Of a stretch of 64,000 nucleotides of DNA, positions 1 through 64,000 are shown one piece after another. The notes below the pieces were generated by a model. That model was not told the DNA's origin. It searched no databases and saw only the letters and a list, made by a program, of their open reading frames with translations. The DNA lies in the NCBI GenBank assembly GCA_903923925.1, contig CAIXZF010000097.1, positions 1-64,000 of the forward strand, given 5' to 3'. The position numbers were made by a program, and so were the translations under genes. Every line of letters begins with the position of its first letter. Positions within the stretch are counted from its first letter, which is position 1. Origin of the DNA: an uncultured Bacteroidales bacterium. Its GTDB lineage: Bacteria; Bacteroidota; Bacteroidia; Bacteroidales; CAIXZF01.

Positions 1-132
1 GGATTTTTTAATTGGTTAATCGAAAAAACAGATTTTCAAAGAGCGAGTAAAGTCAGATCCGCTAAAGGCCTACTTGTTCACGTATTTGGCAAACTAGCTG
101 CCGCTTTTATTTACTTGATTTTTAACCCTTGA
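1..132 (+). CDS. C-terminal end of an unidentified protein (5' end outside window)
   Basis: Frame 1 is open from the first base to a TGA at 130-132, giving about 43 residues. They are charged at first (K/R-rich around residues 9-22) and end in a hydrophobic stretch (AAAFIYLIF) that could be a membrane helix or an amphipathic tail. The codon choice and the 122-bp gap before porU fit a real gene end. I do not recognise the family. It might be chance, because 43 codons is short. Confidence 0.4.
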   Translation, partial: GFFNWLIEKTDFQRASKVRSAKGLLVHVFGKLAAAFIYLIFNP

Positions 133-254
133 TTCGCATTATAAACTGTTATTCAAATCAGAATGAATAATAATTTTACAAAATCATTGTTTATTCAAAA
201 GGCAATTTTTGAATTGCTTTGTTTCGATTGGACAAGTACCTAAATTAACAATAA

Positions 255-3200
255 ATGAAGGCTAAGTTACTGATAACTATTGCTTTAATTGGTTTGATGC
301 ATAATTCTGGCAGCGCACAGTCAATTATTCAGCATTGCACTATTAAGTGGACCGGAGTTAAAAATTTCAGAGAAGCAGACTCAAGTATTCAGGAAATTCT
401 GTTTTTTGAGGGTGCAAATTTTTTATCTGAGTACGGAAACTTACCTGTTTCAATTATTCTTCTTCCATTAAAAGGCGAGACCTTGGATTTGGCAGTAACA
501 TCGTTTAATGCTGTTTATTCTGAACTTGCTCCCGGGGAGCTATCATCAATACCGGATGCAGGACTGTTTAAGGAAGATCTTATTATTACTTCCGGTATAT
601 CTATTGCCAGGAAGGTTGTTAGTGCTCAGATCAACATAGTGCCGTTCAGGATTAATTCTGAGTCAAAGAAAATCGAAAAATTAATATCCTGTGATTTATT
701 GGTTGATCCGACGTATGCCGAAAATTCCTCCTTAAAATCAACTAAAACAACTGGTACACTTCAATCTGTACTCTCAACAGGATCCTGGGTAAAAATGGGT
801 GTTAAGTACAATGGTATTTATAAAATTTCCTATAGTGATCTTATAAACATAGGATTGAACCCCTCAGGAATTGACCCGAGAAATATCAGGATTTACGGAA
901 ATGGTGGTGGTATATTGCCTGAGTCGAATGCCGTTTCCAGATATGACGATCTGGTTGAAAATCCTGTTCAGGTTGTAGGAGAAGAGGACGGAGTTTTTAA
1001 TCAGAATGATTATATACTTTTTTATGGACAGGCGCCCTATAGTTGGAAATACGATGTTAATAAAAAGAAGTTTTCTCACCTTAATAATTATTATTCCGAC
1101 TACTCATATTATTTTATAACTGCAAGTCTAGGAGTGGGTAAACGAGTGCAACCTCAAACTTCAGTAACTTCTGCTGCGAATAAAGTTGTAACTAATTTTA
1201 ATGATTATTCTTTCTACGAGAAGGACGAACTCAACCTTATAAAGTCTGGTAAAGTGTGGTACGGAGAAAAATTTGATCTTAAAAACTCTTATGACCTGAA
1301 CCCGTTCAGTTTTCCCGATATCAACGGAGATAGTTTATGCTATCTTGAAGTTGATGTTGCCGCTAGTTCAACAACTCCAAGTACATTTAAGGTTTATGTG
1401 AATAATGGTGAGGCAATTTCTGCACTGGTACCATCAATTTCACCAGCCTTCAATACGGATTTTGCCATGACAGTAAATTCCAACAGAACCTTCTATCTGA
1501 ACACGCCTGTTACCAACGTAAGAGTAACGTATTTGCCCTCCCTGAGCAGTTCAATTGGCTGGCTTAACTATGTGGAATTAAATGTGGTTCGTCATCTGAA
1601 GCGCTCTGGTGATCAGATGCCATTCCGGAGTATTTCCAGTGTAGGTGCAGGAAATGTAAGTGACTTTATTGTTTCAGATTGTTATACTACGGATGTAATT
1701 TGGGATGTAACAAATATTGAAGACATCCGCAAGCAGGAAACAACATTCCAGAATGGCAATTTACAGTTCAGGTTACCAACTGATATCTTGCGCAACTTTG
1801 TTCATTTTACTGGCAATTCTTTTCTTTCAGTTGATAATTATCAATATGTTTCTAACCAGAATCTGCATGCAACCACTTCCGCTGATATGATTATAATAAC
1901 GGCTCCTGCTTTAATTTCTGAAGCAAACAGACTTGCTGATATTCACAGACTTGAAGACAATATGAATGTTGTAATTACAACACCTCAGGCTATCTATAAT
2001 GAATTTTCTTCCGGAGCCCAGGATATTACTGCAATCAGGGATTACATTAAGATGATTTATCAGCGCTCAACTGTCGGATCCGAATTAAAATATGTTCTTT
2101 TGTTCGGTGATGGTTCGTACGATTACAAAGACCGCATGCCCGACAATACGAATCTGGTTCCTACTTTCCAATCAATGAATTCACTTCGTCCAACTGAGTC
2201 CTATGTTAGTGATGATTATTTTGGTTTGATGGACAGCAATGAAGGAAATGATTGTTCTGGAACACTTGATATTGGGATTGGACGTTTGCCTGTAAAGACT
2301 ATTGATGAAGCTAAAGCAGCTGTTGATAAGATTGTTCGGTACAAAGAAAAAAATGATAATAGCAGTGTTGGATGTAATACTTTTTCTACCAATGTGAAAC
2401 GCCTGGGCGATTGGAGAAACCTGGTATGTTTTGTTGCTGATGACGAGGACAACAATATGCATCTCGACCAGGCAGAAGATCTTTCAACCTATGTTGATAC
2501 TGCATTTAAGGAATACAATGTTGATAAAATATACTTTGATGCCTATCCTCAGTTATCAACACCGGGCGGACAGCGCTATCCTGAAGTTACTGATGCAATA
2601 AATAAAAGAGTTGCTAAAGGTGCATTAATAATAAATTATACGGGCCATGGAGGGGAAACCGGCTGGGCACATGAAAGGATTCTGGAAGTTTCAGACATCA
2701 ACGGGTGGACAAATGAAATGGATTTGCCTGTTTTTGTAACTGCAACCTGTGAGTTTAGCCGATTTGATGACCCCGAACGAACATCGGCAGGAGAATATGT
2801 TTTTTTGAATCCACTTGGAGGAGGTATTGCATTGTACACAACAACCAGGTTGTCCTTTTCCTCGACAAATTTTGCACTAAACATGAACTACTATTATAGT
2901 GTGTTCACTAAAGTTAACGGGGAGTATCAGCGGATGGGAGATGTAATGCGTCATGCGAAAACGCCTTCGAATCCAAACATCAGAAATTTTGTTCTCCTGG
3001 GTGACCCTGCTCTCCGGATAGTTTATCCTGAATTTAAAATAGAAACTTCCACAATTAATGGACATCCTGTCGGCTCAGTTCCGGATACACTAAAGGCATA
3101 TGAAATGGTAGAGATAACTGGGTTTTTGCGGGATGATCAGGGCAATAAGCTAACAGATTTTAATGGAACTCTGTACCCTACAGTGTTTGATAAGCCTGCA

Positions 3201-4118
3201 GAAATTACAACTTTAGCCAATGATGTTGAAAGCCATCAGACTACATTTAAATTGCAAAAGAATGTTATTTATAAAGGAAAAGTAAGTGTTAATAACGGAG
3301 ATTTTGCTTTTAGTTTTGTAGTACCGCGGGATATTGCCTATAAGTATGGCAAAGGAAAAATCAGCTATTATGCCGAAAACGGAGAAACAGATGCAAATGG
3401 TGTTTTCGAGGATTTCATTATCGGAGGTTCTGAATCAAATATCAATATTATTCCTGACTCATTAAATCCGACAATAGATCTTTTCATGAATGATTCGTTA
3501 TTTGAATTTGGAGGAATTACAGATGAAAACCCAATTATACTGGCGTATATAAATGATTTTAGCGGTATAAATACTACAGGAAATGGGATAGGACATGATA
3601 TTGTTGCTGTGGTTGATGGAGAAACTGAGAAATCAATGGTTCTGAATGATTTTTATGAAGCAGACCTGAATAGTTATCAAAGAGGTTCTGTTCGCTATCC
3701 ATTGTTTAGTTTAACCAACGGTTTGCATAACTTAAGAGTGAAAGTATGGGATGTTTACAATAATTCATCAGAGGCTTATACCGAGTTTCTGGTAGTTAAT
3801 TCAGGAGCTCTGGTACTTGAGAATCTTTTGAACTTCCCAAATCCTTTTCGTGATCAGACTTCATTTTCTTTTCAGCATAATCATCCTTGTTGCGAACTGA
3901 ATGTGGAAATTAAAATTTTTAATATGTCGGGGCAGTTAGTTAAAACTATTAATCAGGTTGTTTCAACGGATGGATATAATGGTGGGCCAATAATGTGGGA
4001 TGGCAGTAGCGATAATGGCGCTCCAATATCTAAAGGTATTTATCTTTACAAACTCAGAATTACCACGGAGAGTGGGGAAAGCTTTCAGAAGAGCTCGAAA
4101 CTCGTTGTGCTTAAATAA
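255..4118 (+). CDS. porU: Type IX secretion system C25-family sortase PorU
   Basis: A 1287-residue protein with a signal peptide (residues 1-21, ending ...SGSAQ). PorU is the cell-surface peptidase that removes the C-terminal domain of T9SS cargo and attaches cargo to the outer membrane. The gingipain-type catalytic pair is visible: His798 in YTGHGGETGW and Cys832 in TATCEFSRF. A large N-terminal region (about 1-540) precedes the C25 domain (about 545-930). The C-terminus has a FlgD-like/beta-sandwich segment (FNMSGQLVKT ... GIYLYKLRI). The length matches PorU orthologues rather than secreted gingipains. porV follows 71 bp downstream, the usual T9SS pairing. No gldJ follows, unlike Flavobacterium. 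Confidence 0.93.
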   Translation: MKAKLLITIALIGLMHNSGSAQSIIQHCTIKWTGVKNFREADSSIQEILFFEGANFLSEYGNLPVSIILLPLKGETLDLAVTSFNAVYSELAPGELSSIPDAGLFKEDLIITSGISIARKVVSAQINIVPFRINSESKKIEKLISCDLLVDPTYAENSSLKSTKTTGTLQSVLSTGSWVKMGVKYNGIYKISYSDLINIGLNPSGIDPRNIRIYGNGGGILPESNAVSRYDDLVENPVQVVGEEDGVFNQNDYILFYGQAPYSWKYDVNKKKFSHLNNYYSDYSYYFITASLGVGKRVQPQTSVTSAANKVVTNFNDYSFYEKDELNLIKSGKVWYGEKFDLKNSYDLNPFSFPDINGDSLCYLEVDVAASSTTPSTFKVYVNNGEAISALVPSISPAFNTDFAMTVNSNRTFYLNTPVTNVRVTYLPSLSSSIGWLNYVELNVVRHLKRSGDQMPFRSISSVGAGNVSDFIVSDCYTTDVIWDVTNIEDIRKQETTFQNGNLQFRLPTDILRNFVHFTGNSFLSVDNYQYVSNQNLHATTSADMIIITAPALISEANRLADIHRLEDNMNVVITTPQAIYNEFSSGAQDITAIRDYIKMIYQRSTVGSELKYVLLFGDGSYDYKDRMPDNTNLVPTFQSMNSLRPTESYVSDDYFGLMDSNEGNDCSGTLDIGIGRLPVKTIDEAKAAVDKIVRYKEKNDNSSVGCNTFSTNVKRLGDWRNLVCFVADDEDNNMHLDQAEDLSTYVDTAFKEYNVDKIYFDAYPQLSTPGGQRYPEVTDAINKRVAKGALIINYTGHGGETGWAHERILEVSDINGWTNEMDLPVFVTATCEFSRFDDPERTSAGEYVFLNPLGGGIALYTTTRLSFSSTNFALNMNYYYSVFTKVNGEYQRMGDVMRHAKTPSNPNIRNFVLLGDPALRIVYPEFKIETSTINGHPVGSVPDTLKAYEMVEITGFLRDDQGNKLTDFNGTLYPTVFDKPAEITTLANDVESHQTTFKLQKNVIYKGKVSVNNGDFAFSFVVPRDIAYKYGKGKISYYAENGETDANGVFEDFIIGGSESNINIIPDSLNPTIDLFMNDSLFEFGGITDENPIILAYINDFSGINTTGNGIGHDIVAVVDGETEKSMVLNDFYEADLNSYQRGSVRYPLFSLTNGLHNLRVKVWDVYNNSSEAYTEFLVVNSGALVLENLLNFPNPFRDQTSFSFQHNHPCCELNVEIKIFNMSGQLVKTINQVVSTDGYNGGPIMWDGSSDNGAPISKGIYLYKLRITTESGESFQKSSKLVVLK

Positions 4119-4150
4119 GATCACAAGCAATAACAATTAAAAATATTCGT

Positions 4151-4158
4151 TACTTTTG
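4151..4158 (+). promoter_or_regulatory. Bacteroidota-type -7 box (TACTTTTG) upstream of porV
   Basis: TACTTTTG matches the TAnnTTTG consensus of the Bacteroidota housekeeping sigma factor and lies 32 bp before the porV start. porV may therefore have its own promoter besides read-through from porU. Confidence 0.55.
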
Positions 4159-4189
4159 CACTCTTTTTTCAATAATTAAAAATATTACA

Positions 4190-5425
4190 ATGCTCAGACC
4201 AGCGTTCAAATTTTACGGTATAATTGTTTTATTATTGGTTTTGGCTGGAAATCAAGGTTTTTCCCAACCAAAAGGCTTACAGATTGGTACAGTTAACGGT
4301 AATGAACTGAATACAATAACTACAGCAGTTCCTTTTTTAATGGTAGCCCCGGATTCAAGATCGGGTTCTATGGGAGATGCCGGAGTTTCTTCCACTCCTG
4401 ATGCTAATTCAATGCATTGGAATCCGGCCAAGTTTGCTTTTATTGATAAAGAAATGGGATTCAGTGTTTCATATAGTCCCTGGCTAAAAGCACTTGTAAA
4501 TGACATTAACCTTGCCTATATTACAGGTTACAAAAAACTAAATGATGAGTCGGCATTCGCTGCCTCACTTTTATATTTCTCCTTAGGTGACATTACATTT
4601 ACGAATGAAATAGGAGTTGAAACAGGAAATTATCGCCCGAATGAATTCGCAATAGATGCTGCCTATTCGAGAAAGTTTACAAATAATCTGGCGATGGCAG
4701 TAACCGGAAGGTATATTTATTCTAATCTTACACAAGGACAATTCGTTGGAGGACAGGAAACACATGCAGGGAAATCTGTAGCAACAGATATTTCTCTTTA
4801 TTATCAGAAAAAACTAAGCTTCAAAAATAAAGTAAAAGGCCTTTGGGCATTAGGAATGAATATCTCAAATATTGGCGCTAAAATTTCTTATACCCAAAGT
4901 ACTGAGAGGGATTTTATTCCAACCAATCTGAGGATAGGGCCATCACTTACCCTTGATCTTGATGATTTCAACAGGATTTCTTTTATGGTTGACTTTAATA
5001 AACTTTTAGTTCCTTCACCTCCGAAATACCTGGTAAATGATTCAACAGGACTTCCTGAACACAGTCCAAATGGAGACCTGATCATATCCAGTGGGAAAGA
5101 TCCCAATGTTGGTATTGTTAAAGGAATGATGCAATCTTTTTATGATGCACCCGGTGGAAGTCAGGAAGAAATGAGAGAAATTAATTATTCGGTCGGCGTT
5201 GAGTATTGGTATGATAAACAATTTGCAATCCGTGGTGGTTATTTCCATGAAAACAAGACTAAAGGAAATCGTAAGTTTTTCACACTTGGTGCTGGCTTAA
5301 AATACAATGTATTTGGTCTTGATTTTGCCTATCTGATCCCTGTAGAACAACGTAATCCACTGGAGAATACTATTCGCTTCTCCTTATTGTTTGACATGGA
5401 CGCATTCAACGATCAGAACAAATAA
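4190..5425 (+). CDS. porV: T9SS outer-membrane shuttle protein PorV (LptO)
   Basis: A 411-residue predicted outer-membrane beta-barrel of the FadL-like PorV family with a signal peptide (about 1-25, ending GNQGFSQ). PorV binds T9SS cargo leaving the Sov translocon and brings it to PorU. Family-typical features are the N-terminal FLMVAPDSRSGSMGDAG motif, SMHWNPAKFAF, and alternating beta-strands ending in an aromatic strand (FSLLFDMDAF). It follows porU, and ispF starts directly after its TAA (the ATG is the next base), so porV and ispF are probably co-transcribed. Confidence 0.94.
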   Translation: MLRPAFKFYGIIVLLLVLAGNQGFSQPKGLQIGTVNGNELNTITTAVPFLMVAPDSRSGSMGDAGVSSTPDANSMHWNPAKFAFIDKEMGFSVSYSPWLKALVNDINLAYITGYKKLNDESAFAASLLYFSLGDITFTNEIGVETGNYRPNEFAIDAAYSRKFTNNLAMAVTGRYIYSNLTQGQFVGGQETHAGKSVATDISLYYQKKLSFKNKVKGLWALGMNISNIGAKISYTQSTERDFIPTNLRIGPSLTLDLDDFNRISFMVDFNKLLVPSPPKYLVNDSTGLPEHSPNGDLIISSGKDPNVGIVKGMMQSFYDAPGGSQEEMREINYSVGVEYWYDKQFAIRGGYFHENKTKGNRKFFTLGAGLKYNVFGLDFAYLIPVEQRNPLENTIRFSLLFDMDAFNDQNK

Positions 5426-5905
5426 ATGAACATCCGGATTGGTTTCGGATATGATGTTCATCGCCTTGAAGAGAATATAGATTTCTGGTTAGGAGGCATC
5501 CTGATTCCTTTTGAAAAAGGTGCCGTTGGCCATTCGGATGCAGATACCCTGATACATGCTATTTGTGATGCCCTGCTGGGTGCAGCAGGGTTAAGGGACA
5601 TAGGGTTTCAATTTCCTGATACTGCTGCAGAATATAAAGGTATCGATAGCAAAATCTTACTTGGGAATGTTATTAAGCTGTTAAAATCTAAAGGCTATTC
5701 AATAGTCAATATTGATTCAACAATTGTGCTGCAGCGCCCGAAAATTTCAGCTTATATCCCCGAAATGATAGAAACACTTGCCGGCGTGCTCGGAATTCCA
5801 ACGCATGATTTGTCAATAAAAGCAAAAACTACTGAAAATCTTGGGTTTGAAGGCAGGGAGGAAGGATTATCGGCTTATGCTATTGTATTAGTTCAAAAAA
5901 GCTGA
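5426..5905 (+). CDS. ispF: 2-C-methyl-D-erythritol 2,4-cyclodiphosphate synthase
   Basis: A 159-residue cytoplasmic enzyme of the MEP isoprenoid pathway, which cyclises CDP-ME 2-phosphate to MEcPP. The full family signature is present: GYDVHRLEE near the N-terminus (zinc ligands Asp and His), [18 protein letters not shown], and the C-terminal [16 protein letters not shown]. The length is normal for IspF trimers. It abuts porV with no spacer. Its 3' end overlaps the convergent gene on the other strand by 13 bp. Confidence 0.96.
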
Positions 5906-6414
5906 AAAATCTCTTTTTTTACGAAATCAAGAGCTGAAGAAACACTTGCTTTTTCAGTACTTAGGTAAGCCTCAAATATTTTTCTGGCCAGATCAGTAGA
6001 AGAAGCATCTTCTCCAAGTTCTGCAGCAGCAGAATTAATAATCTTAATGAGATCTTCTTTAGCTGTCTTTACAAGTTCCCAGGATTTGTTCGAAAGGTAA
6101 ACCTGTTGTGAAAGATTATGCTCATATTCATCGCGGATATTCCGGATAAGAGATACCTGAAGATCTCTTGATGACATACCAGCTTCATTTACTCTGAGAA
6201 TGAGGTTTTGGGGTGAAATCCTCTCAAGAAAAAGTACAATGCGTTCGAATGCCTGCAAACGGATTGGTGTTATCAAGGATTTATTTTGTAAAGTTGCTTC
6301 TTTAGCCCGTAAATCGAGGTCCCGGTTAAGTATTAATTGTATCAGAAAATACGCAGTTGCAAAAACAACTAAGGATGGAAGGATGTATTTCAGAATCTCA
6401 AGGATAGTTGACAT
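5893..6414 (-). CDS. Conserved membrane-anchored protein of unknown function
   Basis: From the ATG at 6414 this is 173 residues: one N-terminal hydrophobic helix (about 5-26, [19 protein letters not shown]) followed by a mostly helical, charged cytoplasmic region. Internal sequence includes [18 protein letters not shown], which I associate with a small Bacteroidota-only hypothetical family. A longer reading to 6441 uses TTG and is less likely. It converges on ispF with a 13-bp overlap of the coding ends. I cannot assign a function. Confidence 0.75.
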
Positions 6415-6501
6415 TGAATTGATTTTAAGTGATAATTGCAAAGTTCTGAATTCCGATTGGAATTGAGTCTGTTTTTTAATTAACAGTAAGACAAAAATTT
6501 C

Positions 6502-6509
6502 TAACTTTG
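6502..6509 (+). promoter_or_regulatory. -7 box (TAACTTTG) upstream of the aminotransferase gene
   Basis: TAACTTTG matches TAnnTTTG. It overlaps the furthest upstream possible start (TTG at 6507), so that start would lie inside the promoter. This supports the ATG at 6555. Confidence 0.6.
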
Positions 6510-6554
6510 GGTTTTGAAACGAACTTCAATACGCTCATAAATACAACATTCACT

Positions 6555-7757
6555 ATGGAATTGCTTTCAAACAGGGTGAACGAACTAGCTGAATCTGAAA
6601 CCCTTGCGATGACCCGGATCAGCAATCAGCTCAAAGCACAGGGACATGATGTAATCAATCTAAGCATTGGTCAACCCGATTTTAATACGCCAAAATATAT
6701 TAAAGAGGCAGCAGTAGAGGCTTTAGATAAGAATTTTACGTTTTATCCACCTGTACCCGGATATGCAGATTTGCGTGAGGCAATCTGCTTAAAATTTAAG
6801 AGAGATAATAATCTTGAATACAAGCCAGAACAAATTGTGGTATCAACCGGAGCCAAACAATCTCTGGCGAATGTATTTATGAGCATGGTAAATCCAGGTG
6901 ATGAGATTGTAATTCCGATACCTTATTGGGTTACGTATAAAGAACTGGTTAAGCTTTCTGAAGGTAAGGCAGTTTATATTCATGCTACCGTTGATTCAGA
7001 CTTCAAAGTTAGTCCTGAGCAGGTTGAAGCTGCAATTACTGATAAAACCAGGTTGTTTATTTTCAGTAGTCCATGTAATCCTTCGGGGACTTTCTACAGA
7101 AAAGAAGAGCTTGAAGCACTTGCTGCTGTTTTTGAAAGACATCCGAATGTTTACATTGTGTCAGATGAGATATATGAACTCATCAATTTTACCGGAAGGC
7201 ATGAAAGTATTGCACAGTTTGAGAGTATTCGGGACAGAGTTATTATTATTAATGGTGTATCCAAAGGATTTGCCATGACTGGCTGGAGAATAGGGTATAT
7301 GGCTGCACCAGCCTTTATAGCGAAAGCCTGCGATAAGCTGCAAGGGCAAATTACTTCTGGTGCATGTTCAATAGCCCAGCGTGCTTCTATGGCAGCAGTT
7401 CTTAATAATCCTTCAGAGAATCCGGACCTGAAGATTATGGTTGCTGCCTTTAAAGATCGCCGTGATTTTTTACTTGATATTTTAAAAGAAATTCCAGGCC
7501 TTAAAACGAATGTTCCTGACGGTGCTTTCTATATATTTTCTGATTGTAGCTTCTATTTTGGAAAGACCGATGGTGAAACTATCATACAAGATGGTAATGA
7601 TCTCAGTATGTTTCTGTTGTACCAGGCACATGTTGCGATGGTAGCCGGTAATGCATTCGGAGATCCAAACTGTATACGACTATCTTATGCTATTTCCAAA
7701 GAAGATCTTAGAAAAGCTGTAACCAGAATAAAAGAGACTCTGGCCCGATTAAAATAG
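6555..7757 (+). CDS. PLP-dependent aminotransferase, aspartate aminotransferase type (class I/II)
   Basis: A 400-residue fold-type I transaminase of the AspC/AspB Igamma type, which transfers amino groups between aspartate (or a related amino acid) and 2-oxoglutarate. It has the N-terminal NLSIGQPDFNTP motif, SSPCNPSGT, SDEIYE, and the Schiff-base Lys237 in VSKGFAMTGWRIGY, followed by the C-terminal arginine region (NCIRLSYA). The ATG at 6555 is preferred because a -7 box overlaps the upstream alternatives. The precise substrate cannot be read from sequence. It faces aspS, 6 bp away. Confidence 0.93.
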   Translation: MELLSNRVNELAESETLAMTRISNQLKAQGHDVINLSIGQPDFNTPKYIKEAAVEALDKNFTFYPPVPGYADLREAICLKFKRDNNLEYKPEQIVVSTGAKQSLANVFMSMVNPGDEIVIPIPYWVTYKELVKLSEGKAVYIHATVDSDFKVSPEQVEAAITDKTRLFIFSSPCNPSGTFYRKEELEALAAVFERHPNVYIVSDEIYELINFTGRHESIAQFESIRDRVIIINGVSKGFAMTGWRIGYMAAPAFIAKACDKLQGQITSGACSIAQRASMAAVLNNPSENPDLKIMVAAFKDRRDFLLDILKEIPGLKTNVPDGAFYIFSDCSFYFGKTDGETIIQDGNDLSMFLLYQAHVAMVAGNAFGDPNCIRLSYAISKEDLRKAVTRIKETLARLK

Positions 7758-7763
7758 ATTCGG

Positions 7764-9521
7764 TTACTGTTTCTGAGGGTTTAGAAAAGTTATTCCCAAT
7801 TCTTTGAGCTGAGCTTCTGAAATCGAAGCAGGAGAGTCTATCATCATATCTCTGCCCGAATTGTTTTTCGGGAAAGCGATAAAGTCGCGTATTGAATCTG
7901 ATCCACCAAAAATTGCACAGAAGCGATCAAAGCCAAAGGCAATTCCTCCGTGAGGCGGTGCACCATATTCGAATGCGTTCATAAGGAAGCCGAATTGCTT
8001 TTGCGCTTCCTCGTCGGTAAATCCAAGGAGCTGAAACATTCTTTTCTGGAGGTTTTTACTGTGAATTCTAATAGAACCACCGCCAATTTCAACTCCGTTG
8101 ATAACCAAGTCATATGCATTTGCTCTTATTTTCCCCGGGTCTGATTCAAGGAGGTTAATATCCTCTGGTTTTGGGGAAGTGAAAGGGTGATGCATCGCAT
8201 AGAAACGTTGACTGTCTTCGTCCCATTCAAGAAGTGGGAAATCGACTACCCAAAGGGGTTTAAATACAGTATTGTTGCGCAAGCCCAATTGATTCCCCAT
8301 TTCAAGTCGAAGCTCATTCAGTGCTTTTCGTGTTCTATTAGCAGATCCAGAAAGAATTAAAATCAAATCGCCAGGTTTTGCATTAAAAACTTCAGCCCAT
8401 TTTTGAAGTTCTTCGGGGCTGTAGAATTTATCCACTGATGACTTAAGGCTTCCATCTGCACCATATTTCAGATAGATGAGACCACTTGCACCTATTTGTG
8501 GTTTTTTTACAAAATCGGTCAATGCATCTAACTGCTTGCGACTGTATTCACTGCAAGCTTCAGCGTTTATTCCAATAACAATTTCGGCATCATCAAAAAC
8601 TTTGAAATTATGACCTTTTACCAATTCAGTGAGATCACCGAACGTCATTTCAAACCTGATATCAGGTTTATCAGATCCATAAAGCCGCATTGCTTCATCG
8701 TAAGTAAGTACAGGGAATGCTCCAGGATCAAATCCTTTGACAACTTTGAATAAATGTCGCGACAAACCTTCAAAAGTATTCAGAATATCATCTTGCGTAA
8801 CGAATGACATTTCGCAGTCAATCTGGGTAAACTCAGGTTGACGATCGGCACGAAGGTCTTCATCCCTGAAACATCTAACAATCTGATAATAGCGGTCGTA
8901 TCCCGCAACCATCAGAATCTGCTTAAAAGTTTGGGGTGATTGTGGCAATGCATAAAATTCGCCATGATGAAGACGGGAGGGGACAACAAAATCGCGGGCA
9001 CCTTCGGGTGTGCTACCAATGAGATATGGAGTTTCAATTTCCATAAAGTTTAGAGAGTCAAGATAATTACGAACTTCAATTGACATCCGATGCCTTAGTT
9101 CAAGATTTTCCTTAAGAATATTTCTTCTTAAATCAAGATATCTGAAGCGCATGCGCAGCTCGTCGCCACCATCCGTATTGTTTTCAATGGTAAATGGAGG
9201 TAATGCGCTTTCATTAAGTATATTAAGTGAATCAACATCGATTTCAATTTCACCGGTAGCCAGTTTTAAATTCTTATTACTTCTTTCAATAACAATCCCG
9301 GTGACAGAAATTACAAACTCCCTTCCGAGTTTTCTTGCAGCATTGCATAGATCGGGACGGGTTTCCATATTAAAAACGAGCTGAGTTATTCCATAACGGT
9401 CGCGAAGATCGATAAACGTCATTCCGCCAAGATCACGTGAACGCTGGACCCAGCCTGATAAGGTTATGTTTTTTCCTACAAAGGAGATATTTAATTCACC
9501 GCAAGTGTGTGTACGCAACAT
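7764..9521 (-). CDS. aspS: Aspartyl-tRNA synthetase
   Basis: A 585-residue class IIb synthetase that charges tRNA-Asp. The N-terminal OB fold ([19 protein letters not shown], residues about 23-41) binds the anticodon. Motif 2 is in [19 protein letters not shown]. The bacterial insertion (GAD) domain lies between motifs 2 and 3, and motif 3 is [10 protein letters not shown] near the C-terminus. Length and domain order fit the bacterial-type AspRS. A -7 box lies 25 bp upstream. Confidence 0.97.
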
Positions 9522-9545
9522 TTAGTTTTTGTATTAAATGAGGCG

Positions 9546-9553
9546 CAAAAATA
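9546..9553 (-). promoter_or_regulatory. -7 box for aspS
   Basis: CAAAAATA on the plus strand reads TATTTTTG on the minus strand, 25 bp before the aspS start, and fits TAnnTTTG. Confidence 0.55.
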
Positions 9554-9628
9554 CTGAAAATATAAGCCGGTTTATTAAAAAACCCGTTCGGGTTAGGGCA
9601 GAAATTCAAAAAATATGCAAGTGATCTA

Positions 9629-10192
9629 TCAGATTTCGAACTCGATGTGAAGTTTTAACTTTATTATATCGCTTGTTGGCATGCCCATTAATGAAGGCTT
9701 CTCGATTTTATATTCAGTCATTAGTACCTGGAAATTACCTTCTATAATCATTGTCTTCCCTTTCAGATCTTTCTGAACCTCTATACTTATCGGTTTACTT
9801 ATTCCGTGAAAAGTTATTGTTCCCAGGATATTTATTTTGTTGCCGTCCTGCTTTATTGACGTACTTGTAAAGGTAACATTAGGGTATTTTATTCCCTCAA
9901 TAGTTTCTATCATATGGGAATCGCGGTTGGCATTCTGGCTGTCGAAAGATGCCACTTTTACTGAAACAGCAATATTTTCAATGGATTGTTTATCACGATT
10001 GTAGAGAATAACTGCTTTAAAGTCCTTGCTTATACCATCCCAGTTGTGCATAGGATGGCTCATAGAATATGTAATAGTTGATTTTTTTGTATCTGCAAAT
10101 ATTTTAACAGCAGAAGTTGTGCTTGTCTGGCAGAAAATGGCAGTAGAAATAAAGATAAAATAAATGATAAAAAACTTAGCTAAACTTTTCAT
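9629..10192 (-). CDS. YceI family periplasmic protein
   Basis: A 187-residue secreted protein with a signal peptide (about 1-22, ending IFCQ). The rest fits the YceI/lipocalin-like barrel that binds polyisoprenoids: AVKIFADTKKSTITYSMSHP at the start, KYPNVTFTSTSI, and LGTITFHGISKPI. The family carries isoprenoid quinone-like ligands in the periplasm. It lies 38 bp downstream of a b561-like membrane protein on the same strand, a pairing also seen in E. coli yceJ-yceI, so the two probably work together in electron or quinone handling. Confidence 0.88.
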   Translation of the reverse strand: MKSLAKFFIIYFIFISTAIFCQTSTTSAVKIFADTKKSTITYSMSHPMHNWDGISKDFKAVILYNRDKQSIENIAVSVKVASFDSQNANRDSHMIETIEGIKYPNVTFTSTSIKQDGNKINILGTITFHGISKPISIEVQKDLKGKTMIIEGNFQVLMTEYKIEKPSLMGMPTSDIIKLKLHIEFEI

Positions 10193-10230
10193 TATTAGTG
10201 ATATATAAGATGTAAATTTCTAAATGATAA

Positions 10231-10911
10231 TTAAAATTTAATAACCGCCATTGCAACTGCATAAGAGCCGAAAGCAGTAAATGCTGCCGCTCTGTGCCAA
10301 GGCCTTATTTTTGGATCTTTTGCCTGATCAGCAAGGACATTTACTGCAATCATACTGGTCATATGGATTATTGCCAGTATTTTATGAAGCTTAATACTAC
10401 TTACTCCTTTACGCTCACTGAGCATTCTGGGAGGGGCAAGCAAAGAAAGACCTGCTGTTGTGAAATATCCGATGTTTACTCCCAATGCAAGGAGCTCATG
10501 TGTATTACGGATACTGCTATTTTCTCTCACAGTACCCTCAGTGCTAACCTTATATAATTGACTGCCAACAATTCCCTGTCCGATCATTCCACAAAGAGTG
10601 GCAATACCGACTACCTGATGGGTCACTAACATTGTTCTGCGAAGTTTAAGCTCACGTGCACGGTTATCAGGAGTTAGTTCAAATCGTTTAAAATTTCGCA
10701 TTAGCCCCTTCTTTCCCCAGAAAATATGCTGGGTGATAAGAAACTTTGGTGGCAGAAGTTCAACTTGCTCCTGATTAGTATTTAACTCATCAAGAAGGTT
10801 GATTGAATTTTGTTTTGTAGTATCCGTTTGTGCAAAGGAATTGTTGTGTTGAAAAAAGAGCACTACCATTACAACTAGTGCAAGCGGAAATAGTCGGAAA
10901 TTGTTTTTCAT
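10231..10911 (-). CDS. Cytochrome b561-like four-helix membrane protein
   Basis: A 226-residue protein with a signal peptide (about 1-27, ending NNSFAQ), a polar N-terminal domain, then about four hydrophobic helices from residue 90. Histidines inside or beside the helices (THQVVG, NTHELLA, KLHKILAIIHM, PWHRAAAF) could ligate two haems as in cytochrome b561. It precedes a YceI gene with a 38-bp gap. Haem binding is inferred from the histidine pattern. The extra N-terminal soluble domain is unlike classical b561, so it may be a Bacteroidota-specific variant. Confidence 0.6.
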   Translation of the reverse strand: MKNNFRLFPLALVVMVVLFFQHNNSFAQTDTTKQNSINLLDELNTNQEQVELLPPKFLITQHIFWGKKGLMRNFKRFELTPDNRARELKLRRTMLVTHQVVGIATLCGMIGQGIVGSQLYKVSTEGTVRENSSIRNTHELLALGVNIGYFTTAGLSLLAPPRMLSERKGVSSIKLHKILAIIHMTSMIAVNVLADQAKDPKIRPWHRAAAFTAFGSYAVAMAVIKF

Positions 10912-11045
10912 CTGAATTTATTTATATATCATTGTTCTATCTAGAATAACTATAAATAGAGATTAAGCGAGCAGGAATGATGAAGAACAAAGGTAAAAAA
11001 ACATTAATTGTAATCAGGACGTGATTAAATATTTTAAAATTAATT

Positions 11046-11657
11046 TTAGTCTATTTTTTCCGATAAATCCGATTTAAGTTCCTCAAGAAAGGCAAGAATC
11101 GGCCGTTTCTGAAAATAGTTGGCAAGTTTATTTAAACCATATAATATCAGGTAAATAATAGCATGGATACCGATTACATTGAGTTTGTTCGAAACTGGGA
11201 ACTCTCCGTTTTGATTATCGATAAGAATTGTAAATGAAAATGAAAACGTAAGAATAGCATATGGAATTATAATAATCCATATTTCATAAAAAGTTGATAT
11301 AAAGCGAAGTTGCTTGTTTAATAAACTAAGGAGGTCAATATTGAATTTATTTAAACGGTAGAAATATGTGATTAGAAAAACGCCAAAGAGCAGGAAGCAG
11401 CTATTTACGAAAAGCATTGAATAAATAAAATAGGACATTGCAAGATTGAGTTTGTACCCTGAAATATTAAAGTTGAGAATAATAATTCCACCAAGAAGAA
11501 AAAACAAGTAAAGAACCATATTGAAATAATATGTTAAGTTGCTTTTTCGTATTCTGGGTTTTAAGTATTTTTCAAGGGATTTATCGTCAATTAAGTCCCA
11601 ATTCTCTTGTGCCTTATTTTCCATCTGCCACTGGTTTAGTATAATAGACTGCTTCAT
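11046..11657 (-). CDS. Four-helix membrane protein, probable partner (anti-sigma type) of the adjacent ECF sigma factor
   Basis: A 203-residue protein with a soluble N-terminus (about 1-45, Trp-containing, QENWDLIDDKSLEKYLKP) and about four membrane helices (near 47-68, 78-102, 117-141, 150-172), then a short charged tail. It starts 8 bp after the stop of an ECF sigma gene on the same strand, so they form an operon. Helical N-terminal sigma-binding segments followed by membrane spans are common in anti-sigma factors, but no named anti-sigma domain is recognisable. Function is inferred from position only. An internal ATG at 11624 is an alternative start. Confidence 0.6.
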   Translation of the reverse strand: MKQSIILNQWQMENKAQENWDLIDDKSLEKYLKPRIRKSNLTYYFNMVLYLFFLLGGIIILNFNISGYKLNLAMSYFIYSMLFVNSCFLLFGVFLITYFYRLNKFNIDLLSLLNKQLRFISTFYEIWIIIIPYAILTFSFSFTILIDNQNGEFPVSNKLNVIGIHAIIYLILYGLNKLANYFQKRPILAFLEELKSDLSEKID

Positions 11658-11665
11658 ATAGTATG

Positions 11666-12178
11666 CTATTCATTGTCTAATATTCGCTCTATCTTTCCCC
11701 GAATATCAGAAATATACCATTCAGCATTTTTTTCAGAAATACCTGTTATCCAGGCAATTTCGCTTGCAGAACGCCTTTCCAGAAATAGAAGAGTAAAAGT
11801 TTTGTCAATAATTGACAGACGGTCAATAAATGTGTAAATGAGTCTGGGGTGAGTTTGATTAAGTTTTTCCTGGTTATTTAGTTTAAAAAGGTTGTCAAAA
11901 AGGGGAGGATGGTATTTGTTTTTGCCTGATTTATATAATAACACGGTGTTAATCCCGATTCTATATATCCAGTTTAGCTTCTCAGTGTCATTAATAAAAA
12001 GAGGGAAAGACCTCCATAGTTGCCTAACAATTTCATTTTTATTTTTTTCATATTCTACACTACCACTGGCAAATACCCTGCATATTCTGCTAAGAGTTTC
12101 ACTATTCGAGTCAAGGAATAAAATGAAGTTCTGTCGGATAACTTTTGTCATTGAGGGCGTGCTGGATAATATTTGCAA
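11666..12178 (-). CDS. ECF-type RNA polymerase sigma factor, divergent
   Basis: A 170-residue protein with the two-part layout of ECF sigma factors: region 2 around residues 40-85 (IVRQLWRSFPLF ... LNWIYRIGINTVL) and region 4 around 115-165 (RLSIIDKTFTLLFLERRSASEIAWITGISEKN...), a helix-turn-helix that would read the -35 element. Region 2 is divergent: the usual DxxQxxF signature is not evident. A start at an internal ATG (12151) is also possible. It heads a two-gene unit with a membrane protein and is divergent from the glycyl radical operon, with a 181-bp intergenic region. Confidence 0.78.
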   Translation of the reverse strand: MQILSSTPSMTKVIRQNFILFLDSNSETLSRICRVFASGSVEYEKNKNEIVRQLWRSFPLFINDTEKLNWIYRIGINTVLLYKSGKNKYHPPLFDNLFKLNNQEKLNQTHPRLIYTFIDRLSIIDKTFTLLFLERRSASEIAWITGISEKNAEWYISDIRGKIERILDNE

Positions 12179-12359
12179 ACTATGATAAAAATCACCTAAT
12201 AACCAAATGAATTTATAAAAAAAGACATCAAATGTCCAAAATATAGAATTATTTTGATAATTGATGGGTATTAAGTCAAACTAAATATAAAAATTACAGA
12301 TATCATTTCCTTAGTTTAGAAAAGGCCTTCATATAAAGAATTTTCTATACTTTTAAACT

Positions 12360-13844
12360 TTGGTAATTTCAGTTCAATTGAAATGGATAAATAACCTTAC
12401 CGTGCTAAAAAACAATGATATTCAATTAGTAATGACTAAGGCTGCGAATGCAGCTCGTGAATTTGGTCAATTTAATCAGGAACAAACTAACCGGGTATTA
12501 AAGGCAGCCTACGAAGCAGGATTTAATCAGAGAGTGAGGCTTGCCAAAATGGCGTTCGAAGAAACAGGAATTGGCAAGTGGGAAGATAAAGTCATTAAAA
12601 ATGTGATAGCAACAAGGTATGTTTATCGCGACATTGCTAACATGCAATCAGTAGGGATTCTCAGTGAAGATGAGGCTAGTGGTATAGTACAGATTGCCAG
12701 GCCAATAGGTCCAATATTTGCTGTTACACCCATTACCAATCCAACAAGCACGGTAATGTTTAAAATTCTGATTGCTTTAAAAACCAGAAATCCAATCATA
12801 ATTTATCCTCACGGTGCAGCAAGAAATTGTTCGGTGGAAGCTGCAAGAATTTGTTATGAAGCTGCTGTGGATGCCGGTGCTCCTGAAAATTGTGTACAAT
12901 GGGTGAAAAGGGCTTCGCGTGAAGAAGTAATTCAACTTATGGGACATAAACAAACAGCACTTATTCTGGCAACAGGATCTGTAAGTCTGGTGAGAGCAGC
13001 ATATAGTTCAGGGAATCCTGCAATTGGGGTAGGACCTGGGAATGTTCCGGTTTATATTGGAAAAACGGCCGATGTTTCAAGTACAGTTAGTCAGATACTT
13101 TCATCAAAAACCTTTGATAATGGAACAATTTGTGCCAGCGAGCAGGCGGTTGTTGTTTCGAGGTATAATGCGAAAGAAGTAAAGGCGGAATTTATTCGTC
13201 GTAAAGCCAGGTTTTTGAATGATGAAGAAATTGCGAAAATTGAGCCAGTTGTTTTTAGCAGAGCGAATAAAGTCATGAATGTGGAGGTAATAGGGAAACC
13301 CGCATATGTTATTGCAAAAATGGCAGGTATCGATGTCCCTGAAGATACAAGTGTTTTAATTGCCCCTTTGGGGGATAAAGTGGGTCTGGATTCACCCTTA
13401 AGTCTTGAAATTCTGGCACCAGTACTTGCATATTATGAAGTCAACAGCTTTCAGGAAGGTATTGAAATGTGTCGGAAAATTAATATTCATGGAGGATTGG
13501 GACATACAGTAAGTATTTTTTCAAATGACGATGATAAAATACGGTATTTCGCTGCGGAAATGAACGCGGGGCGTGTACTTGTTAACACTCCAGCTTCGCA
13601 AGGTGCGCTTGGAGGTGGTTTTAATGGTTTGCAACCTTCACTAACATTAGCTTGTGGGGCAGGCGGAAAAAATATCACTACTGATAATATTTCTGCCAGA
13701 CATCTTCTGAATATTCAGAGGATAGCCTATCGAAAAGAAGACAGATGCGCAATTTGCGATGAGGACCTATATTCAAATGAGTCTCTTACTGCTGCTGTTG
13801 TGGAGGAAGAATGTGAGAAACGGTATCGTTTACAACAGAAATAA
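12360..13844 (+). CDS. CoA-acylating aldehyde dehydrogenase (AdhE N-domain/EutE type)
   Basis: A protein of up to 494 residues of the acylating aldehyde dehydrogenase family, which turns an aldehyde, CoA and NAD+ into an acyl-CoA. It has the cofactor-site [11 protein letters not shown], the catalytic Cys258 in [11 protein letters not shown], and the C-terminal [11 protein letters not shown] and [13 protein letters not shown] motifs typical of AdhE/EutE. A Cys-containing tail follows ([13 protein letters not shown]). The longest reading starts with TTG at 12360; GTG at 12402 or ATG at 12432 may be the true start, so the first 14-24 residues are uncertain. It leads an operon with a glycyl radical activase and enzyme. 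No alcohol dehydrogenase half is fused, and no microcompartment shell genes are present. Confidence 0.9.
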
Positions 13845-13877
13845 ATCCTTTTAGAAAATAAATCCTCAACACAATTT

Positions 13878-14666
13878 ATGAAAGGCATTATTTTCGATAT
13901 AAAACGGTTTTCAACAAATGACGGACCAGGAATAAGAACGACTGTTTTTTTAAAAGGATGTCCTCTGGCATGCTGGTGGTGTCATAATCCTGAAAGTCGT
14001 TCAGCTGGCATACAGGAGTTTTCTGTTGGTTCAAGTTCTAAAACACAAACTATAAAGAGGATTGGGGAATGTTGGAGTGTTGATGATCTTTTGGTGGAGC
14101 TTGAAAAAGACAGAGTTTTTTTCGAGGAGTCGGGTGGTGGCATTACGTTTAGTGGGGGAGAGCCATTAATGCAATTGGATTTTTTGATGGCCCTTGCAAA
14201 CGGATGTAAAAAGCGAGGTATTCATACAGCTATAGATACATGTGGGTTTACAGATTTTGGGAATTTTGATTTGCTCCTTGACAAAATCGATTTATTTCTA
14301 TACGATTTCAAACAAATTGATGAGATCATCCATCAAAAATATACAGGTGTTAGTAATAATCAAATTCTGGAGAACCTGAAGTTTTTGCATTCAAAAAGTG
14401 TTAATTTGGTTTTAAGAGTGCCGTTTATACCCGGAATTAATGATTCAGAAAATGATATTAGTAATATGGTTTTATGGATGAATGAAAATACCCCATCATT
14501 CAAAGAGATCCATTTGCTGCCGTATCATAGTTTTGCAAAAGCAAAATATCATAAGTATGGCTTTGAAAATAAATTAGCTGAACTGCCTGAGATTTCGGAA
14601 TCTAATTTATTGGAAGTAAAGCGATACTTGATGCGAAATGGATTTAACGTAAAAATTGGAGGTTGA
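13878..14666 (+). CDS. Glycyl radical enzyme activase (radical SAM), short form without ferredoxin-like insert
   Basis: A 262-residue radical SAM enzyme that abstracts a hydrogen from the glycine of its partner enzyme. The [4Fe-4S] motif is Cys28-x3-Cys32-x2-Cys35 (CPLACWWCHNPES), and GGGITFSGGEPLMQ gives the SAM-binding GGE. Most non-PFL activases carry 50-70 residues with two extra clusters after HNPES. Here only about 26 residues, with one Cys (Cys65), lie between HNPES and the next conserved segment (WSVDDLL), so those clusters cannot form. It starts 33 bp after the aldehyde dehydrogenase stop and ends 5 bp before the downstream ATG. Confidence 0.94.
   Translation: MKGIIFDIKRFSTNDGPGIRTTVFLKGCPLACWWCHNPESRSAGIQEFSVGSSSKTQTIKRIGECWSVDDLLVELEKDRVFFEESGGGITFSGGEPLMQLDFLMALANGCKKRGIHTAIDTCGFTDFGNFDLLLDKIDLFLYDFKQIDEIIHQKYTGVSNNQILENLKFLHSKSVNLVLRVPFIPGINDSENDISNMVLWMNENTPSFKEIHLLPYHSFAKAKYHKYGFENKLAELPEISESNLLEVKRYLMRNGFNVKIGG
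14658..14662 (+). promoter_or_regulatory. Strong Shine-Dalgarno site (GGAGG) that sets the glycyl radical enzyme start
   Basis: GGAGG lies 9 bp before the ATG at 14672 and inside the last codons of the activase gene. This favours ATG 14672 over the in-frame TTG at 14663. Such a clear site is unusual among the genes of this window. Confidence 0.7.
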
Positions 14667-14671
14667 TACAT

Positions 14672-17005
14672 ATGAATGAAAGAATTCAAAAATTGCGGCT
14701 ACAGAGCTTGAATGCGGAATATAAAATTTCGGCGGAACGTGCACTCCATGTTACCGAATTTTATAAAACCCCATCCAACTATGGTTATTCAGTTCCGGTT
14801 CAGCGAGCGTTGTGTTTTAAATATATTCTTGAGAATAAAAAGATATGTATACTTGAAAATGAGTTAATTGTTGGAGAGAGAGGGCCAGCACCGAAAGCAA
14901 CTCCCACCTACCCTGAAGTCAATCTCCATACAATTGAGGATCTTAAAGTGCTTGATTCAAGGCAAAAAGTATTTTTTAAAGTTGATAGTGAAACAATAAT
15001 AGCCTATAGGGATATAATTATTCCTTTCTGGCAGGGCCGAAGCCATCGTGAGCGAATGTTGCATCAAATGGATGAGTCGTGGTTAGATGCTTACGCTGCT
15101 GGTGTTTTTACCGAATTTCAGGAACAAAGAGCCCCAGGCCATACTGTATTAGGGGACAAGATCTATAAGCAGGGCATGTTAGAGATTATTACCGAAATTG
15201 AAAGAACAATAGAAAAACTGGATTTTTTCAATGATCCGGAGGCCTATAGCAAGAGAGAAGAACTTAGGGCTATGGCAATTTCGGCGGAGGCTCTGATTAT
15301 TTTTGCAAGGAGACATGCTGATGTATTAGATTCTGAAGGAAGGAGTGATTTAGCGGAAATTTGTAGAAGAGTGCCAGCATATTCACCTCGAAACTTTCAT
15401 GAAGCCCTTCAGTATTATTGGTTTGTTCACCTCGGAGTTATTACGGAACTTAATCCCTGGGATTCTTTTAATCCCGGTCGGCTCGACCAGCACCTTTTTC
15501 CATTCTATCAGGGAGGACTTGAGGAAGGAACTTTATCAAAAGAATCTGCTAAAGAGTTACTTGAGGCATTCTGGATTAAGTTTAACAACCATCCATCTCC
15601 TCCCAAAGTGGGCATTACTGCGTTGGAAAGCAACACCTACACCGATTTTGCGCTGATTAATCTGGGAGGATTAAAGGAAGATGGCACAAATGCAGTAAAT
15701 GAATTAAGCTTCCTGATGCTCGATGTTATTGAGGAAATGCGTTTAGTTCAACCTAGTTCGATGATTCAGTTAAGCAATAGAAATCCGGATAATTTTCTCC
15801 ACAGGGCACTAAACATAGTTAAAACCGGATTTGGGCAACCTTCAATATTTAATACAGATGCAATTGTTGAGGAGTTGGTTAGACAAGGTAAATCTATTGA
15901 AGATGCAAGAAATGGGGGTGCCAGTGGTTGTGTCGAAAGTGGGGCTTTTGGCACAGAGGCATATTTTTTAACTGGATATTTCAATATAACAAAGATTCTG
16001 GAGATTACCTTATACAATGGGATCGATATACTTTCAGGTAAATTAATTGGATTGAGAACAGGAGATCCAAAGGAATTTTCCAGTTTTGAAATGTTGATGA
16101 ATGCATTTAAAAGTCAGCTTAATTATTTTATTGATATTAAAATAAAAGGGAATAATATTATTGAACAACTTTTTTCTGTCTTTTTACCAGTACCCTTTCT
16201 TTCAACTCTGATTGAAGATTGTATAAGTAAAGGTAAAGATTACAATTCTGGAGGAGCTCGTTACAATACAAGTTATATACAAGGAGTTGGTTTAGGAAGT
16301 GTTACAGATTGCCTGGCTTCATTAAAATACAATGTGTTTGATAAGCAGCATATTACAATTGAAGAAATTCTCAAAGCAATGAAGAATGACTTCATAGGAT
16401 ATGAAGGTATGCGATTTGAATTGATAAGGAATTCGCCAAAATACGGGAATGATGATGACACTGCTGATGATCATGCCAGGAAAGTATTTGAGCTGTTCTA
16501 TGATTCAGTGAATGGTAGGCCAACTGCCCGTGGAGGCACATTTAGGATAAACTTACTACCGACCACCTCACATGTTTATTTTGGTTCGAAAATTGGGGCG
16601 ATGCCAGATGGTCGCAAAGCATACGAACCTTTAAGCGAAGGAATCTCACCTGTTCAGGGAGCTGATCTCAAAGGACCAACAGCAGTACTTAAATCGGCTG
16701 CCAAGATAGATCAGCTGAAAACCGGTGGAACATTGCTGAATCAAAAATTTACGCCTTCGTTCTTCAAGGATGAGCAGAGTATACTATTAATTGCGAGCCT
16801 GGTTCGGGCTTATTTCAAAATGGACGGGCATCATATTCAGTTTAATGTTGTTTCTGCGGATATACTCAGAGAAGCACAGAAATATCCTGAAAAGTTTCGT
16901 GATCTTATTGTTCGCGTTGCGGGGTATTCCGATTATTTCAATGATCTGGGAGAAGACTTACAGAATGAAATCATTCGCCGGACTGAACATAATGGTCCTG
17001 TATGA
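14672..17005 (+). CDS. Glycyl radical enzyme, trans-4-hydroxy-L-proline dehydratase (HypD)-like
   Basis: A 777-residue glycyl radical enzyme. The radical glycine is Gly751 in RVAGYSDYF, and the thiyl cysteine is Cys420 in GASGCVESG with Glu422 two residues later. From memory of C. difficile HypD, its active-site residues all have counterparts: Phe149, His157 (RAPGHTV), Asp264 (WDSF), Asp325-Phe326 (YTDF), Cys420, Glu422, Tyr436 (LTGYF) and Gly751. Long stretches around them also match. HypD removes water from hydroxyproline to give pyrroline-5-carboxylate, which opens to glutamate semialdehyde. The expected P5C reductase is not adjacent; a CoA-acylating aldehyde dehydrogenase is. The substrate may therefore differ. 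CutC, PFL and diol dehydratase are less likely from the GCVESG...TGYFN segment. Confidence 0.85.
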   Translation: MNERIQKLRLQSLNAEYKISAERALHVTEFYKTPSNYGYSVPVQRALCFKYILENKKICILENELIVGERGPAPKATPTYPEVNLHTIEDLKVLDSRQKVFFKVDSETIIAYRDIIIPFWQGRSHRERMLHQMDESWLDAYAAGVFTEFQEQRAPGHTVLGDKIYKQGMLEIITEIERTIEKLDFFNDPEAYSKREELRAMAISAEALIIFARRHADVLDSEGRSDLAEICRRVPAYSPRNFHEALQYYWFVHLGVITELNPWDSFNPGRLDQHLFPFYQGGLEEGTLSKESAKELLEAFWIKFNNHPSPPKVGITALESNTYTDFALINLGGLKEDGTNAVNELSFLMLDVIEEMRLVQPSSMIQLSNRNPDNFLHRALNIVKTGFGQPSIFNTDAIVEELVRQGKSIEDARNGGASGCVESGAFGTEAYFLTGYFNITKILEITLYNGIDILSGKLIGLRTGDPKEFSSFEMLMNAFKSQLNYFIDIKIKGNNIIEQLFSVFLPVPFLSTLIEDCISKGKDYNSGGARYNTSYIQGVGLGSVTDCLASLKYNVFDKQHITIEEILKAMKNDFIGYEGMRFELIRNSPKYGNDDDTADDHARKVFELFYDSVNGRPTARGGTFRINLLPTTSHVYFGSKIGAMPDGRKAYEPLSEGISPVQGADLKGPTAVLKSAAKIDQLKTGGTLLNQKFTPSFFKDEQSILLIASLVRAYFKMDGHHIQFNVVSADILREAQKYPEKFRDLIVRVAGYSDYFNDLGEDLQNEIIRRTEHNGPV

Positions 17006-17024
17006 TTTTTGAATTTTTAATAGA

Positions 17025-17480
17025 CTACTTCATCCATTCATAAACTTTGTAATGATCACCATCCATTCCAATGGCTTCATAAACCTTTAATGCAGGAGTA
17101 TTTCCTGTATCAACATAGAGCCGGATACCTCTATAGAGATCAGATCCGGAGACGAGTTCCTTCAGAAAAAGGTACATTTTCTTAAAAATTCCGGATTTCC
17201 TGTGTTCCGGACTCACATAAACAGATTGGATCCACAGAACCATACCGTTGCGCCAGTCGCTCCACTCATAGGTCGTCATTAAAGATGCAACTACTATACC
17301 GTTAACTTCGGAGACGTAGTACCTGCCTTTTGTGTGATCTTCAAAAACTGCCCTAATACCCATACTTAAAACCGATTCTTCGAGTTCGATGCCTTCACTT
17401 TCTCTAGCCATTTCTATCTGAAATTCAACAATTACCTGAGCATCTGAATAGCTTGCCTCCCGGACCTTAATTTTTTCCAT
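17025..17480 (-). CDS. GNAT family N-acetyltransferase
   Basis: A 151-residue single-domain acetyltransferase. The acetyl-CoA binding loop is in VYVSPEHRKSGIFKKM (the R/Q-x-x-G-x-G/A variant), preceded by the strand WIQSVYV and followed by LYVDTGNTPALKVYEAIGM, which is the usual GNAT end (N-x-x-A-x-x-x-Y). The substrate cannot be told from sequence. It converges on the glycyl radical operon with a 19-bp gap. Confidence 0.88.
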   Translation of the reverse strand: MEKIKVREASYSDAQVIVEFQIEMARESEGIELEESVLSMGIRAVFEDHTKGRYYVSEVNGIVVASLMTTYEWSDWRNGMVLWIQSVYVSPEHRKSGIFKKMYLFLKELVSGSDLYRGIRLYVDTGNTPALKVYEAIGMDGDHYKVYEWMK

Positions 17481-17491
17481 CTTACGAAATT

Positions 17492-17538
17492 AAGAATAAA
17501 CCTGTCAACTGGAAGCAGGCAGTGACAGGTTTATTCTT
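17492..17538. terminator. 16-bp perfect stem-loop between the GNAT and four-helix genes
   Basis: AAGAATAAACCTGTCA (17492-17507) pairs perfectly with TGACAGGTTTATTCTT (17523-17538) around a 15-nt loop. It lies 9 bp beyond the stop of the minus-strand four-helix gene and just before the GNAT start. A T-run follows it on the plus strand; on the minus strand no clear T-run follows, so it may be a terminator or an RNA-processing/leader hairpin for GNAT. Confidence 0.6.
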
Positions 17539-17546
17539 TTTTTGCA

Positions 17547-17912
17547 TTAAAAATTAATCCTGCCGGAATGTGAATTTTGATTTCTCCTGATTATCTCATC
17601 CAGAACGGCATCAAATTCCATTCTGAGAAAAATAAAACCGGGATTGAATTCTTCATAGGTTGCGGACAATAAGTCGAGCCAATAAATTGCTTTGAAGCAT
17701 TCATTATCGAGCAGCCGGAGTTGCTCATAATAGGATGCACCGGCTTGTCCTTTAATTGCCATGTGTTTGGCTCCAAGTTCCCCAGCTGATTTAACGAGCT
17801 GACTTTTAATAATCTGGATTTCCCTTTTCCCATGGATTTCAGCACATAAACTTAAGGTGCCGAAAACAAGGTCGTCGATTTTTTTCTGATTTTGAATTCT
17901 GTTTTTTTTCAT
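17547..17912 (-). CDS. Four-helix bundle protein (23S rRNA intervening-sequence protein-like)
   Basis: A 121-residue, wholly helical protein. The pattern IIKSQLVKSAGELGAKH, then KAIYWLDLLSATYEE and a C-terminal helix (EFDAVLDEIIRRN) fits the four-helix bundle/IVP family (usual length 110-130), though it is divergent: the canonical R-S-x-x-S-x-x-A-N motif reads KSAGELGAKH. Members often occur singly in Bacteroidota and their role is unknown; some are encoded in 23S rRNA insertions. No rRNA is nearby. Confidence 0.78.
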   Translation of the reverse strand: MKKNRIQNQKKIDDLVFGTLSLCAEIHGKREIQIIKSQLVKSAGELGAKHMAIKGQAGASYYEQLRLLDNECFKAIYWLDLLSATYEEFNPGFIFLRMEFDAVLDEIIRRNQNSHSGRINF

Positions 17913-18036
17913 ATTTAGTGATTTTGTTCACTATATATATGGATATCAACTCTCAAGTCGGAGGTAAAAGAGAGAAAATATTTTCATCAGATTCCAAGTC
18001 TGATTTCAATTCTATAATCGGTTTTTAAATTTAGCT

Positions 18037-18044
18037 TACCTTTG
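18037..18044 (+). promoter_or_regulatory. -7 box (TACCTTTG) for purF
   Basis: TACCTTTG matches TAnnTTTG and lies 20 bp before the purF ATG. Confidence 0.6.
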
Positions 18045-18064
18045 CACTTTCTTAAAATAAGCCT

Positions 18065-19966
18065 ATGAGCGAACAGATTAAGCATGAATGTGGCATTGCC
18101 CTGGTACGTCTGCTCAAACCGCTTGAATACTATCTTGCTAAATACGGCACTGCACTTTATGGACTGAACAAACTTCATCTATTGATGGAGAAACAGCATA
18201 ACCGTGGGCAGGATGGGGCAGGGATGGCATGTATTAAATTCGACATTGATCCGGGAAAAAAGTATATTAACAGAGTAAGGTCAAATGATGCTAACCCTAT
18301 TGATGCCATATTCAAAAGTATATACGACAAGGTAAAGGATATAAATAAAAAGAGTCCTCAGCGTTTGCAGGATATTGGTTGGCTCAAAGATAACATTGAC
18401 TTTACCGGAGAGCTATTCATGGGGCATTTACGTTACGGCACTTATGGAAAAAACAGTGTAGAGAATTTACATCCTGTAATGCGCACAAACAACTGGATTA
18501 CACGTAATCTGGTTCTTGCCGGCAACTTTAACATGACGAATGTTTCTGAGTTATTCCAGCACTTGATTGATCTGGGGCAGTATCCAGTTCAAACCTCAGA
18601 TACAGTTACAATACTTGAAAAAATAGGTCATTTTCTGGATGAAGCGAATGAAGCTATTTATCGGAAGTTTAAAGAACAAGGACTTGAGAAGAAAGATATT
18701 TCACCATTAATTGCACAGAATCTGAATGTTCAGTCTATTTTGACAAGAGCTTCAAAACATTGGGATGGGGGATATGCTATTGTTGGAATGTTCGGTCATG
18801 GAGATGCATTTGTAATGCGCGATCCTTCGGGAATTCGTCCGGTTTATTATTTCCATGATGATGAAGTAATTGTTGCTACTTCTGAGCGTCCGGCAATTCA
18901 AACGACTTTTAATATTCCTTATGAATCAGTTAAAGAGTTAACTCCGGGTAAAGCATTGATTATTAAAAAGGATGGATCTTTCGGTGAACATGTTTTCAGA
19001 GAACCAGAGGTTCAAAAGTCGTGCTCATTCGAACGGATTTACTTCTCGAGAGGTACAGATAAGGATATTTATCAGGAAAGGAAAAATCTCGGAAAGCACC
19101 TTGTACCAGCAGTTCTGGAAGGAATTGACTACGATATAGGGCATACCGTTTTTTCATATATTCCAAATACAGCAGCAGTAGCCTTCTATGGATTGCTTGA
19201 AGAGCTGAATACTTTCTGTGTTAAAGTTCAGAAAGAAAAAATCCTTGCGCTAAAGGATAATATTACGGCAGAAAAATTAGATGAAATTCTATCTTTCAGG
19301 CCTCACACTGAGAAAGTTGCGGTTAAGGATGCTGCCCTGAGAACTTTTATTACCAATGATATACAGCGCGATGATCTGGTAGCCCATGTGTATGACATTA
19401 CATACGGAACAATCAGAAAAAATGTTGACAATCTTGTTGTTATCGACGATTCAATTGTAAGAGGAACTACATTGAAGCAGAGTATTCTCAGGATACTTGC
19501 GCGATTGGAACCAAAGAAAATAGTAGTAGCTTCTTCAGCACCTCAAATCCGTTATCCCGATTGTTATGGGATTGACATGGCAAAATTAAGTGATTTCGTT
19601 GCTTTTAATGCTGCAATCGCGCTTTTACATGATACGGGGCAGAAACATGTAATAAATACAGTATATAAGAAGTGTAAGGAGGCAGTTGGTAAGAATGGGG
19701 ATAAAAGTATTAACCATGTTAAAGCCATTTACAAACCGTTTACTGCAAATCAGCTTTCAGATAAAATTTCAGAATTACTAACTCCAAAAGGAATAATTCC
19801 TGAAATCCAGATCATTTATCAAAAGATTGAAGATCTTCATGAAGCTTGTCCTGAACATTTGGGAGACTGGTATTTTACAGGAGATTACCCAACACCGGGA
19901 GGTAACCAGGTTGCAAACCGGTCTTTTGTTAATTTTATTGAAGGTAAATACGAAAGAGCTTATTAA
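18065..19966 (+). CDS. purF: Amidophosphoribosyltransferase (PurF), long Bacteroidota form
   Basis: A 633-residue enzyme for the first step of purine synthesis (PRPP plus glutamine to phosphoribosylamine). It starts MSEQIKHECGIA, so Cys9 would become the N-terminal nucleophile after removal of an 8-residue propeptide. The class II glutaminase domain (about 9-290) has RGQDGAG and GHLRYGTYG; the phosphoribosyltransferase domain holds the PRPP loop VVIDDSIVRGTT (about 457-468). It is about 150 residues longer than E. coli PurF, with extra C-terminal sequence (ending HEACPEHLGDWYFTGDYP). Cysteines in the second half might hold a cluster as in Bacillus PurF, but this is not certain. Confidence 0.9.
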   Translation: MSEQIKHECGIALVRLLKPLEYYLAKYGTALYGLNKLHLLMEKQHNRGQDGAGMACIKFDIDPGKKYINRVRSNDANPIDAIFKSIYDKVKDINKKSPQRLQDIGWLKDNIDFTGELFMGHLRYGTYGKNSVENLHPVMRTNNWITRNLVLAGNFNMTNVSELFQHLIDLGQYPVQTSDTVTILEKIGHFLDEANEAIYRKFKEQGLEKKDISPLIAQNLNVQSILTRASKHWDGGYAIVGMFGHGDAFVMRDPSGIRPVYYFHDDEVIVATSERPAIQTTFNIPYESVKELTPGKALIIKKDGSFGEHVFREPEVQKSCSFERIYFSRGTDKDIYQERKNLGKHLVPAVLEGIDYDIGHTVFSYIPNTAAVAFYGLLEELNTFCVKVQKEKILALKDNITAEKLDEILSFRPHTEKVAVKDAALRTFITNDIQRDDLVAHVYDITYGTIRKNVDNLVVIDDSIVRGTTLKQSILRILARLEPKKIVVASSAPQIRYPDCYGIDMAKLSDFVAFNAAIALLHDTGQKHVINTVYKKCKEAVGKNGDKSINHVKAIYKPFTANQLSDKISELLTPKGIIPEIQIIYQKIEDLHEACPEHLGDWYFTGDYPTPGGNQVANRSFVNFIEGKYERAY

Positions 19967-19986
19967 GCAGAGATATTTATTTAGTA

Positions 19987-21162
19987 CTACATAAGTTTCT
20001 GATAAACTTGCCACCATCTGTTTGGAAGTTCATCGGTACATGCTGTTTGATAGTCCTGATAGGAGCATGGAACCAGGTAATGCCGCTCATACTTACTTTT
20101 CATACTGGTTTGAACGGGGACTTCCATCCACCAGCGGTCGCTTTTTTTGCTTTTAAAGAAAACCAACTCGTCTTTATGGCCAGAAATTGTAACCAGGTAT
20201 TTGACATAGTTCTCTTTATCTTTTAATGGAAAATCTTTCTTTCTTCCATAATAGCCCTCAAAGAAATACCAAATTGCCTGAGCAACAAGGTGAGAAGTTT
20301 GGCCGTGATGATCCATCAACGGATTGACTTCATAAAATCCGATAGACGAAAGCTTGTCACTTAGACCGGCATATCGCACAATCTGGCATAGTTCCTCACC
20401 GTTGAATCCATTTGGTGAAGCATTTCCATTACCGGGAGCATCGCTTTGCCTGACAGCACTGATGTCAATAGACAGCATGTCAGCATTTCTTACAATAGGT
20501 TCAACTTCTTCCATATTGGCTCTGACTTTTCCAAGGCGGTAGGCGTCGAAGAACAGATTGTTCATGAGTTTAATGGCATCCTGATCTGCAAAATAGGATT
20601 GGTAGCCAATATTAGCATAGTTGAAAAGATAATTCGGCAGGTGAAGAATTATTCTGCTCAAATAGGATTGAGAATCATTTTCTTCATCTGATTTACCAAG
20701 ATCAAAGCAGGAATCTACAGAAACGATGTTGATTATTTGACCAAGATCTTCGTAGGCTTTGTAATTAGCGAACGTCAGATCCTGGCTGCCACCGATAATA
20801 ACCGGAACGATTCCGGCTTTAATCAATTCGCTTACAACATGAGTGAGCGCAAAATAGGTATCGTCAATGTCAAATCCCTGTTTAAGGTTTCCCAGATCAA
20901 CAACTTTTGGAATTGTTTGTCCGGGAAACAGACGATAAAGGAAATCTCTTACAAAATCAGGTGCCTGAGCACAACCTTTGTTATTAACTCCGTTTCTGTC
21001 TTCCTTAACGCCAATAATTGCTAAATCAATGTCAGAAACATCGGGGAAGTTATTCTCATTAACGAAACTGCGGATGACATCTCCCATCCGTTTTCGTTGT
21101 CCCTTTTCCGCATAGCGGAATTGAAGGAATTCGACTGGTTCAAAATATACCGACAGATCCAT
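19987..21162 (-). CDS. Arginase/formimidoylglutamase-fold protein with degenerate metal site
   Basis: A 391-residue protein of the ureohydrolase (arginase, agmatinase, HutG) fold. The three metal motifs are present in position but altered: GGSQD instead of GG[GD]H[SD] (His to Gln), SVDSCFD instead of DAHxD (His to Cys), and SIDISAVRQSDAPG instead of SxDxDxxDPxxxP (second Asp to Ser). Most of the Mn ligands are thus missing or replaced, so normal ureohydrolase activity is doubtful. About 80 extra N-terminal residues and a long C-terminus are typical of a Bacteroidota group annotated as formimidoylglutamase. It is encoded 31 bp downstream of topA on the same strand and converges on purF. Confidence 0.8.
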   Translation of the reverse strand: MDLSVYFEPVEFLQFRYAEKGQRKRMGDVIRSFVNENNFPDVSDIDLAIIGVKEDRNGVNNKGCAQAPDFVRDFLYRLFPGQTIPKVVDLGNLKQGFDIDDTYFALTHVVSELIKAGIVPVIIGGSQDLTFANYKAYEDLGQIINIVSVDSCFDLGKSDEENDSQSYLSRIILHLPNYLFNYANIGYQSYFADQDAIKLMNNLFFDAYRLGKVRANMEEVEPIVRNADMLSIDISAVRQSDAPGNGNASPNGFNGEELCQIVRYAGLSDKLSSIGFYEVNPLMDHHGQTSHLVAQAIWYFFEGYYGRKKDFPLKDKENYVKYLVTISGHKDELVFFKSKKSDRWWMEVPVQTSMKSKYERHYLVPCSYQDYQTACTDELPNRWWQVYQKLM

Positions 21163-21193
21163 ATAGTTAAGCTGAACTTTTTACGACTCAAAG

Positions 21194-23527
21194 TTAACTT
21201 TTCTTTTTGGCTGCAGTCCTGTTTGTTTTAGATTTTGTTGGACCACCCTCATCCATTATTTTTTTACAATCATCAAAACTCAAAGAAGCAGGATCTTGAC
21301 CTTTTGGGATTTTGTAATTGCTTTTGCCAAAAGATATATATGGGCCATATCTGCCTTCAAGTACTTTTAGCTTTGGTTCCTCAGGATATTCCCTGATAAG
21401 GCTTTTCTCTGCAAGCTCTTTTTTCTCCAGAATCAGTTCGACGGCTCTTTCAATTGTGATTGTGTTAGGGTCATCAGTCTTTTTGAGAGAATAAAAAACG
21501 CTTTTATGTCTGATATATGGACCAAATCTGCCAATTCCGACGTTGATTTCCTCATCTTCATACTCTCCAATTGATTTTGGCATTTTAAAAAGTTCCAATG
21601 CTTCATCAAGAAGAATTGTATCAATTCCCTGTTCTTTAGGTAGTCGTGCAAATTTAGGTTTGTCTTCACTTTCAGTTTCACCAAGCTGAACCATAGGGCC
21701 GTATTTGCCGATTTTAACAAATACTTTTCTGTTAGAAACGGGGTCTATACCCAGTAAACGCTCACCTGAAAATTTCTGAGATGTTGTATTTGTATCCTCA
21801 ATTTGTTTGTGGAAGACTGTATAAAACTCCTTAATCATTTCATTCCACACCTTCTGTCCGGCGGCAATTTCGTCAAATTCCTTTTCAACATTTGCAGTGA
21901 AGTTGTAATCTATAATATTTTCAAAATACTGCATCAGAAATTTGTTAACAAGCATGCCAAGGTCACTTGGTACTAATTTCCCTTTTTCGTAACCTGCTTT
22001 TTCGGTTTTTGCACTTTCCTTTATCTTATTGTTTTTCAGTGCAATATAGGAGTAATCGCGTTTGATTCCTTCTTTATCCTGCCGTGTAACGTATTCTCTT
22101 TTCTGGATTGTAGAAATTGTAGGGGCATATGTAGAAGGGCGGCCAATGCCGAGTTCCTCTAATTTTTTAACAAGACTTGCCTCAGTATACCGGGGTGGAG
22201 GAGTGGTAAACCTTTGAATTGCCCTTATTTCATCATTTTTAAGGACATCCCCAGACTTCATTGGAGGAAGAATTCCTTCACCATCATTTGCTTCATCATC
22301 GTCCGTAGATTCCATGTAAACTTTAAGAAATCCATCGAATTTTATGACTTCGCCACGAGCGGTAAATTTTTCTTTCGTTGTATTGATATCAATAGCAACA
22401 ACAGTTTTTTCGAGTTGGGCATCAGCCATTTGTGAGGCGATCGTGCGTTTCCAAATCAGGTCATACAGCCGTTGTTGAGAAGAATCTCCGGAGATGGTTT
22501 GATTTTCCATGTAGGTAGGCCTGATGGCTTCGTGTGCTTCCTGGGCTCCTTTTGATTTGGTTGTATATTGTCTGGTTTTAACGTATTCAGCACCGAATTG
22601 CTTTGTTATTTCCTCTTTGGCCATTCCAAGTGCAGTATTCGACAGATTAACACTATCGGTACGCATATAGGTTATTTTTCCACTTTCATATAACTGTTGG
22701 GCGGCAACCATAGTTTTAGAGACAGAAAAACCAAGTTTTCTTGATGCTTCCTGTTGCAGAGTTGAGGTAGTGAATGGTGGTGCAGGCGATTTTTTTGAAG
22801 GTTTGGTTTCAACAGATATTACTGTGAAACTGGCCTCAACGCATTTCTCAAGAAAAGCCAGTGCTTCTGCTTTTGTTTCGAACTTAGTTGAAAGTTCAGC
22901 TTCAACTTTTGCAAGGCCATCAGCTGTTTCAACGAGGAAATCACCAACAACTCTGTAAGCAGATGTGCTGCTAAATGCTTTAATATCCTCTTCACGTTCT
23001 GAAATTAGTCTTACAGCAACAGATTGAACGCGACCTGCCGATAATGAAGGTTTTACTTTTTTCCAAAGTAATGGAGAGAGTTCAAATCCAACGAGGCGGT
23101 CGAGTACACGACGAGCCTGCTGAGCTTTAACGAGATTGTGGTCTATCCCACGAGGATTTTCAATAGCGGCAAGGATTGCTGATTTTGTAATCTCGTGAAA
23201 AACAATTCTGCGGGTCTTGCTTTCATCAAGGCCGAGGGTTTCTACAAGATGCCAGCTAATGGCTTCTCCTTCGCGGTCCTCGTCGGAAGCGAGCCAGATG
23301 ATTTCAGAATCCAGACAAGTTTTTTTTAATTCAGCTACTATCTTTTTTTTCTCAGCTGCTATTTCATAATTCGGCAAGAATCCGTTATCGATATCCACAC
23401 CAAGCTGCTTTTTAGAGAGGTCTCTTACATGCCCAAAACTCGATCTGACAATAAAATCCTTGCCCAGAAATCCTTCTATGGTCTTGGCTTTAGCAGGTGA
23501 CTCAACAATTACCAGGTTTTTTCCCAT
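21194..23527 (-). CDS. topA: DNA topoisomerase I (type IA)
   Basis: A 777-residue topoisomerase that relaxes negative supercoils. The TOPRIM domain (1-115) has the Asp-rich metal site SDEDREGE (81-88). The catalytic Tyr287 is in GKITYMRTDS. The GRPSTYAPTISTI motif of domain II/IV follows. The C-terminus lacks zinc ribbons and instead has several GRFGPYI/GRYGPYI-type repeats, then a Lys-rich tail (KKKS), which is typical of Bacteroidota TopA. A -7 box lies 29 bp upstream. Confidence 0.96.
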   Translation of the reverse strand: MGKNLVIVESPAKAKTIEGFLGKDFIVRSSFGHVRDLSKKQLGVDIDNGFLPNYEIAAEKKKIVAELKKTCLDSEIIWLASDEDREGEAISWHLVETLGLDESKTRRIVFHEITKSAILAAIENPRGIDHNLVKAQQARRVLDRLVGFELSPLLWKKVKPSLSAGRVQSVAVRLISEREEDIKAFSSTSAYRVVGDFLVETADGLAKVEAELSTKFETKAEALAFLEKCVEASFTVISVETKPSKKSPAPPFTTSTLQQEASRKLGFSVSKTMVAAQQLYESGKITYMRTDSVNLSNTALGMAKEEITKQFGAEYVKTRQYTTKSKGAQEAHEAIRPTYMENQTISGDSSQQRLYDLIWKRTIASQMADAQLEKTVVAIDINTTKEKFTARGEVIKFDGFLKVYMESTDDDEANDGEGILPPMKSGDVLKNDEIRAIQRFTTPPPRYTEASLVKKLEELGIGRPSTYAPTISTIQKREYVTRQDKEGIKRDYSYIALKNNKIKESAKTEKAGYEKGKLVPSDLGMLVNKFLMQYFENIIDYNFTANVEKEFDEIAAGQKVWNEMIKEFYTVFHKQIEDTNTTSQKFSGERLLGIDPVSNRKVFVKIGKYGPMVQLGETESEDKPKFARLPKEQGIDTILLDEALELFKMPKSIGEYEDEEINVGIGRFGPYIRHKSVFYSLKKTDDPNTITIERAVELILEKKELAEKSLIREYPEEPKLKVLEGRYGPYISFGKSNYKIPKGQDPASLSFDDCKKIMDEGGPTKSKTNRTAAKKKS

Positions 23528-23555
23528 CTTCCTTTTCTTGGTTTTTTTAAGGGCA

Positions 23556-23563
23556 CAAAATTA
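23556..23563 (-). promoter_or_regulatory. -7 box for topA
   Basis: CAAAATTA on the plus strand reads TAATTTTG on the minus strand, 29 bp before the topA start. Confidence 0.5.
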
Positions 23564-23694
23564 TAACAATTAAATCTTCATAATACACAAGGATTACAAA
23601 ACCTTCATTTTATTGAATGAACGTATCCTTTTAACTAATTTCGCGCCAGTTTGTTTTAACATTCTACTCATATAGATGAAATAAAAGGACAAAA

Positions 23695-25023
23695 GTGGAA
23701 TCAAAAAGAAAAATATTTATTGAAACTCATGGATGCCAGATGAATTTCTCAGACTCAGAGATCGTTGGATCTATTTTGGTTGACGATGGACATGAGCTTA
23801 CAAAAGACTTAAAAGAAGCAGATGTTATTCTGGTTAACACCTGTTCTATCCGCGATAACGCTGAGATAAAAGTAAGAAACAGGCTTAAGCAATTTAATGT
23901 TCTTAAGCGAAATAAACCCGGCTTGTTAGTTGGTTTGCTAGGTTGTATGGCAGAAAGAGTCAAAGAAAATCTTTTTGATGAAGAGAAAATTCTTGATCTT
24001 ATTGCCGGGCCTGATGCTTATAGGGATCTTCCTCAACTTCTCAGAAAGGCTGAAGGAGGCCAGAAAGCAATCAATCTTATACTTTCTGCCGATGAGACGT
24101 ATGCTGATATTACACCTGTTAGAATGGATGGAAATGGTGTTGCTGCTTTTATTTCAATTATGCGCGGATGCGAAAATTTCTGTTCTTACTGTGTTGTGCC
24201 TTATACCAGGGGAACTGAGCGAAGCCGGCCTCATTTAACAATTTTAAAGGAAGCTCGTGAACTTTTCGACAAAGGCTTCAGGGATGTAACTCTTCTTGGA
24301 CAGAATGTGAATTCTTATGCCTGGGAGGATGCTGGTCAGAAAGTAGGATTTGCTGAACTAATTGCATCAATTGCAGAAATTAGTCCGATGTTACGTGTAA
24401 GATTTGCAACATCTCACCCCAAAGATATCAGCAACGAACTCATCGGAGTAATTGCTCTTCATCCCAATATTTGCCGAAGTATCCATCTTCCTGTTCAATC
24501 AGGAAGTTCCAGAATGTTATGGGAGATGAACAGAAATTATACGCGAGAGTGGTATCTCGACCGGATCTCAGCAATTCGCAAAGCAATTCCGGATTGTATG
24601 ATTTCTACAGATATTATTTCAGGCTTTTGTGGTGAAACAGAAGAGGACCATAAAGAGACTTTAAGCCTTATGGAGAATGTTGCTTTCGATTATGCTTATA
24701 TGTTTAAGTATTCTGAACGACCGAATACACTTGCTGCGGATACTAAAAAAGACGATGTTCCTGAAGATGTCAAATCCCGAAGACTTCAGGAAATAATCAA
24801 TTTCCAGGGAGAATTATCATTAGAAAGTTATAAAAGAGATATTGGTAAAACTTTTGAAGTACTTGTAGAAGGTAGTTCTAAAAGGTCTAAGTCACAGTTA
24901 AGCGGCAGAAATAGTCAGAACAAGATGATTGTATTTCCGGGTGCTGGTCAAGAGCCCGGCGATTATGTTATGGTCAGAATTGTTGAGTGTACTTCAGCAA
25001 CATTAATTGGTGAACTTGTTTAA
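23695..25023 (+). CDS. miaB: tRNA-2-methylthio-N6-dimethylallyladenosine synthase MiaB
   Basis: A 442-residue radical SAM methylthiotransferase that adds a methylthio group to i6A37 of tRNA. The N-terminal UPF0004 domain supplies Cys14, Cys50 and Cys84 for the auxiliary cluster. The radical SAM Cys159-x3-Cys163-x2-Cys166 is in GCENFCSYCVVPYTRG. The C-terminal TRAM domain runs from about 375. The start is GTG (23695), preceded by AAAGGAC. The sequence begins IFIETHGCQMNFSDSE, as in MiaB rather than MtaB or RimO. Confidence 0.94.
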   Translation: MESKRKIFIETHGCQMNFSDSEIVGSILVDDGHELTKDLKEADVILVNTCSIRDNAEIKVRNRLKQFNVLKRNKPGLLVGLLGCMAERVKENLFDEEKILDLIAGPDAYRDLPQLLRKAEGGQKAINLILSADETYADITPVRMDGNGVAAFISIMRGCENFCSYCVVPYTRGTERSRPHLTILKEARELFDKGFRDVTLLGQNVNSYAWEDAGQKVGFAELIASIAEISPMLRVRFATSHPKDISNELIGVIALHPNICRSIHLPVQSGSSRMLWEMNRNYTREWYLDRISAIRKAIPDCMISTDIISGFCGETEEDHKETLSLMENVAFDYAYMFKYSERPNTLAADTKKDDVPEDVKSRRLQEIINFQGELSLESYKRDIGKTFEVLVEGSSKRSKSQLSGRNSQNKMIVFPGAGQEPGDYVMVRIVECTSATLIGELV

Positions 25024-25060
25024 CTGATAATATTCAACAAAAGAGTTTTATAAAAAAGAA

Positions 25061-25084
25061 CAGGCATGAAATGGATCATGCCTG
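25061..25084. terminator. Stem-loop terminator after amtB (AGGCATGA/TCATGCCT hairpin)
   Basis: CAGGCATGA (25061-25069) pairs with TCATGCCTG (25076-25084) around a 6-nt loop. Read on the minus strand the stem is followed by TTCTTTTTTAT, a good intrinsic terminator for amtB; it also sits after miaB on the plus strand. The same 8-bp arms with the same loop length recur at 35092-35113. Confidence 0.7.
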
Positions 25085-25109
25085 CCCCCATTCTGGTTAT
25101 GAATCAATG

Positions 25110-26336
25110 TTACAAGGCACCATCATCATAGGCTTTTTCTCCATGAAGAGCTTCATCAAGGCCTGCCATTTCGGTTTCCTCTGATACCCTTACCGGAGTA
25201 ATATAATTAATGATAATCAACATAATATAAGTGAACATAAAAGCATATGCACTTGCTATTGCTACTGCTATCAATTGTTTGAAAAAGAATGTAGAATCGC
25301 CGAACAGCAGGCCGTTTGCTCCTGCTCCATTAATTGCTTTGGAAGCAAAAACGCCGAGCAGGATAGTACCAAGAACTCCGCCTACGCCATGGACTCCCCA
25401 TACATCAAGGGCATCATCCCATTTCATTTTATTTTTTAACTGAACTGCAAGGTAACATACAATACCAGCTATAGTTCCTATCAGAGCTGCTGCCCACAAT
25501 GGAACGTAGCCCGCGCAGGGAGTGATTGTTGCAAGACCTGCAATTGACCCGGTAAGTAAACCTACAAATTTGGGCCTCCTCTCGCGCGACCATTCAATAA
25601 TTACCCATGAAATTGTTGCGAATGAAGCTGCAATATCTGTGTTTAAAAAAGCTAATGAAGTAATCTTATCTACGCAAACTTCACTTCCTGCATTAAACCC
25701 ATACCAGCCAAACCATAATAATCCACTACCAATTGCAACGAGTGGAATGCTGTTTGGTGTCGAATTTTTATTCACCCGGGCACCAACATACATAACAGAG
25801 GCCAGAGCCGCAAAACCTGCAGTCGCATGAACAACAATACCACCGGCAAAGTCAAGAACGCCCCACTGAGCGAGTAATCCACCACCCCAAATCATATGGA
25901 CAAAAGGGTAGTAGACAAAAATCTGCCATACTGTTAAAAAAATTACATAAGATTTAAAAGTAACACGATTTACAAATGCTCCTGTAATAAGCGCAGGAGT
26001 GATAATAGCAAACATCATCTGATATGCAATGAAAACTATTTCAGGGATTTTTCCATTGCTGTACATTGAGTCAAGAGCAACATTGTTTAAAAATGCCTTG
26101 TCAAGGTTTCCAAAAATGCCGCCATCGCCACCGCTGAAACATAAAGAATATCCGAAGATAAACCATAATACTGTCGTCCAACCCAATGAAAAAAAGCTTT
26201 GGATCATAATACCCAGGATATTTCTTTTAGTGGCCAGACCACCATAGAAAAAAGCCAGACCTGGTGTCATCAGCATCACCAGACTGCAACAAAGCAACAT
26301 AAAACCGGTTGATCCGGGTTCTAGAATTTGAGTCAT
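25110..26336 (-). CDS. amtB: Ammonium transporter (AmtB/Amt family)
   Basis: A 408-residue inner-membrane channel for ammonium/ammonia with about 11 hydrophobic helices and no cleaved signal. The conserved pore histidines are in FVHMIWGGG and WGVHGVGGVLG, and the family signature VVHATAGFAALA is present. No glnK/glnB gene lies next to it, unlike most amtB loci. Instead a response regulator and sensor kinase lie upstream on the same strand after a 198-bp gap. Its own -7 box is 48 bp before the start. Confidence 0.95.
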   Translation of the reverse strand: MTQILEPGSTGFMLLCCSLVMLMTPGLAFFYGGLATKRNILGIMIQSFFSLGWTTVLWFIFGYSLCFSGGDGGIFGNLDKAFLNNVALDSMYSNGKIPEIVFIAYQMMFAIITPALITGAFVNRVTFKSYVIFLTVWQIFVYYPFVHMIWGGGLLAQWGVLDFAGGIVVHATAGFAALASVMYVGARVNKNSTPNSIPLVAIGSGLLWFGWYGFNAGSEVCVDKITSLAFLNTDIAASFATISWVIIEWSRERRPKFVGLLTGSIAGLATITPCAGYVPLWAAALIGTIAGIVCYLAVQLKNKMKWDDALDVWGVHGVGGVLGTILLGVFASKAINGAGANGLLFGDSTFFFKQLIAVAIASAYAFMFTYIMLIIINYITPVRVSEETEMAGLDEALHGEKAYDDGAL

Positions 26337-26383
26337 TTGTGTTTCTTTTAAGGTTTAGTTTAATTGGACTGCACGATTTTGAA

Positions 26384-26391
26384 CAAAGGTA
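26384..26391 (-). promoter_or_regulatory. -7 box (TACCTTTG) for amtB
   Basis: CAAAGGTA on the plus strand reads TACCTTTG on the minus strand and fits TAnnTTTG. It indicates that amtB has its own promoter separate from the two-component genes upstream. Confidence 0.6.
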
Positions 26392-26534
26392 GAGGAGGAA
26401 CCTTTTAAGGTCAATTCGTAAAAACAGGAAATAGTTTAGGTGGGATTGTTAGTGTAAATTAAGTGTCACTCTTACAAAAACAATAGAACTAAATGTTGGC
26501 AACTAAAAATAAATAAGAGGAATCAACATTTGGA

Positions 26535-27191
26535 TTAAACTTCCAGAATGCCGTTGCGGATGCAATATTTTATAAGATCAATGTTGTTTTTTAGTCCTAG
26601 TTTCTGCATAATATGGTTTTTATGCGATTCAACTGTCCGAACACTTATAAAGAGTTTGTCTGCGATATCCTGGTTGGAAAGCCCTTCAGCAAATAATTTT
26701 ATGATTTCGATTTCACGTTTTGTAAGATCATCTTTGCCCACTTCCCTGTTTTGTTCAGCTTTAGCAGATTTTACAACACTCTTCATGATTAATTTTGAAA
26801 TCTGTTCGTTGAAATATTCCTCACCACTTATAATTGTATGAATAGCATTAAGAAGTTCTTTACGTGTTGTGTTTTTGGGAAGATAGCCCCGGGCTCCGGC
26901 TTTGAGGGCATTCAGAACGAAATCTTCATGGGTATACATAGAAAGTATCAGGATAAAAATGTCGGGATGACTTTTACTGAGTTCTTTAGTAAGTTCAATG
27001 CCCGATTTGCCTGGTAATGAGATGTCCATTAGTACTATATGCGGATGGACATCTGCGATTGCCAGGAATAATTCATCTCCGTTGTTTGCTTCCCCAACAA
27101 TTTCGATATCAATTTGATCCTGAAGGAGCGCTTTTATCCCATCTCTAACCAATTGGTGGTCGTCCACAATAATAACCTTAATCTTTTCCAT
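26535..27191 (-). CDS. NarL/FixJ-type response regulator
   Basis: A 218-residue two-domain regulator. The receiver domain (1-120) has the acidic pocket IIVDDHQLVRDG, the phospho-acceptor Asp56 (VLMDISLPGKSG) and Lys in YLPKNTT. The LuxR-type helix-turn-helix (about 150-215) reads LTKREIEIIKLFAEGLSNQD... RTVESHKNHIMQKLG. It overlaps the upstream kinase gene by 14 bp, so they are translationally coupled. It lies upstream of amtB, a possible target. Confidence 0.93.
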   Translation of the reverse strand: MEKIKVIIVDDHQLVRDGIKALLQDQIDIEIVGEANNGDELFLAIADVHPHIVLMDISLPGKSGIELTKELSKSHPDIFILILSMYTHEDFVLNALKAGARGYLPKNTTRKELLNAIHTIISGEEYFNEQISKLIMKSVVKSAKAEQNREVGKDDLTKREIEIIKLFAEGLSNQDIADKLFISVRTVESHKNHIMQKLGLKNNIDLIKYCIRNGILEV

Positions 27192-28992
27192 CTTTTACAA
27201 TCTTTATCGGAACTTCAATATGGATCAGCATGCCATTCATTTTCCCTTTTGTAAAGGTAAGATTTCCACTCAGAAGGTTTACCCTTTCCCTTATATTGTA
27301 GAGCCCGTTTCCTTTACTTTGGGCAAGCTGTTCAATTTTGAGCTGATCACCATTATCTTCAATCTCAAGAATCAATTTCTGATTTTTACATTCCAGTAAC
27401 ACTCTTGCCTTTGAGGCAGCTGCATGCCGGATAATATTGTGTAATGCCTCCTGAGTTACCCTATACAGGTAAGTTTGAACCCTTTGGTCAGCCTGCCTGG
27501 GAATGCAATGCCCCTGAAAGTCCATATCCAGTTTGCCATTTATTGAAGTTTCCTCGCAGATGTTGCGGATGGCTGTTTCGAGACCGAATTCCTTAAGTAT
27601 TGCAGGCATCAGATCGTTCGACATACGGCGGATTTCTTCTATAGTAAGGTCGACACCCCTGCTTACCTCCATAAGTGTTTTAGCTGCCCGCGGATCTTCT
27701 GTATCTGAAATGCTTTCCAGTCGCAACTTCAGGGCAATCAATGATTGCCCGAGTCCATCATGTAGTTCCATCGACAGCCGTTGACGCTCTATTTCCTGCC
27801 CATCAATAACAGCAGAAAATCGTTGAATTCGTTCTGCAGCCAGTTCGCTTCGTTTTGCCTCCAGTTCTTCTGCCATTTGATTAAAGGCCTCTGTAAGGTC
27901 ATGAATTTCGTCGTTGGAATGTGGTAATTCAACCCTGGCAAATTGACCTTTCCCAATTTCAAGTGCTGCCCGTTTTAATCGGATCAAAGGCCTGGTTATT
28001 CTTCTGGCAATAAGAAAAGTAAGACAGAATACAGCTATTGCGATAATAAGTGTTAACACAAGAATGTTGTTCCTGAGAGAAGTAACGATTTTCATTGCTT
28101 CAGGTAAATCTATTTCAGCCAGAATTACCCAGGACAATCCCGGGATATTAACCTTTCCATAAGAGCCTAAAACGCTAACACCTCTGTAATCTTTGTAAAT
28201 CCCGGTACCTGAGCTTCCTGAAACCGCTCTTTTTACGCCGTTTGTATTAACAGTCGTCTTTAAAATAGAATGACTGCTGAACCTCGAATTACTTCTCAAA
28301 AATCCATCGTCGCCGACAAGGTAAGATTCTCCGGTATTCCCAAGCCCTTTGGAAGGATCCCGCTCGAGCATTATAGCATCAATAGTAAGAGGCGAAATAC
28401 CAAATGCAATAAATCCCAGAGGATTTCCCTTTTTATTAAATACTGGTGAACAGGCTCGTATTACTTCCTCTTTTGAAACAGGATCCTGCATAAAATCAAG
28501 AATTTCATTCTTATAAGATCCTAATTGTTGCGACAGATCAGAATTGCTAAAAAAGTGAACAGTTGTAAGCGAGTCTTTGCCAACTGTCCTGATTTCTATA
28601 AAGTTACCTCCTTTTTCGCCAATAATAAAACTATCGTAATAATGACTCGAGAGCAGATATTGGTAGATATGGCTCGATTTGCTATATGCCAGAACATCAG
28701 CGTTAATACTGTTGTTCCTGAATTCGTCTCCACTTGAATTTTCAAGGATAGCCAGAATATGAGCAACATCATCTGATCCTGATGCCATTCTGGCATCTCT
28801 TAAACGGTCAGAAAAAAACAGCTCAATCTGCATGGTCTTAGCCATTCGTACGGAGGTGAGCTGGTTGTACGTTCTGTCGACCAAAGCATTTCTGGCGATA
28901 TAAAAAATCACCCCACCAACCAGTGCAATGGCTGCCAGACTCACACCCACATAATTGAGGATCATCCTCTCACTCAGGGAGATTCTTCTCAT
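27178..28992 (-). CDS. Membrane sensor histidine kinase (Cache sensor, HAMP, HisKA_3)
   Basis: A 604-residue NarX/DegS-class kinase. TM1 (about 11-33) and TM2 (about 309-330) bracket a 270-residue periplasmic domain with a Cache-like pattern (GESYLVGDDGFLRSNSRF; IPGLSWVILAEID). HAMP follows (330-383). The HisKA_3 phospho-acceptor is His411 in MELHDGLGQSL, and the ATPase domain holds QEALHNIIRHA and GNGLYNIRERV. It partners the coupled response regulator. Cache domains usually bind small molecules such as amino acids or carboxylates; the ligand here is unknown. Confidence 0.93.
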   Translation of the reverse strand: MRRISLSERMILNYVGVSLAAIALVGGVIFYIARNALVDRTYNQLTSVRMAKTMQIELFFSDRLRDARMASGSDDVAHILAILENSSGDEFRNNSINADVLAYSKSSHIYQYLLSSHYYDSFIIGEKGGNFIEIRTVGKDSLTTVHFFSNSDLSQQLGSYKNEILDFMQDPVSKEEVIRACSPVFNKKGNPLGFIAFGISPLTIDAIMLERDPSKGLGNTGESYLVGDDGFLRSNSRFSSHSILKTTVNTNGVKRAVSGSSGTGIYKDYRGVSVLGSYGKVNIPGLSWVILAEIDLPEAMKIVTSLRNNILVLTLIIAIAVFCLTFLIARRITRPLIRLKRAALEIGKGQFARVELPHSNDEIHDLTEAFNQMAEELEAKRSELAAERIQRFSAVIDGQEIERQRLSMELHDGLGQSLIALKLRLESISDTEDPRAAKTLMEVSRGVDLTIEEIRRMSNDLMPAILKEFGLETAIRNICEETSINGKLDMDFQGHCIPRQADQRVQTYLYRVTQEALHNIIRHAAASKARVLLECKNQKLILEIEDNGDQLKIEQLAQSKGNGLYNIRERVNLLSGNLTFTKGKMNGMLIHIEVPIKIVKDGKD

Positions 28993-29010
28993 CCGAAGTT
29001 GGCAGTTCTT

Positions 29011-29751
29011 TTACAAAGTAATACCCAGTGTGAAATAGACCCGCGAGGTTTGTGGATTGAAGATCAAACTACCGGTAAGAGGAATTTCCCAGGTACTGGA
29101 TGCCTTAATCTTTTTTATTGCACTAAGTCCCACATTAACTACTCCTCCACCTGTTCCATACAAGCCTTCATTTGGAGTACCTCCAATAAAAGCTTTCATG
29201 TCATATTCTTTAAGAATAAAAGGGTAGGCTACTTCAAAATAGCTTGAATACCTGTTTATATAGACAGTTTCACCTGTTACCGAATCGAAATGGTCGAATT
29301 TATTGTCAGGACCAAAAAATATTGTGGCAGCCTGAATTGTAATCGGAAAAGATTCAGGACCTTTCCATGCCACCATACCTTCAAGATAGTGCCCGGATTT
29401 AATAAAATCATAGTTTGTATAGTCCAGGCTGTCGATATACGGACTCCAATAATAATCGTTAAAAGTGAATGTAAAATTGTTCAATTCATAAGTGGCAAAT
29501 AAATCTACTTCTCTGTATGAGTTATCCAGATTTGTTGATCCAAAAGCACCAATACTGAATTTTTTGTAAGTATACGTAAGAGTTGGTTGAATATTTGGTT
29601 TAGGATCTGCAACCATTCCTCTCCATAAATAAGTACTTAAAATGTCAGTTTTTAAATCAAAACGACCCTTGTCTTTTTTTTCCTGACTAAAACTCATATT
29701 AAGACAAGAGAAGAAACAGAATGTTGTTAAAATGTAGATTTTTGTTTTCAT
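29011..29751 (-). CDS. Outer-membrane beta-barrel protein, TorF-like
   Basis: A 246-residue protein with a signal peptide (about 1-22, ending NMSFSQ). The mature part starts with DLKTDILSTYLWRGM and shows alternating strands ending in SRVYFTLGITL, which fits the TorF/TIGR02001 family of putative porins. It is encoded 18 bp upstream of the sensor kinase on the same strand, so it may be co-transcribed with the two-component system and amtB. Its cargo is not known. Confidence 0.72.
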   Translation of the reverse strand: MKTKIYILTTFCFFSCLNMSFSQEKKDKGRFDLKTDILSTYLWRGMVADPKPNIQPTLTYTYKKFSIGAFGSTNLDNSYREVDLFATYELNNFTFTFNDYYWSPYIDSLDYTNYDFIKSGHYLEGMVAWKGPESFPITIQAATIFFGPDNKFDHFDSVTGETVYINRYSSYFEVAYPFILKEYDMKAFIGGTPNEGLYGTGGGVVNVGLSAIKKIKASSTWEIPLTGSLIFNPQTSRVYFTLGITL

Positions 29752-29796
29752 AGGAAGATTTCAGTTAAAATTAATACGAAGTTAAAAATTTATCAC

Positions 29797-30828
29797 TTAG
29801 CTAATGGTCATTTCTCCTCTTAATGGAGTTTGAAGCAGCTGTTTTAATTCCACAATAGGGATATCTTTACCCAGTAGGTACATTAATTTTGCAAGTGCTG
29901 CTTCAGTAGTAATATCATAGCCGCCGATTACACCGATTTTTCCAAGGGTAGCACTGGTTTCATATTTGCCGATTTCAACTGCACCACCTTTGCATTGTGT
30001 AACATTAAAAATGATTATACCATCTTCAATTGCTTTTTGCAAACAGTCGATAAACCATGAAACAGTTGGAGCATTCCCGGCGCCGAAAGTTTCGAGAATA
30101 ACAGCTTTAAGACCTTCTATTCTAAGGATTGCGTTAACTGATGCTGGTGTAATTCCGGGAAATAATTTGAGGATTGCAATATTCTGATCAAGTTTATTAT
30201 TGATCTTTAGTTTCTTGAAATTTGGTTTCAGGATAAGATCCCGTTTATATTTGATGTTAACCCCTATTTCAGCCAATACAGGATAGTTTCCAGAAACAAA
30301 AGCCTGAAAATGTTCCGCATTCACTTTGCTGGTGCGGTTGCCACGATAAAGTCTGTTTTCGAAACAAATGCTAACTTCAGGAACAACAGGGGTGCCTTCT
30401 TCTAATGCAGCAGCAATTTCAACAGAGTTAATAAAATTGTCCCTTCCATCATTACGAATTACTCCCATTGGTAATTGAGAACCTGTGAAAACAACTGGTT
30501 TATTCAGATTCTCCAGCATAAAGCTCAGCATCGATGCAGAATATGCCATTGTATCAGAGCCATGAAGTACTATAAATCCATCATATAATTCATAATTATT
30601 TTCGATCACTCCGGCTAATTCTACCCAAAATGCAGGACTCATATTCGAGGAATCAAGTAAGGGGTCAAATGAGTGAATATTGATAGTATAGTTAAAATTC
30701 TCTAAAAGAGGTATATGCTTATACAGATGCTCAAAATCGAAAGGTTTCAGTGCTCCGGTTTCAAGATCCCTGATCATCCCGATGGTGCCACCGGTATAGA
30801 TTACCAGTAAGGAGGGTTTAGTGGTCAT
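29797..30828 (-). CDS. ansA: Type I (cytoplasmic) L-asparaginase
   Basis: A 343-residue hydrolase that converts asparagine to aspartate and ammonia. The first catalytic Thr is in YTGGTIGM (11-18) and the second in VLHGSDTMAYSASML. It has no signal peptide, which agrees with the cytoplasmic AnsA group. The C-terminal domain has IKAVILETFGAGNAP-like sequence. It lies upstream of the TorF-like/two-component/amtB cluster on the same strand, so an ammonium-related context is possible but not proven. Confidence 0.93.
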   Translation of the reverse strand: MTTKPSLLVIYTGGTIGMIRDLETGALKPFDFEHLYKHIPLLENFNYTINIHSFDPLLDSSNMSPAFWVELAGVIENNYELYDGFIVLHGSDTMAYSASMLSFMLENLNKPVVFTGSQLPMGVIRNDGRDNFINSVEIAAALEEGTPVVPEVSICFENRLYRGNRTSKVNAEHFQAFVSGNYPVLAEIGVNIKYKRDLILKPNFKKLKINNKLDQNIAILKLFPGITPASVNAILRIEGLKAVILETFGAGNAPTVSWFIDCLQKAIEDGIIIFNVTQCKGGAVEIGKYETSATLGKIGVIGGYDITTEAALAKLMYLLGKDIPIVELKQLLQTPLRGEMTIS

Positions 30829-30894
30829 AAGCTCTATATGCTAGTATACTGTGATGTTGTAAATTTATATAAAATAACATTGTACTTAGTTCAT

Positions 30895-31677
30895 TTAGGT
30901 TAAACTAACAGGGAATCTGAATAATTTCAGCGCATTGTTTGTTGTAATTTCAGCAACTTTTTCCAGAGAAACTCCTTTCAGATCTGCTATTTTCTGGGCA
31001 ATAAACCGAATATATGCACTTTCATTACGGGTACCGCGTTTAGGAGCTGGTGTTAGAAATGGTGCATCAGTTTCCAGAATAATATTGTTCAGACTAATCG
31101 CAGCAGCTACTTTTGCCATCTCTGAATTCTTGTATGAAACAACTCCACCTAACCCAAGAAGAAATCCAAGTTCAATAACTTTTTCAGCCTGTTCAATCGT
31201 TCCGGGGAAACAATGAAAAACGCCTCTGAGACCTTTCCCTGTAAAGGAGGAGATGATTTCTACAGTTTCATCAATGGAATTGCGGGTGTGAATAACAAGT
31301 GGCAGATCATGCTTAAGTGAAAGTTCAATTTGCCGTATGAAACAGATTTTCTGCTCTTCGAAAAAGGTCTTGTCCCAGTATAAATCTATTCCCACTTCTC
31401 CCACAGCATAATAATGAGTAGTCGACAGCTTTTCTTCAATAAAAGTGAGTTCCTCAGGGTAGTTTTCTTTTACACTGGTAGGGTGGAGGCCCATCATCGG
31501 GAAACAATGCTGAGGATAATTATTACAGAGTCTGTGTAAATCAGCGGAAGTTCTTGTGTCAATATGCGGAATTAGCATGTACTTCACATCATTGTCAATA
31601 GAACGTTGTATCATTTCATCCTGATCGTGTTTGTAATCCTCAAGGTAAAGGTGGGCGTGGGTATCAACAAGAATCAT
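30895..31677 (-). CDS. TatD family metal-dependent deoxyribonuclease
   Basis: A 260-residue TIM-barrel hydrolase beginning MILVDTHAHLYLEDY (metal-binding HxH at residues 7 and 9). Further motifs are GLHPTSV, AVGEVGIDLYWD, LVIHTRNS, GVFHCFPG and LETDAPFLTP. The ATG at 31677 is favoured over 31704 because a -7 box on this strand lies at 31704-31711. It is divergent from the glycosyltransferase gene, with 69 bp between the starts. Confidence 0.93.
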   Translation of the reverse strand: MILVDTHAHLYLEDYKHDQDEMIQRSIDNDVKYMLIPHIDTRTSADLHRLCNNYPQHCFPMMGLHPTSVKENYPEELTFIEEKLSTTHYYAVGEVGIDLYWDKTFFEEQKICFIRQIELSLKHDLPLVIHTRNSIDETVEIISSFTGKGLRGVFHCFPGTIEQAEKVIELGFLLGLGGVVSYKNSEMAKVAAAISLNNIILETDAPFLTPAPKRGTRNESAYIRFIAQKIADLKGVSLEKVAEITTNNALKLFRFPVSLT

Positions 31678-31703
31678 AAAATTGGTTTCGAAATTTTCAG
31701 GCA

Positions 31704-31711
31704 CAAAGGTA
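31704..31711 (-). promoter_or_regulatory. -7 box (TACCTTTG) for the TatD gene
   Basis: CAAAGGTA on the plus strand reads TACCTTTG on the minus strand, 27 bp before ATG 31677. It is half of a back-to-back promoter pair with the box at 31726-31733. Confidence 0.6.
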
Positions 31712-31725
31712 ATTGCAATTGTTTC

Positions 31726-31733
31726 TACCTTTG
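31726..31733 (+). promoter_or_regulatory. -7 box (TACCTTTG) for the glycosyltransferase gene
   Basis: TACCTTTG fits TAnnTTTG and lies 13 bp before ATG 31747. Only 14 bp separate it from the oppositely directed box, so the two promoters must overlap. Confidence 0.6.
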
Positions 31734-31746
31734 CAGAAATAGTTTA

Positions 31747-32748
31747 ATGAAAAAGTACCTCATCATTCGGTTCAGTTCTATTGGCGACATTGTGCTTACC
31801 ACAGCATTAATCCGTTGCCTGAAGCTGCAACAGCCTGAAGCCGAAGTGCATTTCATAACCAAGAAGCAATTTCTGCCGCTTTTAGAAGCTAATCCGTACC
31901 TCGATAAAATCTATACAATTAGCAAGAACATCAGCGAAGTTCTGCCGCAATTAAAGGCAGAAAATTATTCAAATGTTGTCGACCTGCACAAGAGTTTACG
32001 ATCAAGAGAACTACTTCTCAGACTTCAGAAACCTTATAGCAGCTTTCCGAAGCTTAATTTTCAGAAGTTCCTGATTTGCAGTTTTAAAATCAATATTCTA
32101 CCAGCAATTCATATTGTAGACAGGTACTTTAAAGCTGTTCAAAAATATGGAGTAAATAATGATGGAAAAGGACTTGATTATTTTATACCTGAGAAGGAGA
32201 GAGTTTCACTCGGGTCCCTGCCCAAAACGCACCTAAATGGTTACATAGCACTTGTTATTGGAGGTAAACATGCCACCAAACAAATGCCGCCAGCTAAACT
32301 TGTAGCTCTGTGCAAAGAGATCTCAAAACCAATAATTATACTTGGAGGGAAGGAAGACCGGGATGTTGCAGAATTAATTGTTTCCCAATCGGGAAAAATG
32401 ATTTTTAACGCTTGTGGCTTATATAACCTCAACCAGTCAGCTTCACTGCTGGCTTCTGCTGACCGTGTGATAACCCATGATACAGGACTTATGCATATTG
32501 CCGCAGCCTTAAAAAAGGATATTCTTTCAATCTGGGGTAATACTGTTCCTGGATTTGGGATGTATCAATATTTTCAGGCAAATTACACAGGTGACTCTCA
32601 AATCGCAGAAGTGAAAGGTCTCTCATGCCGACCATGCTCAAAACTCGGATATAAAGCCTGTCCCAAAATCCACTTTAACTGTATGAACCAAATAAATGTG
32701 GAATACATATCAAAATGGGCAAATTCAAACATCCCCGTAGAGACGTAG
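31747..32748 (+). CDS. Family 9 glycosyltransferase (heptosyltransferase-like)
   Basis: A 333-residue GT-B enzyme of the ADP-heptose:LPS heptosyltransferase family, starting KKYLIIRFSSIGDIVLTTA. It has the second Rossmann domain (IALVIGGKHATKQMP, IIILGGKEDRDVA) and the acceptor/donor motif VITHDTGLMHIAAALKKDI. It probably adds a sugar during lipopolysaccharide core synthesis at the inner membrane. The last five codons and the TAG stop fall inside a palindromic repeat that begins at 32731, so the natural C-terminus may have been altered by its insertion. Confidence 0.9.
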   Translation: MKKYLIIRFSSIGDIVLTTALIRCLKLQQPEAEVHFITKKQFLPLLEANPYLDKIYTISKNISEVLPQLKAENYSNVVDLHKSLRSRELLLRLQKPYSSFPKLNFQKFLICSFKINILPAIHIVDRYFKAVQKYGVNNDGKGLDYFIPEKERVSLGSLPKTHLNGYIALVIGGKHATKQMPPAKLVALCKEISKPIIILGGKEDRDVAELIVSQSGKMIFNACGLYNLNQSASLLASADRVITHDTGLMHIAAALKKDILSIWGNTVPGFGMYQYFQANYTGDSQIAEVKGLSCRPCSKLGYKACPKIHFNCMNQINVEYISKWANSNIPVET

Positions 32749-32938
32749 CATGCTACGTCTCTGTTTCGGTTGGGGGATCAGTTCTGGCATTTGGAGACGT
32801 AGCATGATGCTACGTCTCTGTTTCGGTTGGGGGATCAGTTCTGGCATTTGGAGACGTAGCATGATGCTACGTCTCTGTTTCGGTTGGGGGATCAGTTCTG
32901 GCATTTGGAGACGTAGCATGCTACGTCTCTACGGGGAT
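32731..32938. repeat. Palindromic (REP-like) element with 57-bp tandem expansion
   Basis: The outer ends form a 31-bp terminal inverted repeat (32731-32761 and its complement ending at 32938), the halves of what would be a perfect 40-bp palindrome. Four copies of the hairpin GAGACGTAGCAT...ATGCTACGTCTC occur (starting near 32739, 32794, 32851 and 32908). The intervals between them repeat with period 57 and contain an identical 31-nt segment (GTTTCGGTTGGGGGATCAG...). It lies between two convergent genes. The core GTAGCATGCTAC type is known to me from dispersed repeats in Bacteroidota and cyanobacteria. Confidence 0.9.
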
Positions 32939-32963
32939 ATTTTGGATTAATTAATGCAGGGAA

Positions 32964-34988
32964 CTACCAGATGTTCACTCTTTTTTCAGGTTCGATAAAC
33001 ATTGCATCACCCGGTTTAATAGAAAATGCTTCCTGGAAAGCTGCAACATTTGGTAAAGCCCCATTTACACGCCATTTACCCAGAGAATGCGGATCAACTT
33101 TTGTGCGGCGGAGGATTTCCTTATCACGGACGTTGTTAGCCCAGACATTAGCGTAGGCAAGGAAAAATCTTTGCTGAGGTGTAAATCCGTCTATTTTTTC
33201 CTGTGATTTGCCTTCAAGTGCTTTCTTTAATGCATTAAAAGAAACCTGTAATCCACCCTGATCAGCTATGTTCTCACCTAAGGTGAATGCGCCATTTGCA
33301 TGTACCGTATCAAGAACTTTAATATTACTGAAGTGGTTAACTAGAACTGCAGTACGCTCGTTGAAAAGTTTTGCATCATTTTCTGTCCACCAGTCTTTTA
33401 AATTACCTTCTTTATCGTATTGACGACCTTGATCATCAAAGCCGTGCGTCATTTCATGGCCGATCACTACGCCAATTGCCCCATAATTTACAGCATCGTC
33501 TGCATCAAAATTGAAGAAAGGAGGTTGCAGGATTGCAGCAGGGAATACGATTTCGTTAACGGTAGGATCATAATATGCATTTACTGTTTGTGGAGTCATG
33601 CCCCATTCGGTTGGGTCAACTGGTTTACCTACTTTGGCAATACGAAATGCGAATTCGAAATTGCGGCTACGTACTACATTTTCCCAGTAGCTGTCGTTTT
33701 TAATTTCGAGTGCTGTATAATCACGCCATTTATCCGGATAACCAATTTTTACTTTTATTGCAGCAAGTTTCTCCTGTGCTTTCTTTTTGGTTTCATCACT
33801 CATCCATTGCAAACCTGCAATTCGATCACTTAAAGATGAACGCAGATTCTTAACCAGGTTAATCATTTTTTCTTTTGCAGCAGCAGGGAAATATTTCTCA
33901 ACATACATCTGGCCAACACCTTCTCCTAATGAACCATTAATTACATCAACAACACGTTTCCAGCGGGCTTTCATTTCTTCCTTGCCAGATAATGCTTTTC
34001 CATAGAATTCGAAATTCTGTTTCTCCATTGCTGCATTCAGGAAAGAGGAAGCATCATTAATAAGATTCCATGAATAATAAGCCTTAACGTCTTCGATGGG
34101 AGTGGTTGTAAAAATAGAATCCATTGACTTGATGAAGGCTTTCTGCGAAATATTTACCTCTGTTAGGTTACCAGCTCCAATGCCTGAAAAATACGCCTTC
34201 CAGTCGATATGGGATGCCATTTTCTGGAGATCCGTTACATTGATTTTATTGTAATTAGCCTGAGGATCGCGAAGTTGTTCACGACTGGAGCTAACCTTTG
34301 CAAGAGCAGTTTCGAGTTTAAGAACCTTTTCAGAATTTGTTTTGGCAATTTCCGGAGCAATACCAGCTAATACAAACATCTTTTCGATATGTTTCAGATA
34401 CTGATCACGAACTTCTTTTGTAGCAGGGTCGTTTTCAAGATAATAATCACGGTCGGGCATTCCAAGTCCGCTCTGGTAGATATTGAGAATATTCATTTTG
34501 CTGTTCTTCTGATCAGCACTTCCGTCAACCTGGAAAAAAGGTGAAATATATTGTTTATGAAGTGTTATTAATTCCTGTTGGAGACCATTAACATCTTTGA
34601 TTGAATTAATAGCATCCATTCCTGATTTAAGAGGTGCAACTCCTTGTTTTTCAAGATTGGCACTATCCATACCAATTTTATATAATTCACCAATTTTAGC
34701 GCCGATGCCAGCAGCTTTCTGTTGAGTTTTGCTTAAGCCTTCGATAAGTTCCTTAACTTGTTTCTGGTTATCTTCCTGAAGTTTGTCGAACGAACCATAT
34801 CTTGCATATTCTGCTGGCAGTGGATGAGTCTTCATCCAGCCACCACAGGCATATTGGTAAAAATCGGTCTGCGCTTTTGCGGAGGTATCGAGATTTGCCA
34901 GGCTGATACCTGTATTTGGCTTGTGTTGTTTGCAGCTCATAGCAATAAGTGTAAAGCTTGCGATTGATAAAATGAGATATTTCTTCAT
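32964..34988 (-). CDS. M13 family zinc endopeptidase (neprilysin/PepO-like lipoprotein)
   Basis: A 674-residue metallopeptidase with a lipoprotein signal (LIAMSC, Cys19), so it is probably anchored to the periplasmic or surface side of the outer membrane. The long N-terminal M13_N domain (about 35-420) is followed by the catalytic domain: HEMTH in VIGHEMTHGFDD, the third zinc ligand in ENIADQGG, and the C-terminal RVNGALPNVAAFQEAF motif. It cleaves peptides rather than folded proteins in known homologues. A -7 box lies 22 bp upstream. Confidence 0.95.
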   Translation of the reverse strand: MKKYLILSIASFTLIAMSCKQHKPNTGISLANLDTSAKAQTDFYQYACGGWMKTHPLPAEYARYGSFDKLQEDNQKQVKELIEGLSKTQQKAAGIGAKIGELYKIGMDSANLEKQGVAPLKSGMDAINSIKDVNGLQQELITLHKQYISPFFQVDGSADQKNSKMNILNIYQSGLGMPDRDYYLENDPATKEVRDQYLKHIEKMFVLAGIAPEIAKTNSEKVLKLETALAKVSSSREQLRDPQANYNKINVTDLQKMASHIDWKAYFSGIGAGNLTEVNISQKAFIKSMDSIFTTTPIEDVKAYYSWNLINDASSFLNAAMEKQNFEFYGKALSGKEEMKARWKRVVDVINGSLGEGVGQMYVEKYFPAAAKEKMINLVKNLRSSLSDRIAGLQWMSDETKKKAQEKLAAIKVKIGYPDKWRDYTALEIKNDSYWENVVRSRNFEFAFRIAKVGKPVDPTEWGMTPQTVNAYYDPTVNEIVFPAAILQPPFFNFDADDAVNYGAIGVVIGHEMTHGFDDQGRQYDKEGNLKDWWTENDAKLFNERTAVLVNHFSNIKVLDTVHANGAFTLGENIADQGGLQVSFNALKKALEGKSQEKIDGFTPQQRFFLAYANVWANNVRDKEILRRTKVDPHSLGKWRVNGALPNVAAFQEAFSIKPGDAMFIEPEKRVNIW

Positions 34989-35009
34989 GTTAAAATTTAA
35001 TTATGCCAA

Positions 35010-35017
35010 CAAAATTA
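35010..35017 (-). promoter_or_regulatory. -7 box for the M13 peptidase gene
   Basis: CAAAATTA on the plus strand reads TAATTTTG on the minus strand, 22 bp before the start codon. Confidence 0.5.
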
Positions 35018-35091
35018 ATGATTTAACACACCTCTACCTTACGGCTTTCGTCGAGTTTAACATTAATTAACTAATTATGAAATGGTTGGGT

Positions 35092-35113
35092 AGGCATGAA
35101 AAGGGTCATGCCT
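35092..35113. repeat. Second copy of the AGGCATGA/TCATGCCT hairpin
   Basis: AGGCATGA (35092-35099) and TCATGCCT (35106-35113) enclose a 6-nt loop (AAAGGG). Arms and loop length are identical to the hairpin at 25062-25083. It lies just downstream of the minus-strand OmpA gene and could terminate it. Confidence 0.65.
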
Positions 35114-35121
35114 GCAGAATG

Positions 35122-36126
35122 CTATGGTATTACAATTATCTCAACCCTGTCGTTTTTCGCTTTGTCGGCATCGGTGTTTTCAACTCTCTTGGCACGTTTT
35201 TTTCCACCAAAGCCTTTATAGCTCATACGTGTGGAATCAACACCTTGTTTAACAAGCTGATCGAAAACATATTTTGCGCGATTAAGACTGAGCGTTGGAG
35301 TTTTTGTATCAACATCAATTCCATCAGGACTAATACTATCACAACAAACAAAACCGTGGAGTTCTATTTTCAAATTTGGCTTCTGGTTCAGAATAGCAGC
35401 TGTTTTTTTGATTGACACAATAGATTCAGGACGCAAAAGGTGCTTGCCTGTAACAAAGAAAAATTTATCGAAGGCTATTTGTGGACCCTTAGCAGTAGCA
35501 GCGGCTACTGGCGAAGCAGGATTTGAATTTGCCCCTGGTTTTACTGGAACCGGAGAAGTAGTTGCATCGCCTGGTTTGGCGGGTGCAGTTGTTTTTGGTT
35601 TTGATGGACCAGATTGTCCGGCAGGGTAGGGGTTTAACGACCTATCGACTTTTGCTTCTTTTCCTTTAGCAACAGTTTTTGGAACTGCTTTTTTCCCAAT
35701 AGGCCACATTACAACAACTTCAGTTTTTCGGTGCATTGGCACACCTTTCTGGTTAGGAACAATAGTGGCTGGTTTTAAGGCACCTTTCCCGGAACAGTTT
35801 ACAAATCGTACACTGTCGATCCCTTTACCTATCATATATTCTTTAATCTTATTGGCCCTGATTTCAGAAAGTTCAACATTATGTGGATCTTTACCAAGAT
35901 AATCAGCAAACCCTGTTATTGAAAGGGTAGATTTTTTATTCCTGTTAAGCAAGCTAAGGAGTGAGTCAAGCTTTGCCTGACCCGCAGCTTCCATTTCTGT
36001 CTTGTTTATGGAATAGAACAATCTCAGGGTATCATAACGAAATTCCTGAGCATTAACTTGATTTGTTGCCAGAATTGAAATGGCAAAACCTACTATAAAG
36101 ATCACCAACAGTTTACGGACTATCAT
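35122..36126 (-). CDS. Protein with two OmpA-like domains joined by a Pro-rich linker
   Basis: A 334-residue secreted protein with a signal peptide (about 1-26, ending NQVNAQ). A first OmpA-like unit covers about 30-145 (LRLFYSINKTEMEAAGQ ... SITGFADYLG ... SEIRANKIKEYM) and a second about 205-334 (IAFDKFFFVTGKHLLRPES ... SLNRAKYVFDQLVKQG ... NDRVEIIVIP). They are joined by a Lys/Pro/Ala-rich linker (about 150-205). OmpA domains bind peptidoglycan. Two per protein without a barrel suggests a periplasmic cross-linker or a scaffold. The usual Asp/Arg ligands are only partly conserved in the first unit. Confidence 0.82.
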   Translation of the reverse strand: MIVRKLLVIFIVGFAISILATNQVNAQEFRYDTLRLFYSINKTEMEAAGQAKLDSLLSLLNRNKKSTLSITGFADYLGKDPHNVELSEIRANKIKEYMIGKGIDSVRFVNCSGKGALKPATIVPNQKGVPMHRKTEVVVMWPIGKKAVPKTVAKGKEAKVDRSLNPYPAGQSGPSKPKTTAPAKPGDATTSPVPVKPGANSNPASPVAAATAKGPQIAFDKFFFVTGKHLLRPESIVSIKKTAAILNQKPNLKIELHGFVCCDSISPDGIDVDTKTPTLSLNRAKYVFDQLVKQGVDSTRMSYKGFGGKKRAKRVENTDADKAKNDRVEIIVIP

Positions 36127-36170
36127 AAAAAACTTGTAGTATTTAGTAATGTTATCGGGTTTAAGATATA

Positions 36171-36944
36171 TTATCCAGCAAAATTCGCTTCTTTACGTTT
36201 TTCAGAACACATTTTTGCAGCAATAAACTCCCTGTTCATTTTAGCAATATTCCACGACTTAATTTCTTTGGGACATTCGGCTTCACAGGCAAATGTGTTT
36301 GTACAATTTCCGAAACCGAGTTTATCCATAGTTTCCACCATTTTTTGCACGCGTTCAAATGCTTCAGCTTTACCCTGAGGGAGTAAAGCAAGTTGAGAAA
36401 CTTTGGCAGAAACAAACAACATTGCGCTTGAATTTTTACATGCTGCAACACAAGATCCGCATCCAATACAAGCTGCTGCATCCATTGCCATATCAGCATC
36501 AACCTTCGGAATCAGGATCGCATTGGCGTCCTGTGCACCGCCTGTATTAATGCTTGTATAGCCACCAGCTTGTATTATCTTGTCGAAGGCTGATCTGTCA
36601 ACCATTAAATCCCTGATAACAGGAAATGCTCTCGAACGCCAGGGCTCGATGATAACGGTCTGTCCATCGTGAAAATTTCTCATATGCATCTGACAAACAG
36701 TAATCGCTTTATCAGGTCCGTGAGGGCGTCCGTTTATGTAGAGGCTGCACATACCGCAGATTCCTTCACGACAATCGTGGTCGAAAACTACGGGTTCATC
36801 TCCTTTATAAATCAATTGTTCATTGAGAATATCAAGCATCTCAAGAAATGAACAATTGGGCGAAATATTTTTAACCTTGTAGGTCTCGAACCTGCCTTTG
36901 GATTTGCTGTCTTTTTGCTTCCAGATTTTGAGCGTAAGATCCAT
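36171..36944 (-). CDS. sdhB: Succinate dehydrogenase/fumarate reductase iron-sulfur subunit
   Basis: A 257-residue subunit that passes electrons from SdhA to quinone. [2Fe-2S] ligands are in [22 protein letters not shown], the [4Fe-4S] in [15 protein letters not shown], and [3Fe-4S] in [15 protein letters not shown]. It lies 22-86 bp downstream of sdhA on the same strand. The GMCS/NGRPHG variant fits the Bacteroidota class B (SdhCAB/Frd) enzymes. No membrane cytochrome subunit gene is found in this window. Confidence 0.95.
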
Positions 36945-37029
36945 GGTTTTGGTTTATAATTGGGTTGAGTGAAAAGTCTGAATTCGTTTATTGTTATTCA
37001 TTATCCTAAATGACGAGAATTGCAAAAGT

Positions 37030-38967
37030 CTATTTGTAATTTCTTTGTTTGACCTCAATAAATTCATAATCAAGAGCTTCCTTATGAAGTTCATGCTGAG
37101 AATTTCCTTTGAATTCCCAACAGGCTACATATTTATAGGTATCATCATTTCGGAGAGCTTCGCCTTCATCTGTCTGGAATTCCTCTCTGAAATGCCCACC
37201 ACAGCTTTCGTTACGGTTTAGAGCGTCCATTGCCATAAGTTCTCCCAGTTCAAGGAAATCAGCAACACGTAATGCTTTTTCAAGCTCTGTATTTACCCCT
37301 GCAGTGGTCCCGGGAACGAGTACATCTTTCCAGAATTCTTCACGAAGTGCTATAATAAGCTCGATACCCTTCTTCAGGCCGGTTTCATTTCTGGCCATTC
37401 CAACATAATCCCACATGATTTTGCCGAGTTGTTTGTGGAAATAATCTACAGAATTCTTTCCTTTAATATTCATCAGCTTATCAATACGGTCTTTTACCTC
37501 TTTCTCAGTTTTTTCGAACTCAGGAAGATCAGTTTTTAACCTAGGTGTTCTGATTTCATTACTGAGGTAATTCTGGATGGTGTATGGCAGAACGAAATAT
37601 CCGTCAGCTAATCCCTGCATTAATGCTGAAGCGCCCAGGCGGTTGGCACCGTGGTCGCTGAAATTGGCCTCGCCCATTACAAACAAACCTGGAATAGTAG
37701 ATTGCAACTCGTAATCCACCCAAAGTCCACCCATAGTGTAATGAACAGCAGGATAAATCATCATTGGCATTTCATACGGATTATCATCCACAATTTTTTC
37801 ATACATCTGGAAGAGGTTCCCATAACGCTCCTCAATCACATTTCTACCCAGACGGGCAATGGATTCAGAGAAATCGAGGAAAACAGCCAATCCGGTTTCA
37901 CCAACTCCGTATCCGGCGTCACAGCGCTCTTTCGCAGCACGAGATGCCACATCTCTCGGAACAAGATTTCCGAAGGCAGGATATCTGCGCTCTAAATAAT
38001 AATCGCGGTCTTCTTCTTTTATTTCTTTAGCCTTCAACTTACCATGACGCAGTTTTTCGGCATCTTCTTTATTTTTTGGCACCCATATTCTCCCGTCGTT
38101 ACGAAGACTTTCACTCATAAGCGTGAGCTTCGACTGGTAATCGCCATGAACAGGGATGCAGGTAGGATGGATTTGGGTAAAGCAGGGGTTTCCAAAGAAA
38201 GCACCTTTTTTATACACCTGCCATACAGCACTTCCATTCGAACCCATTGCATTGGTGGAGAGGAAGAAAACATTCCCATACCCACCAGTTGCAAGTGCAA
38301 CTGCATGACCAAAGAAACGCTCAAGTTCTCCTGTTACCAGGTTACGGGCGATTATACCACGAGCTTTACCATCAATCATTACGAGATCCATCATATCATG
38401 ACGTTCGTAAAGTTTCACATTTCCTTTCTCAATCTGACGGCTGAGTGCTCCATAGGCACCAAGTAGCAATTGCTGTCCTGTCTGTCCACGGGCATAGAAT
38501 GTGCGCGACACCTGTGCGCCTCCGAAAGACCTGTTGTCGAGTAATCCGCCATAATCTCTGGCAAATGGAACACCCTGGGCAACACATTGGTCGATAATTG
38601 GACCACTAACTTCGGCAAGACGATGCACATTTGCTTCTCTTGCACGGTAGTCTCCACCCTTGATCGTATCATAAAAGAGACGATAAACGCTGTCGCCATC
38701 GTTCTGATAATTTTTTGACGCATTAATTCCGCCTTGTGCGGCAATGCTGTGTGCCCGGCGGGGACTGTCCTGGTAACAGAAAACTTTTACCTGAAAGCCC
38801 ATTTCCCCCAGAGATGCTGCTGCAGATGCTCCGGCCAGACCTGTGCCAACGATAATAATATCGAGTTTGCGCTTGTTTGATGGGTTAACAAGATTGGCGT
38901 GAGATTTATAGTGCGACCATTTATCCGCCAATGGTCCTTTTGGTACTTTTGAATCCAGCTTGCTCAT
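37030..38967 (-). CDS. sdhA: Succinate dehydrogenase/fumarate reductase flavoprotein subunit
   Basis: A 645-residue flavoprotein that interconverts succinate and fumarate. It has the FAD-binding [20 protein letters not shown], the flavin-linking His region ([13 protein letters not shown]), the substrate motif QIHPTCIP and the catalytic RDVASR Arg. The ATG at 38967 (MSKLDSKV) is chosen over 39042 because a -7 box lies at 38994-39001. sdhB follows. In most Bacteroidota, sdhC precedes sdhA; here the 300 bp upstream hold no such gene. Confidence 0.96.
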
Positions 38968-38993
38968 AGTGCAAGAATGTTTTTGATGATGTT

Positions 38994-39001
38994 CAAAAGT
39001 A
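38994..39001 (-). promoter_or_regulatory. -7 box (TACTTTTG) for sdhAB
   Basis: CAAAAGTA on the plus strand reads TACTTTTG on the minus strand, 27 bp before ATG 38967. It lies inside the spurious N-terminal extension and so decides the start. Confidence 0.6.
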
Positions 39002-39274
39002 AAAAAAAAAAGAACCTCATGTATACGCTTACGTAAATTCATTCGCTAATTAGAATCGTTACTATTTAGCTTTGAATTTTTGGTCTGAAATCGGCATCAA
39101 TCTGAACCTTGTAATTAGGGTTCTCAAAAAGTGCAGAAAATACTTGTTTTATAAGTAAAATATTGAAAATATAGTTCTGAAATCGCAATAAGATAAAATT
39201 TAAGCTTGTTAAAATTAATAAAACTTACAGGTAAAGCTATTTCAGATTAAATTTGCAACACTAAAATCAATAAA

Positions 39275-39597
39275 ATGAAGCCTGTTACTTTCAATGAAAA
39301 CGACCCTGCTCAGGTAAGTCTTTATGATGAACTGCCTTTGATTGGACTGAGCTATTGGAGAAGAATGGATTTGAAGTAAAGAATTTTCAGGAAAGTTCCT
39401 TTCAATATCGTTTTACAGATGCAGAGGCAATGTTTAACTACTACTTTTTTAGCTTAGCTTTCCTTGGATCCTGGTTGAAGAAAGCGCCTTCTGCTGTAAG
39501 AGAAGAAGTGTTTCAGGAGGTCTCAGGAATTCTGAATACAAAAAATGAGATTGTGCGAATTGTGCCCTTTGTTTGTTTTGATACTACTAAAGCATAG
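39275..39597 (+). pseudogene. Remnant of a class I SAM-dependent methyltransferase
   Basis: The first frame reads ATG (39275) KPVTFNENDPAQVSLYDELPL, a start I recognise from a Bacteroidota methyltransferase family, but runs into TAA at 39377-39379. A second frame, overlapping from about 39331, reads DWTELLEKNGFEVKNFQES ... MFNYYFFSLAFLGSW to TAG at 39595-39597, which looks like the family's C-terminal end. The central Rossmann fold (roughly 130-150 residues) is missing, and the junction near 39336-39350 is out of frame. It looks like an internal deletion that destroyed the gene. Confidence 0.7.
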
Positions 39598-39741
39598 AAA
39601 ATTTATACTTCGGAGAAGTGTGGAATTAGGAGTTTTTAAAATTTATCCCTTTTCATGCTTTGTAATTTTTACTAAGGGTATGGATATTGTCTGTATAACC
39701 TTAAACTGACAAAAAACAGATTTTCTCACAATGATGATTCA

Positions 39742-40668
39742 ATGATTATGAAAAAAAACAATAAGGTGTCGCCGGTGATGGTGGTAATTGCATTTACAAC
39801 TGTTTACCTGGTTTGGGGGTCAACTTATTTTTTTATTCAAAAAGCAGTTCAGCATATACCGCCAATGATGCTGGGAGCATTTCGTTTTGTAACAGCCGGA
39901 TTATTAATGATAGGATGGTGCTTGTTAAAGGGAGAAGGAATTGGTAAATGGCGACAAATAAAACCCTCCATAATAAGTGGGTTGATGCTATTATTAGTAG
40001 GAACCGGCGCCGTAATCTGGACTGAGAAAACGCTTCCCAGCTCATTAGTTGCAGTGCTTGTTTCAACATCTCCTTTTTGGTTTGTAATACTTGATTTTCC
40101 TAAATGGAAGGAAAATTTTACAAATCGTGCGATAATTCTCGGATTAATCTTTGGTTTTATCGGTGTCACCTTAATGTTCATTGAAAAGATTACCGAAGCA
40201 TTCTCTTCACCAAACGCACTTACAGGGATTTTTGGATTATTCATTATTTTAGTAGGTACCATAAGCTGGGCAGGTGGTTCTCTTTATTCGAAATATCATT
40301 CCACAGGATCTACTACTTTAAGTTCAGCATGGCAAATGCTTGCAGCGGGAATTGTTTTTAGTCTCGCCAGTTTGTTTTCGAATGAGTGGAGTGGATTTGA
40401 ATGGAACTCAGTAACACCAGGTTCCTGGTTTTCATTAGTATACCTGATAATAATGGGTTCTTTAGCAGCATATAGTGCCTATGTCTGGCTATTAAAAGTT
40501 AAATCAGCTACGCAGGTGAGCACATATGCTTACGTAAATCCGGTTATAGCAGTTTTACTGGGAGTGTTTTTTGCCAGAGAACATATGAGCGTTCTTCAGA
40601 TTAGTGGACTGGTTGTGATTCTTGGGAGCGTGTTGCTTATTAATTTATCAAAATACAGGAAAGAATAA
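39742..40668 (+). CDS. EamA/DMT family transporter
   Basis: A 308-residue inner-membrane protein with about ten hydrophobic helices in two EamA repeats (about 12-145 and 160-300). Motifs include TVYLVWGSTYFFIQKAV near the start, WTEKTLPSSLVAVLVSTSPFW in the first repeat and YAYVNPVIAVLLGVFFARE in the second. Such proteins export amino acids, metabolites or drugs; the substrate cannot be told. The 144 bp between the pseudogene and this start show nothing else. Confidence 0.92.
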   Translation: MIMKKNNKVSPVMVVIAFTTVYLVWGSTYFFIQKAVQHIPPMMLGAFRFVTAGLLMIGWCLLKGEGIGKWRQIKPSIISGLMLLLVGTGAVIWTEKTLPSSLVAVLVSTSPFWFVILDFPKWKENFTNRAIILGLIFGFIGVTLMFIEKITEAFSSPNALTGIFGLFIILVGTISWAGGSLYSKYHSTGSTTLSSAWQMLAAGIVFSLASLFSNEWSGFEWNSVTPGSWFSLVYLIIMGSLAAYSAYVWLLKVKSATQVSTYAYVNPVIAVLLGVFFAREHMSVLQISGLVVILGSVLLINLSKYRKE

Positions 40669-40721
40669 TGGAATTTATAAGACAGGAATAGCAAATGTCA
40701 TTTACTGCTTTATTCAAATGA

Positions 40722-41627
40722 CTATTCTGGTCCCTGCAAATCAAAGGCTTCGAAAACCGGCCGCGCTACCCAGCTTTCGGGAGGAGTCAGGTTTAGCATA
40801 AGTATTATGGTCATTGCAGTATTCATGTTGTCGTTCGGTTTGGTTAGAACTTTACCTTTCCGCATGCCTGGGCCCTCAATTATCCAAGGTATTTCCATTT
40901 CGGCTGGCGTTTCTCCTCCATGGCTTTTATCAACACCACCGTGATCGGTTACAATAATAAAAACTGTCTTTTCAAACATGCCTGCTTTCTTTACTGCTTT
41001 TACTATTTTTCCTACTTCCTTATCGATGTCATTCAACGATTGTTTATACTCCTCTGTCATAAATCCTTTCTCATGACCCACTTCGTCAGGGTGTCCGTAA
41101 TAAATAAAGCTGAAAAGTGGTTTTTCTGCAGTTATATATGCTAATGCTGAATTTGTTACATTTTGGTAACCCGTCAGAAGTTCCATTTTTGTGACCAGGC
41201 TATTATTGATGTACTGGCCAAGCCAGTCCCAGTCGTAGAACATGCAAGTTTTTGCTTCTGGCATTTGTATCTTCAGAACGGAGAAAACGGTGGGAAAATA
41301 TCCTGTCTGATCCCGTTCGGTTGGCTCGAGACTGTGCTTGCCAAATGTCCAGGCATTATTTGTTACTCCAGTTTGCTCAGGGCCTGCACCGCTAAGGATA
41401 GCTGACCAGTTTGGTGCACTTACCGAGGGCATTACAGACCGAGTCTTCCACGAAATGCAGCCAGCCTTAGCCAGACTGTCGATTGCAGGTGTTTTGGAAG
41501 CGCGCAGACCTTCACCCAACATCCCATCGATACCGATAAGGATTACGTGTGAGGGAGTTATCGGTTGGGAGTTTAAAATGCTTGAGATGCAGATTGTCAA
41601 CACTATACAGAGCCAGATTCTTTTCAT
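40722..41627 (-). CDS. Alkaline phosphatase-fold hydrolase (nucleotide pyrophosphatase/phosphodiesterase type)
   Basis: A 301-residue secreted protein (signal peptide about 1-20, ending ILNSQP). Metal-binding Asp in LIGIDGML, the probable nucleophile Ser in PSVSAPNWSAIL, DEVGHEKG and DHGGVDKSHGG supply the two-zinc site of the superfamily. It is shorter than classical NPPs. It is the last gene of the glycan operon (79 bp after GH20). It may remove a phosphate or phosphodiester substituent from sugars or glycans; this role is inferred from context. Confidence 0.82.
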   Translation of the reverse strand: MKRIWLCIVLTICISSILNSQPITPSHVILIGIDGMLGEGLRASKTPAIDSLAKAGCISWKTRSVMPSVSAPNWSAILSGAGPEQTGVTNNAWTFGKHSLEPTERDQTGYFPTVFSVLKIQMPEAKTCMFYDWDWLGQYINNSLVTKMELLTGYQNVTNSALAYITAEKPLFSFIYYGHPDEVGHEKGFMTEEYKQSLNDIDKEVGKIVKAVKKAGMFEKTVFIIVTDHGGVDKSHGGETPAEMEIPWIIEGPGMRKGKVLTKPNDNMNTAMTIILMLNLTPPESWVARPVFEAFDLQGPE

Positions 41628-41673
41628 AGTTGTTTAATTTATTTAATATTCTAAGTTAAGCTGACCTTTTTAA

Positions 41674-41704
41674 ACGCAAAGGACACCAGGAAGGCGCAAA
41701 GGAA
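41674..41704. repeat. Short direct repeat with two CGCAAAGGA units
   Basis: CGCAAAGGA occurs at 41675-41683 and 41695-41703, 20 bp apart, in the gap between the GH20 and phosphatase genes. Similar CGCAAAGG-rich intergenic strings recur in many bacterial genomes. No function is known to me. Confidence 0.5.
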
Positions 41705-41706
41705 AA

Positions 41707-44031
41707 TTAATCAACAACAATTTCATCAGCAAAAAGCCAGCAGGTTTGACCTGCTGCACCATGCCATGCAGGGCAAACACCAACATTTATTGCTTTTACC
41801 TTAATATAGCGTCCTGATTTTCCACTCGTTAACTGATGGAATTCTTTGAGCAATGCACCGTGGTTATTGTCGTTGTTATTTTCAATTATTCCAGCTGCGG
41901 CAAAAGTAATACCATCATCTGATAAATAATATTCCACGCGCTTAGGCAGGAATATCCAACTCCATGTGCTCTTCAGGAAACTTGCCCGAATGCTGTTGAT
42001 TACTGTAGATGCCCCCAGATCAATGATTATTTCCATATCATTGCCATGATATCCCAGCCATGCTCCTGCTTTTACACTGAGATTTCCTTTCATTCCATCC
42101 ACCAGGGTTTGGTCGCCTTTGCCGGGATATTGTTTACTGTAAGGAGTAAGAATCTGAACCTGTTTTCCAAAAGCTTTATTAACGTAAATAGTTTCAGCTA
42201 CAACTCTTCCTTTACGGTCTTTTTTATTGAAAAGGGCAGCCCTGATTTTTGTTTCAGATTGTAATGCTACAGGTTCTGAATAAACAGGAGATGCTGCTGT
42301 GGGATCTGTTCCGTCGAGTGTATATCTGATATTTAGTTTTTTCCAGTCACTGTTAAGCGCGAGAAGCATTGTGTTTTTGGCTTTGCTTGGAGTCGTGGAT
42401 ATTTCTGCATCGTACAGGCTCTTGCAATAGTTTACTTTTTTATAGGTAAGCCGTTTAAAATGATCGTCAATACGAATTACAAAATTCTCCCAGTTTCGTG
42501 AACTCTTTGGAGACCACGTAACTTCTGAGAGAGCAAGAACTCTTGGATAGGTCATATAAGCTGCCTGTTCGGGACTATCAATATACTCTGTCCATAGGTT
42601 GGCCTGTGCACCAAGAATATATTTAGCTTCTTCTTCATTCAGGCCGACCGGAGTAGGCTCAAAAGAATAAACTTTTTTTAAGGGTGTGAAACCTCCGATA
42701 GCCAGTGGTTCTTGTGCCGGATCTGCCTGGTAATGATCGAAGTAACAGTGAGAACCGGGAGTCATTATCACAAAATGCTTTAGTTTGGCAGCTTCAATTC
42801 CACGATCCAATCCACGCCATGCCATTACTGTTGCCTCTGGAGCAAGTCCTCCTTCCAGAATTTCATCCCAGCCAATTAGTTTTCTGCCTTTTGAAGTCAG
42901 GAATTTTTCAATCCTTTTAATAAAATAACTCTGAAGTTCAGCTTCATCTTTTAAGCCTTCGGTTTTTATTCTTGCCTGGCATTTCGGGCAGGATTGCCAG
43001 CGATTTTTTGGAACCTCATCACCACCAATATGAATATACTGTGAAGGAAAGAGTTCGATTACTTCGGACAGAACATCCTGGAGAAATGTAAATACGGAAT
43101 CGTTACCAGCACAGTAAACATCCTCAGCAACTCCCCAGGAGGTTCTTACTTCAAACGGTCCTTTATTACAAGCCAATTGCGGATAAGCCGCCAAAGCAGC
43201 TATACAATGACCTGGCATCTCTATTTCAGGTATTATCGTTACATATCGTTGTGCCGCATAAGCCACAATATCCTTAATCTGCTCCTGTGTATAAAATCCT
43301 CCATATAACTTTGCGTCGGCACTGTCGAGTTTTCCAACCTGGGTTCCCCTGCGGAAACCTCCAATGCTTGCGAGTTTGGGGTATTTTTTGATCTCGATTC
43401 TCCAGCCCTGATCTTCAGTGAGGTGCCAGTGGAAAGTATTCATCTTATAAGTCGCCATCAGGTCAATATATTGCTTCACAAAGGAAACTGGAAATATATG
43501 CCTGCATACATCGAGGTGCATACCACGATACACATATCGGGGATTATCTTTTATGCTAATGCATTTCAGAGAAATATTCTTCAATGAATTTTGGGAGGCA
43601 GGCTTCTCAATTTCAGCTGGCATCAACTGGAAAAGAGATTGAATTCCATAGAAAATTCCACTACCGTTATCTGCGCCTAATACTATGGAATGGCGATTTA
43701 TTGTAAGTTCATATGACTCTGAAATACGACTTCCTGCAAGCTTGTTAAATTTGAAGATAATAGCATTTTTAGGAGCGAGCATTTCCAAATTTGGCTCAGA
43801 GATTATTTTTAACTCAGGTCCTCCTGAAAGTTTGACTTTTTCAGCAAAATACGCTGCCAGTCTTTTCAGTTCTGCATTATCGCCAGGTATATAAATATTC
43901 GTTTTTTTATTTATTTTAAAATGACCACACTTTGTATGCATTTCTGCAGGTAGAGGAATTATAGGAATAATTGCAGCATTTAAGCTTAATATGCCTGATA
44001 ACATAAGGAAAATGAAGACAGGAATTTTCAT
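41707..44031 (-). CDS. Beta-N-acetylhexosaminidase (GH20) with C-terminal F5/8-type domain
   Basis: A 774-residue secreted enzyme (signal peptide about 1-18) that releases terminal beta-GlcNAc or GalNAc. The GH20b domain (about 20-155) is followed by the barrel (about 160-510) with HWHLTEDQGWRIEIKKYP, the catalytic Asp-Glu pair in HIGGDEVPKNRW, and GWDEILEGGL. A chitobiase/bacterial Ig-like segment follows (about 540-620), and a discoidin-like F5/8 module closes the protein (about 630-774, with WLGYHGNDMEIIIDLG). It lies within the glycan operon 30 bp after the kinase gene. Confidence 0.95.
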   Translation of the reverse strand: MKIPVFIFLMLSGILSLNAAIIPIIPLPAEMHTKCGHFKINKKTNIYIPGDNAELKRLAAYFAEKVKLSGGPELKIISEPNLEMLAPKNAIIFKFNKLAGSRISESYELTINRHSIVLGADNGSGIFYGIQSLFQLMPAEIEKPASQNSLKNISLKCISIKDNPRYVYRGMHLDVCRHIFPVSFVKQYIDLMATYKMNTFHWHLTEDQGWRIEIKKYPKLASIGGFRRGTQVGKLDSADAKLYGGFYTQEQIKDIVAYAAQRYVTIIPEIEMPGHCIAALAAYPQLACNKGPFEVRTSWGVAEDVYCAGNDSVFTFLQDVLSEVIELFPSQYIHIGGDEVPKNRWQSCPKCQARIKTEGLKDEAELQSYFIKRIEKFLTSKGRKLIGWDEILEGGLAPEATVMAWRGLDRGIEAAKLKHFVIMTPGSHCYFDHYQADPAQEPLAIGGFTPLKKVYSFEPTPVGLNEEEAKYILGAQANLWTEYIDSPEQAAYMTYPRVLALSEVTWSPKSSRNWENFVIRIDDHFKRLTYKKVNYCKSLYDAEISTTPSKAKNTMLLALNSDWKKLNIRYTLDGTDPTAASPVYSEPVALQSETKIRAALFNKKDRKGRVVAETIYVNKAFGKQVQILTPYSKQYPGKGDQTLVDGMKGNLSVKAGAWLGYHGNDMEIIIDLGASTVINSIRASFLKSTWSWIFLPKRVEYYLSDDGITFAAAGIIENNNDNNHGALLKEFHQLTSGKSGRYIKVKAINVGVCPAWHGAAGQTCWLFADEIVVD

Positions 44032-44061
44032 AAGTATATCTTTGTCATTAAAATTTGTAAG

Positions 44062-45165
44062 CTATGAATTCATTATATTGATGTAACAATTTGCAATTTC
44101 AGACATGTGGCTCATATTGCTTTCAATACATTCGACCATTCGGAACTGTACTCTGGCGCGATCAATATTCTGATTAGGGCGTGTAATATTGTAGTACACG
44201 TCACCAGCAAGATAATCAATCAGAAAGCGCAGTCCTATGAGAAAAGTCATATATCTTGCAGCTTCAGGCAGATTTGTAATTTCAATATCAGTTAAGGCTG
44301 ATGCACATTCTTTAAGGTAGCCGTTTGTGTAAGCTTCATAAAGATCGAGATCAAAATTTACTTTTGTTAAATCGCATTCATCTTCTGATGCAGTATTTGT
44401 TGCTGTTCTTATTGCATCTCCAAAATCAAACAGTACAGTGCCAGGCATTACTGTGTCAAGATCGATAATACAGGTTGCCACGCCTTCCTTATTAAACATG
44501 ATATTGTTGAACTTGGTGTCGTTGTGGGTGATTCTTTGAGGCAACAAACCTCTGTCAACCTGGCTGTAGAAATCCGACAGATCTTTGTACCGCTCCTCAG
44601 CAAACATAATTTCCTTTGCAGCAAGCAGAGCCCTGGGGTTTCCTTCAATTTTAAGGACGTCCTTAAACTGTTCCCAACGGTAATTAATGTCATGGAAACG
44701 CGGAATTGTTTTTATAAGTGATGATGGATCAAGATCGGACATCACCATAACAAATCGTCCAAAAACCTTACCACCTTCGTAAGCAAATGATGTATTCTTC
44801 ACAACGTCATATACATAGCTGTTTTCAATAAAGTTAAACAGACGCCATGAATATCCTTCCTTATCAGTAAAATAAAGCTTGTTATTTCGGGTGCGGATAA
44901 TTCTCAGACACTGCATATTGTCTTCTTTACCAGGATCATCTTTCGAAATCAGATGCCTGGTAACCAATTCAACATTTTTCATCAGGCCCTCAATATCATG
45001 GAATACATTCGCATTAATTCTCTGGAGGAACCAGTTTTGCTCAACAGAATTAAGAACTTTCAGGTGATAGGAATTATTAATATGGCCATTTTTAATTTGT
45101 TCAATGGCAAATAGATCTCCTTCAACCTCGAAATTTTTGAAAACTTCGATTATTTTTTCCTTCAT
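44062..45165 (-). CDS. N-acetylhexosamine 1-kinase (NahK)-like phosphotransferase
   Basis: A 367-residue cytoplasmic kinase of the APH/choline kinase fold. From memory it matches bifidobacterial NahK over its length: GHINNSYHLKV, LMKNVELVTRHL, RFHDINYRWEQFKD, the catalytic ITHNDTKFNN, IIDLDTVMPGTVLFDFGDAIR and RFLIDYLAGDVYY. NahK phosphorylates GlcNAc or GalNAc at C1. A nucleotidyltransferase gene lies 6 bp upstream in the same operon, and a GH20 gene downstream, so free HexNAc can be turned into a sugar-1-phosphate and then an NDP-sugar. Confidence 0.87.
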   Translation of the reverse strand: MKEKIIEVFKNFEVEGDLFAIEQIKNGHINNSYHLKVLNSVEQNWFLQRINANVFHDIEGLMKNVELVTRHLISKDDPGKEDNMQCLRIIRTRNNKLYFTDKEGYSWRLFNFIENSYVYDVVKNTSFAYEGGKVFGRFVMVMSDLDPSSLIKTIPRFHDINYRWEQFKDVLKIEGNPRALLAAKEIMFAEERYKDLSDFYSQVDRGLLPQRITHNDTKFNNIMFNKEGVATCIIDLDTVMPGTVLFDFGDAIRTATNTASEDECDLTKVNFDLDLYEAYTNGYLKECASALTDIEITNLPEAARYMTFLIGLRFLIDYLAGDVYYNITRPNQNIDRARVQFRMVECIESNMSHMSEIANCYINIMNS

Positions 45166-45171
45166 ACTTAG

Positions 45172-46077
45172 TTATTTCCAAAGACTTACGGGATAAATCC
45201 CATTTTTAATCTGATTATTTATCTTTTCTATTACGAAAGGCTTGTCCTCTTTATAAGTAACTCCAAACCAGCGACTTGATGTTCTTAGTACCTTAACTTC
45301 AGCTTCCTTATTCCGGATAAGCGTATCGATAGCTGTGCTCAGGTAAAACTCGCCTTTTAGTTTATCACTCGTTTTATTAATGAAAGTGTTAAAAAGCGTA
45401 TTCAACTGACTGAAAAACTTCGGTGTGAATCCCCAGAAATTCATAGAAACAGCTGATTTTTTGTCGAGAAAAGCAAGAGTTCCATCCATTTCCTGGAAAG
45501 CAACCTGCCCATGCGAACGTTTTATTTTGGTACGTTCGGTCACCGATTTCAGAAATGAATTATCATCAGTTTCGCAGATACCCCGAGAAACATCGCCATA
45601 ATCGGAAAGAGTGTTGTCGAGGTCATAACCTACCATTGAGTAAGATGCTGAATCAGGATCAATGCTGCTTAGTTCTTTTGCCAACTTTTCGAAGGCATCA
45701 AGTCCATAGAAGTCGTCAGCATTAATAACGGCAAATGGTTCATTGATTTTTTTATCTGCAACCATCACAGCATGCCCGGTACCCCAGGGTTTTTGCCTGC
45801 CTTCCGGCACTGTAGTGCCTTCGGGGAGCATATCAAGTTCCTGGTAGGCAAAATCAAAAATAACTTTTCCTTCCAGTTTGTTTGTAAATGCACTGCGAAA
45901 ATCAGCTTCAATATCTTTTCGGATAACAAAAACTACCTTACCAAATCCTGCTCTTAAGGCATCGTAAATTGAATAGTCCATAATAGTTTCTCCGGAAGGC
46001 CCAACAGAATCAACCTGTTTAAGACCGCCATACCGACTGCCCATTCCGGCAGCAAGAAGTACAAGGGTTGGTTTCAT
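45172..46077 (-). CDS. Sugar-phosphate nucleotidyltransferase
   Basis: A 301-residue Rossmann-like NTP transferase. The N-terminal nucleotide loop is LLAAGMGSRYGGLKQ, with GHAVMVADKKINEPFAVINADDFYG holding the catalytic metal-binding Asp-Asp. It is of the UTP-sugar type by length and lacks the beta-helix of GlmU. Between GH2 and the NahK-like kinase it probably makes UDP-GlcNAc/GalNAc (or UDP-hexose) from the kinase product, analogous to UgpA in bifidobacteria. The sugar specificity is inferred. Confidence 0.85.
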   Translation of the reverse strand: MKPTLVLLAAGMGSRYGGLKQVDSVGPSGETIMDYSIYDALRAGFGKVVFVIRKDIEADFRSAFTNKLEGKVIFDFAYQELDMLPEGTTVPEGRQKPWGTGHAVMVADKKINEPFAVINADDFYGLDAFEKLAKELSSIDPDSASYSMVGYDLDNTLSDYGDVSRGICETDDNSFLKSVTERTKIKRSHGQVAFQEMDGTLAFLDKKSAVSMNFWGFTPKFFSQLNTLFNTFINKTSDKLKGEFYLSTAIDTLIRNKEAEVKVLRTSSRWFGVTYKEDKPFVIEKINNQIKNGIYPVSLWK

Positions 46078-46135
46078 TTTTTTAATAGTTATTCTTAGTG
46101 TTTTCTTTTCGTGAAAATTTCATTTGATGTCTTTT

Positions 46136-52098
<5,963 letters not shown>

Positions 52099-52109
52099 CT
52101 TGCTAAAAT

Positions 52110-53348
52110 TCAGTTTGAGGTGAAAGTATTCTCCATTACCAGGGCAATTGTTCCCATTATTCCTGCATCTAACCCAAGTTCAGAGGTCACAATCTCCGCA
52201 TCCTCCCTGATGCGCGGAATGGTATGCAGGTTCATGGTATTGCGGATAGGGTCGGTTAGAAGCTTGCCGGCTTTCGCCATTTTACCTCCGATAATGATCA
52301 TTTCAGGATTAAAGAGATGTATAAGCGTTGCAATACCTTTGCCCAGATGCTCGCCGGCTCTTGCTAATAAGGTGGTGGCATATTGGTCGCCGTTTGTAGC
52401 AGCATCAACGATCATAGTTAGACTTATTAACTCTGGTTTCCCTCCACACTGTCTTTCCAGTGCTGTAGAAGCAGGACTGTGGATTTCCCTTCTGGCGATA
52501 TTCACAAGGGTTTTTCCGGAAGCAAGTGTTTCTAAGCAGCCGATTTTTCCGCAATAACATTGTTCGCCGGCAGGATCGACAGTAATATGGCCAAATTCGC
52601 CGGAAAATCCCGAATTCCCCGTGTATAATCTGCCATTTAAAATCATGCTCAATCCAATGCCGGAACCAATATTTAAACAGAGCACATTCTGCTTTCCTTT
52701 GGCTAAACCATAAATATTTTCACCTAATGCAAGAATTCTTGTATCATGTTCAATATAAGCAGGCATTCCAAGTGTCTCCGTAAAGATTGTGGCAAGTGGT
52801 TTCTTTACATCAGTAAAATAGCTGTGGCTGATACCTGTTTTGGTATCAATTAAACCTGGCATTGCTATACCTGCACCAAGGATTGTTGATTTTTGAATAT
52901 CAGAAGAATCGATAAGTTCCTCAAGTTTTGCCTTAAGAGCTGGCCTGATATCATTTAAGGTTTCTATACCACCGTTTATTATTTCAATTGGGTGCAAGGA
53001 TTCACAAAGCAGATTGAAGATCCCGATCCGGATTTCGGAACGGCCAATATTTATGCCAACAATTTGTCGGGAGGAAGGATTCAATCCATACAAACCGGGT
53101 CTGCGGCCACCGCCAGAAGCGGCCAGCCCATTTTCCATTACCAGGCCTTCTTCAATAAGTTCGTCGAGCATTTTTTTAACCGTAGGAGTACTCATTCCTG
53201 TATACCCGCAGATGTCTGGTATCGTTTTAACACCTTCACGATAAAGGATTTGAAGAAACCGTATCATTAGTGCCCCACGCCTGCTGGATTGCAATACCTT
53301 ACTTTTCTGTAGAAGTCGGTTTTTATTCATAATATCCGATATAAACAT
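52110..53348 (-). CDS. ROK family transcriptional repressor (NagC/XylR-like)
   Basis: A 412-residue protein. The N-terminal winged helix-turn-helix (about 20-95) has IPDICGYTGMSTPTVKKMLDELIEEG. The ROK kinase-like domain (about 100-412) holds the zinc motif CYCGKIGCLETLAS, AGIAMPGLIDTK and GSGIGLSMIL. Such proteins repress sugar operons and are released by a sugar or sugar phosphate. It is the first gene of the seven-gene glycan operon and may autoregulate it. A long perfect inverted repeat 57 bp upstream could be its operator. Confidence 0.93.
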   Translation of the reverse strand: MFISDIMNKNRLLQKSKVLQSSRRGALMIRFLQILYREGVKTIPDICGYTGMSTPTVKKMLDELIEEGLVMENGLAASGGGRRPGLYGLNPSSRQIVGINIGRSEIRIGIFNLLCESLHPIEIINGGIETLNDIRPALKAKLEELIDSSDIQKSTILGAGIAMPGLIDTKTGISHSYFTDVKKPLATIFTETLGMPAYIEHDTRILALGENIYGLAKGKQNVLCLNIGSGIGLSMILNGRLYTGNSGFSGEFGHITVDPAGEQCYCGKIGCLETLASGKTLVNIARREIHSPASTALERQCGGKPELISLTMIVDAATNGDQYATTLLARAGEHLGKGIATLIHLFNPEMIIIGGKMAKAGKLLTDPIRNTMNLHTIPRIREDAEIVTSELGLDAGIMGTIALVMENTFTSN

Positions 53349-53404
53349 TTGATTCTTTCATCAAATAACACCGGAAAATTACTATGTTTTTTTATATATA
53401 TCAA

Positions 53405-53452
53405 GAAACCACCGAATCTTTTTAAAAATTATTTAAAAGATTCGGTGGTTTC
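53405..53452. promoter_or_regulatory. 18-bp perfect inverted repeat between accB and the ROK operon
   Basis: GAAACCACCGAATCTTTT (53405-53422) is the exact complement of 53435-53452, with a 12-nt loop. It lies 34 bp beyond the accB stop and 57 bp upstream of the ROK start, and no run of T follows on either strand. It could be a terminator of accCB or an operator of the glycan operon. ROK repressors bind palindromes, but they are usually shorter. Confidence 0.6.
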
Positions 53453-53486
53453 GGTTATTTTAAACGGATCAGAACGAAAAATTCTT

Positions 53487-54002
53487 CTACTTCTCCGATA
53501 ATTCAATCAAAGTCTCGTTCACATTAACGGTATCGTCTTCCTTTACAAGCACTTTCTTCACCTTGCCATCCATTTTGGCCTTGAATTCCATCTCCATTTT
53601 CATGGCGGAAACAATAATAACTGTTTGGCCGTTCTTCACCGTGTCGCCAGGCTTTACCAGGACTTTCACAATTTTTGCGGGCATTGGTGTTGTTACCAGA
53701 TGTTCTTCGCCACCATTGTGGTCTTTGCCCTTTGTGAGCTTCAGTTTTGAAGACGAATCCTGAATTTCAATGTGGTATGAATTATACAATGCATTAACGT
53801 GGTAGGAGTTCTGCGAATTTCCCTGTATCATTTCGAGATTATAGGAGCGGCCAACATGGAGAATGGAATAAACCATATCCTCAACCATGGCCACATCAAC
53901 CTCATATATTCTATCATCGACCTTCACTTTCATGATATTTCCATTTTTCTCAATCAGGTCGACTTTTGCTTTGCGGTTATCAATTTTTATATCCAATGCC
54001 AT
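53487..54002 (-). CDS. Biotin carboxyl carrier protein
   Basis: About 171 residues (ATG at 54002; an upstream ATG at 54008 gives 173). The first 90 residues form a domain of unknown role (DIKIDNRKAKVDLIEKNG ...). The C-terminal biotinyl domain has the biotin Lys in SAMKMEME, and the end is EDDTVNVNETLIELSEK. It is the partner of the biotin carboxylase upstream (29-bp gap). The fusion of this N-terminal domain to the biotinyl domain fits decarboxylase/acyl-CoA carboxylase gamma-type carriers in Bacteroidota. No carboxyltransferase gene is in the window. Confidence 0.9.
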   Translation of the reverse strand: MALDIKIDNRKAKVDLIEKNGNIMKVKVDDRIYEVDVAMVEDMVYSILHVGRSYNLEMIQGNSQNSYHVNALYNSYHIEIQDSSSKLKLTKGKDHNGGEEHLVTTPMPAKIVKVLVKPGDTVKNGQTVIIVSAMKMEMEFKAKMDGKVKKVLVKEDDTVNVNETLIELSEK

Positions 54003-54037
54003 TTTCAATAAAATCTTTAAGTGTGAATTGAGAATTT

Positions 54038-55549
54038 TTAATCTACGCCAAACATGCCTCTTCTTCTGCCGAAGTCCTTCCAGGGACTGTGGCTCAGTCT
54101 GCGGGCAAGTGTGGGCTTATGTGCTTCTTTGCGTGAATGGTAATCAACAAATGCGGCTATCAGGGCCATGTCCTGGCAGAGGCCATCGCAATCGTCTTCA
54201 GAAAGCAGAAACTGCAGGTTATCCTCAATAAAATGGGTATTGTATTTTCCACTCACAAAATCAGGCGTACGCATAATTTTAGAAAGGAAATAAATATTGG
54301 TTTTTACACCTGTAATTTTGTATTCAAACAAGGCACGTTTCATTCTCATCAGAGCCTCTTCACGTGTTTTGGCCCACACAATGAGTTTCGAAATCATTGG
54401 GTCGTAATAAATAGGTATTTCAAATCCTTCATAAACATACCCATCATGACGAACACCCAATCCGAGAGGTTCAGAGATATGCTTCACGCGGCCAGGGCTT
54501 GGCATGAAATTCTGTTTTGTATCTTCAGCATAAATCCTGCATTCAATGGCATGTCCGGTTTGTTTCAGGTCTTCCTGTTTAAATGGGAGTTTGAGGCCAT
54601 TTGCGATGTTTATCTGTTCTTTTACCAGGTCAACACCAACAACTCTTTCGGTAATCGGATGTTCAACCTGTAAGCGGGTATTCATCTCCAGGAAATAATA
54701 CTTCAGATCGTCGCCAACAATGAATTCAATGGTTCCTGCACCATCATAATTCACTGCCTGGGCGGCAGCAACCGCATATTGGCCCATTTCAGCACGAATT
54801 GCATCAGTTAGCAGCGGAGAAGGTGTTTCTTCAACAACCTTCTGATGCCTGCGTTGCACAGAGCATTCACGTTCAAAAAGGTGAACAGCATTGCCATGTT
54901 TGTCTGCAAGAATCTGAAATTCGATGTGATGTGGTGATTCGATGTACTTTTCAATATAAACAGAATCGTTACCAAATGCTGATTTGGCTTCAGACTTTGC
55001 TCCACGAATTGAAGGAAGAATATCCTCTGTCCTTTTTACAAGACGCATCCCTTTACCACCACCACCGGCAGATGCCTTGATCATTACCGGCAAGCCGATC
55101 TCTTTGATGGTTTCCAATGCGAGATTCTCATCCGCTATAGGTTCAACAGTGCCAGGAACAACCGGCACACCTGCTGTCATCATTTTTTTCCGGGCAGTAA
55201 TTTTATCACCCATAGTGGAAATGGCATATTCTGAAGGTCCGATAAAAATAATTCCTTCTTCCTTGCAACGTTTTGAAAATGAAGCGTTTTCGGATAAAAA
55301 TCCATAGCCTGGATGTATTGCATCTGCATTAGAAGCACGGGCAACATCCAGAATCTTCTCAATTTTCAGGTAGCTTTCTGCAGAAGGCGGCGGCCCTACA
55401 CAATAGGCTTCATCTGCATAACGGACATGCAACGAATTGCGATCTGCCTCCGAAAAAACAGCTATTGTCCTGATTCCCATTTCTCTGCAGGAACGCATTA
55501 TCCTAACAGCAATCTCACCTCTGTTTGCAACAAGTACTTTTTTAATCAT
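54038..55549 (-). CDS. accC: Biotin carboxylase
   Basis: A 503-residue ATP-grasp enzyme that carboxylates biotin on the carrier encoded next. It has KVLVANRGEIAVRIMRSC, HPGYGFLSEN, the glycine-rich KASAGGGGKGMRLV, ECSVQRRHQKVVEETPS and MNTRLQVEHPITERVVG. It is longer than E. coli AccC by about 50 C-terminal residues, as in acyl-CoA/propionyl-CoA carboxylase alpha subunits of Bacteroidota. A -7 box lies 22 bp upstream. Confidence 0.96.
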   Translation of the reverse strand: MIKKVLVANRGEIAVRIMRSCREMGIRTIAVFSEADRNSLHVRYADEAYCVGPPPSAESYLKIEKILDVARASNADAIHPGYGFLSENASFSKRCKEEGIIFIGPSEYAISTMGDKITARKKMMTAGVPVVPGTVEPIADENLALETIKEIGLPVMIKASAGGGGKGMRLVKRTEDILPSIRGAKSEAKSAFGNDSVYIEKYIESPHHIEFQILADKHGNAVHLFERECSVQRRHQKVVEETPSPLLTDAIRAEMGQYAVAAAQAVNYDGAGTIEFIVGDDLKYYFLEMNTRLQVEHPITERVVGVDLVKEQINIANGLKLPFKQEDLKQTGHAIECRIYAEDTKQNFMPSPGRVKHISEPLGLGVRHDGYVYEGFEIPIYYDPMISKLIVWAKTREEALMRMKRALFEYKITGVKTNIYFLSKIMRTPDFVSGKYNTHFIEDNLQFLLSEDDCDGLCQDMALIAAFVDYHSRKEAHKPTLARRLSHSPWKDFGRRRGMFGVD

Positions 55550-55570
55550 AAGCGGTTATAAAATAGCTGG

Positions 55571-55578
55571 CAAAAATA
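55571..55578 (-). promoter_or_regulatory. -7 box for accC-accB
   Basis: CAAAAATA on the plus strand reads TATTTTTG on the minus strand, 22 bp before the accC start. Confidence 0.5.
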
Positions 55579-55728
55579 TGAAAACATTCACTGGGTTCAA
55601 CTCATATATATAAGATTGCCAATACAATTAAACCATTCCAGAAAGATTTTGTTTAATGGATAGCATTCAATTGAACTGAGAACTTGCTGAAAACAACTAT
55701 TTTTGTTTTAAATAATGGAGGAAATAAA

Positions 55729-56334
55729 ATGAGGAAAAAAATATTCTTTTTAGGTTTGTTCTGTACACTATTTGCCTATCAATCCTTTTCACAGTCGTTT
55801 TCAGGTGGCATACTTGCCGGCATTGCAGCCAGCCAGGTTGATGGTGATAACCACTCCGGATACACTAAGGCTGGATTTGCCGGTGGCGGGTATGTTAGCC
55901 TTACAGTGCGAGAAAAATGGACACTGCAAATGGACCTTGAATTTGTTATGAAAGGAAGCCATGCAACGGATTCATTAAACAATGTTTACGCTTTAAATCT
56001 TAATTATGTTGAGGTGCCTTTGTTGCTTCAATATAATTTTTACAAGAAATACATTGCACAGATTGGATTGTCTACCGCAACGCTTATTTCCCATAAAGAA
56101 ACTTCGAATAGCTATGATTTAACGGATGTTTCTCCAGAACTGGCTAAACAGAATGTTAGTCTGATTATTGGGCTTCGTTACCCTTTGGGTGAGCATTTCA
56201 CTTTTGATTTCAGAGCCAGCAACTCATTGCAGTCGATCCGGAAAGGAACTGCTGCCTATGGGTATATAAAGCGCTTTGGCAAATACGGGCAATATAATAA
56301 CTTGCTGGTGTTAAGCATGTTCTATAAATTGTAA
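55729..56334 (+). CDS. Outer-membrane beta-barrel protein (PorT-like family)
   Basis: A 201-residue protein from ATG 55729, where GGAGG lies 6 bp upstream; the upstream start at 55684 is not supported. It has a signal peptide (about 1-21, ending QSFSQ), then alternating aromatic strands (FAGGGYVSLTVREKWTLQ, LNYVEVPLLLQYNFY, IIGLRYPLGEHFTFDFRAS) typical of OmpW/PorT-like eight-stranded barrels. LNYVEVPLLLQY is common to PorT-type proteins. It is followed directly by ubiX. The exact role is unknown. Confidence 0.78.
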   Translation: MRKKIFFLGLFCTLFAYQSFSQSFSGGILAGIAASQVDGDNHSGYTKAGFAGGGYVSLTVREKWTLQMDLEFVMKGSHATDSLNNVYALNLNYVEVPLLLQYNFYKKYIAQIGLSTATLISHKETSNSYDLTDVSPELAKQNVSLIIGLRYPLGEHFTFDFRASNSLQSIRKGTAAYGYIKRFGKYGQYNNLLVLSMFYKL

Positions 56335-56335
56335 T

Positions 56336-56905
56336 ATGTTTAAACATCGCTTAATAATAGCAGTTACGGGAGCCAGCGGAGCAATTTATGCCAGGAATCT
56401 TTTTGAGAAGCTTAAAGAAATGCCTTTACAGATTGAACGTTGTGGGGTGGTTTTCTCAAATTATGCCAAACAGGTTTGGCAGCATGAACTGGGGAATGCA
56501 GATTTTAAGGAACTCCCCTGGAAAGTTTACGATAATGATAATATGTTTGCTCCTTTGGCTTCGGGTTCTGCCGGCTATAAAAATATGATAATTATACCAT
56601 GCAGTATGGGAACCATGGGGCGAATTGCCTCTGGAGTTGCCAGCGATCTGATAACACGGGCAGCAGATGTTATGTTGAAGGAGCGAGGTCGGCTGATAAT
56701 CGTACCTAGAGAACTGCCTTACAATCTCATCCACATTAACAACATGAAAACACTAACAGAAGCAGGCGCAATTATATGCCCGGCTTCACCGTCTTTTTAC
56801 AGTAAACCTCAAAGCATCGATGCTTTGGTTAACACCGTTGTCGACAGGGTGCTTGACCTTGCTAGTTTCTCCCTCGATACGTTTAAATGGAAGGAATACG
56901 AATAG
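56336..56905 (+). CDS. ubiX: Flavin prenyltransferase UbiX
   Basis: A 189-residue flavoprotein that prenylates FMN to give the cofactor of UbiD decarboxylases. Motifs are VTGASGAIYARNLFEKL at the start, NMIIIPCSMGTMGRIASG and RELPYNLIHINNMKTLTEAG. The start codon lies one base after the barrel gene's stop, so they are likely co-transcribed. The UbiD partner is not in the window. Confidence 0.93.
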   Translation: MFKHRLIIAVTGASGAIYARNLFEKLKEMPLQIERCGVVFSNYAKQVWQHELGNADFKELPWKVYDNDNMFAPLASGSAGYKNMIIIPCSMGTMGRIASGVASDLITRAADVMLKERGRLIIVPRELPYNLIHINNMKTLTEAGAIICPASPSFYSKPQSIDALVNTVVDRVLDLASFSLDTFKWKEYE

Positions 56906-56907
56906 TA

Positions 56908-57651
56908 TTAATGTTTGCTATTGATGTATTTGGCAAGTTCTTCAGTTGAACTTGAAAATGAAAATGCATCGTTCACTTTAAAGTAATTTCGTTTTTCTAT
57001 GCAATAATCGTAGGCATATTTTGCAATTTCCAGCCTTGAGTCTTCGAAGGAGAACAATTTCACAATTTCTCTTACCTGATCGGCTGAAAAACATTGTTTT
57101 GCTGCTATAACTTGTTTTGCAACAGTTACTTTAGTTGAATTAAAACTTTGTTTGCTGATAGCATCCTTTACCTGAACGAAATCGATATCTGTTACCTGGC
57201 AAGGTGTTGTTGTTGGTGGAGGTGAATGTGGCGGCGGAACATTCGGTAACTCAACTGGTGGAACAGGAACAGGAGCAGCGTGCAACCCATTTATAAAATC
57301 GTGCAGGCGGAATACATTCGAGAAATAGGCAAAGCTATCGTAAACATCATAAAAATTTTCTTTATCTGTAGTATTAGGGTAGGCTACTTCAACGAAATCC
57401 AGGCGATTATAATCGTTTACAAATAGTTCTGCAATGGCTTTTACCTGCTCTGTACTGAGGCAGAAGTCGATGGAAAGTTCTTTAGCTTTTCTGAGTTTCT
57501 GGGTTTCATTCTGAGAAGATGTAATAAGGTCGAATTTTTGTTTGAACTTAACACTCGGGAGTGGGCCTTCACAGGGTTTCCTATGCTGCCCAAAGCTGAA
57601 TAGAAAGCAGAATATCAGTATTATAACACCAGGAAAGTAATGTAGTCTCAT
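56908..57651 (-). CDS. Secreted protein with two DUF4476-like repeats
   Basis: 247 residues from ATG 57651, which is followed by a signal peptide (RLHYFPGVIILIFCFLFSFG). Two similar helical units can be aligned: FDLITSSQNETQKLRKAKEL ... VKAIAELFVNDYNRLDFVEVAYP (about 40-105) and DAISKQSFNSTKVTVAKQVI ... VREIVKLFSFEDSRLEIAKYAYD (about 165-230). A Pro-rich linker (VPPVELPNVPPPHSPPP) separates them. DUF4476 is a four-helix domain of unknown role in Bacteroidota. A -7 box at 57688-57695 supports this start. Confidence 0.8.
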   Translation of the reverse strand: MRLHYFPGVIILIFCFLFSFGQHRKPCEGPLPSVKFKQKFDLITSSQNETQKLRKAKELSIDFCLSTEQVKAIAELFVNDYNRLDFVEVAYPNTTDKENFYDVYDSFAYFSNVFRLHDFINGLHAAPVPVPPVELPNVPPPHSPPPTTTPCQVTDIDFVQVKDAISKQSFNSTKVTVAKQVIAAKQCFSADQVREIVKLFSFEDSRLEIAKYAYDYCIEKRNYFKVNDAFSFSSSTEELAKYINSKH

Positions 57652-57687
57652 AATTTCAAAGTTTACGTTGAATTGTTTAATGGAAAA

Positions 57688-57695
57688 CAAATTTA
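57688..57695 (-). promoter_or_regulatory. -7 box (TAAATTTG) for the DUF4476 gene
   Basis: CAAATTTA on the plus strand reads TAAATTTG on the minus strand, 37 bp before ATG 57651 and overlapping the longer reading that starts at 57690. Confidence 0.5.
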
Positions 57696-57716
57696 AAATA
57701 TTTTCCGGAATTGCTT

Positions 57717-58649
57717 CTATTGATAAGATCTGATTTTATTCATAAAACCAGCATAAGTAAGACGTTTTATTCCGGAGGTTGAAAAGAGAATATCAAACTT
57801 CTCCTCTGAGAGTTGTTCCCAATCTTCTTTGGACATTTCAGCAAAATAAGTCTTTGGTTCAAGCCAGTTATTAGGCTGATATTCTATCCCTTTATTGAAT
57901 GGACAAACATCCTGACAAATATCGCAGCCATAAATAATATCAGTTGCAAAAAGCAGAATTTCCGCTGGAATTGCGTCTCTGGTTTCAATTGTATGGTAAG
58001 AAATACATTTTCTGGCATCTACTTTCCCGCCTTCTGAAATTGCTGAAGTTGGACAACTCTCGATGCATTTGGTGCAATTTCCACAACTGCCGGAGTATAC
58101 TTCTTCGTCAGGGATTAAATCAAGATCGCAGATTATTTCGCAAATAAATGTAAAAGAGCCAAGTGTCCGGTTAATCAATAGCGAGTTTTTGCCAATCCAG
58201 CCCAGCCCGGATAGAGCCGCCCACGATTTTTCTGCTACAGGTGCAGAATCTGTAAATACCCTGTATTTGAATGGCCCGAATTTCGCTGAAATTTCTGCTA
58301 CGAGTTCTTCCATCTTTTGCTTCAGAACAACATGATAGTCGGCTCCGAGGGCAAAACGTGCGATCTTGTAATTGTTTACCGTTACGAATTCCTGGGAAGG
58401 TTTGTACTTATAAAGAAAGGAGATAACTGATTTAGCGCCTTCAACCAGGATTGTTGGATCCATTCTTTTTTCGGGATCTCTTTCAAGGTATGCCATTGTT
58501 GCATGCTTCCCTGCCTGAAGCCATTCGAGGAGCTTTGCAAATGGTTCTTCCAAAAGTCTGGCTCTGGAAATACCACAGGCAGAAAATCCGATTTCAGTCG
58601 CTTTTTCTTTGATAAAACCGGATATTTCCTTTTTTAAAGCTTCAGACAT
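57717..58649 (-). CDS. queG: Epoxyqueuosine reductase QueG
   Basis: A 310-residue cobalamin and Fe-S enzyme for the last step of queuosine synthesis in tRNA. DUF1730 (about 50-135) has RFALGADYHVVLK and FTDSAPVAEKSWAALSGLGWIGKN. The two clusters are in CGNCTKCIESCPTSAI and CDICQDVCPFN. It lacks the HEAT-repeat extension of Gram-positive forms. The ruvB gene lies 12 bp upstream on the same strand, a common Bacteroidota arrangement. Confidence 0.95.
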   Translation of the reverse strand: MSEALKKEISGFIKEKATEIGFSACGISRARLLEEPFAKLLEWLQAGKHATMAYLERDPEKRMDPTILVEGAKSVISFLYKYKPSQEFVTVNNYKIARFALGADYHVVLKQKMEELVAEISAKFGPFKYRVFTDSAPVAEKSWAALSGLGWIGKNSLLINRTLGSFTFICEIICDLDLIPDEEVYSGSCGNCTKCIESCPTSAISEGGKVDARKCISYHTIETRDAIPAEILLFATDIIYGCDICQDVCPFNKGIEYQPNNWLEPKTYFAEMSKEDWEQLSEEKFDILFSTSGIKRLTYAGFMNKIRSYQ

Positions 58650-58661
58650 AAAAATGGGTAC

Positions 58662-59693
58662 TTACTCAAACAGCTTTTTTTGAGGTCCGCTCATTGGCCA
58701 TTTATTCAAATGTTTATAAGCAAGCTCTGTAACTTCCCTCCCTCTGGGAGTTCGGGTAAGGTAACCTTCCTGTATCAGGAAAGGCTCGTAAACTTCTTCT
58801 ATGGTGCCTGCATCTTCGCCAACAGCTGTTGAAATTGTTCCAAGTCCAACAGGACCGCCTTTGAATTTGTCGATAATAGTTGAAAGGATTTTGTTGTCCA
58901 TTTCATCCAACCCGTTAATATCAACATTCAGTGCCGACAATCCAAATTGAGCAATGGCAAGGTTGATCGTCCCGTCGCCTTTTATTTGGGCAAAATCCCT
59001 GACTCTGCGCAACAAAAGGTTTGCAATACGAGGGGTTCCCCTGCTCCTTCTGGCAATTTCCATTGCAGCTTCTTTGTCGATAGGAACATTTAATATTGAA
59101 GCAGATCTCACAAGAATTTTCTCAAGGATATCAGCTGTATAATAGGACAGGCGGAGGTTAATTCCGAAGCGGGAACGTAATGGGGCAGTTAGCAATCCGG
59201 AGCGGGTTGTGGCACCAACAAGTGTAAACGGATTAAGTTTTATCTGTATGCTCCTGGCATTAGGCCCGGATTCAATCATAATATCAATCCTGTAATCTTC
59301 CATGGCAGAATAAAGATATTCTTCCACTACAGGTGATAAACGGTGTATTTCGTCAATAAACAACACGTCATTTGGCTCCAGATTGGTGAGTAATCCTGCC
59401 AGTTCTCCAGGTTTGTCGATTACCGGTCCCGAAGTTACTTTAACGTTTACCTCGAGTTCATTCGCAATGATATATGAAAGTGTAGTTTTTCCAAGCCCGG
59501 GAGGTCCATGCAGAAGCACATGGTCAAGAGCTTCACCTCTTTGCCTTGCAGCCTGAACAAAGATTTTCAGATTATCTATGATCTTTTCCTGTCCATAAAA
59601 CTCAGTGAAATCATTGGGCCTGAGTACTTTCTCAATTTCTTTTTCGGCAGGAGAGAGCTTATCTGCTTCAGGATCCAGGTTTGTATTTAACAT
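58662..59693 (-). CDS. ruvB: Holliday junction DNA helicase RuvB
   Basis: A 343-residue AAA+ motor that drives branch migration with RuvA. It shows the N-terminal [15 protein letters not shown], Walker [12 protein letters not shown], Walker [10 protein letters not shown], sensor 1 [13 protein letters not shown] and the C-terminal winged helix ([18 protein letters not shown]). The start has a -7 box 82 bp upstream. ruvA and ruvC are not in the window. Confidence 0.97.
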
Positions 59694-59774
59694 TCTAAAT
59701 AAATTCCTTTAATAAGTAAGCAACTTTTTAAATATTTGAACTGTCTTTTCATCAGCAACTATGGTAAGTTAAGG

Positions 59775-59782
59775 CAAAAATA
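59775..59782 (-). promoter_or_regulatory. -7 box for ruvB-queG
   Basis: CAAAAATA on the plus strand reads TATTTTTG on the minus strand. It leaves an 81-base leader before the ruvB start. Confidence 0.45.
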
Positions 59783-59844
59783 AGCGTAAAACTCATGCAA
59801 TAATCTTGTAAAATTATCCTATTTTAGCCAACAAATATACTACC

Positions 59845-60693
59845 ATGAAAAAGATCATCACAGCCATCGACTTTTCAAGATGCTCGATACATGCACTCGA
59901 ATACTCCATTAACCTCGCCAATACTGTTGAAGCTGATATAGTTATGGTCTGGGTTGATGCTTCAGAATCAGACTCTGAAATGGCAATTGTAAGCAGAGAA
60001 CATCGTCATGAAACAAAACTTCAGTTCGAAGAACTTATCGAAAAATATGCTCCTGAACTGAAGACTGGGCAACTCAGCTATAAAATCCGCAAGGGCAAAG
60101 TATATCAGGAAATTTCAAATCAGGCAAAATACGATGATGCCATTTTGATTATCACGGGATCTCATGGTGTGTCGGGCTTCGAAAAATTCTGGATCGGCAG
60201 CAATGCATTCAGGATCGTTAGTTATTCGCCATGTCCTGTTCTTACAGTCCGTCTGGCATTCGATTTTAAACCTCAGATTAAAACAATTGTTGTACCTATC
60301 GACAGTACAGGCGATACCCGTCAAAAGGTTCCTTATATCGTTAGATTGGCCAAGTTTTTCGATAGTGAAATTCATATTCTTGCAATTTATTCTACTTCAA
60401 TTCAGGCTATCCAGAAGAAAGTTGATATTTATGTTGAGCAAACTGCGAGATTTATACACGAGCATGGAGTAAAGTTCAAAGCTGAAGTTATCCAGGCCGA
60501 CAATATAACCAATGCGATAATTACATATTCAGAAAATGTTGATGCCGATCTGATCAGCATCATGACAGAGCAAGAATCATCTGCAGCTAATTTCCTATTA
60601 GGACCTTATGCCCAGCAGATGGTAAATAATTCACCAATTCCAATACTGGCAAGCCAGGCGAAAGAATTTCAGAAGATAAGGGCTGAATTTTAA
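59845..60693 (+). CDS. Tandem-domain universal stress protein (first copy)
   Basis: A 282-residue cytoplasmic protein with two UspA domains (about 1-140 and 145-275). Domain 1 carries the ATP-binding signature G-x2-G-x9-G-S in GSHGVSGFEKFWIGS; domain 2 lacks it (TEQESSAANFLLGPYAQQ). It ends 11 bp before the SPOR-like gene. A near-equal length paralogue is encoded at 61208, so the pair arose by duplication. Usp proteins act in stress survival, with no known reaction here. Confidence 0.92.
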   Translation: MKKIITAIDFSRCSIHALEYSINLANTVEADIVMVWVDASESDSEMAIVSREHRHETKLQFEELIEKYAPELKTGQLSYKIRKGKVYQEISNQAKYDDAILIITGSHGVSGFEKFWIGSNAFRIVSYSPCPVLTVRLAFDFKPQIKTIVVPIDSTGDTRQKVPYIVRLAKFFDSEIHILAIYSTSIQAIQKKVDIYVEQTARFIHEHGVKFKAEVIQADNITNAIITYSENVDADLISIMTEQESSAANFLLGPYAQQMVNNSPIPILASQAKEFQKIRAEF

Positions 60694-60703
60694 TAAGGTT
60701 TAT

Positions 60704-61159
60704 ATGACAAAGCAGGCTGCACGATTATTTCTGTTTGTTGTATTACTTTCAGGCCTGCTGCATTCCCTGAACGCTCAAAACAATGTCTCCCAGGGGAAAT
60801 TGGAAATTATACAGGATTCCAGGATGAATTTACTTCTCGAAAAGCACATACAACTGAATGCTGTTATACCAGGTGTTATGGATGGATATCGTATCCAGAT
60901 TTTTTTTGATTCAGGTAATGAATCAAAAAAAAGGGCAGTCGACATCCGGGTCGATTTTCTCAATCGTTTTCCGGGTATTCCTGCATATCTTTCGTTTCAG
61001 GAGCCCTTCTTTAAAATACGTACGGGCGATTTCCGTTCAAAACTGGAGGCAGATGGTTTCCTTCAGAAAATCCTTCCGGTTTTTCCAAATGCATACATTG
61101 TACGCGACAGAATTAACTTCCCGCGCATCGAAGTTCCGGAAATCATCATGAACCATTGA
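60704..61159 (+). CDS. Secreted SPOR-like protein
   Basis: A 151-residue protein with a signal peptide (about 1-24, ending LHSLNAQ). The C-terminal half fits the SPOR fold: GYRIQIFFDSGNESKKRAV, then PAYLSFQEPFFKIRTGDFR and AYIVRDRI. SPOR domains bind denuded peptidoglycan at the division site. The core alignment is weak, so peptidoglycan binding is inferred. It sits between two universal stress protein genes on the same strand, with an 11-bp gap to the first. Confidence 0.78.
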   Translation: MTKQAARLFLFVVLLSGLLHSLNAQNNVSQGKLEIIQDSRMNLLLEKHIQLNAVIPGVMDGYRIQIFFDSGNESKKRAVDIRVDFLNRFPGIPAYLSFQEPFFKIRTGDFRSKLEADGFLQKILPVFPNAYIVRDRINFPRIEVPEIIMNH

Positions 61160-61207
61160 TTTTAGCATTTTCTTGTACTATATTTACCACTGCAAACACG
61201 ATTCATT

Positions 61208-62056
61208 ATGAGACCTATTGTTGTTGGAATTGATTTCTCAGATTGCTCAGTTAATGCTCTTGAGCATGCAATTTCTATCGCACAGAAAGCCCAGCTTGAC
61301 ATTGTGCTGGTGTGGGCAAAAAAACCGGAAGATGCAGAACCTGAATTTCTTAAAACAGGTAAAAATGCCTTAGTTCTTGTAGAGGAACAAATTGGTAAAC
61401 TGATTGAAAAATATCAGCCAATGTTGCCGGATAGCACCATTACATACCATATACGTAAAGGCAAACCTGCAAAAGAGGTTGTTGCTGAAGCTGCTGAGCA
61501 GAATGCATTTATGATTGTGGTAGGTACTCATGGATCCTCTGGCTTCGAGGAAATGTGGATTGGAAGCAATGCAAACAAAATTGTCTCAAACTCTCCTTGT
61601 CCTATTATTACAATTAGGGGAGGAGTAAGCATTGGAAGAGAATTGGCCCATATCGTCCTTCCAATCGATTGTACTATTGAGACCAGGCAGAAAGTGCCGT
61701 TTACTGCGGTAATGGCTAAGCTCTTTAATGCTGAAATTCACGTTGTACTTATACTTACATCAAAAGTAAGCACCATCAGAAGACAAGTTGAAGAATATGC
61801 CGAACAGGCAATTAAATATTTCCACGAGAATAAAATCAAGTACAGAGTGGAGTATCTGCAAACCAAAAATGTAGTGGATGATGTTATAGCATATGCAACT
61901 AAAGTTGATGCTAATCTCATTTCAATAATGACAGAAATGGAGAAATCTGCAAGCAATCTCTGGTTGGGAAGCTATGCTCAACAATTCGTTAATCATTCAC
62001 CATTTCCCGTTTTAACCGTTCATGCCAAACAAATGATGGTAGCACAGACTGTCTGA
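61208..62056 (+). CDS. Tandem-domain universal stress protein (second copy)
   Basis: A 282-residue paralogue of the protein at 59845, the same length and with the same two-domain plan. Domain 1 has G-x2-G-x9-G-S in GTHGSSGFEEMWIGS; domain 2 (TEMEKSASNLWLGSYAQQ) lacks it. It converges on dnaX with a 3-bp gap. The 48 bp before it contain TATATTTACC, a weak match to the -7 box, so it may have its own promoter. Confidence 0.92.
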   Translation: MRPIVVGIDFSDCSVNALEHAISIAQKAQLDIVLVWAKKPEDAEPEFLKTGKNALVLVEEQIGKLIEKYQPMLPDSTITYHIRKGKPAKEVVAEAAEQNAFMIVVGTHGSSGFEEMWIGSNANKIVSNSPCPIITIRGGVSIGRELAHIVLPIDCTIETRQKVPFTAVMAKLFNAEIHVVLILTSKVSTIRRQVEEYAEQAIKYFHENKIKYRVEYLQTKNVVDDVIAYATKVDANLISIMTEMEKSASNLWLGSYAQQFVNHSPFPVLTVHAKQMMVAQTV

Positions 62057-62059
62057 AAA

Positions 62060-63784
62060 TCAGAAGTCTATCTCCAGGTCAAATTCGTCTTTAAGCTTTA
62101 TTATGGCTGGGTTTATCTCAGCCATTTTTTTAAACTTATCCAAAGGTGTGTAAGGCTTATTGTCTTTTTGTGAAATAATAACCTGAGGAGTAAAGTCAAG
62201 CTCGAAGTTGTTCAGTTTATTTCTCAGGAATGAAAGAAGTTCATTTTTCTTTAGGAGTAATTCATCCTCCTGAAGTTTATTGTCAACATCAAGAATGAGC
62301 ATGTTGCCATCCTGCAAATAAGGTTTCCGCTTAGTAAGCGTGATGTAGTAATTTGTTGAAGCAGATCCTTTAAGGTCGATATAAGTTTTCCATGCAGTCA
62401 GCAATTGTTCATTACTGAAACTATCTGATGGTTTATTTTTAGGAGTTGTTTCTTCATCCTGGATATCGGTTTCTTCCTTCTTTTGTTCAGTGGTCAGATC
62501 TTTGATTGATAAACTCCCTTTGCCCATAGTAACCGGCACACTGGTTTTTATATCTGACGCAGGTTTAGGAGGAATACTTTCGATAGCTTTATCAAGTATT
62601 ATTGAAGGTTTTGGTGGACTGACCTTTACAGCTTGAACCTCGCTGATTTCAGGAACTGATTTTTTTTTCTGAATTGTTGTGGTTTCTGCCTGATTCGACA
62701 TTCCACATAACAGTAGTACAAGGATTTCCAGATGCAGGCGTTTGTTGTTCGCAATCCTATAGTTTAAGTCATATTGATTGTTGATCTCTAGTGCCTTAAG
62801 TAAAAAGCCCGGTTGACAAGCCTGGGATTGTTTCAGATAGCGACTGCGAATCATGTCTCCTGCATCAAGCAGCCTTACAGTAGAAGCATCTTTGCACATG
62901 AGCAAATTTCTGAGATGGCTCCCAAATCCACCCATAAAATGCTGTCCGTCAAAACCACGGTCAAGTATGTCATCAATTATTAGAATCGTTTCAGGGAAAT
63001 TGCCGTTCAGAATTCCATCAGTAAGCCTGAAATAATAATCAAAATCCAATACATTCAGGTTCTCTATAACTTTATCATAGGTAACTTCCTTGCCTGAAAA
63101 ACTCACAATCTGGTCGAAAATAGAAAGGGCATCACGCATAGAACCGTCTGCCTTCTGGGCGATAATATGCAATGAATCTTCATCTACCGTTACCTGTTGT
63201 GATCCTGCAACATATTTAAGATGAGAAACAATGCTATCGATTGTAATTCGTTTAAAATCAAAAATCTGGCAACGCGAAAGGATAGTAGGGATAATTTTAT
63301 GCTTCTCAGTTGTAGCCAGAATGAACTTCGCATAAGCCGGAGGTTCTTCCAGCGTTTTTAGAAAAGCATTGAACGCAGAAGCCGATAACATGTGAACTTC
63401 ATCGATGATATATACCTTGTACTTCCCTGTCTGAGGTGGTATCCTTACCTGGTCGACAAGGTTCCTGATATCTTCAACACTATTGTTCGAAGCTGCATCC
63501 AGCTCGTAAATATTAAAAGATGCAGAAGTGTTGAAATTTTTGCAGGATTCGCAGGTGTTACAGGGCTCAATACTCTCTGTTACATTCAGACAGTTTATCG
63601 TTTTTGCAAGAATTCTGGCGCAGGTTGTTTTCCCGACACCTCTGGGCCCACAAAACAAAAATGCCTGTGCCAGCTGATTTTGCCGTATTGCATTTTTTAA
63701 AGTTGTTGTAATAGAAGGTTGCCCCACAACAGTATCAAATGTGGCGGGCCTGTATTTTCTGGCCGATACAATAAAATTCTCCAT
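62060..63784 (-). CDS. dnaX: DNA polymerase III gamma/tau subunit
   Basis: A 574-residue clamp-loader ATPase. Walker A is GPRGVGKTTCARILAK, the zinc finger is in CNTCESCKNF with Cys65 upstream, Walker B is VYIIDEVHML, and SRC motif is LSRCQIFDF. The C-terminal 200 residues (from about 370) are Lys/Pro/Ser-rich and then form a tau-like domain that ends EFDLEIDF. Nothing indicates a programmed frameshift, so only the long form is expected. It is coded 19 bp after the next gene's stop. Confidence 0.96.
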   Translation of the reverse strand: MENFIVSARKYRPATFDTVVGQPSITTTLKNAIRQNQLAQAFLFCGPRGVGKTTCARILAKTINCLNVTESIEPCNTCESCKNFNTSASFNIYELDAASNNSVEDIRNLVDQVRIPPQTGKYKVYIIDEVHMLSASAFNAFLKTLEEPPAYAKFILATTEKHKIIPTILSRCQIFDFKRITIDSIVSHLKYVAGSQQVTVDEDSLHIIAQKADGSMRDALSIFDQIVSFSGKEVTYDKVIENLNVLDFDYYFRLTDGILNGNFPETILIIDDILDRGFDGQHFMGGFGSHLRNLLMCKDASTVRLLDAGDMIRSRYLKQSQACQPGFLLKALEINNQYDLNYRIANNKRLHLEILVLLLCGMSNQAETTTIQKKKSVPEISEVQAVKVSPPKPSIILDKAIESIPPKPASDIKTSVPVTMGKGSLSIKDLTTEQKKEETDIQDEETTPKNKPSDSFSNEQLLTAWKTYIDLKGSASTNYYITLTKRKPYLQDGNMLILDVDNKLQEDELLLKKNELLSFLRNKLNNFELDFTPQVIISQKDNKPYTPLDKFKKMAEINPAIIKLKDEFDLEIDF

Positions 63785-63803
63785 CCTTTCCTATGCCTCT
63801 TTA

Positions 63804-64000
63804 TCAGATTTTAAACAAGGAGTCGTCCACCTTGGTGTTAATTTCAATAGATTCTACAGTAAGTTTCATCGCCTGTCCTCCCATGTCCTGCTGAATTGTG
63901 TAAGGATATTTGAAGCCGTTAACTTCCTTGTAATCCATAAAATCAGTTTGCCCGTCGGGAGTCACTTTTTTAACTTTCAGGGAGCTTAAAACATCGTAAT
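63804..64000 (-). CDS. C-terminal end of a LolA-like/M16 peptidase-associated protein (cut by window edge)
   Basis: The minus strand is open from the window edge to the TGA at 63804-63806, giving about 65 residues: ...KVKKVTPDGQTDFMDYKEVNGFKYPYTIQQD... and TVESIEINTKVDDSLFKI at the end. The D-Y-x-E-V-x-G-x-x-x-P pattern and the end are typical of outer-membrane lipoprotein-sorting (LolA-like) domains, which in Bacteroidota also close some M16-type peptidases. Which of these it is cannot be told from the end alone. Confidence 0.75.
   Translation of the reverse strand, partial: YDVLSSLKVKKVTPDGQTDFMDYKEVNGFKYPYTIQQDMGGQAMKLTVESIEINTKVDDSLFKI

Follow-up and report, generated by a model that had tools for sequence, protein, structure and literature searches.

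An arginase-fold protein family of Bacteroidota that appears to have lost half of its binuclear metal centre, and its setting among topA and type IX secretion genes

What does a protein do that has kept the fold of the arginases and exchanged part of the residues with which those enzymes hold their metals? The question is raised by a gene at 19987..21162 (-) of the window, by which we mean the whole stretch of 64,000 nucleotides analysed here, from an uncultured Bacteroidales bacterium. The ORF starts with ATG and encodes 391 residues; judging from its sequence, with no signal peptide seen by eye, the product is probably cytoplasmic. Pfam Arginase (PF00491) matches it at 98.7 bits, where the cut-off is 22, and its AlphaFold2 model (pLDDT 87.5, pTM 0.90, from an alignment of 14 sequences) finds HutG structures as its top fold matches, the best being Trypanosoma cruzi formiminoglutamase 4myn (Z 37.9, rmsd 1.8 over 278 residues), in whose structural alignment the arginase fold spans residues 21-308 of the model. 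By sequence and by fold alike, then, the protein belongs to the ureohydrolase (arginase) superfamily, and the original prediction was right that the fold had been retained around the altered metal site. Our answer, developed below, is that this pseudo-ureohydrolase is very probably not a binuclear hydrolase, and we tentatively favour a role as a binding protein.

Metal ligands and the enzyme name

The six ligand columns were read from alignments to relatives and to Bacillus subtilis HutG (3m1r). We take them to be H101, D124, H126, D128, D232 and D234 in arginase I numbering, and we likewise assume that residues can be assigned to the A and B metal sites as in arginase I. In the window protein these columns hold Gln127, Asp150, Cys152, Asp154, Asp233 and Ser235, within motifs that read GGSQD (Gln127), VDSCFD (Asp150, Cys152 and Asp154) and SIDIS (Asp233 and Ser235). 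Each of the three replacements named beforehand is present. The histidine of the first metal motif is Gln127 (20782..20784 (-), placed by the family alignment in the column of His101 of arginase I), that of the DAHxD motif is Cys152 (D150-S-C152-F-D154, 20701..20715 (-), with Asp150 and Asp154 kept), and the second aspartate of the SxDxD motif is Ser235 (D233-I-S235, 20458..20466 (-), with Asp233 kept). The claim that most metal ligands had been replaced is slightly overstated, in that the replacement is real but affects only three of the six; Asp150, Asp154 and Asp233 remain, and the full six-ligand set for two metals is not there. Gln127 by itself says little, because B. subtilis HutG has Asn in this column of the alignment and T. 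cruzi HutG has Asn114 at the same place, 4myn being by its title the N114H variant. The decisive losses are those of the two B-site ligands, at Cys152 and Ser235.

Are these losses a peculiarity of one genome? Relatives were gathered from the same order and phylum and from named genomes, the latter represented by the best 80 of at least 590 confirmed relatives. The 121 loci put into the large alignment gave 117 ORFs (L001, L206, L218 and L229, which had no usable family ORF, were left out), and with 71 earlier sequences these made 188 rows, of which 180 are distinct, as some named loci repeat other sampled genomes. The rows divide into 171 that carry a C-terminal domain, discussed below, and 17 ordinary arginase-family proteins of the phylum that do not; the 17 were used out of 18 fetched comparison loci, which were chosen as family-profile matches not covering the extra domain, and not by their ligands. 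Both B ligands, the DAHxD histidine and the second SxDxD aspartate, are kept in all 17 ordinary relatives and in none of the 171 family rows, so that in the Bacteroidota relatives sampled the loss is fixed, the point that the alignment proposed with the original prediction was meant to check. Family rows retain two to four of the six ligands, counting Asn as equivalent to His in the first column. The Gln127 column holds Gln in 138 of the 171, His in 20 and Asn in 11, while Asp150, Asp154 and Asp233 are kept in 166, 156 and 166 rows respectively. All three occur together in 155, so for the majority of lineages the pocket must still count for something. The B columns look very different: His is found in only seven rows at the Cys152 column, which holds 17 residue types, and Asp in only four at the Ser235 column, exactly those that lack the three other aspartates. 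The idea that the ligands have moved to other residues finds no support in the sequence, and on that ground we set it aside: no column of the alignment takes over for either Cys152 or Ser235, and the Cys152 column itself is a mixture. As far as sequence can tell, decay has struck the B half of the binuclear centre, and the A half has mostly been held, usually with a new first residue. This makes the family a pseudoenzyme case in which one half-site has drifted to many residues and the other has mostly been kept.

A half-site so often retained could still be catalytic. A single-metal enzyme might bind one Mg2+, Ca2+ or Mn2+ ion through Gln127, Asp150, Asp154 and Asp233 and act, together with Glu278, on some substrate, and the frequency of the three aspartates and of Gln at the first place would suit it, as would the presence of Glu278 in 145 of 171 rows. 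In the other 26, however, this position is Asn, Gly or Ser, and the arginase mechanism relies on a hydroxide held between two metals, which has no place in a half-site. Other evidence on this alternative comes from the divergent lineages described in the next section.

The original prediction expected databases to call the protein formimidoylglutamase and considered that name misleading, and we agree. The nearest NCBIfam model is indeed hutG (TIGR01227), whose 229.15-bit cut-off is far above the 104.1 bits scored here, and the agmatinase (TIGR01230, 45.3 against 174.3) and arginase (TIGR01229, 23.2 against 227.6) models fall short of their cut-offs as well. The original prediction placed no histidine-degradation genes near; in a genome search for hutU and ftcD (glutamate formimidoyltransferase), each was found once, on contigs other than the window's. 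The ftcD route of histidine breakdown works without HutG, so in a genome with both hutU and ftcD the pathway need not use it. Might the protein nonetheless be a divergent but active HutG with a shifted ligand set? Its nearest model and its top fold matches are HutG, and the first ligand is not constant among HutG proteins themselves, but the score far under the cut-off, the want of any substitute ligand column in the alignment, the HutG-free route open to this genome and the loss of the pocket in two lineages (f9 and f24, below) leave this reading barely credible. With a score so far below the hutG cut-off, and with hutU and ftcD elsewhere, the name formimidoylglutamase would mislead, and since the nearest curated family is HutG (EC 3.5.3.8), metabolic reconstructions can be misled with it. 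A possible instance is Mariniflexile, for which a passage of PMC11278836 gives the histidine pathway as 'not detected except for formiminoglutamase'; we infer from that passage that the present family may have been taken for HutG. We found no description of the family in the open-access literature searched, a result of little weight given that most subscription papers, and preprints, fall outside its scope.

The C-terminal domain and lineages without the pocket

A FastTree phylogeny of the arginase domain places the 171 family rows together in a single clade (local support 0.933, stem branch 1.23), and they share residues that the ordinary relatives do not. A family-specific stretch at residues 205-227 (FDAYRLGKVRANMEEVEPIVRNA; 20482..20550 (-)) contains Arg209, Glu221, Pro222 and Arg225, each found in 99-100% of the 171 rows and variable in the 17 ordinary relatives. 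Cys259 and Trp298 are fixed and variable in the same manner; Gln188 and Gly252 are common in the ordinary relatives too. The family has also gained a C-terminal domain, which lies beyond what the original prediction observed, as do the combination of Gln with retained A-side aspartates and the topA and type IX neighbourhood. This domain covers residues 304-391 (about 88 residues; 19990..20253 (-)), is absent from the 17 ordinary relatives, and has F335, W344, W345, C366, Y371 and W383 as invariants in a 38-sequence alignment, the first five of these also counting among the residues fixed in the family. Modelled alone from residue 303, it reaches a pLDDT of 79.2. Nothing convincing was found for it among PDB sequences (best E 0.16), or for its model by Foldseek (best E 1.5) or VIA-align (best Z 3.0), and its best Pfam match on its own is VERL_C, at E 0.0036 and below that family's cut-off. 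The domain may possibly be a new fold; because its model is only moderate, the missing fold match says little either way.

We next asked which parts of the protein are held when the pocket is not. The conserved set comprises 43 positions, each present in at least 95% of 167 rows, with lineages f24 and f9 excluded from the choice; 12 lie in residues 1-185, 20 in 186-303 and 11 in 304-391. Lineage f9 consists of two 330-aa versions encoded beside topA (L240 and L241, in genomes G589 and G652). They keep 2 of the 12 conserved positions of residues 1-185, and this first half is either gone or unrecognisable as arginase, a Pfam search of L240 no longer finding the arginase domain. Over residues 186-303 the two proteins keep 18 and 16 of the 20 conserved positions, and over residues 304-391 they keep 10 of 11. 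This lineage shows that the later parts of the protein, its second half and its C-terminal domain, can stay conserved once the pocket is lost. In lineage f24 (L213, L214, L216 and L217) the A-side aspartates have become Ser, Ser and Asn, and conserved positions are kept at 9 of 12, 14 of 20 and only 4 of 11 across the same three parts. One f24 pair, L216-L217, is unsaturated, with a dN/dS of 0.03 at a dS of 0.83, and the protein therefore seems to be under selection without its A-side aspartates. Most dN/dS pairs are saturated, among them the f9 pair (0.14 at a dS of 2.7), which cannot be relied upon, so that purifying selection on the family is indicated in the one pair that is measurable. 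As f24 has diverged overall, most visibly in the C-terminal domain, a change of function is conceivable there, and we give this branch less weight than f9.

How do these lineages bear on a single-metal enzyme? That the three aspartates were lost together in f24 is what one would expect if they cooperate. On the other hand, f9 has shed the pocket region and still retains most conserved residues elsewhere, and the f24 pair is under strong purifying selection with no such aspartates to protect. Together with the variability of Glu278 and the mechanistic objection above, this makes an enzyme of that kind unlikely. Taken together, the conservation in f9 and the retention of the A side elsewhere speak against a binuclear hydrolase and, with less force, in favour of binding; the evidence leans towards a binding protein chiefly because f9 lost the pocket and kept most of the other conserved residues. 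We propose, tentatively, that the family works as an adaptor or scaffold whose binding surface would be made up of the C-terminal domain and residues from about 186 to 303. What is left of the metal site in most lineages, the half-site of Gln127, Asp150, Asp154 and Asp233, might then hold a single structural metal ion, or else a small ligand, which could stabilise or tune binding.

Neighbourhood and co-occurrence

If the protein binds something, its neighbours may offer a hint as to what. The gene sits after topA, as originally noted: topA (21194..23527 (-); TIGR01051, 694.5 bits against a cut-off of 456.4) is directly upstream on the same strand with a gap of 31 nt, and the two probably share a transcript. 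The next ORF downstream in the window is convergent. Gene contexts were compared in named genomes (from the best 80 of at least 590 relatives) and in others, the window included, a few genomes occurring in both sets; the context of L108, whose gene was missed by the simple ORF picker, was left out of the counts. Among contexts with an upstream ORF, the gene immediately upstream is topA in 62 of 76 named ones (best 80 of at least 590) and in 29 of 46 others, and a different ORF takes that place in the remaining 14 of the 76. For downstream genes, one example each of GldK, GldL, GldM, GldN and PorP was identified with NCBIfam and the rest with cluster-built profiles. The linkage to type IX core genes is conserved, with porP downstream in 27 of 73 named contexts (again from the best 80 of at least 590) and either porP (10) or gldK (7) in 17 of 46 others. 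The gap to topA is short, with a median of 41 nt, and the longer one to porP or gldK (median 159 nt) could mean that a separate promoter drives the secretion operon. The porP-gldKLMN operon of the window's own genome lies on another contig (C35), and the linkage is therefore absent there; the window itself does carry porU, the type IX secretion sortase (255..4118 (+); NF033707, 1349.4 bits), and porV, a type IX secretion outer-membrane protein (4190..5425 (+); NF033710, 509.1 bits). At L259 (G016:C3:421000-440000), topA is followed directly by gldK-L-M-N, and among ORFs of at least 90 aa both the arginase-like gene and porP are missing in between.

Several other genes of the window caught our attention. 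The region 12360-17005 (+) encodes a glycyl radical enzyme, trans-4-hydroxy-L-proline dehydratase (1203.2 bits against a cut-off of 1100); it also holds the gene of a glycyl-radical activating enzyme and one that resembles acetylating aldehyde dehydrogenases. A 633-aa class II glutamine amidotransferase at 18065-19966 (+) resembles PurF but scores far under the purF cut-off (124.5 bits against 350), and is possibly a divergent PurF paralogue. For the 121-aa ORF at 17547-17912 (-) neither Pfam nor NCBIfam gives a match at E 0.001; its sequence suggests a possible four-helix bundle, of the type known from rRNA intervening sequences. At 59845-62056 (+), two similar 282-aa genes, read from their sequence as putative universal stress proteins, flank a 151-aa ORF, and the relative L095 shows the corresponding clusters in the same arrangement.

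To see how far the family follows the secretion system, we scored 295 genomes of the order, taking a match at E of 1e-40 or better as strong and counting 19 weaker matches as absent. A type IX marker was PorV over its cut-off (269 of 295 genomes) or, among the 26 PorV-negative genomes, GldM over its cut-off (10 of 26). Strong matches to the family occur in 200 of the 295 genomes, 198 of them among the 279 with a type IX marker and 2 among the 16 without (Fisher p 4e-6, uncorrected for ancestry). The two marker-negative carriers are the f9 genomes, with no PorV over the cut-off and no GldM match. Conversely, 81 of the 279 marker-positive genomes have no strong match, and three genomes outside the order (f31) have GldM present and no family match. 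The type IX system does not require the gene, and since the gene is missing from those 81 genomes and present in two marker-negative ones, we reject it as a strict type IX marker. A partner exclusive to the type IX system is also disfavoured, because the f9 genomes keep the gene beside topA with neither PorV nor GldM.

This last observation would suit a protein whose service is to DNA supercoiling or to topoisomerase I and which is kept through the topA operon, with the secretion genes as mere neighbours. topA is the most constant neighbour, at a short distance, and the adjacency holds in f9 genomes that have no type IX markers. Yet G016, the genome of L259, has topA and no strong match, the 14 named loci (of 76, from the best 80 of at least 590) with another ORF upstream weaken the tie, and unrelated genes are often transcribed together; we regard this explanation as rather improbable. 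We return to a non-hydrolytic adaptor of the ureohydrolase superfamily, tied to the type IX secretion neighbourhood, which as a whole is the explanation we put first, and do so tentatively, at somewhat less than an even chance. Its job might be to support type IX secretion, whose porP-gldK-L-M-N operon so often follows, and of this part we are less sure. It is tempting to go further and imagine a Bacteroidota-wide type IX factor in which the dead ureohydrolase half-site senses an ion or small molecule and the extra domain docks the GldL/GldM motor or another core part, an idea that we think rather doubtful in this specific form. If the type IX link holds, an enzyme name has been masking a conserved factor.

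Likeness to known systems

With the type IX system the family shares a place on the chromosome, as the frequent immediate upstream neighbour of the porP-gldK-gldL-gldM-gldN operon; it is not among the NCBIfam-modelled type IX components that we saw, and is missing from many type IX genomes. HutG (TIGR01227; 3m1r and 4mxr) has the same arginase fold and the same A-side aspartates, whereas the window protein has no B-metal ligands, carries an extra C-terminal domain and scores far under the HutG cut-off. A further relative in kind is the arginase-like protein of Trypanosoma brucei, which we take to be the subject of PDB entries 4rhi-4rhq. It is described in a title cited in PMC11271267 as having no binuclear manganese cluster, and by that title it resembles our family in being arginase-like with the cluster missing; it differs in belonging to a eukaryotic lineage, with weak sequence similarity (E 0.0028 or worse).

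Passages of PMC11271267 also describe MetCb (MfmB), a metal-free arginase-fold subunit of metformin hydrolase, as a pseudoenzyme. This precedent suggests that the window protein, too, could join an active ureohydrolase in a hetero-oligomer, as its pseudo-subunit, and such a pair would be possible in the window's genome, which has one other arginase-family (PF00491) gene, for an agmatinase-like protein. That gene lies on a different contig, though, and 9 of 41 carrier genomes, drafts included, have no other arginase-family gene, for which reason we reject a partner paralogue as a general feature; pairing of the MetCb type is not general, and we consider it very unlikely to explain the family. 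The structural alignment of our model with 8x3g ends at model residue 309, from which it would follow that the C-terminal domain is not shared with MetCb/MfmB. On the evidence of those passages, MetCb/MfmB (8ryi, 8x3g) resembles the present family as an arginase-fold pseudoenzyme, in its case one that has lost metal binding, and the two part ways in that MetCb works beside an active paralogue, whereas the proteins described here occur also in genomes where none is found.
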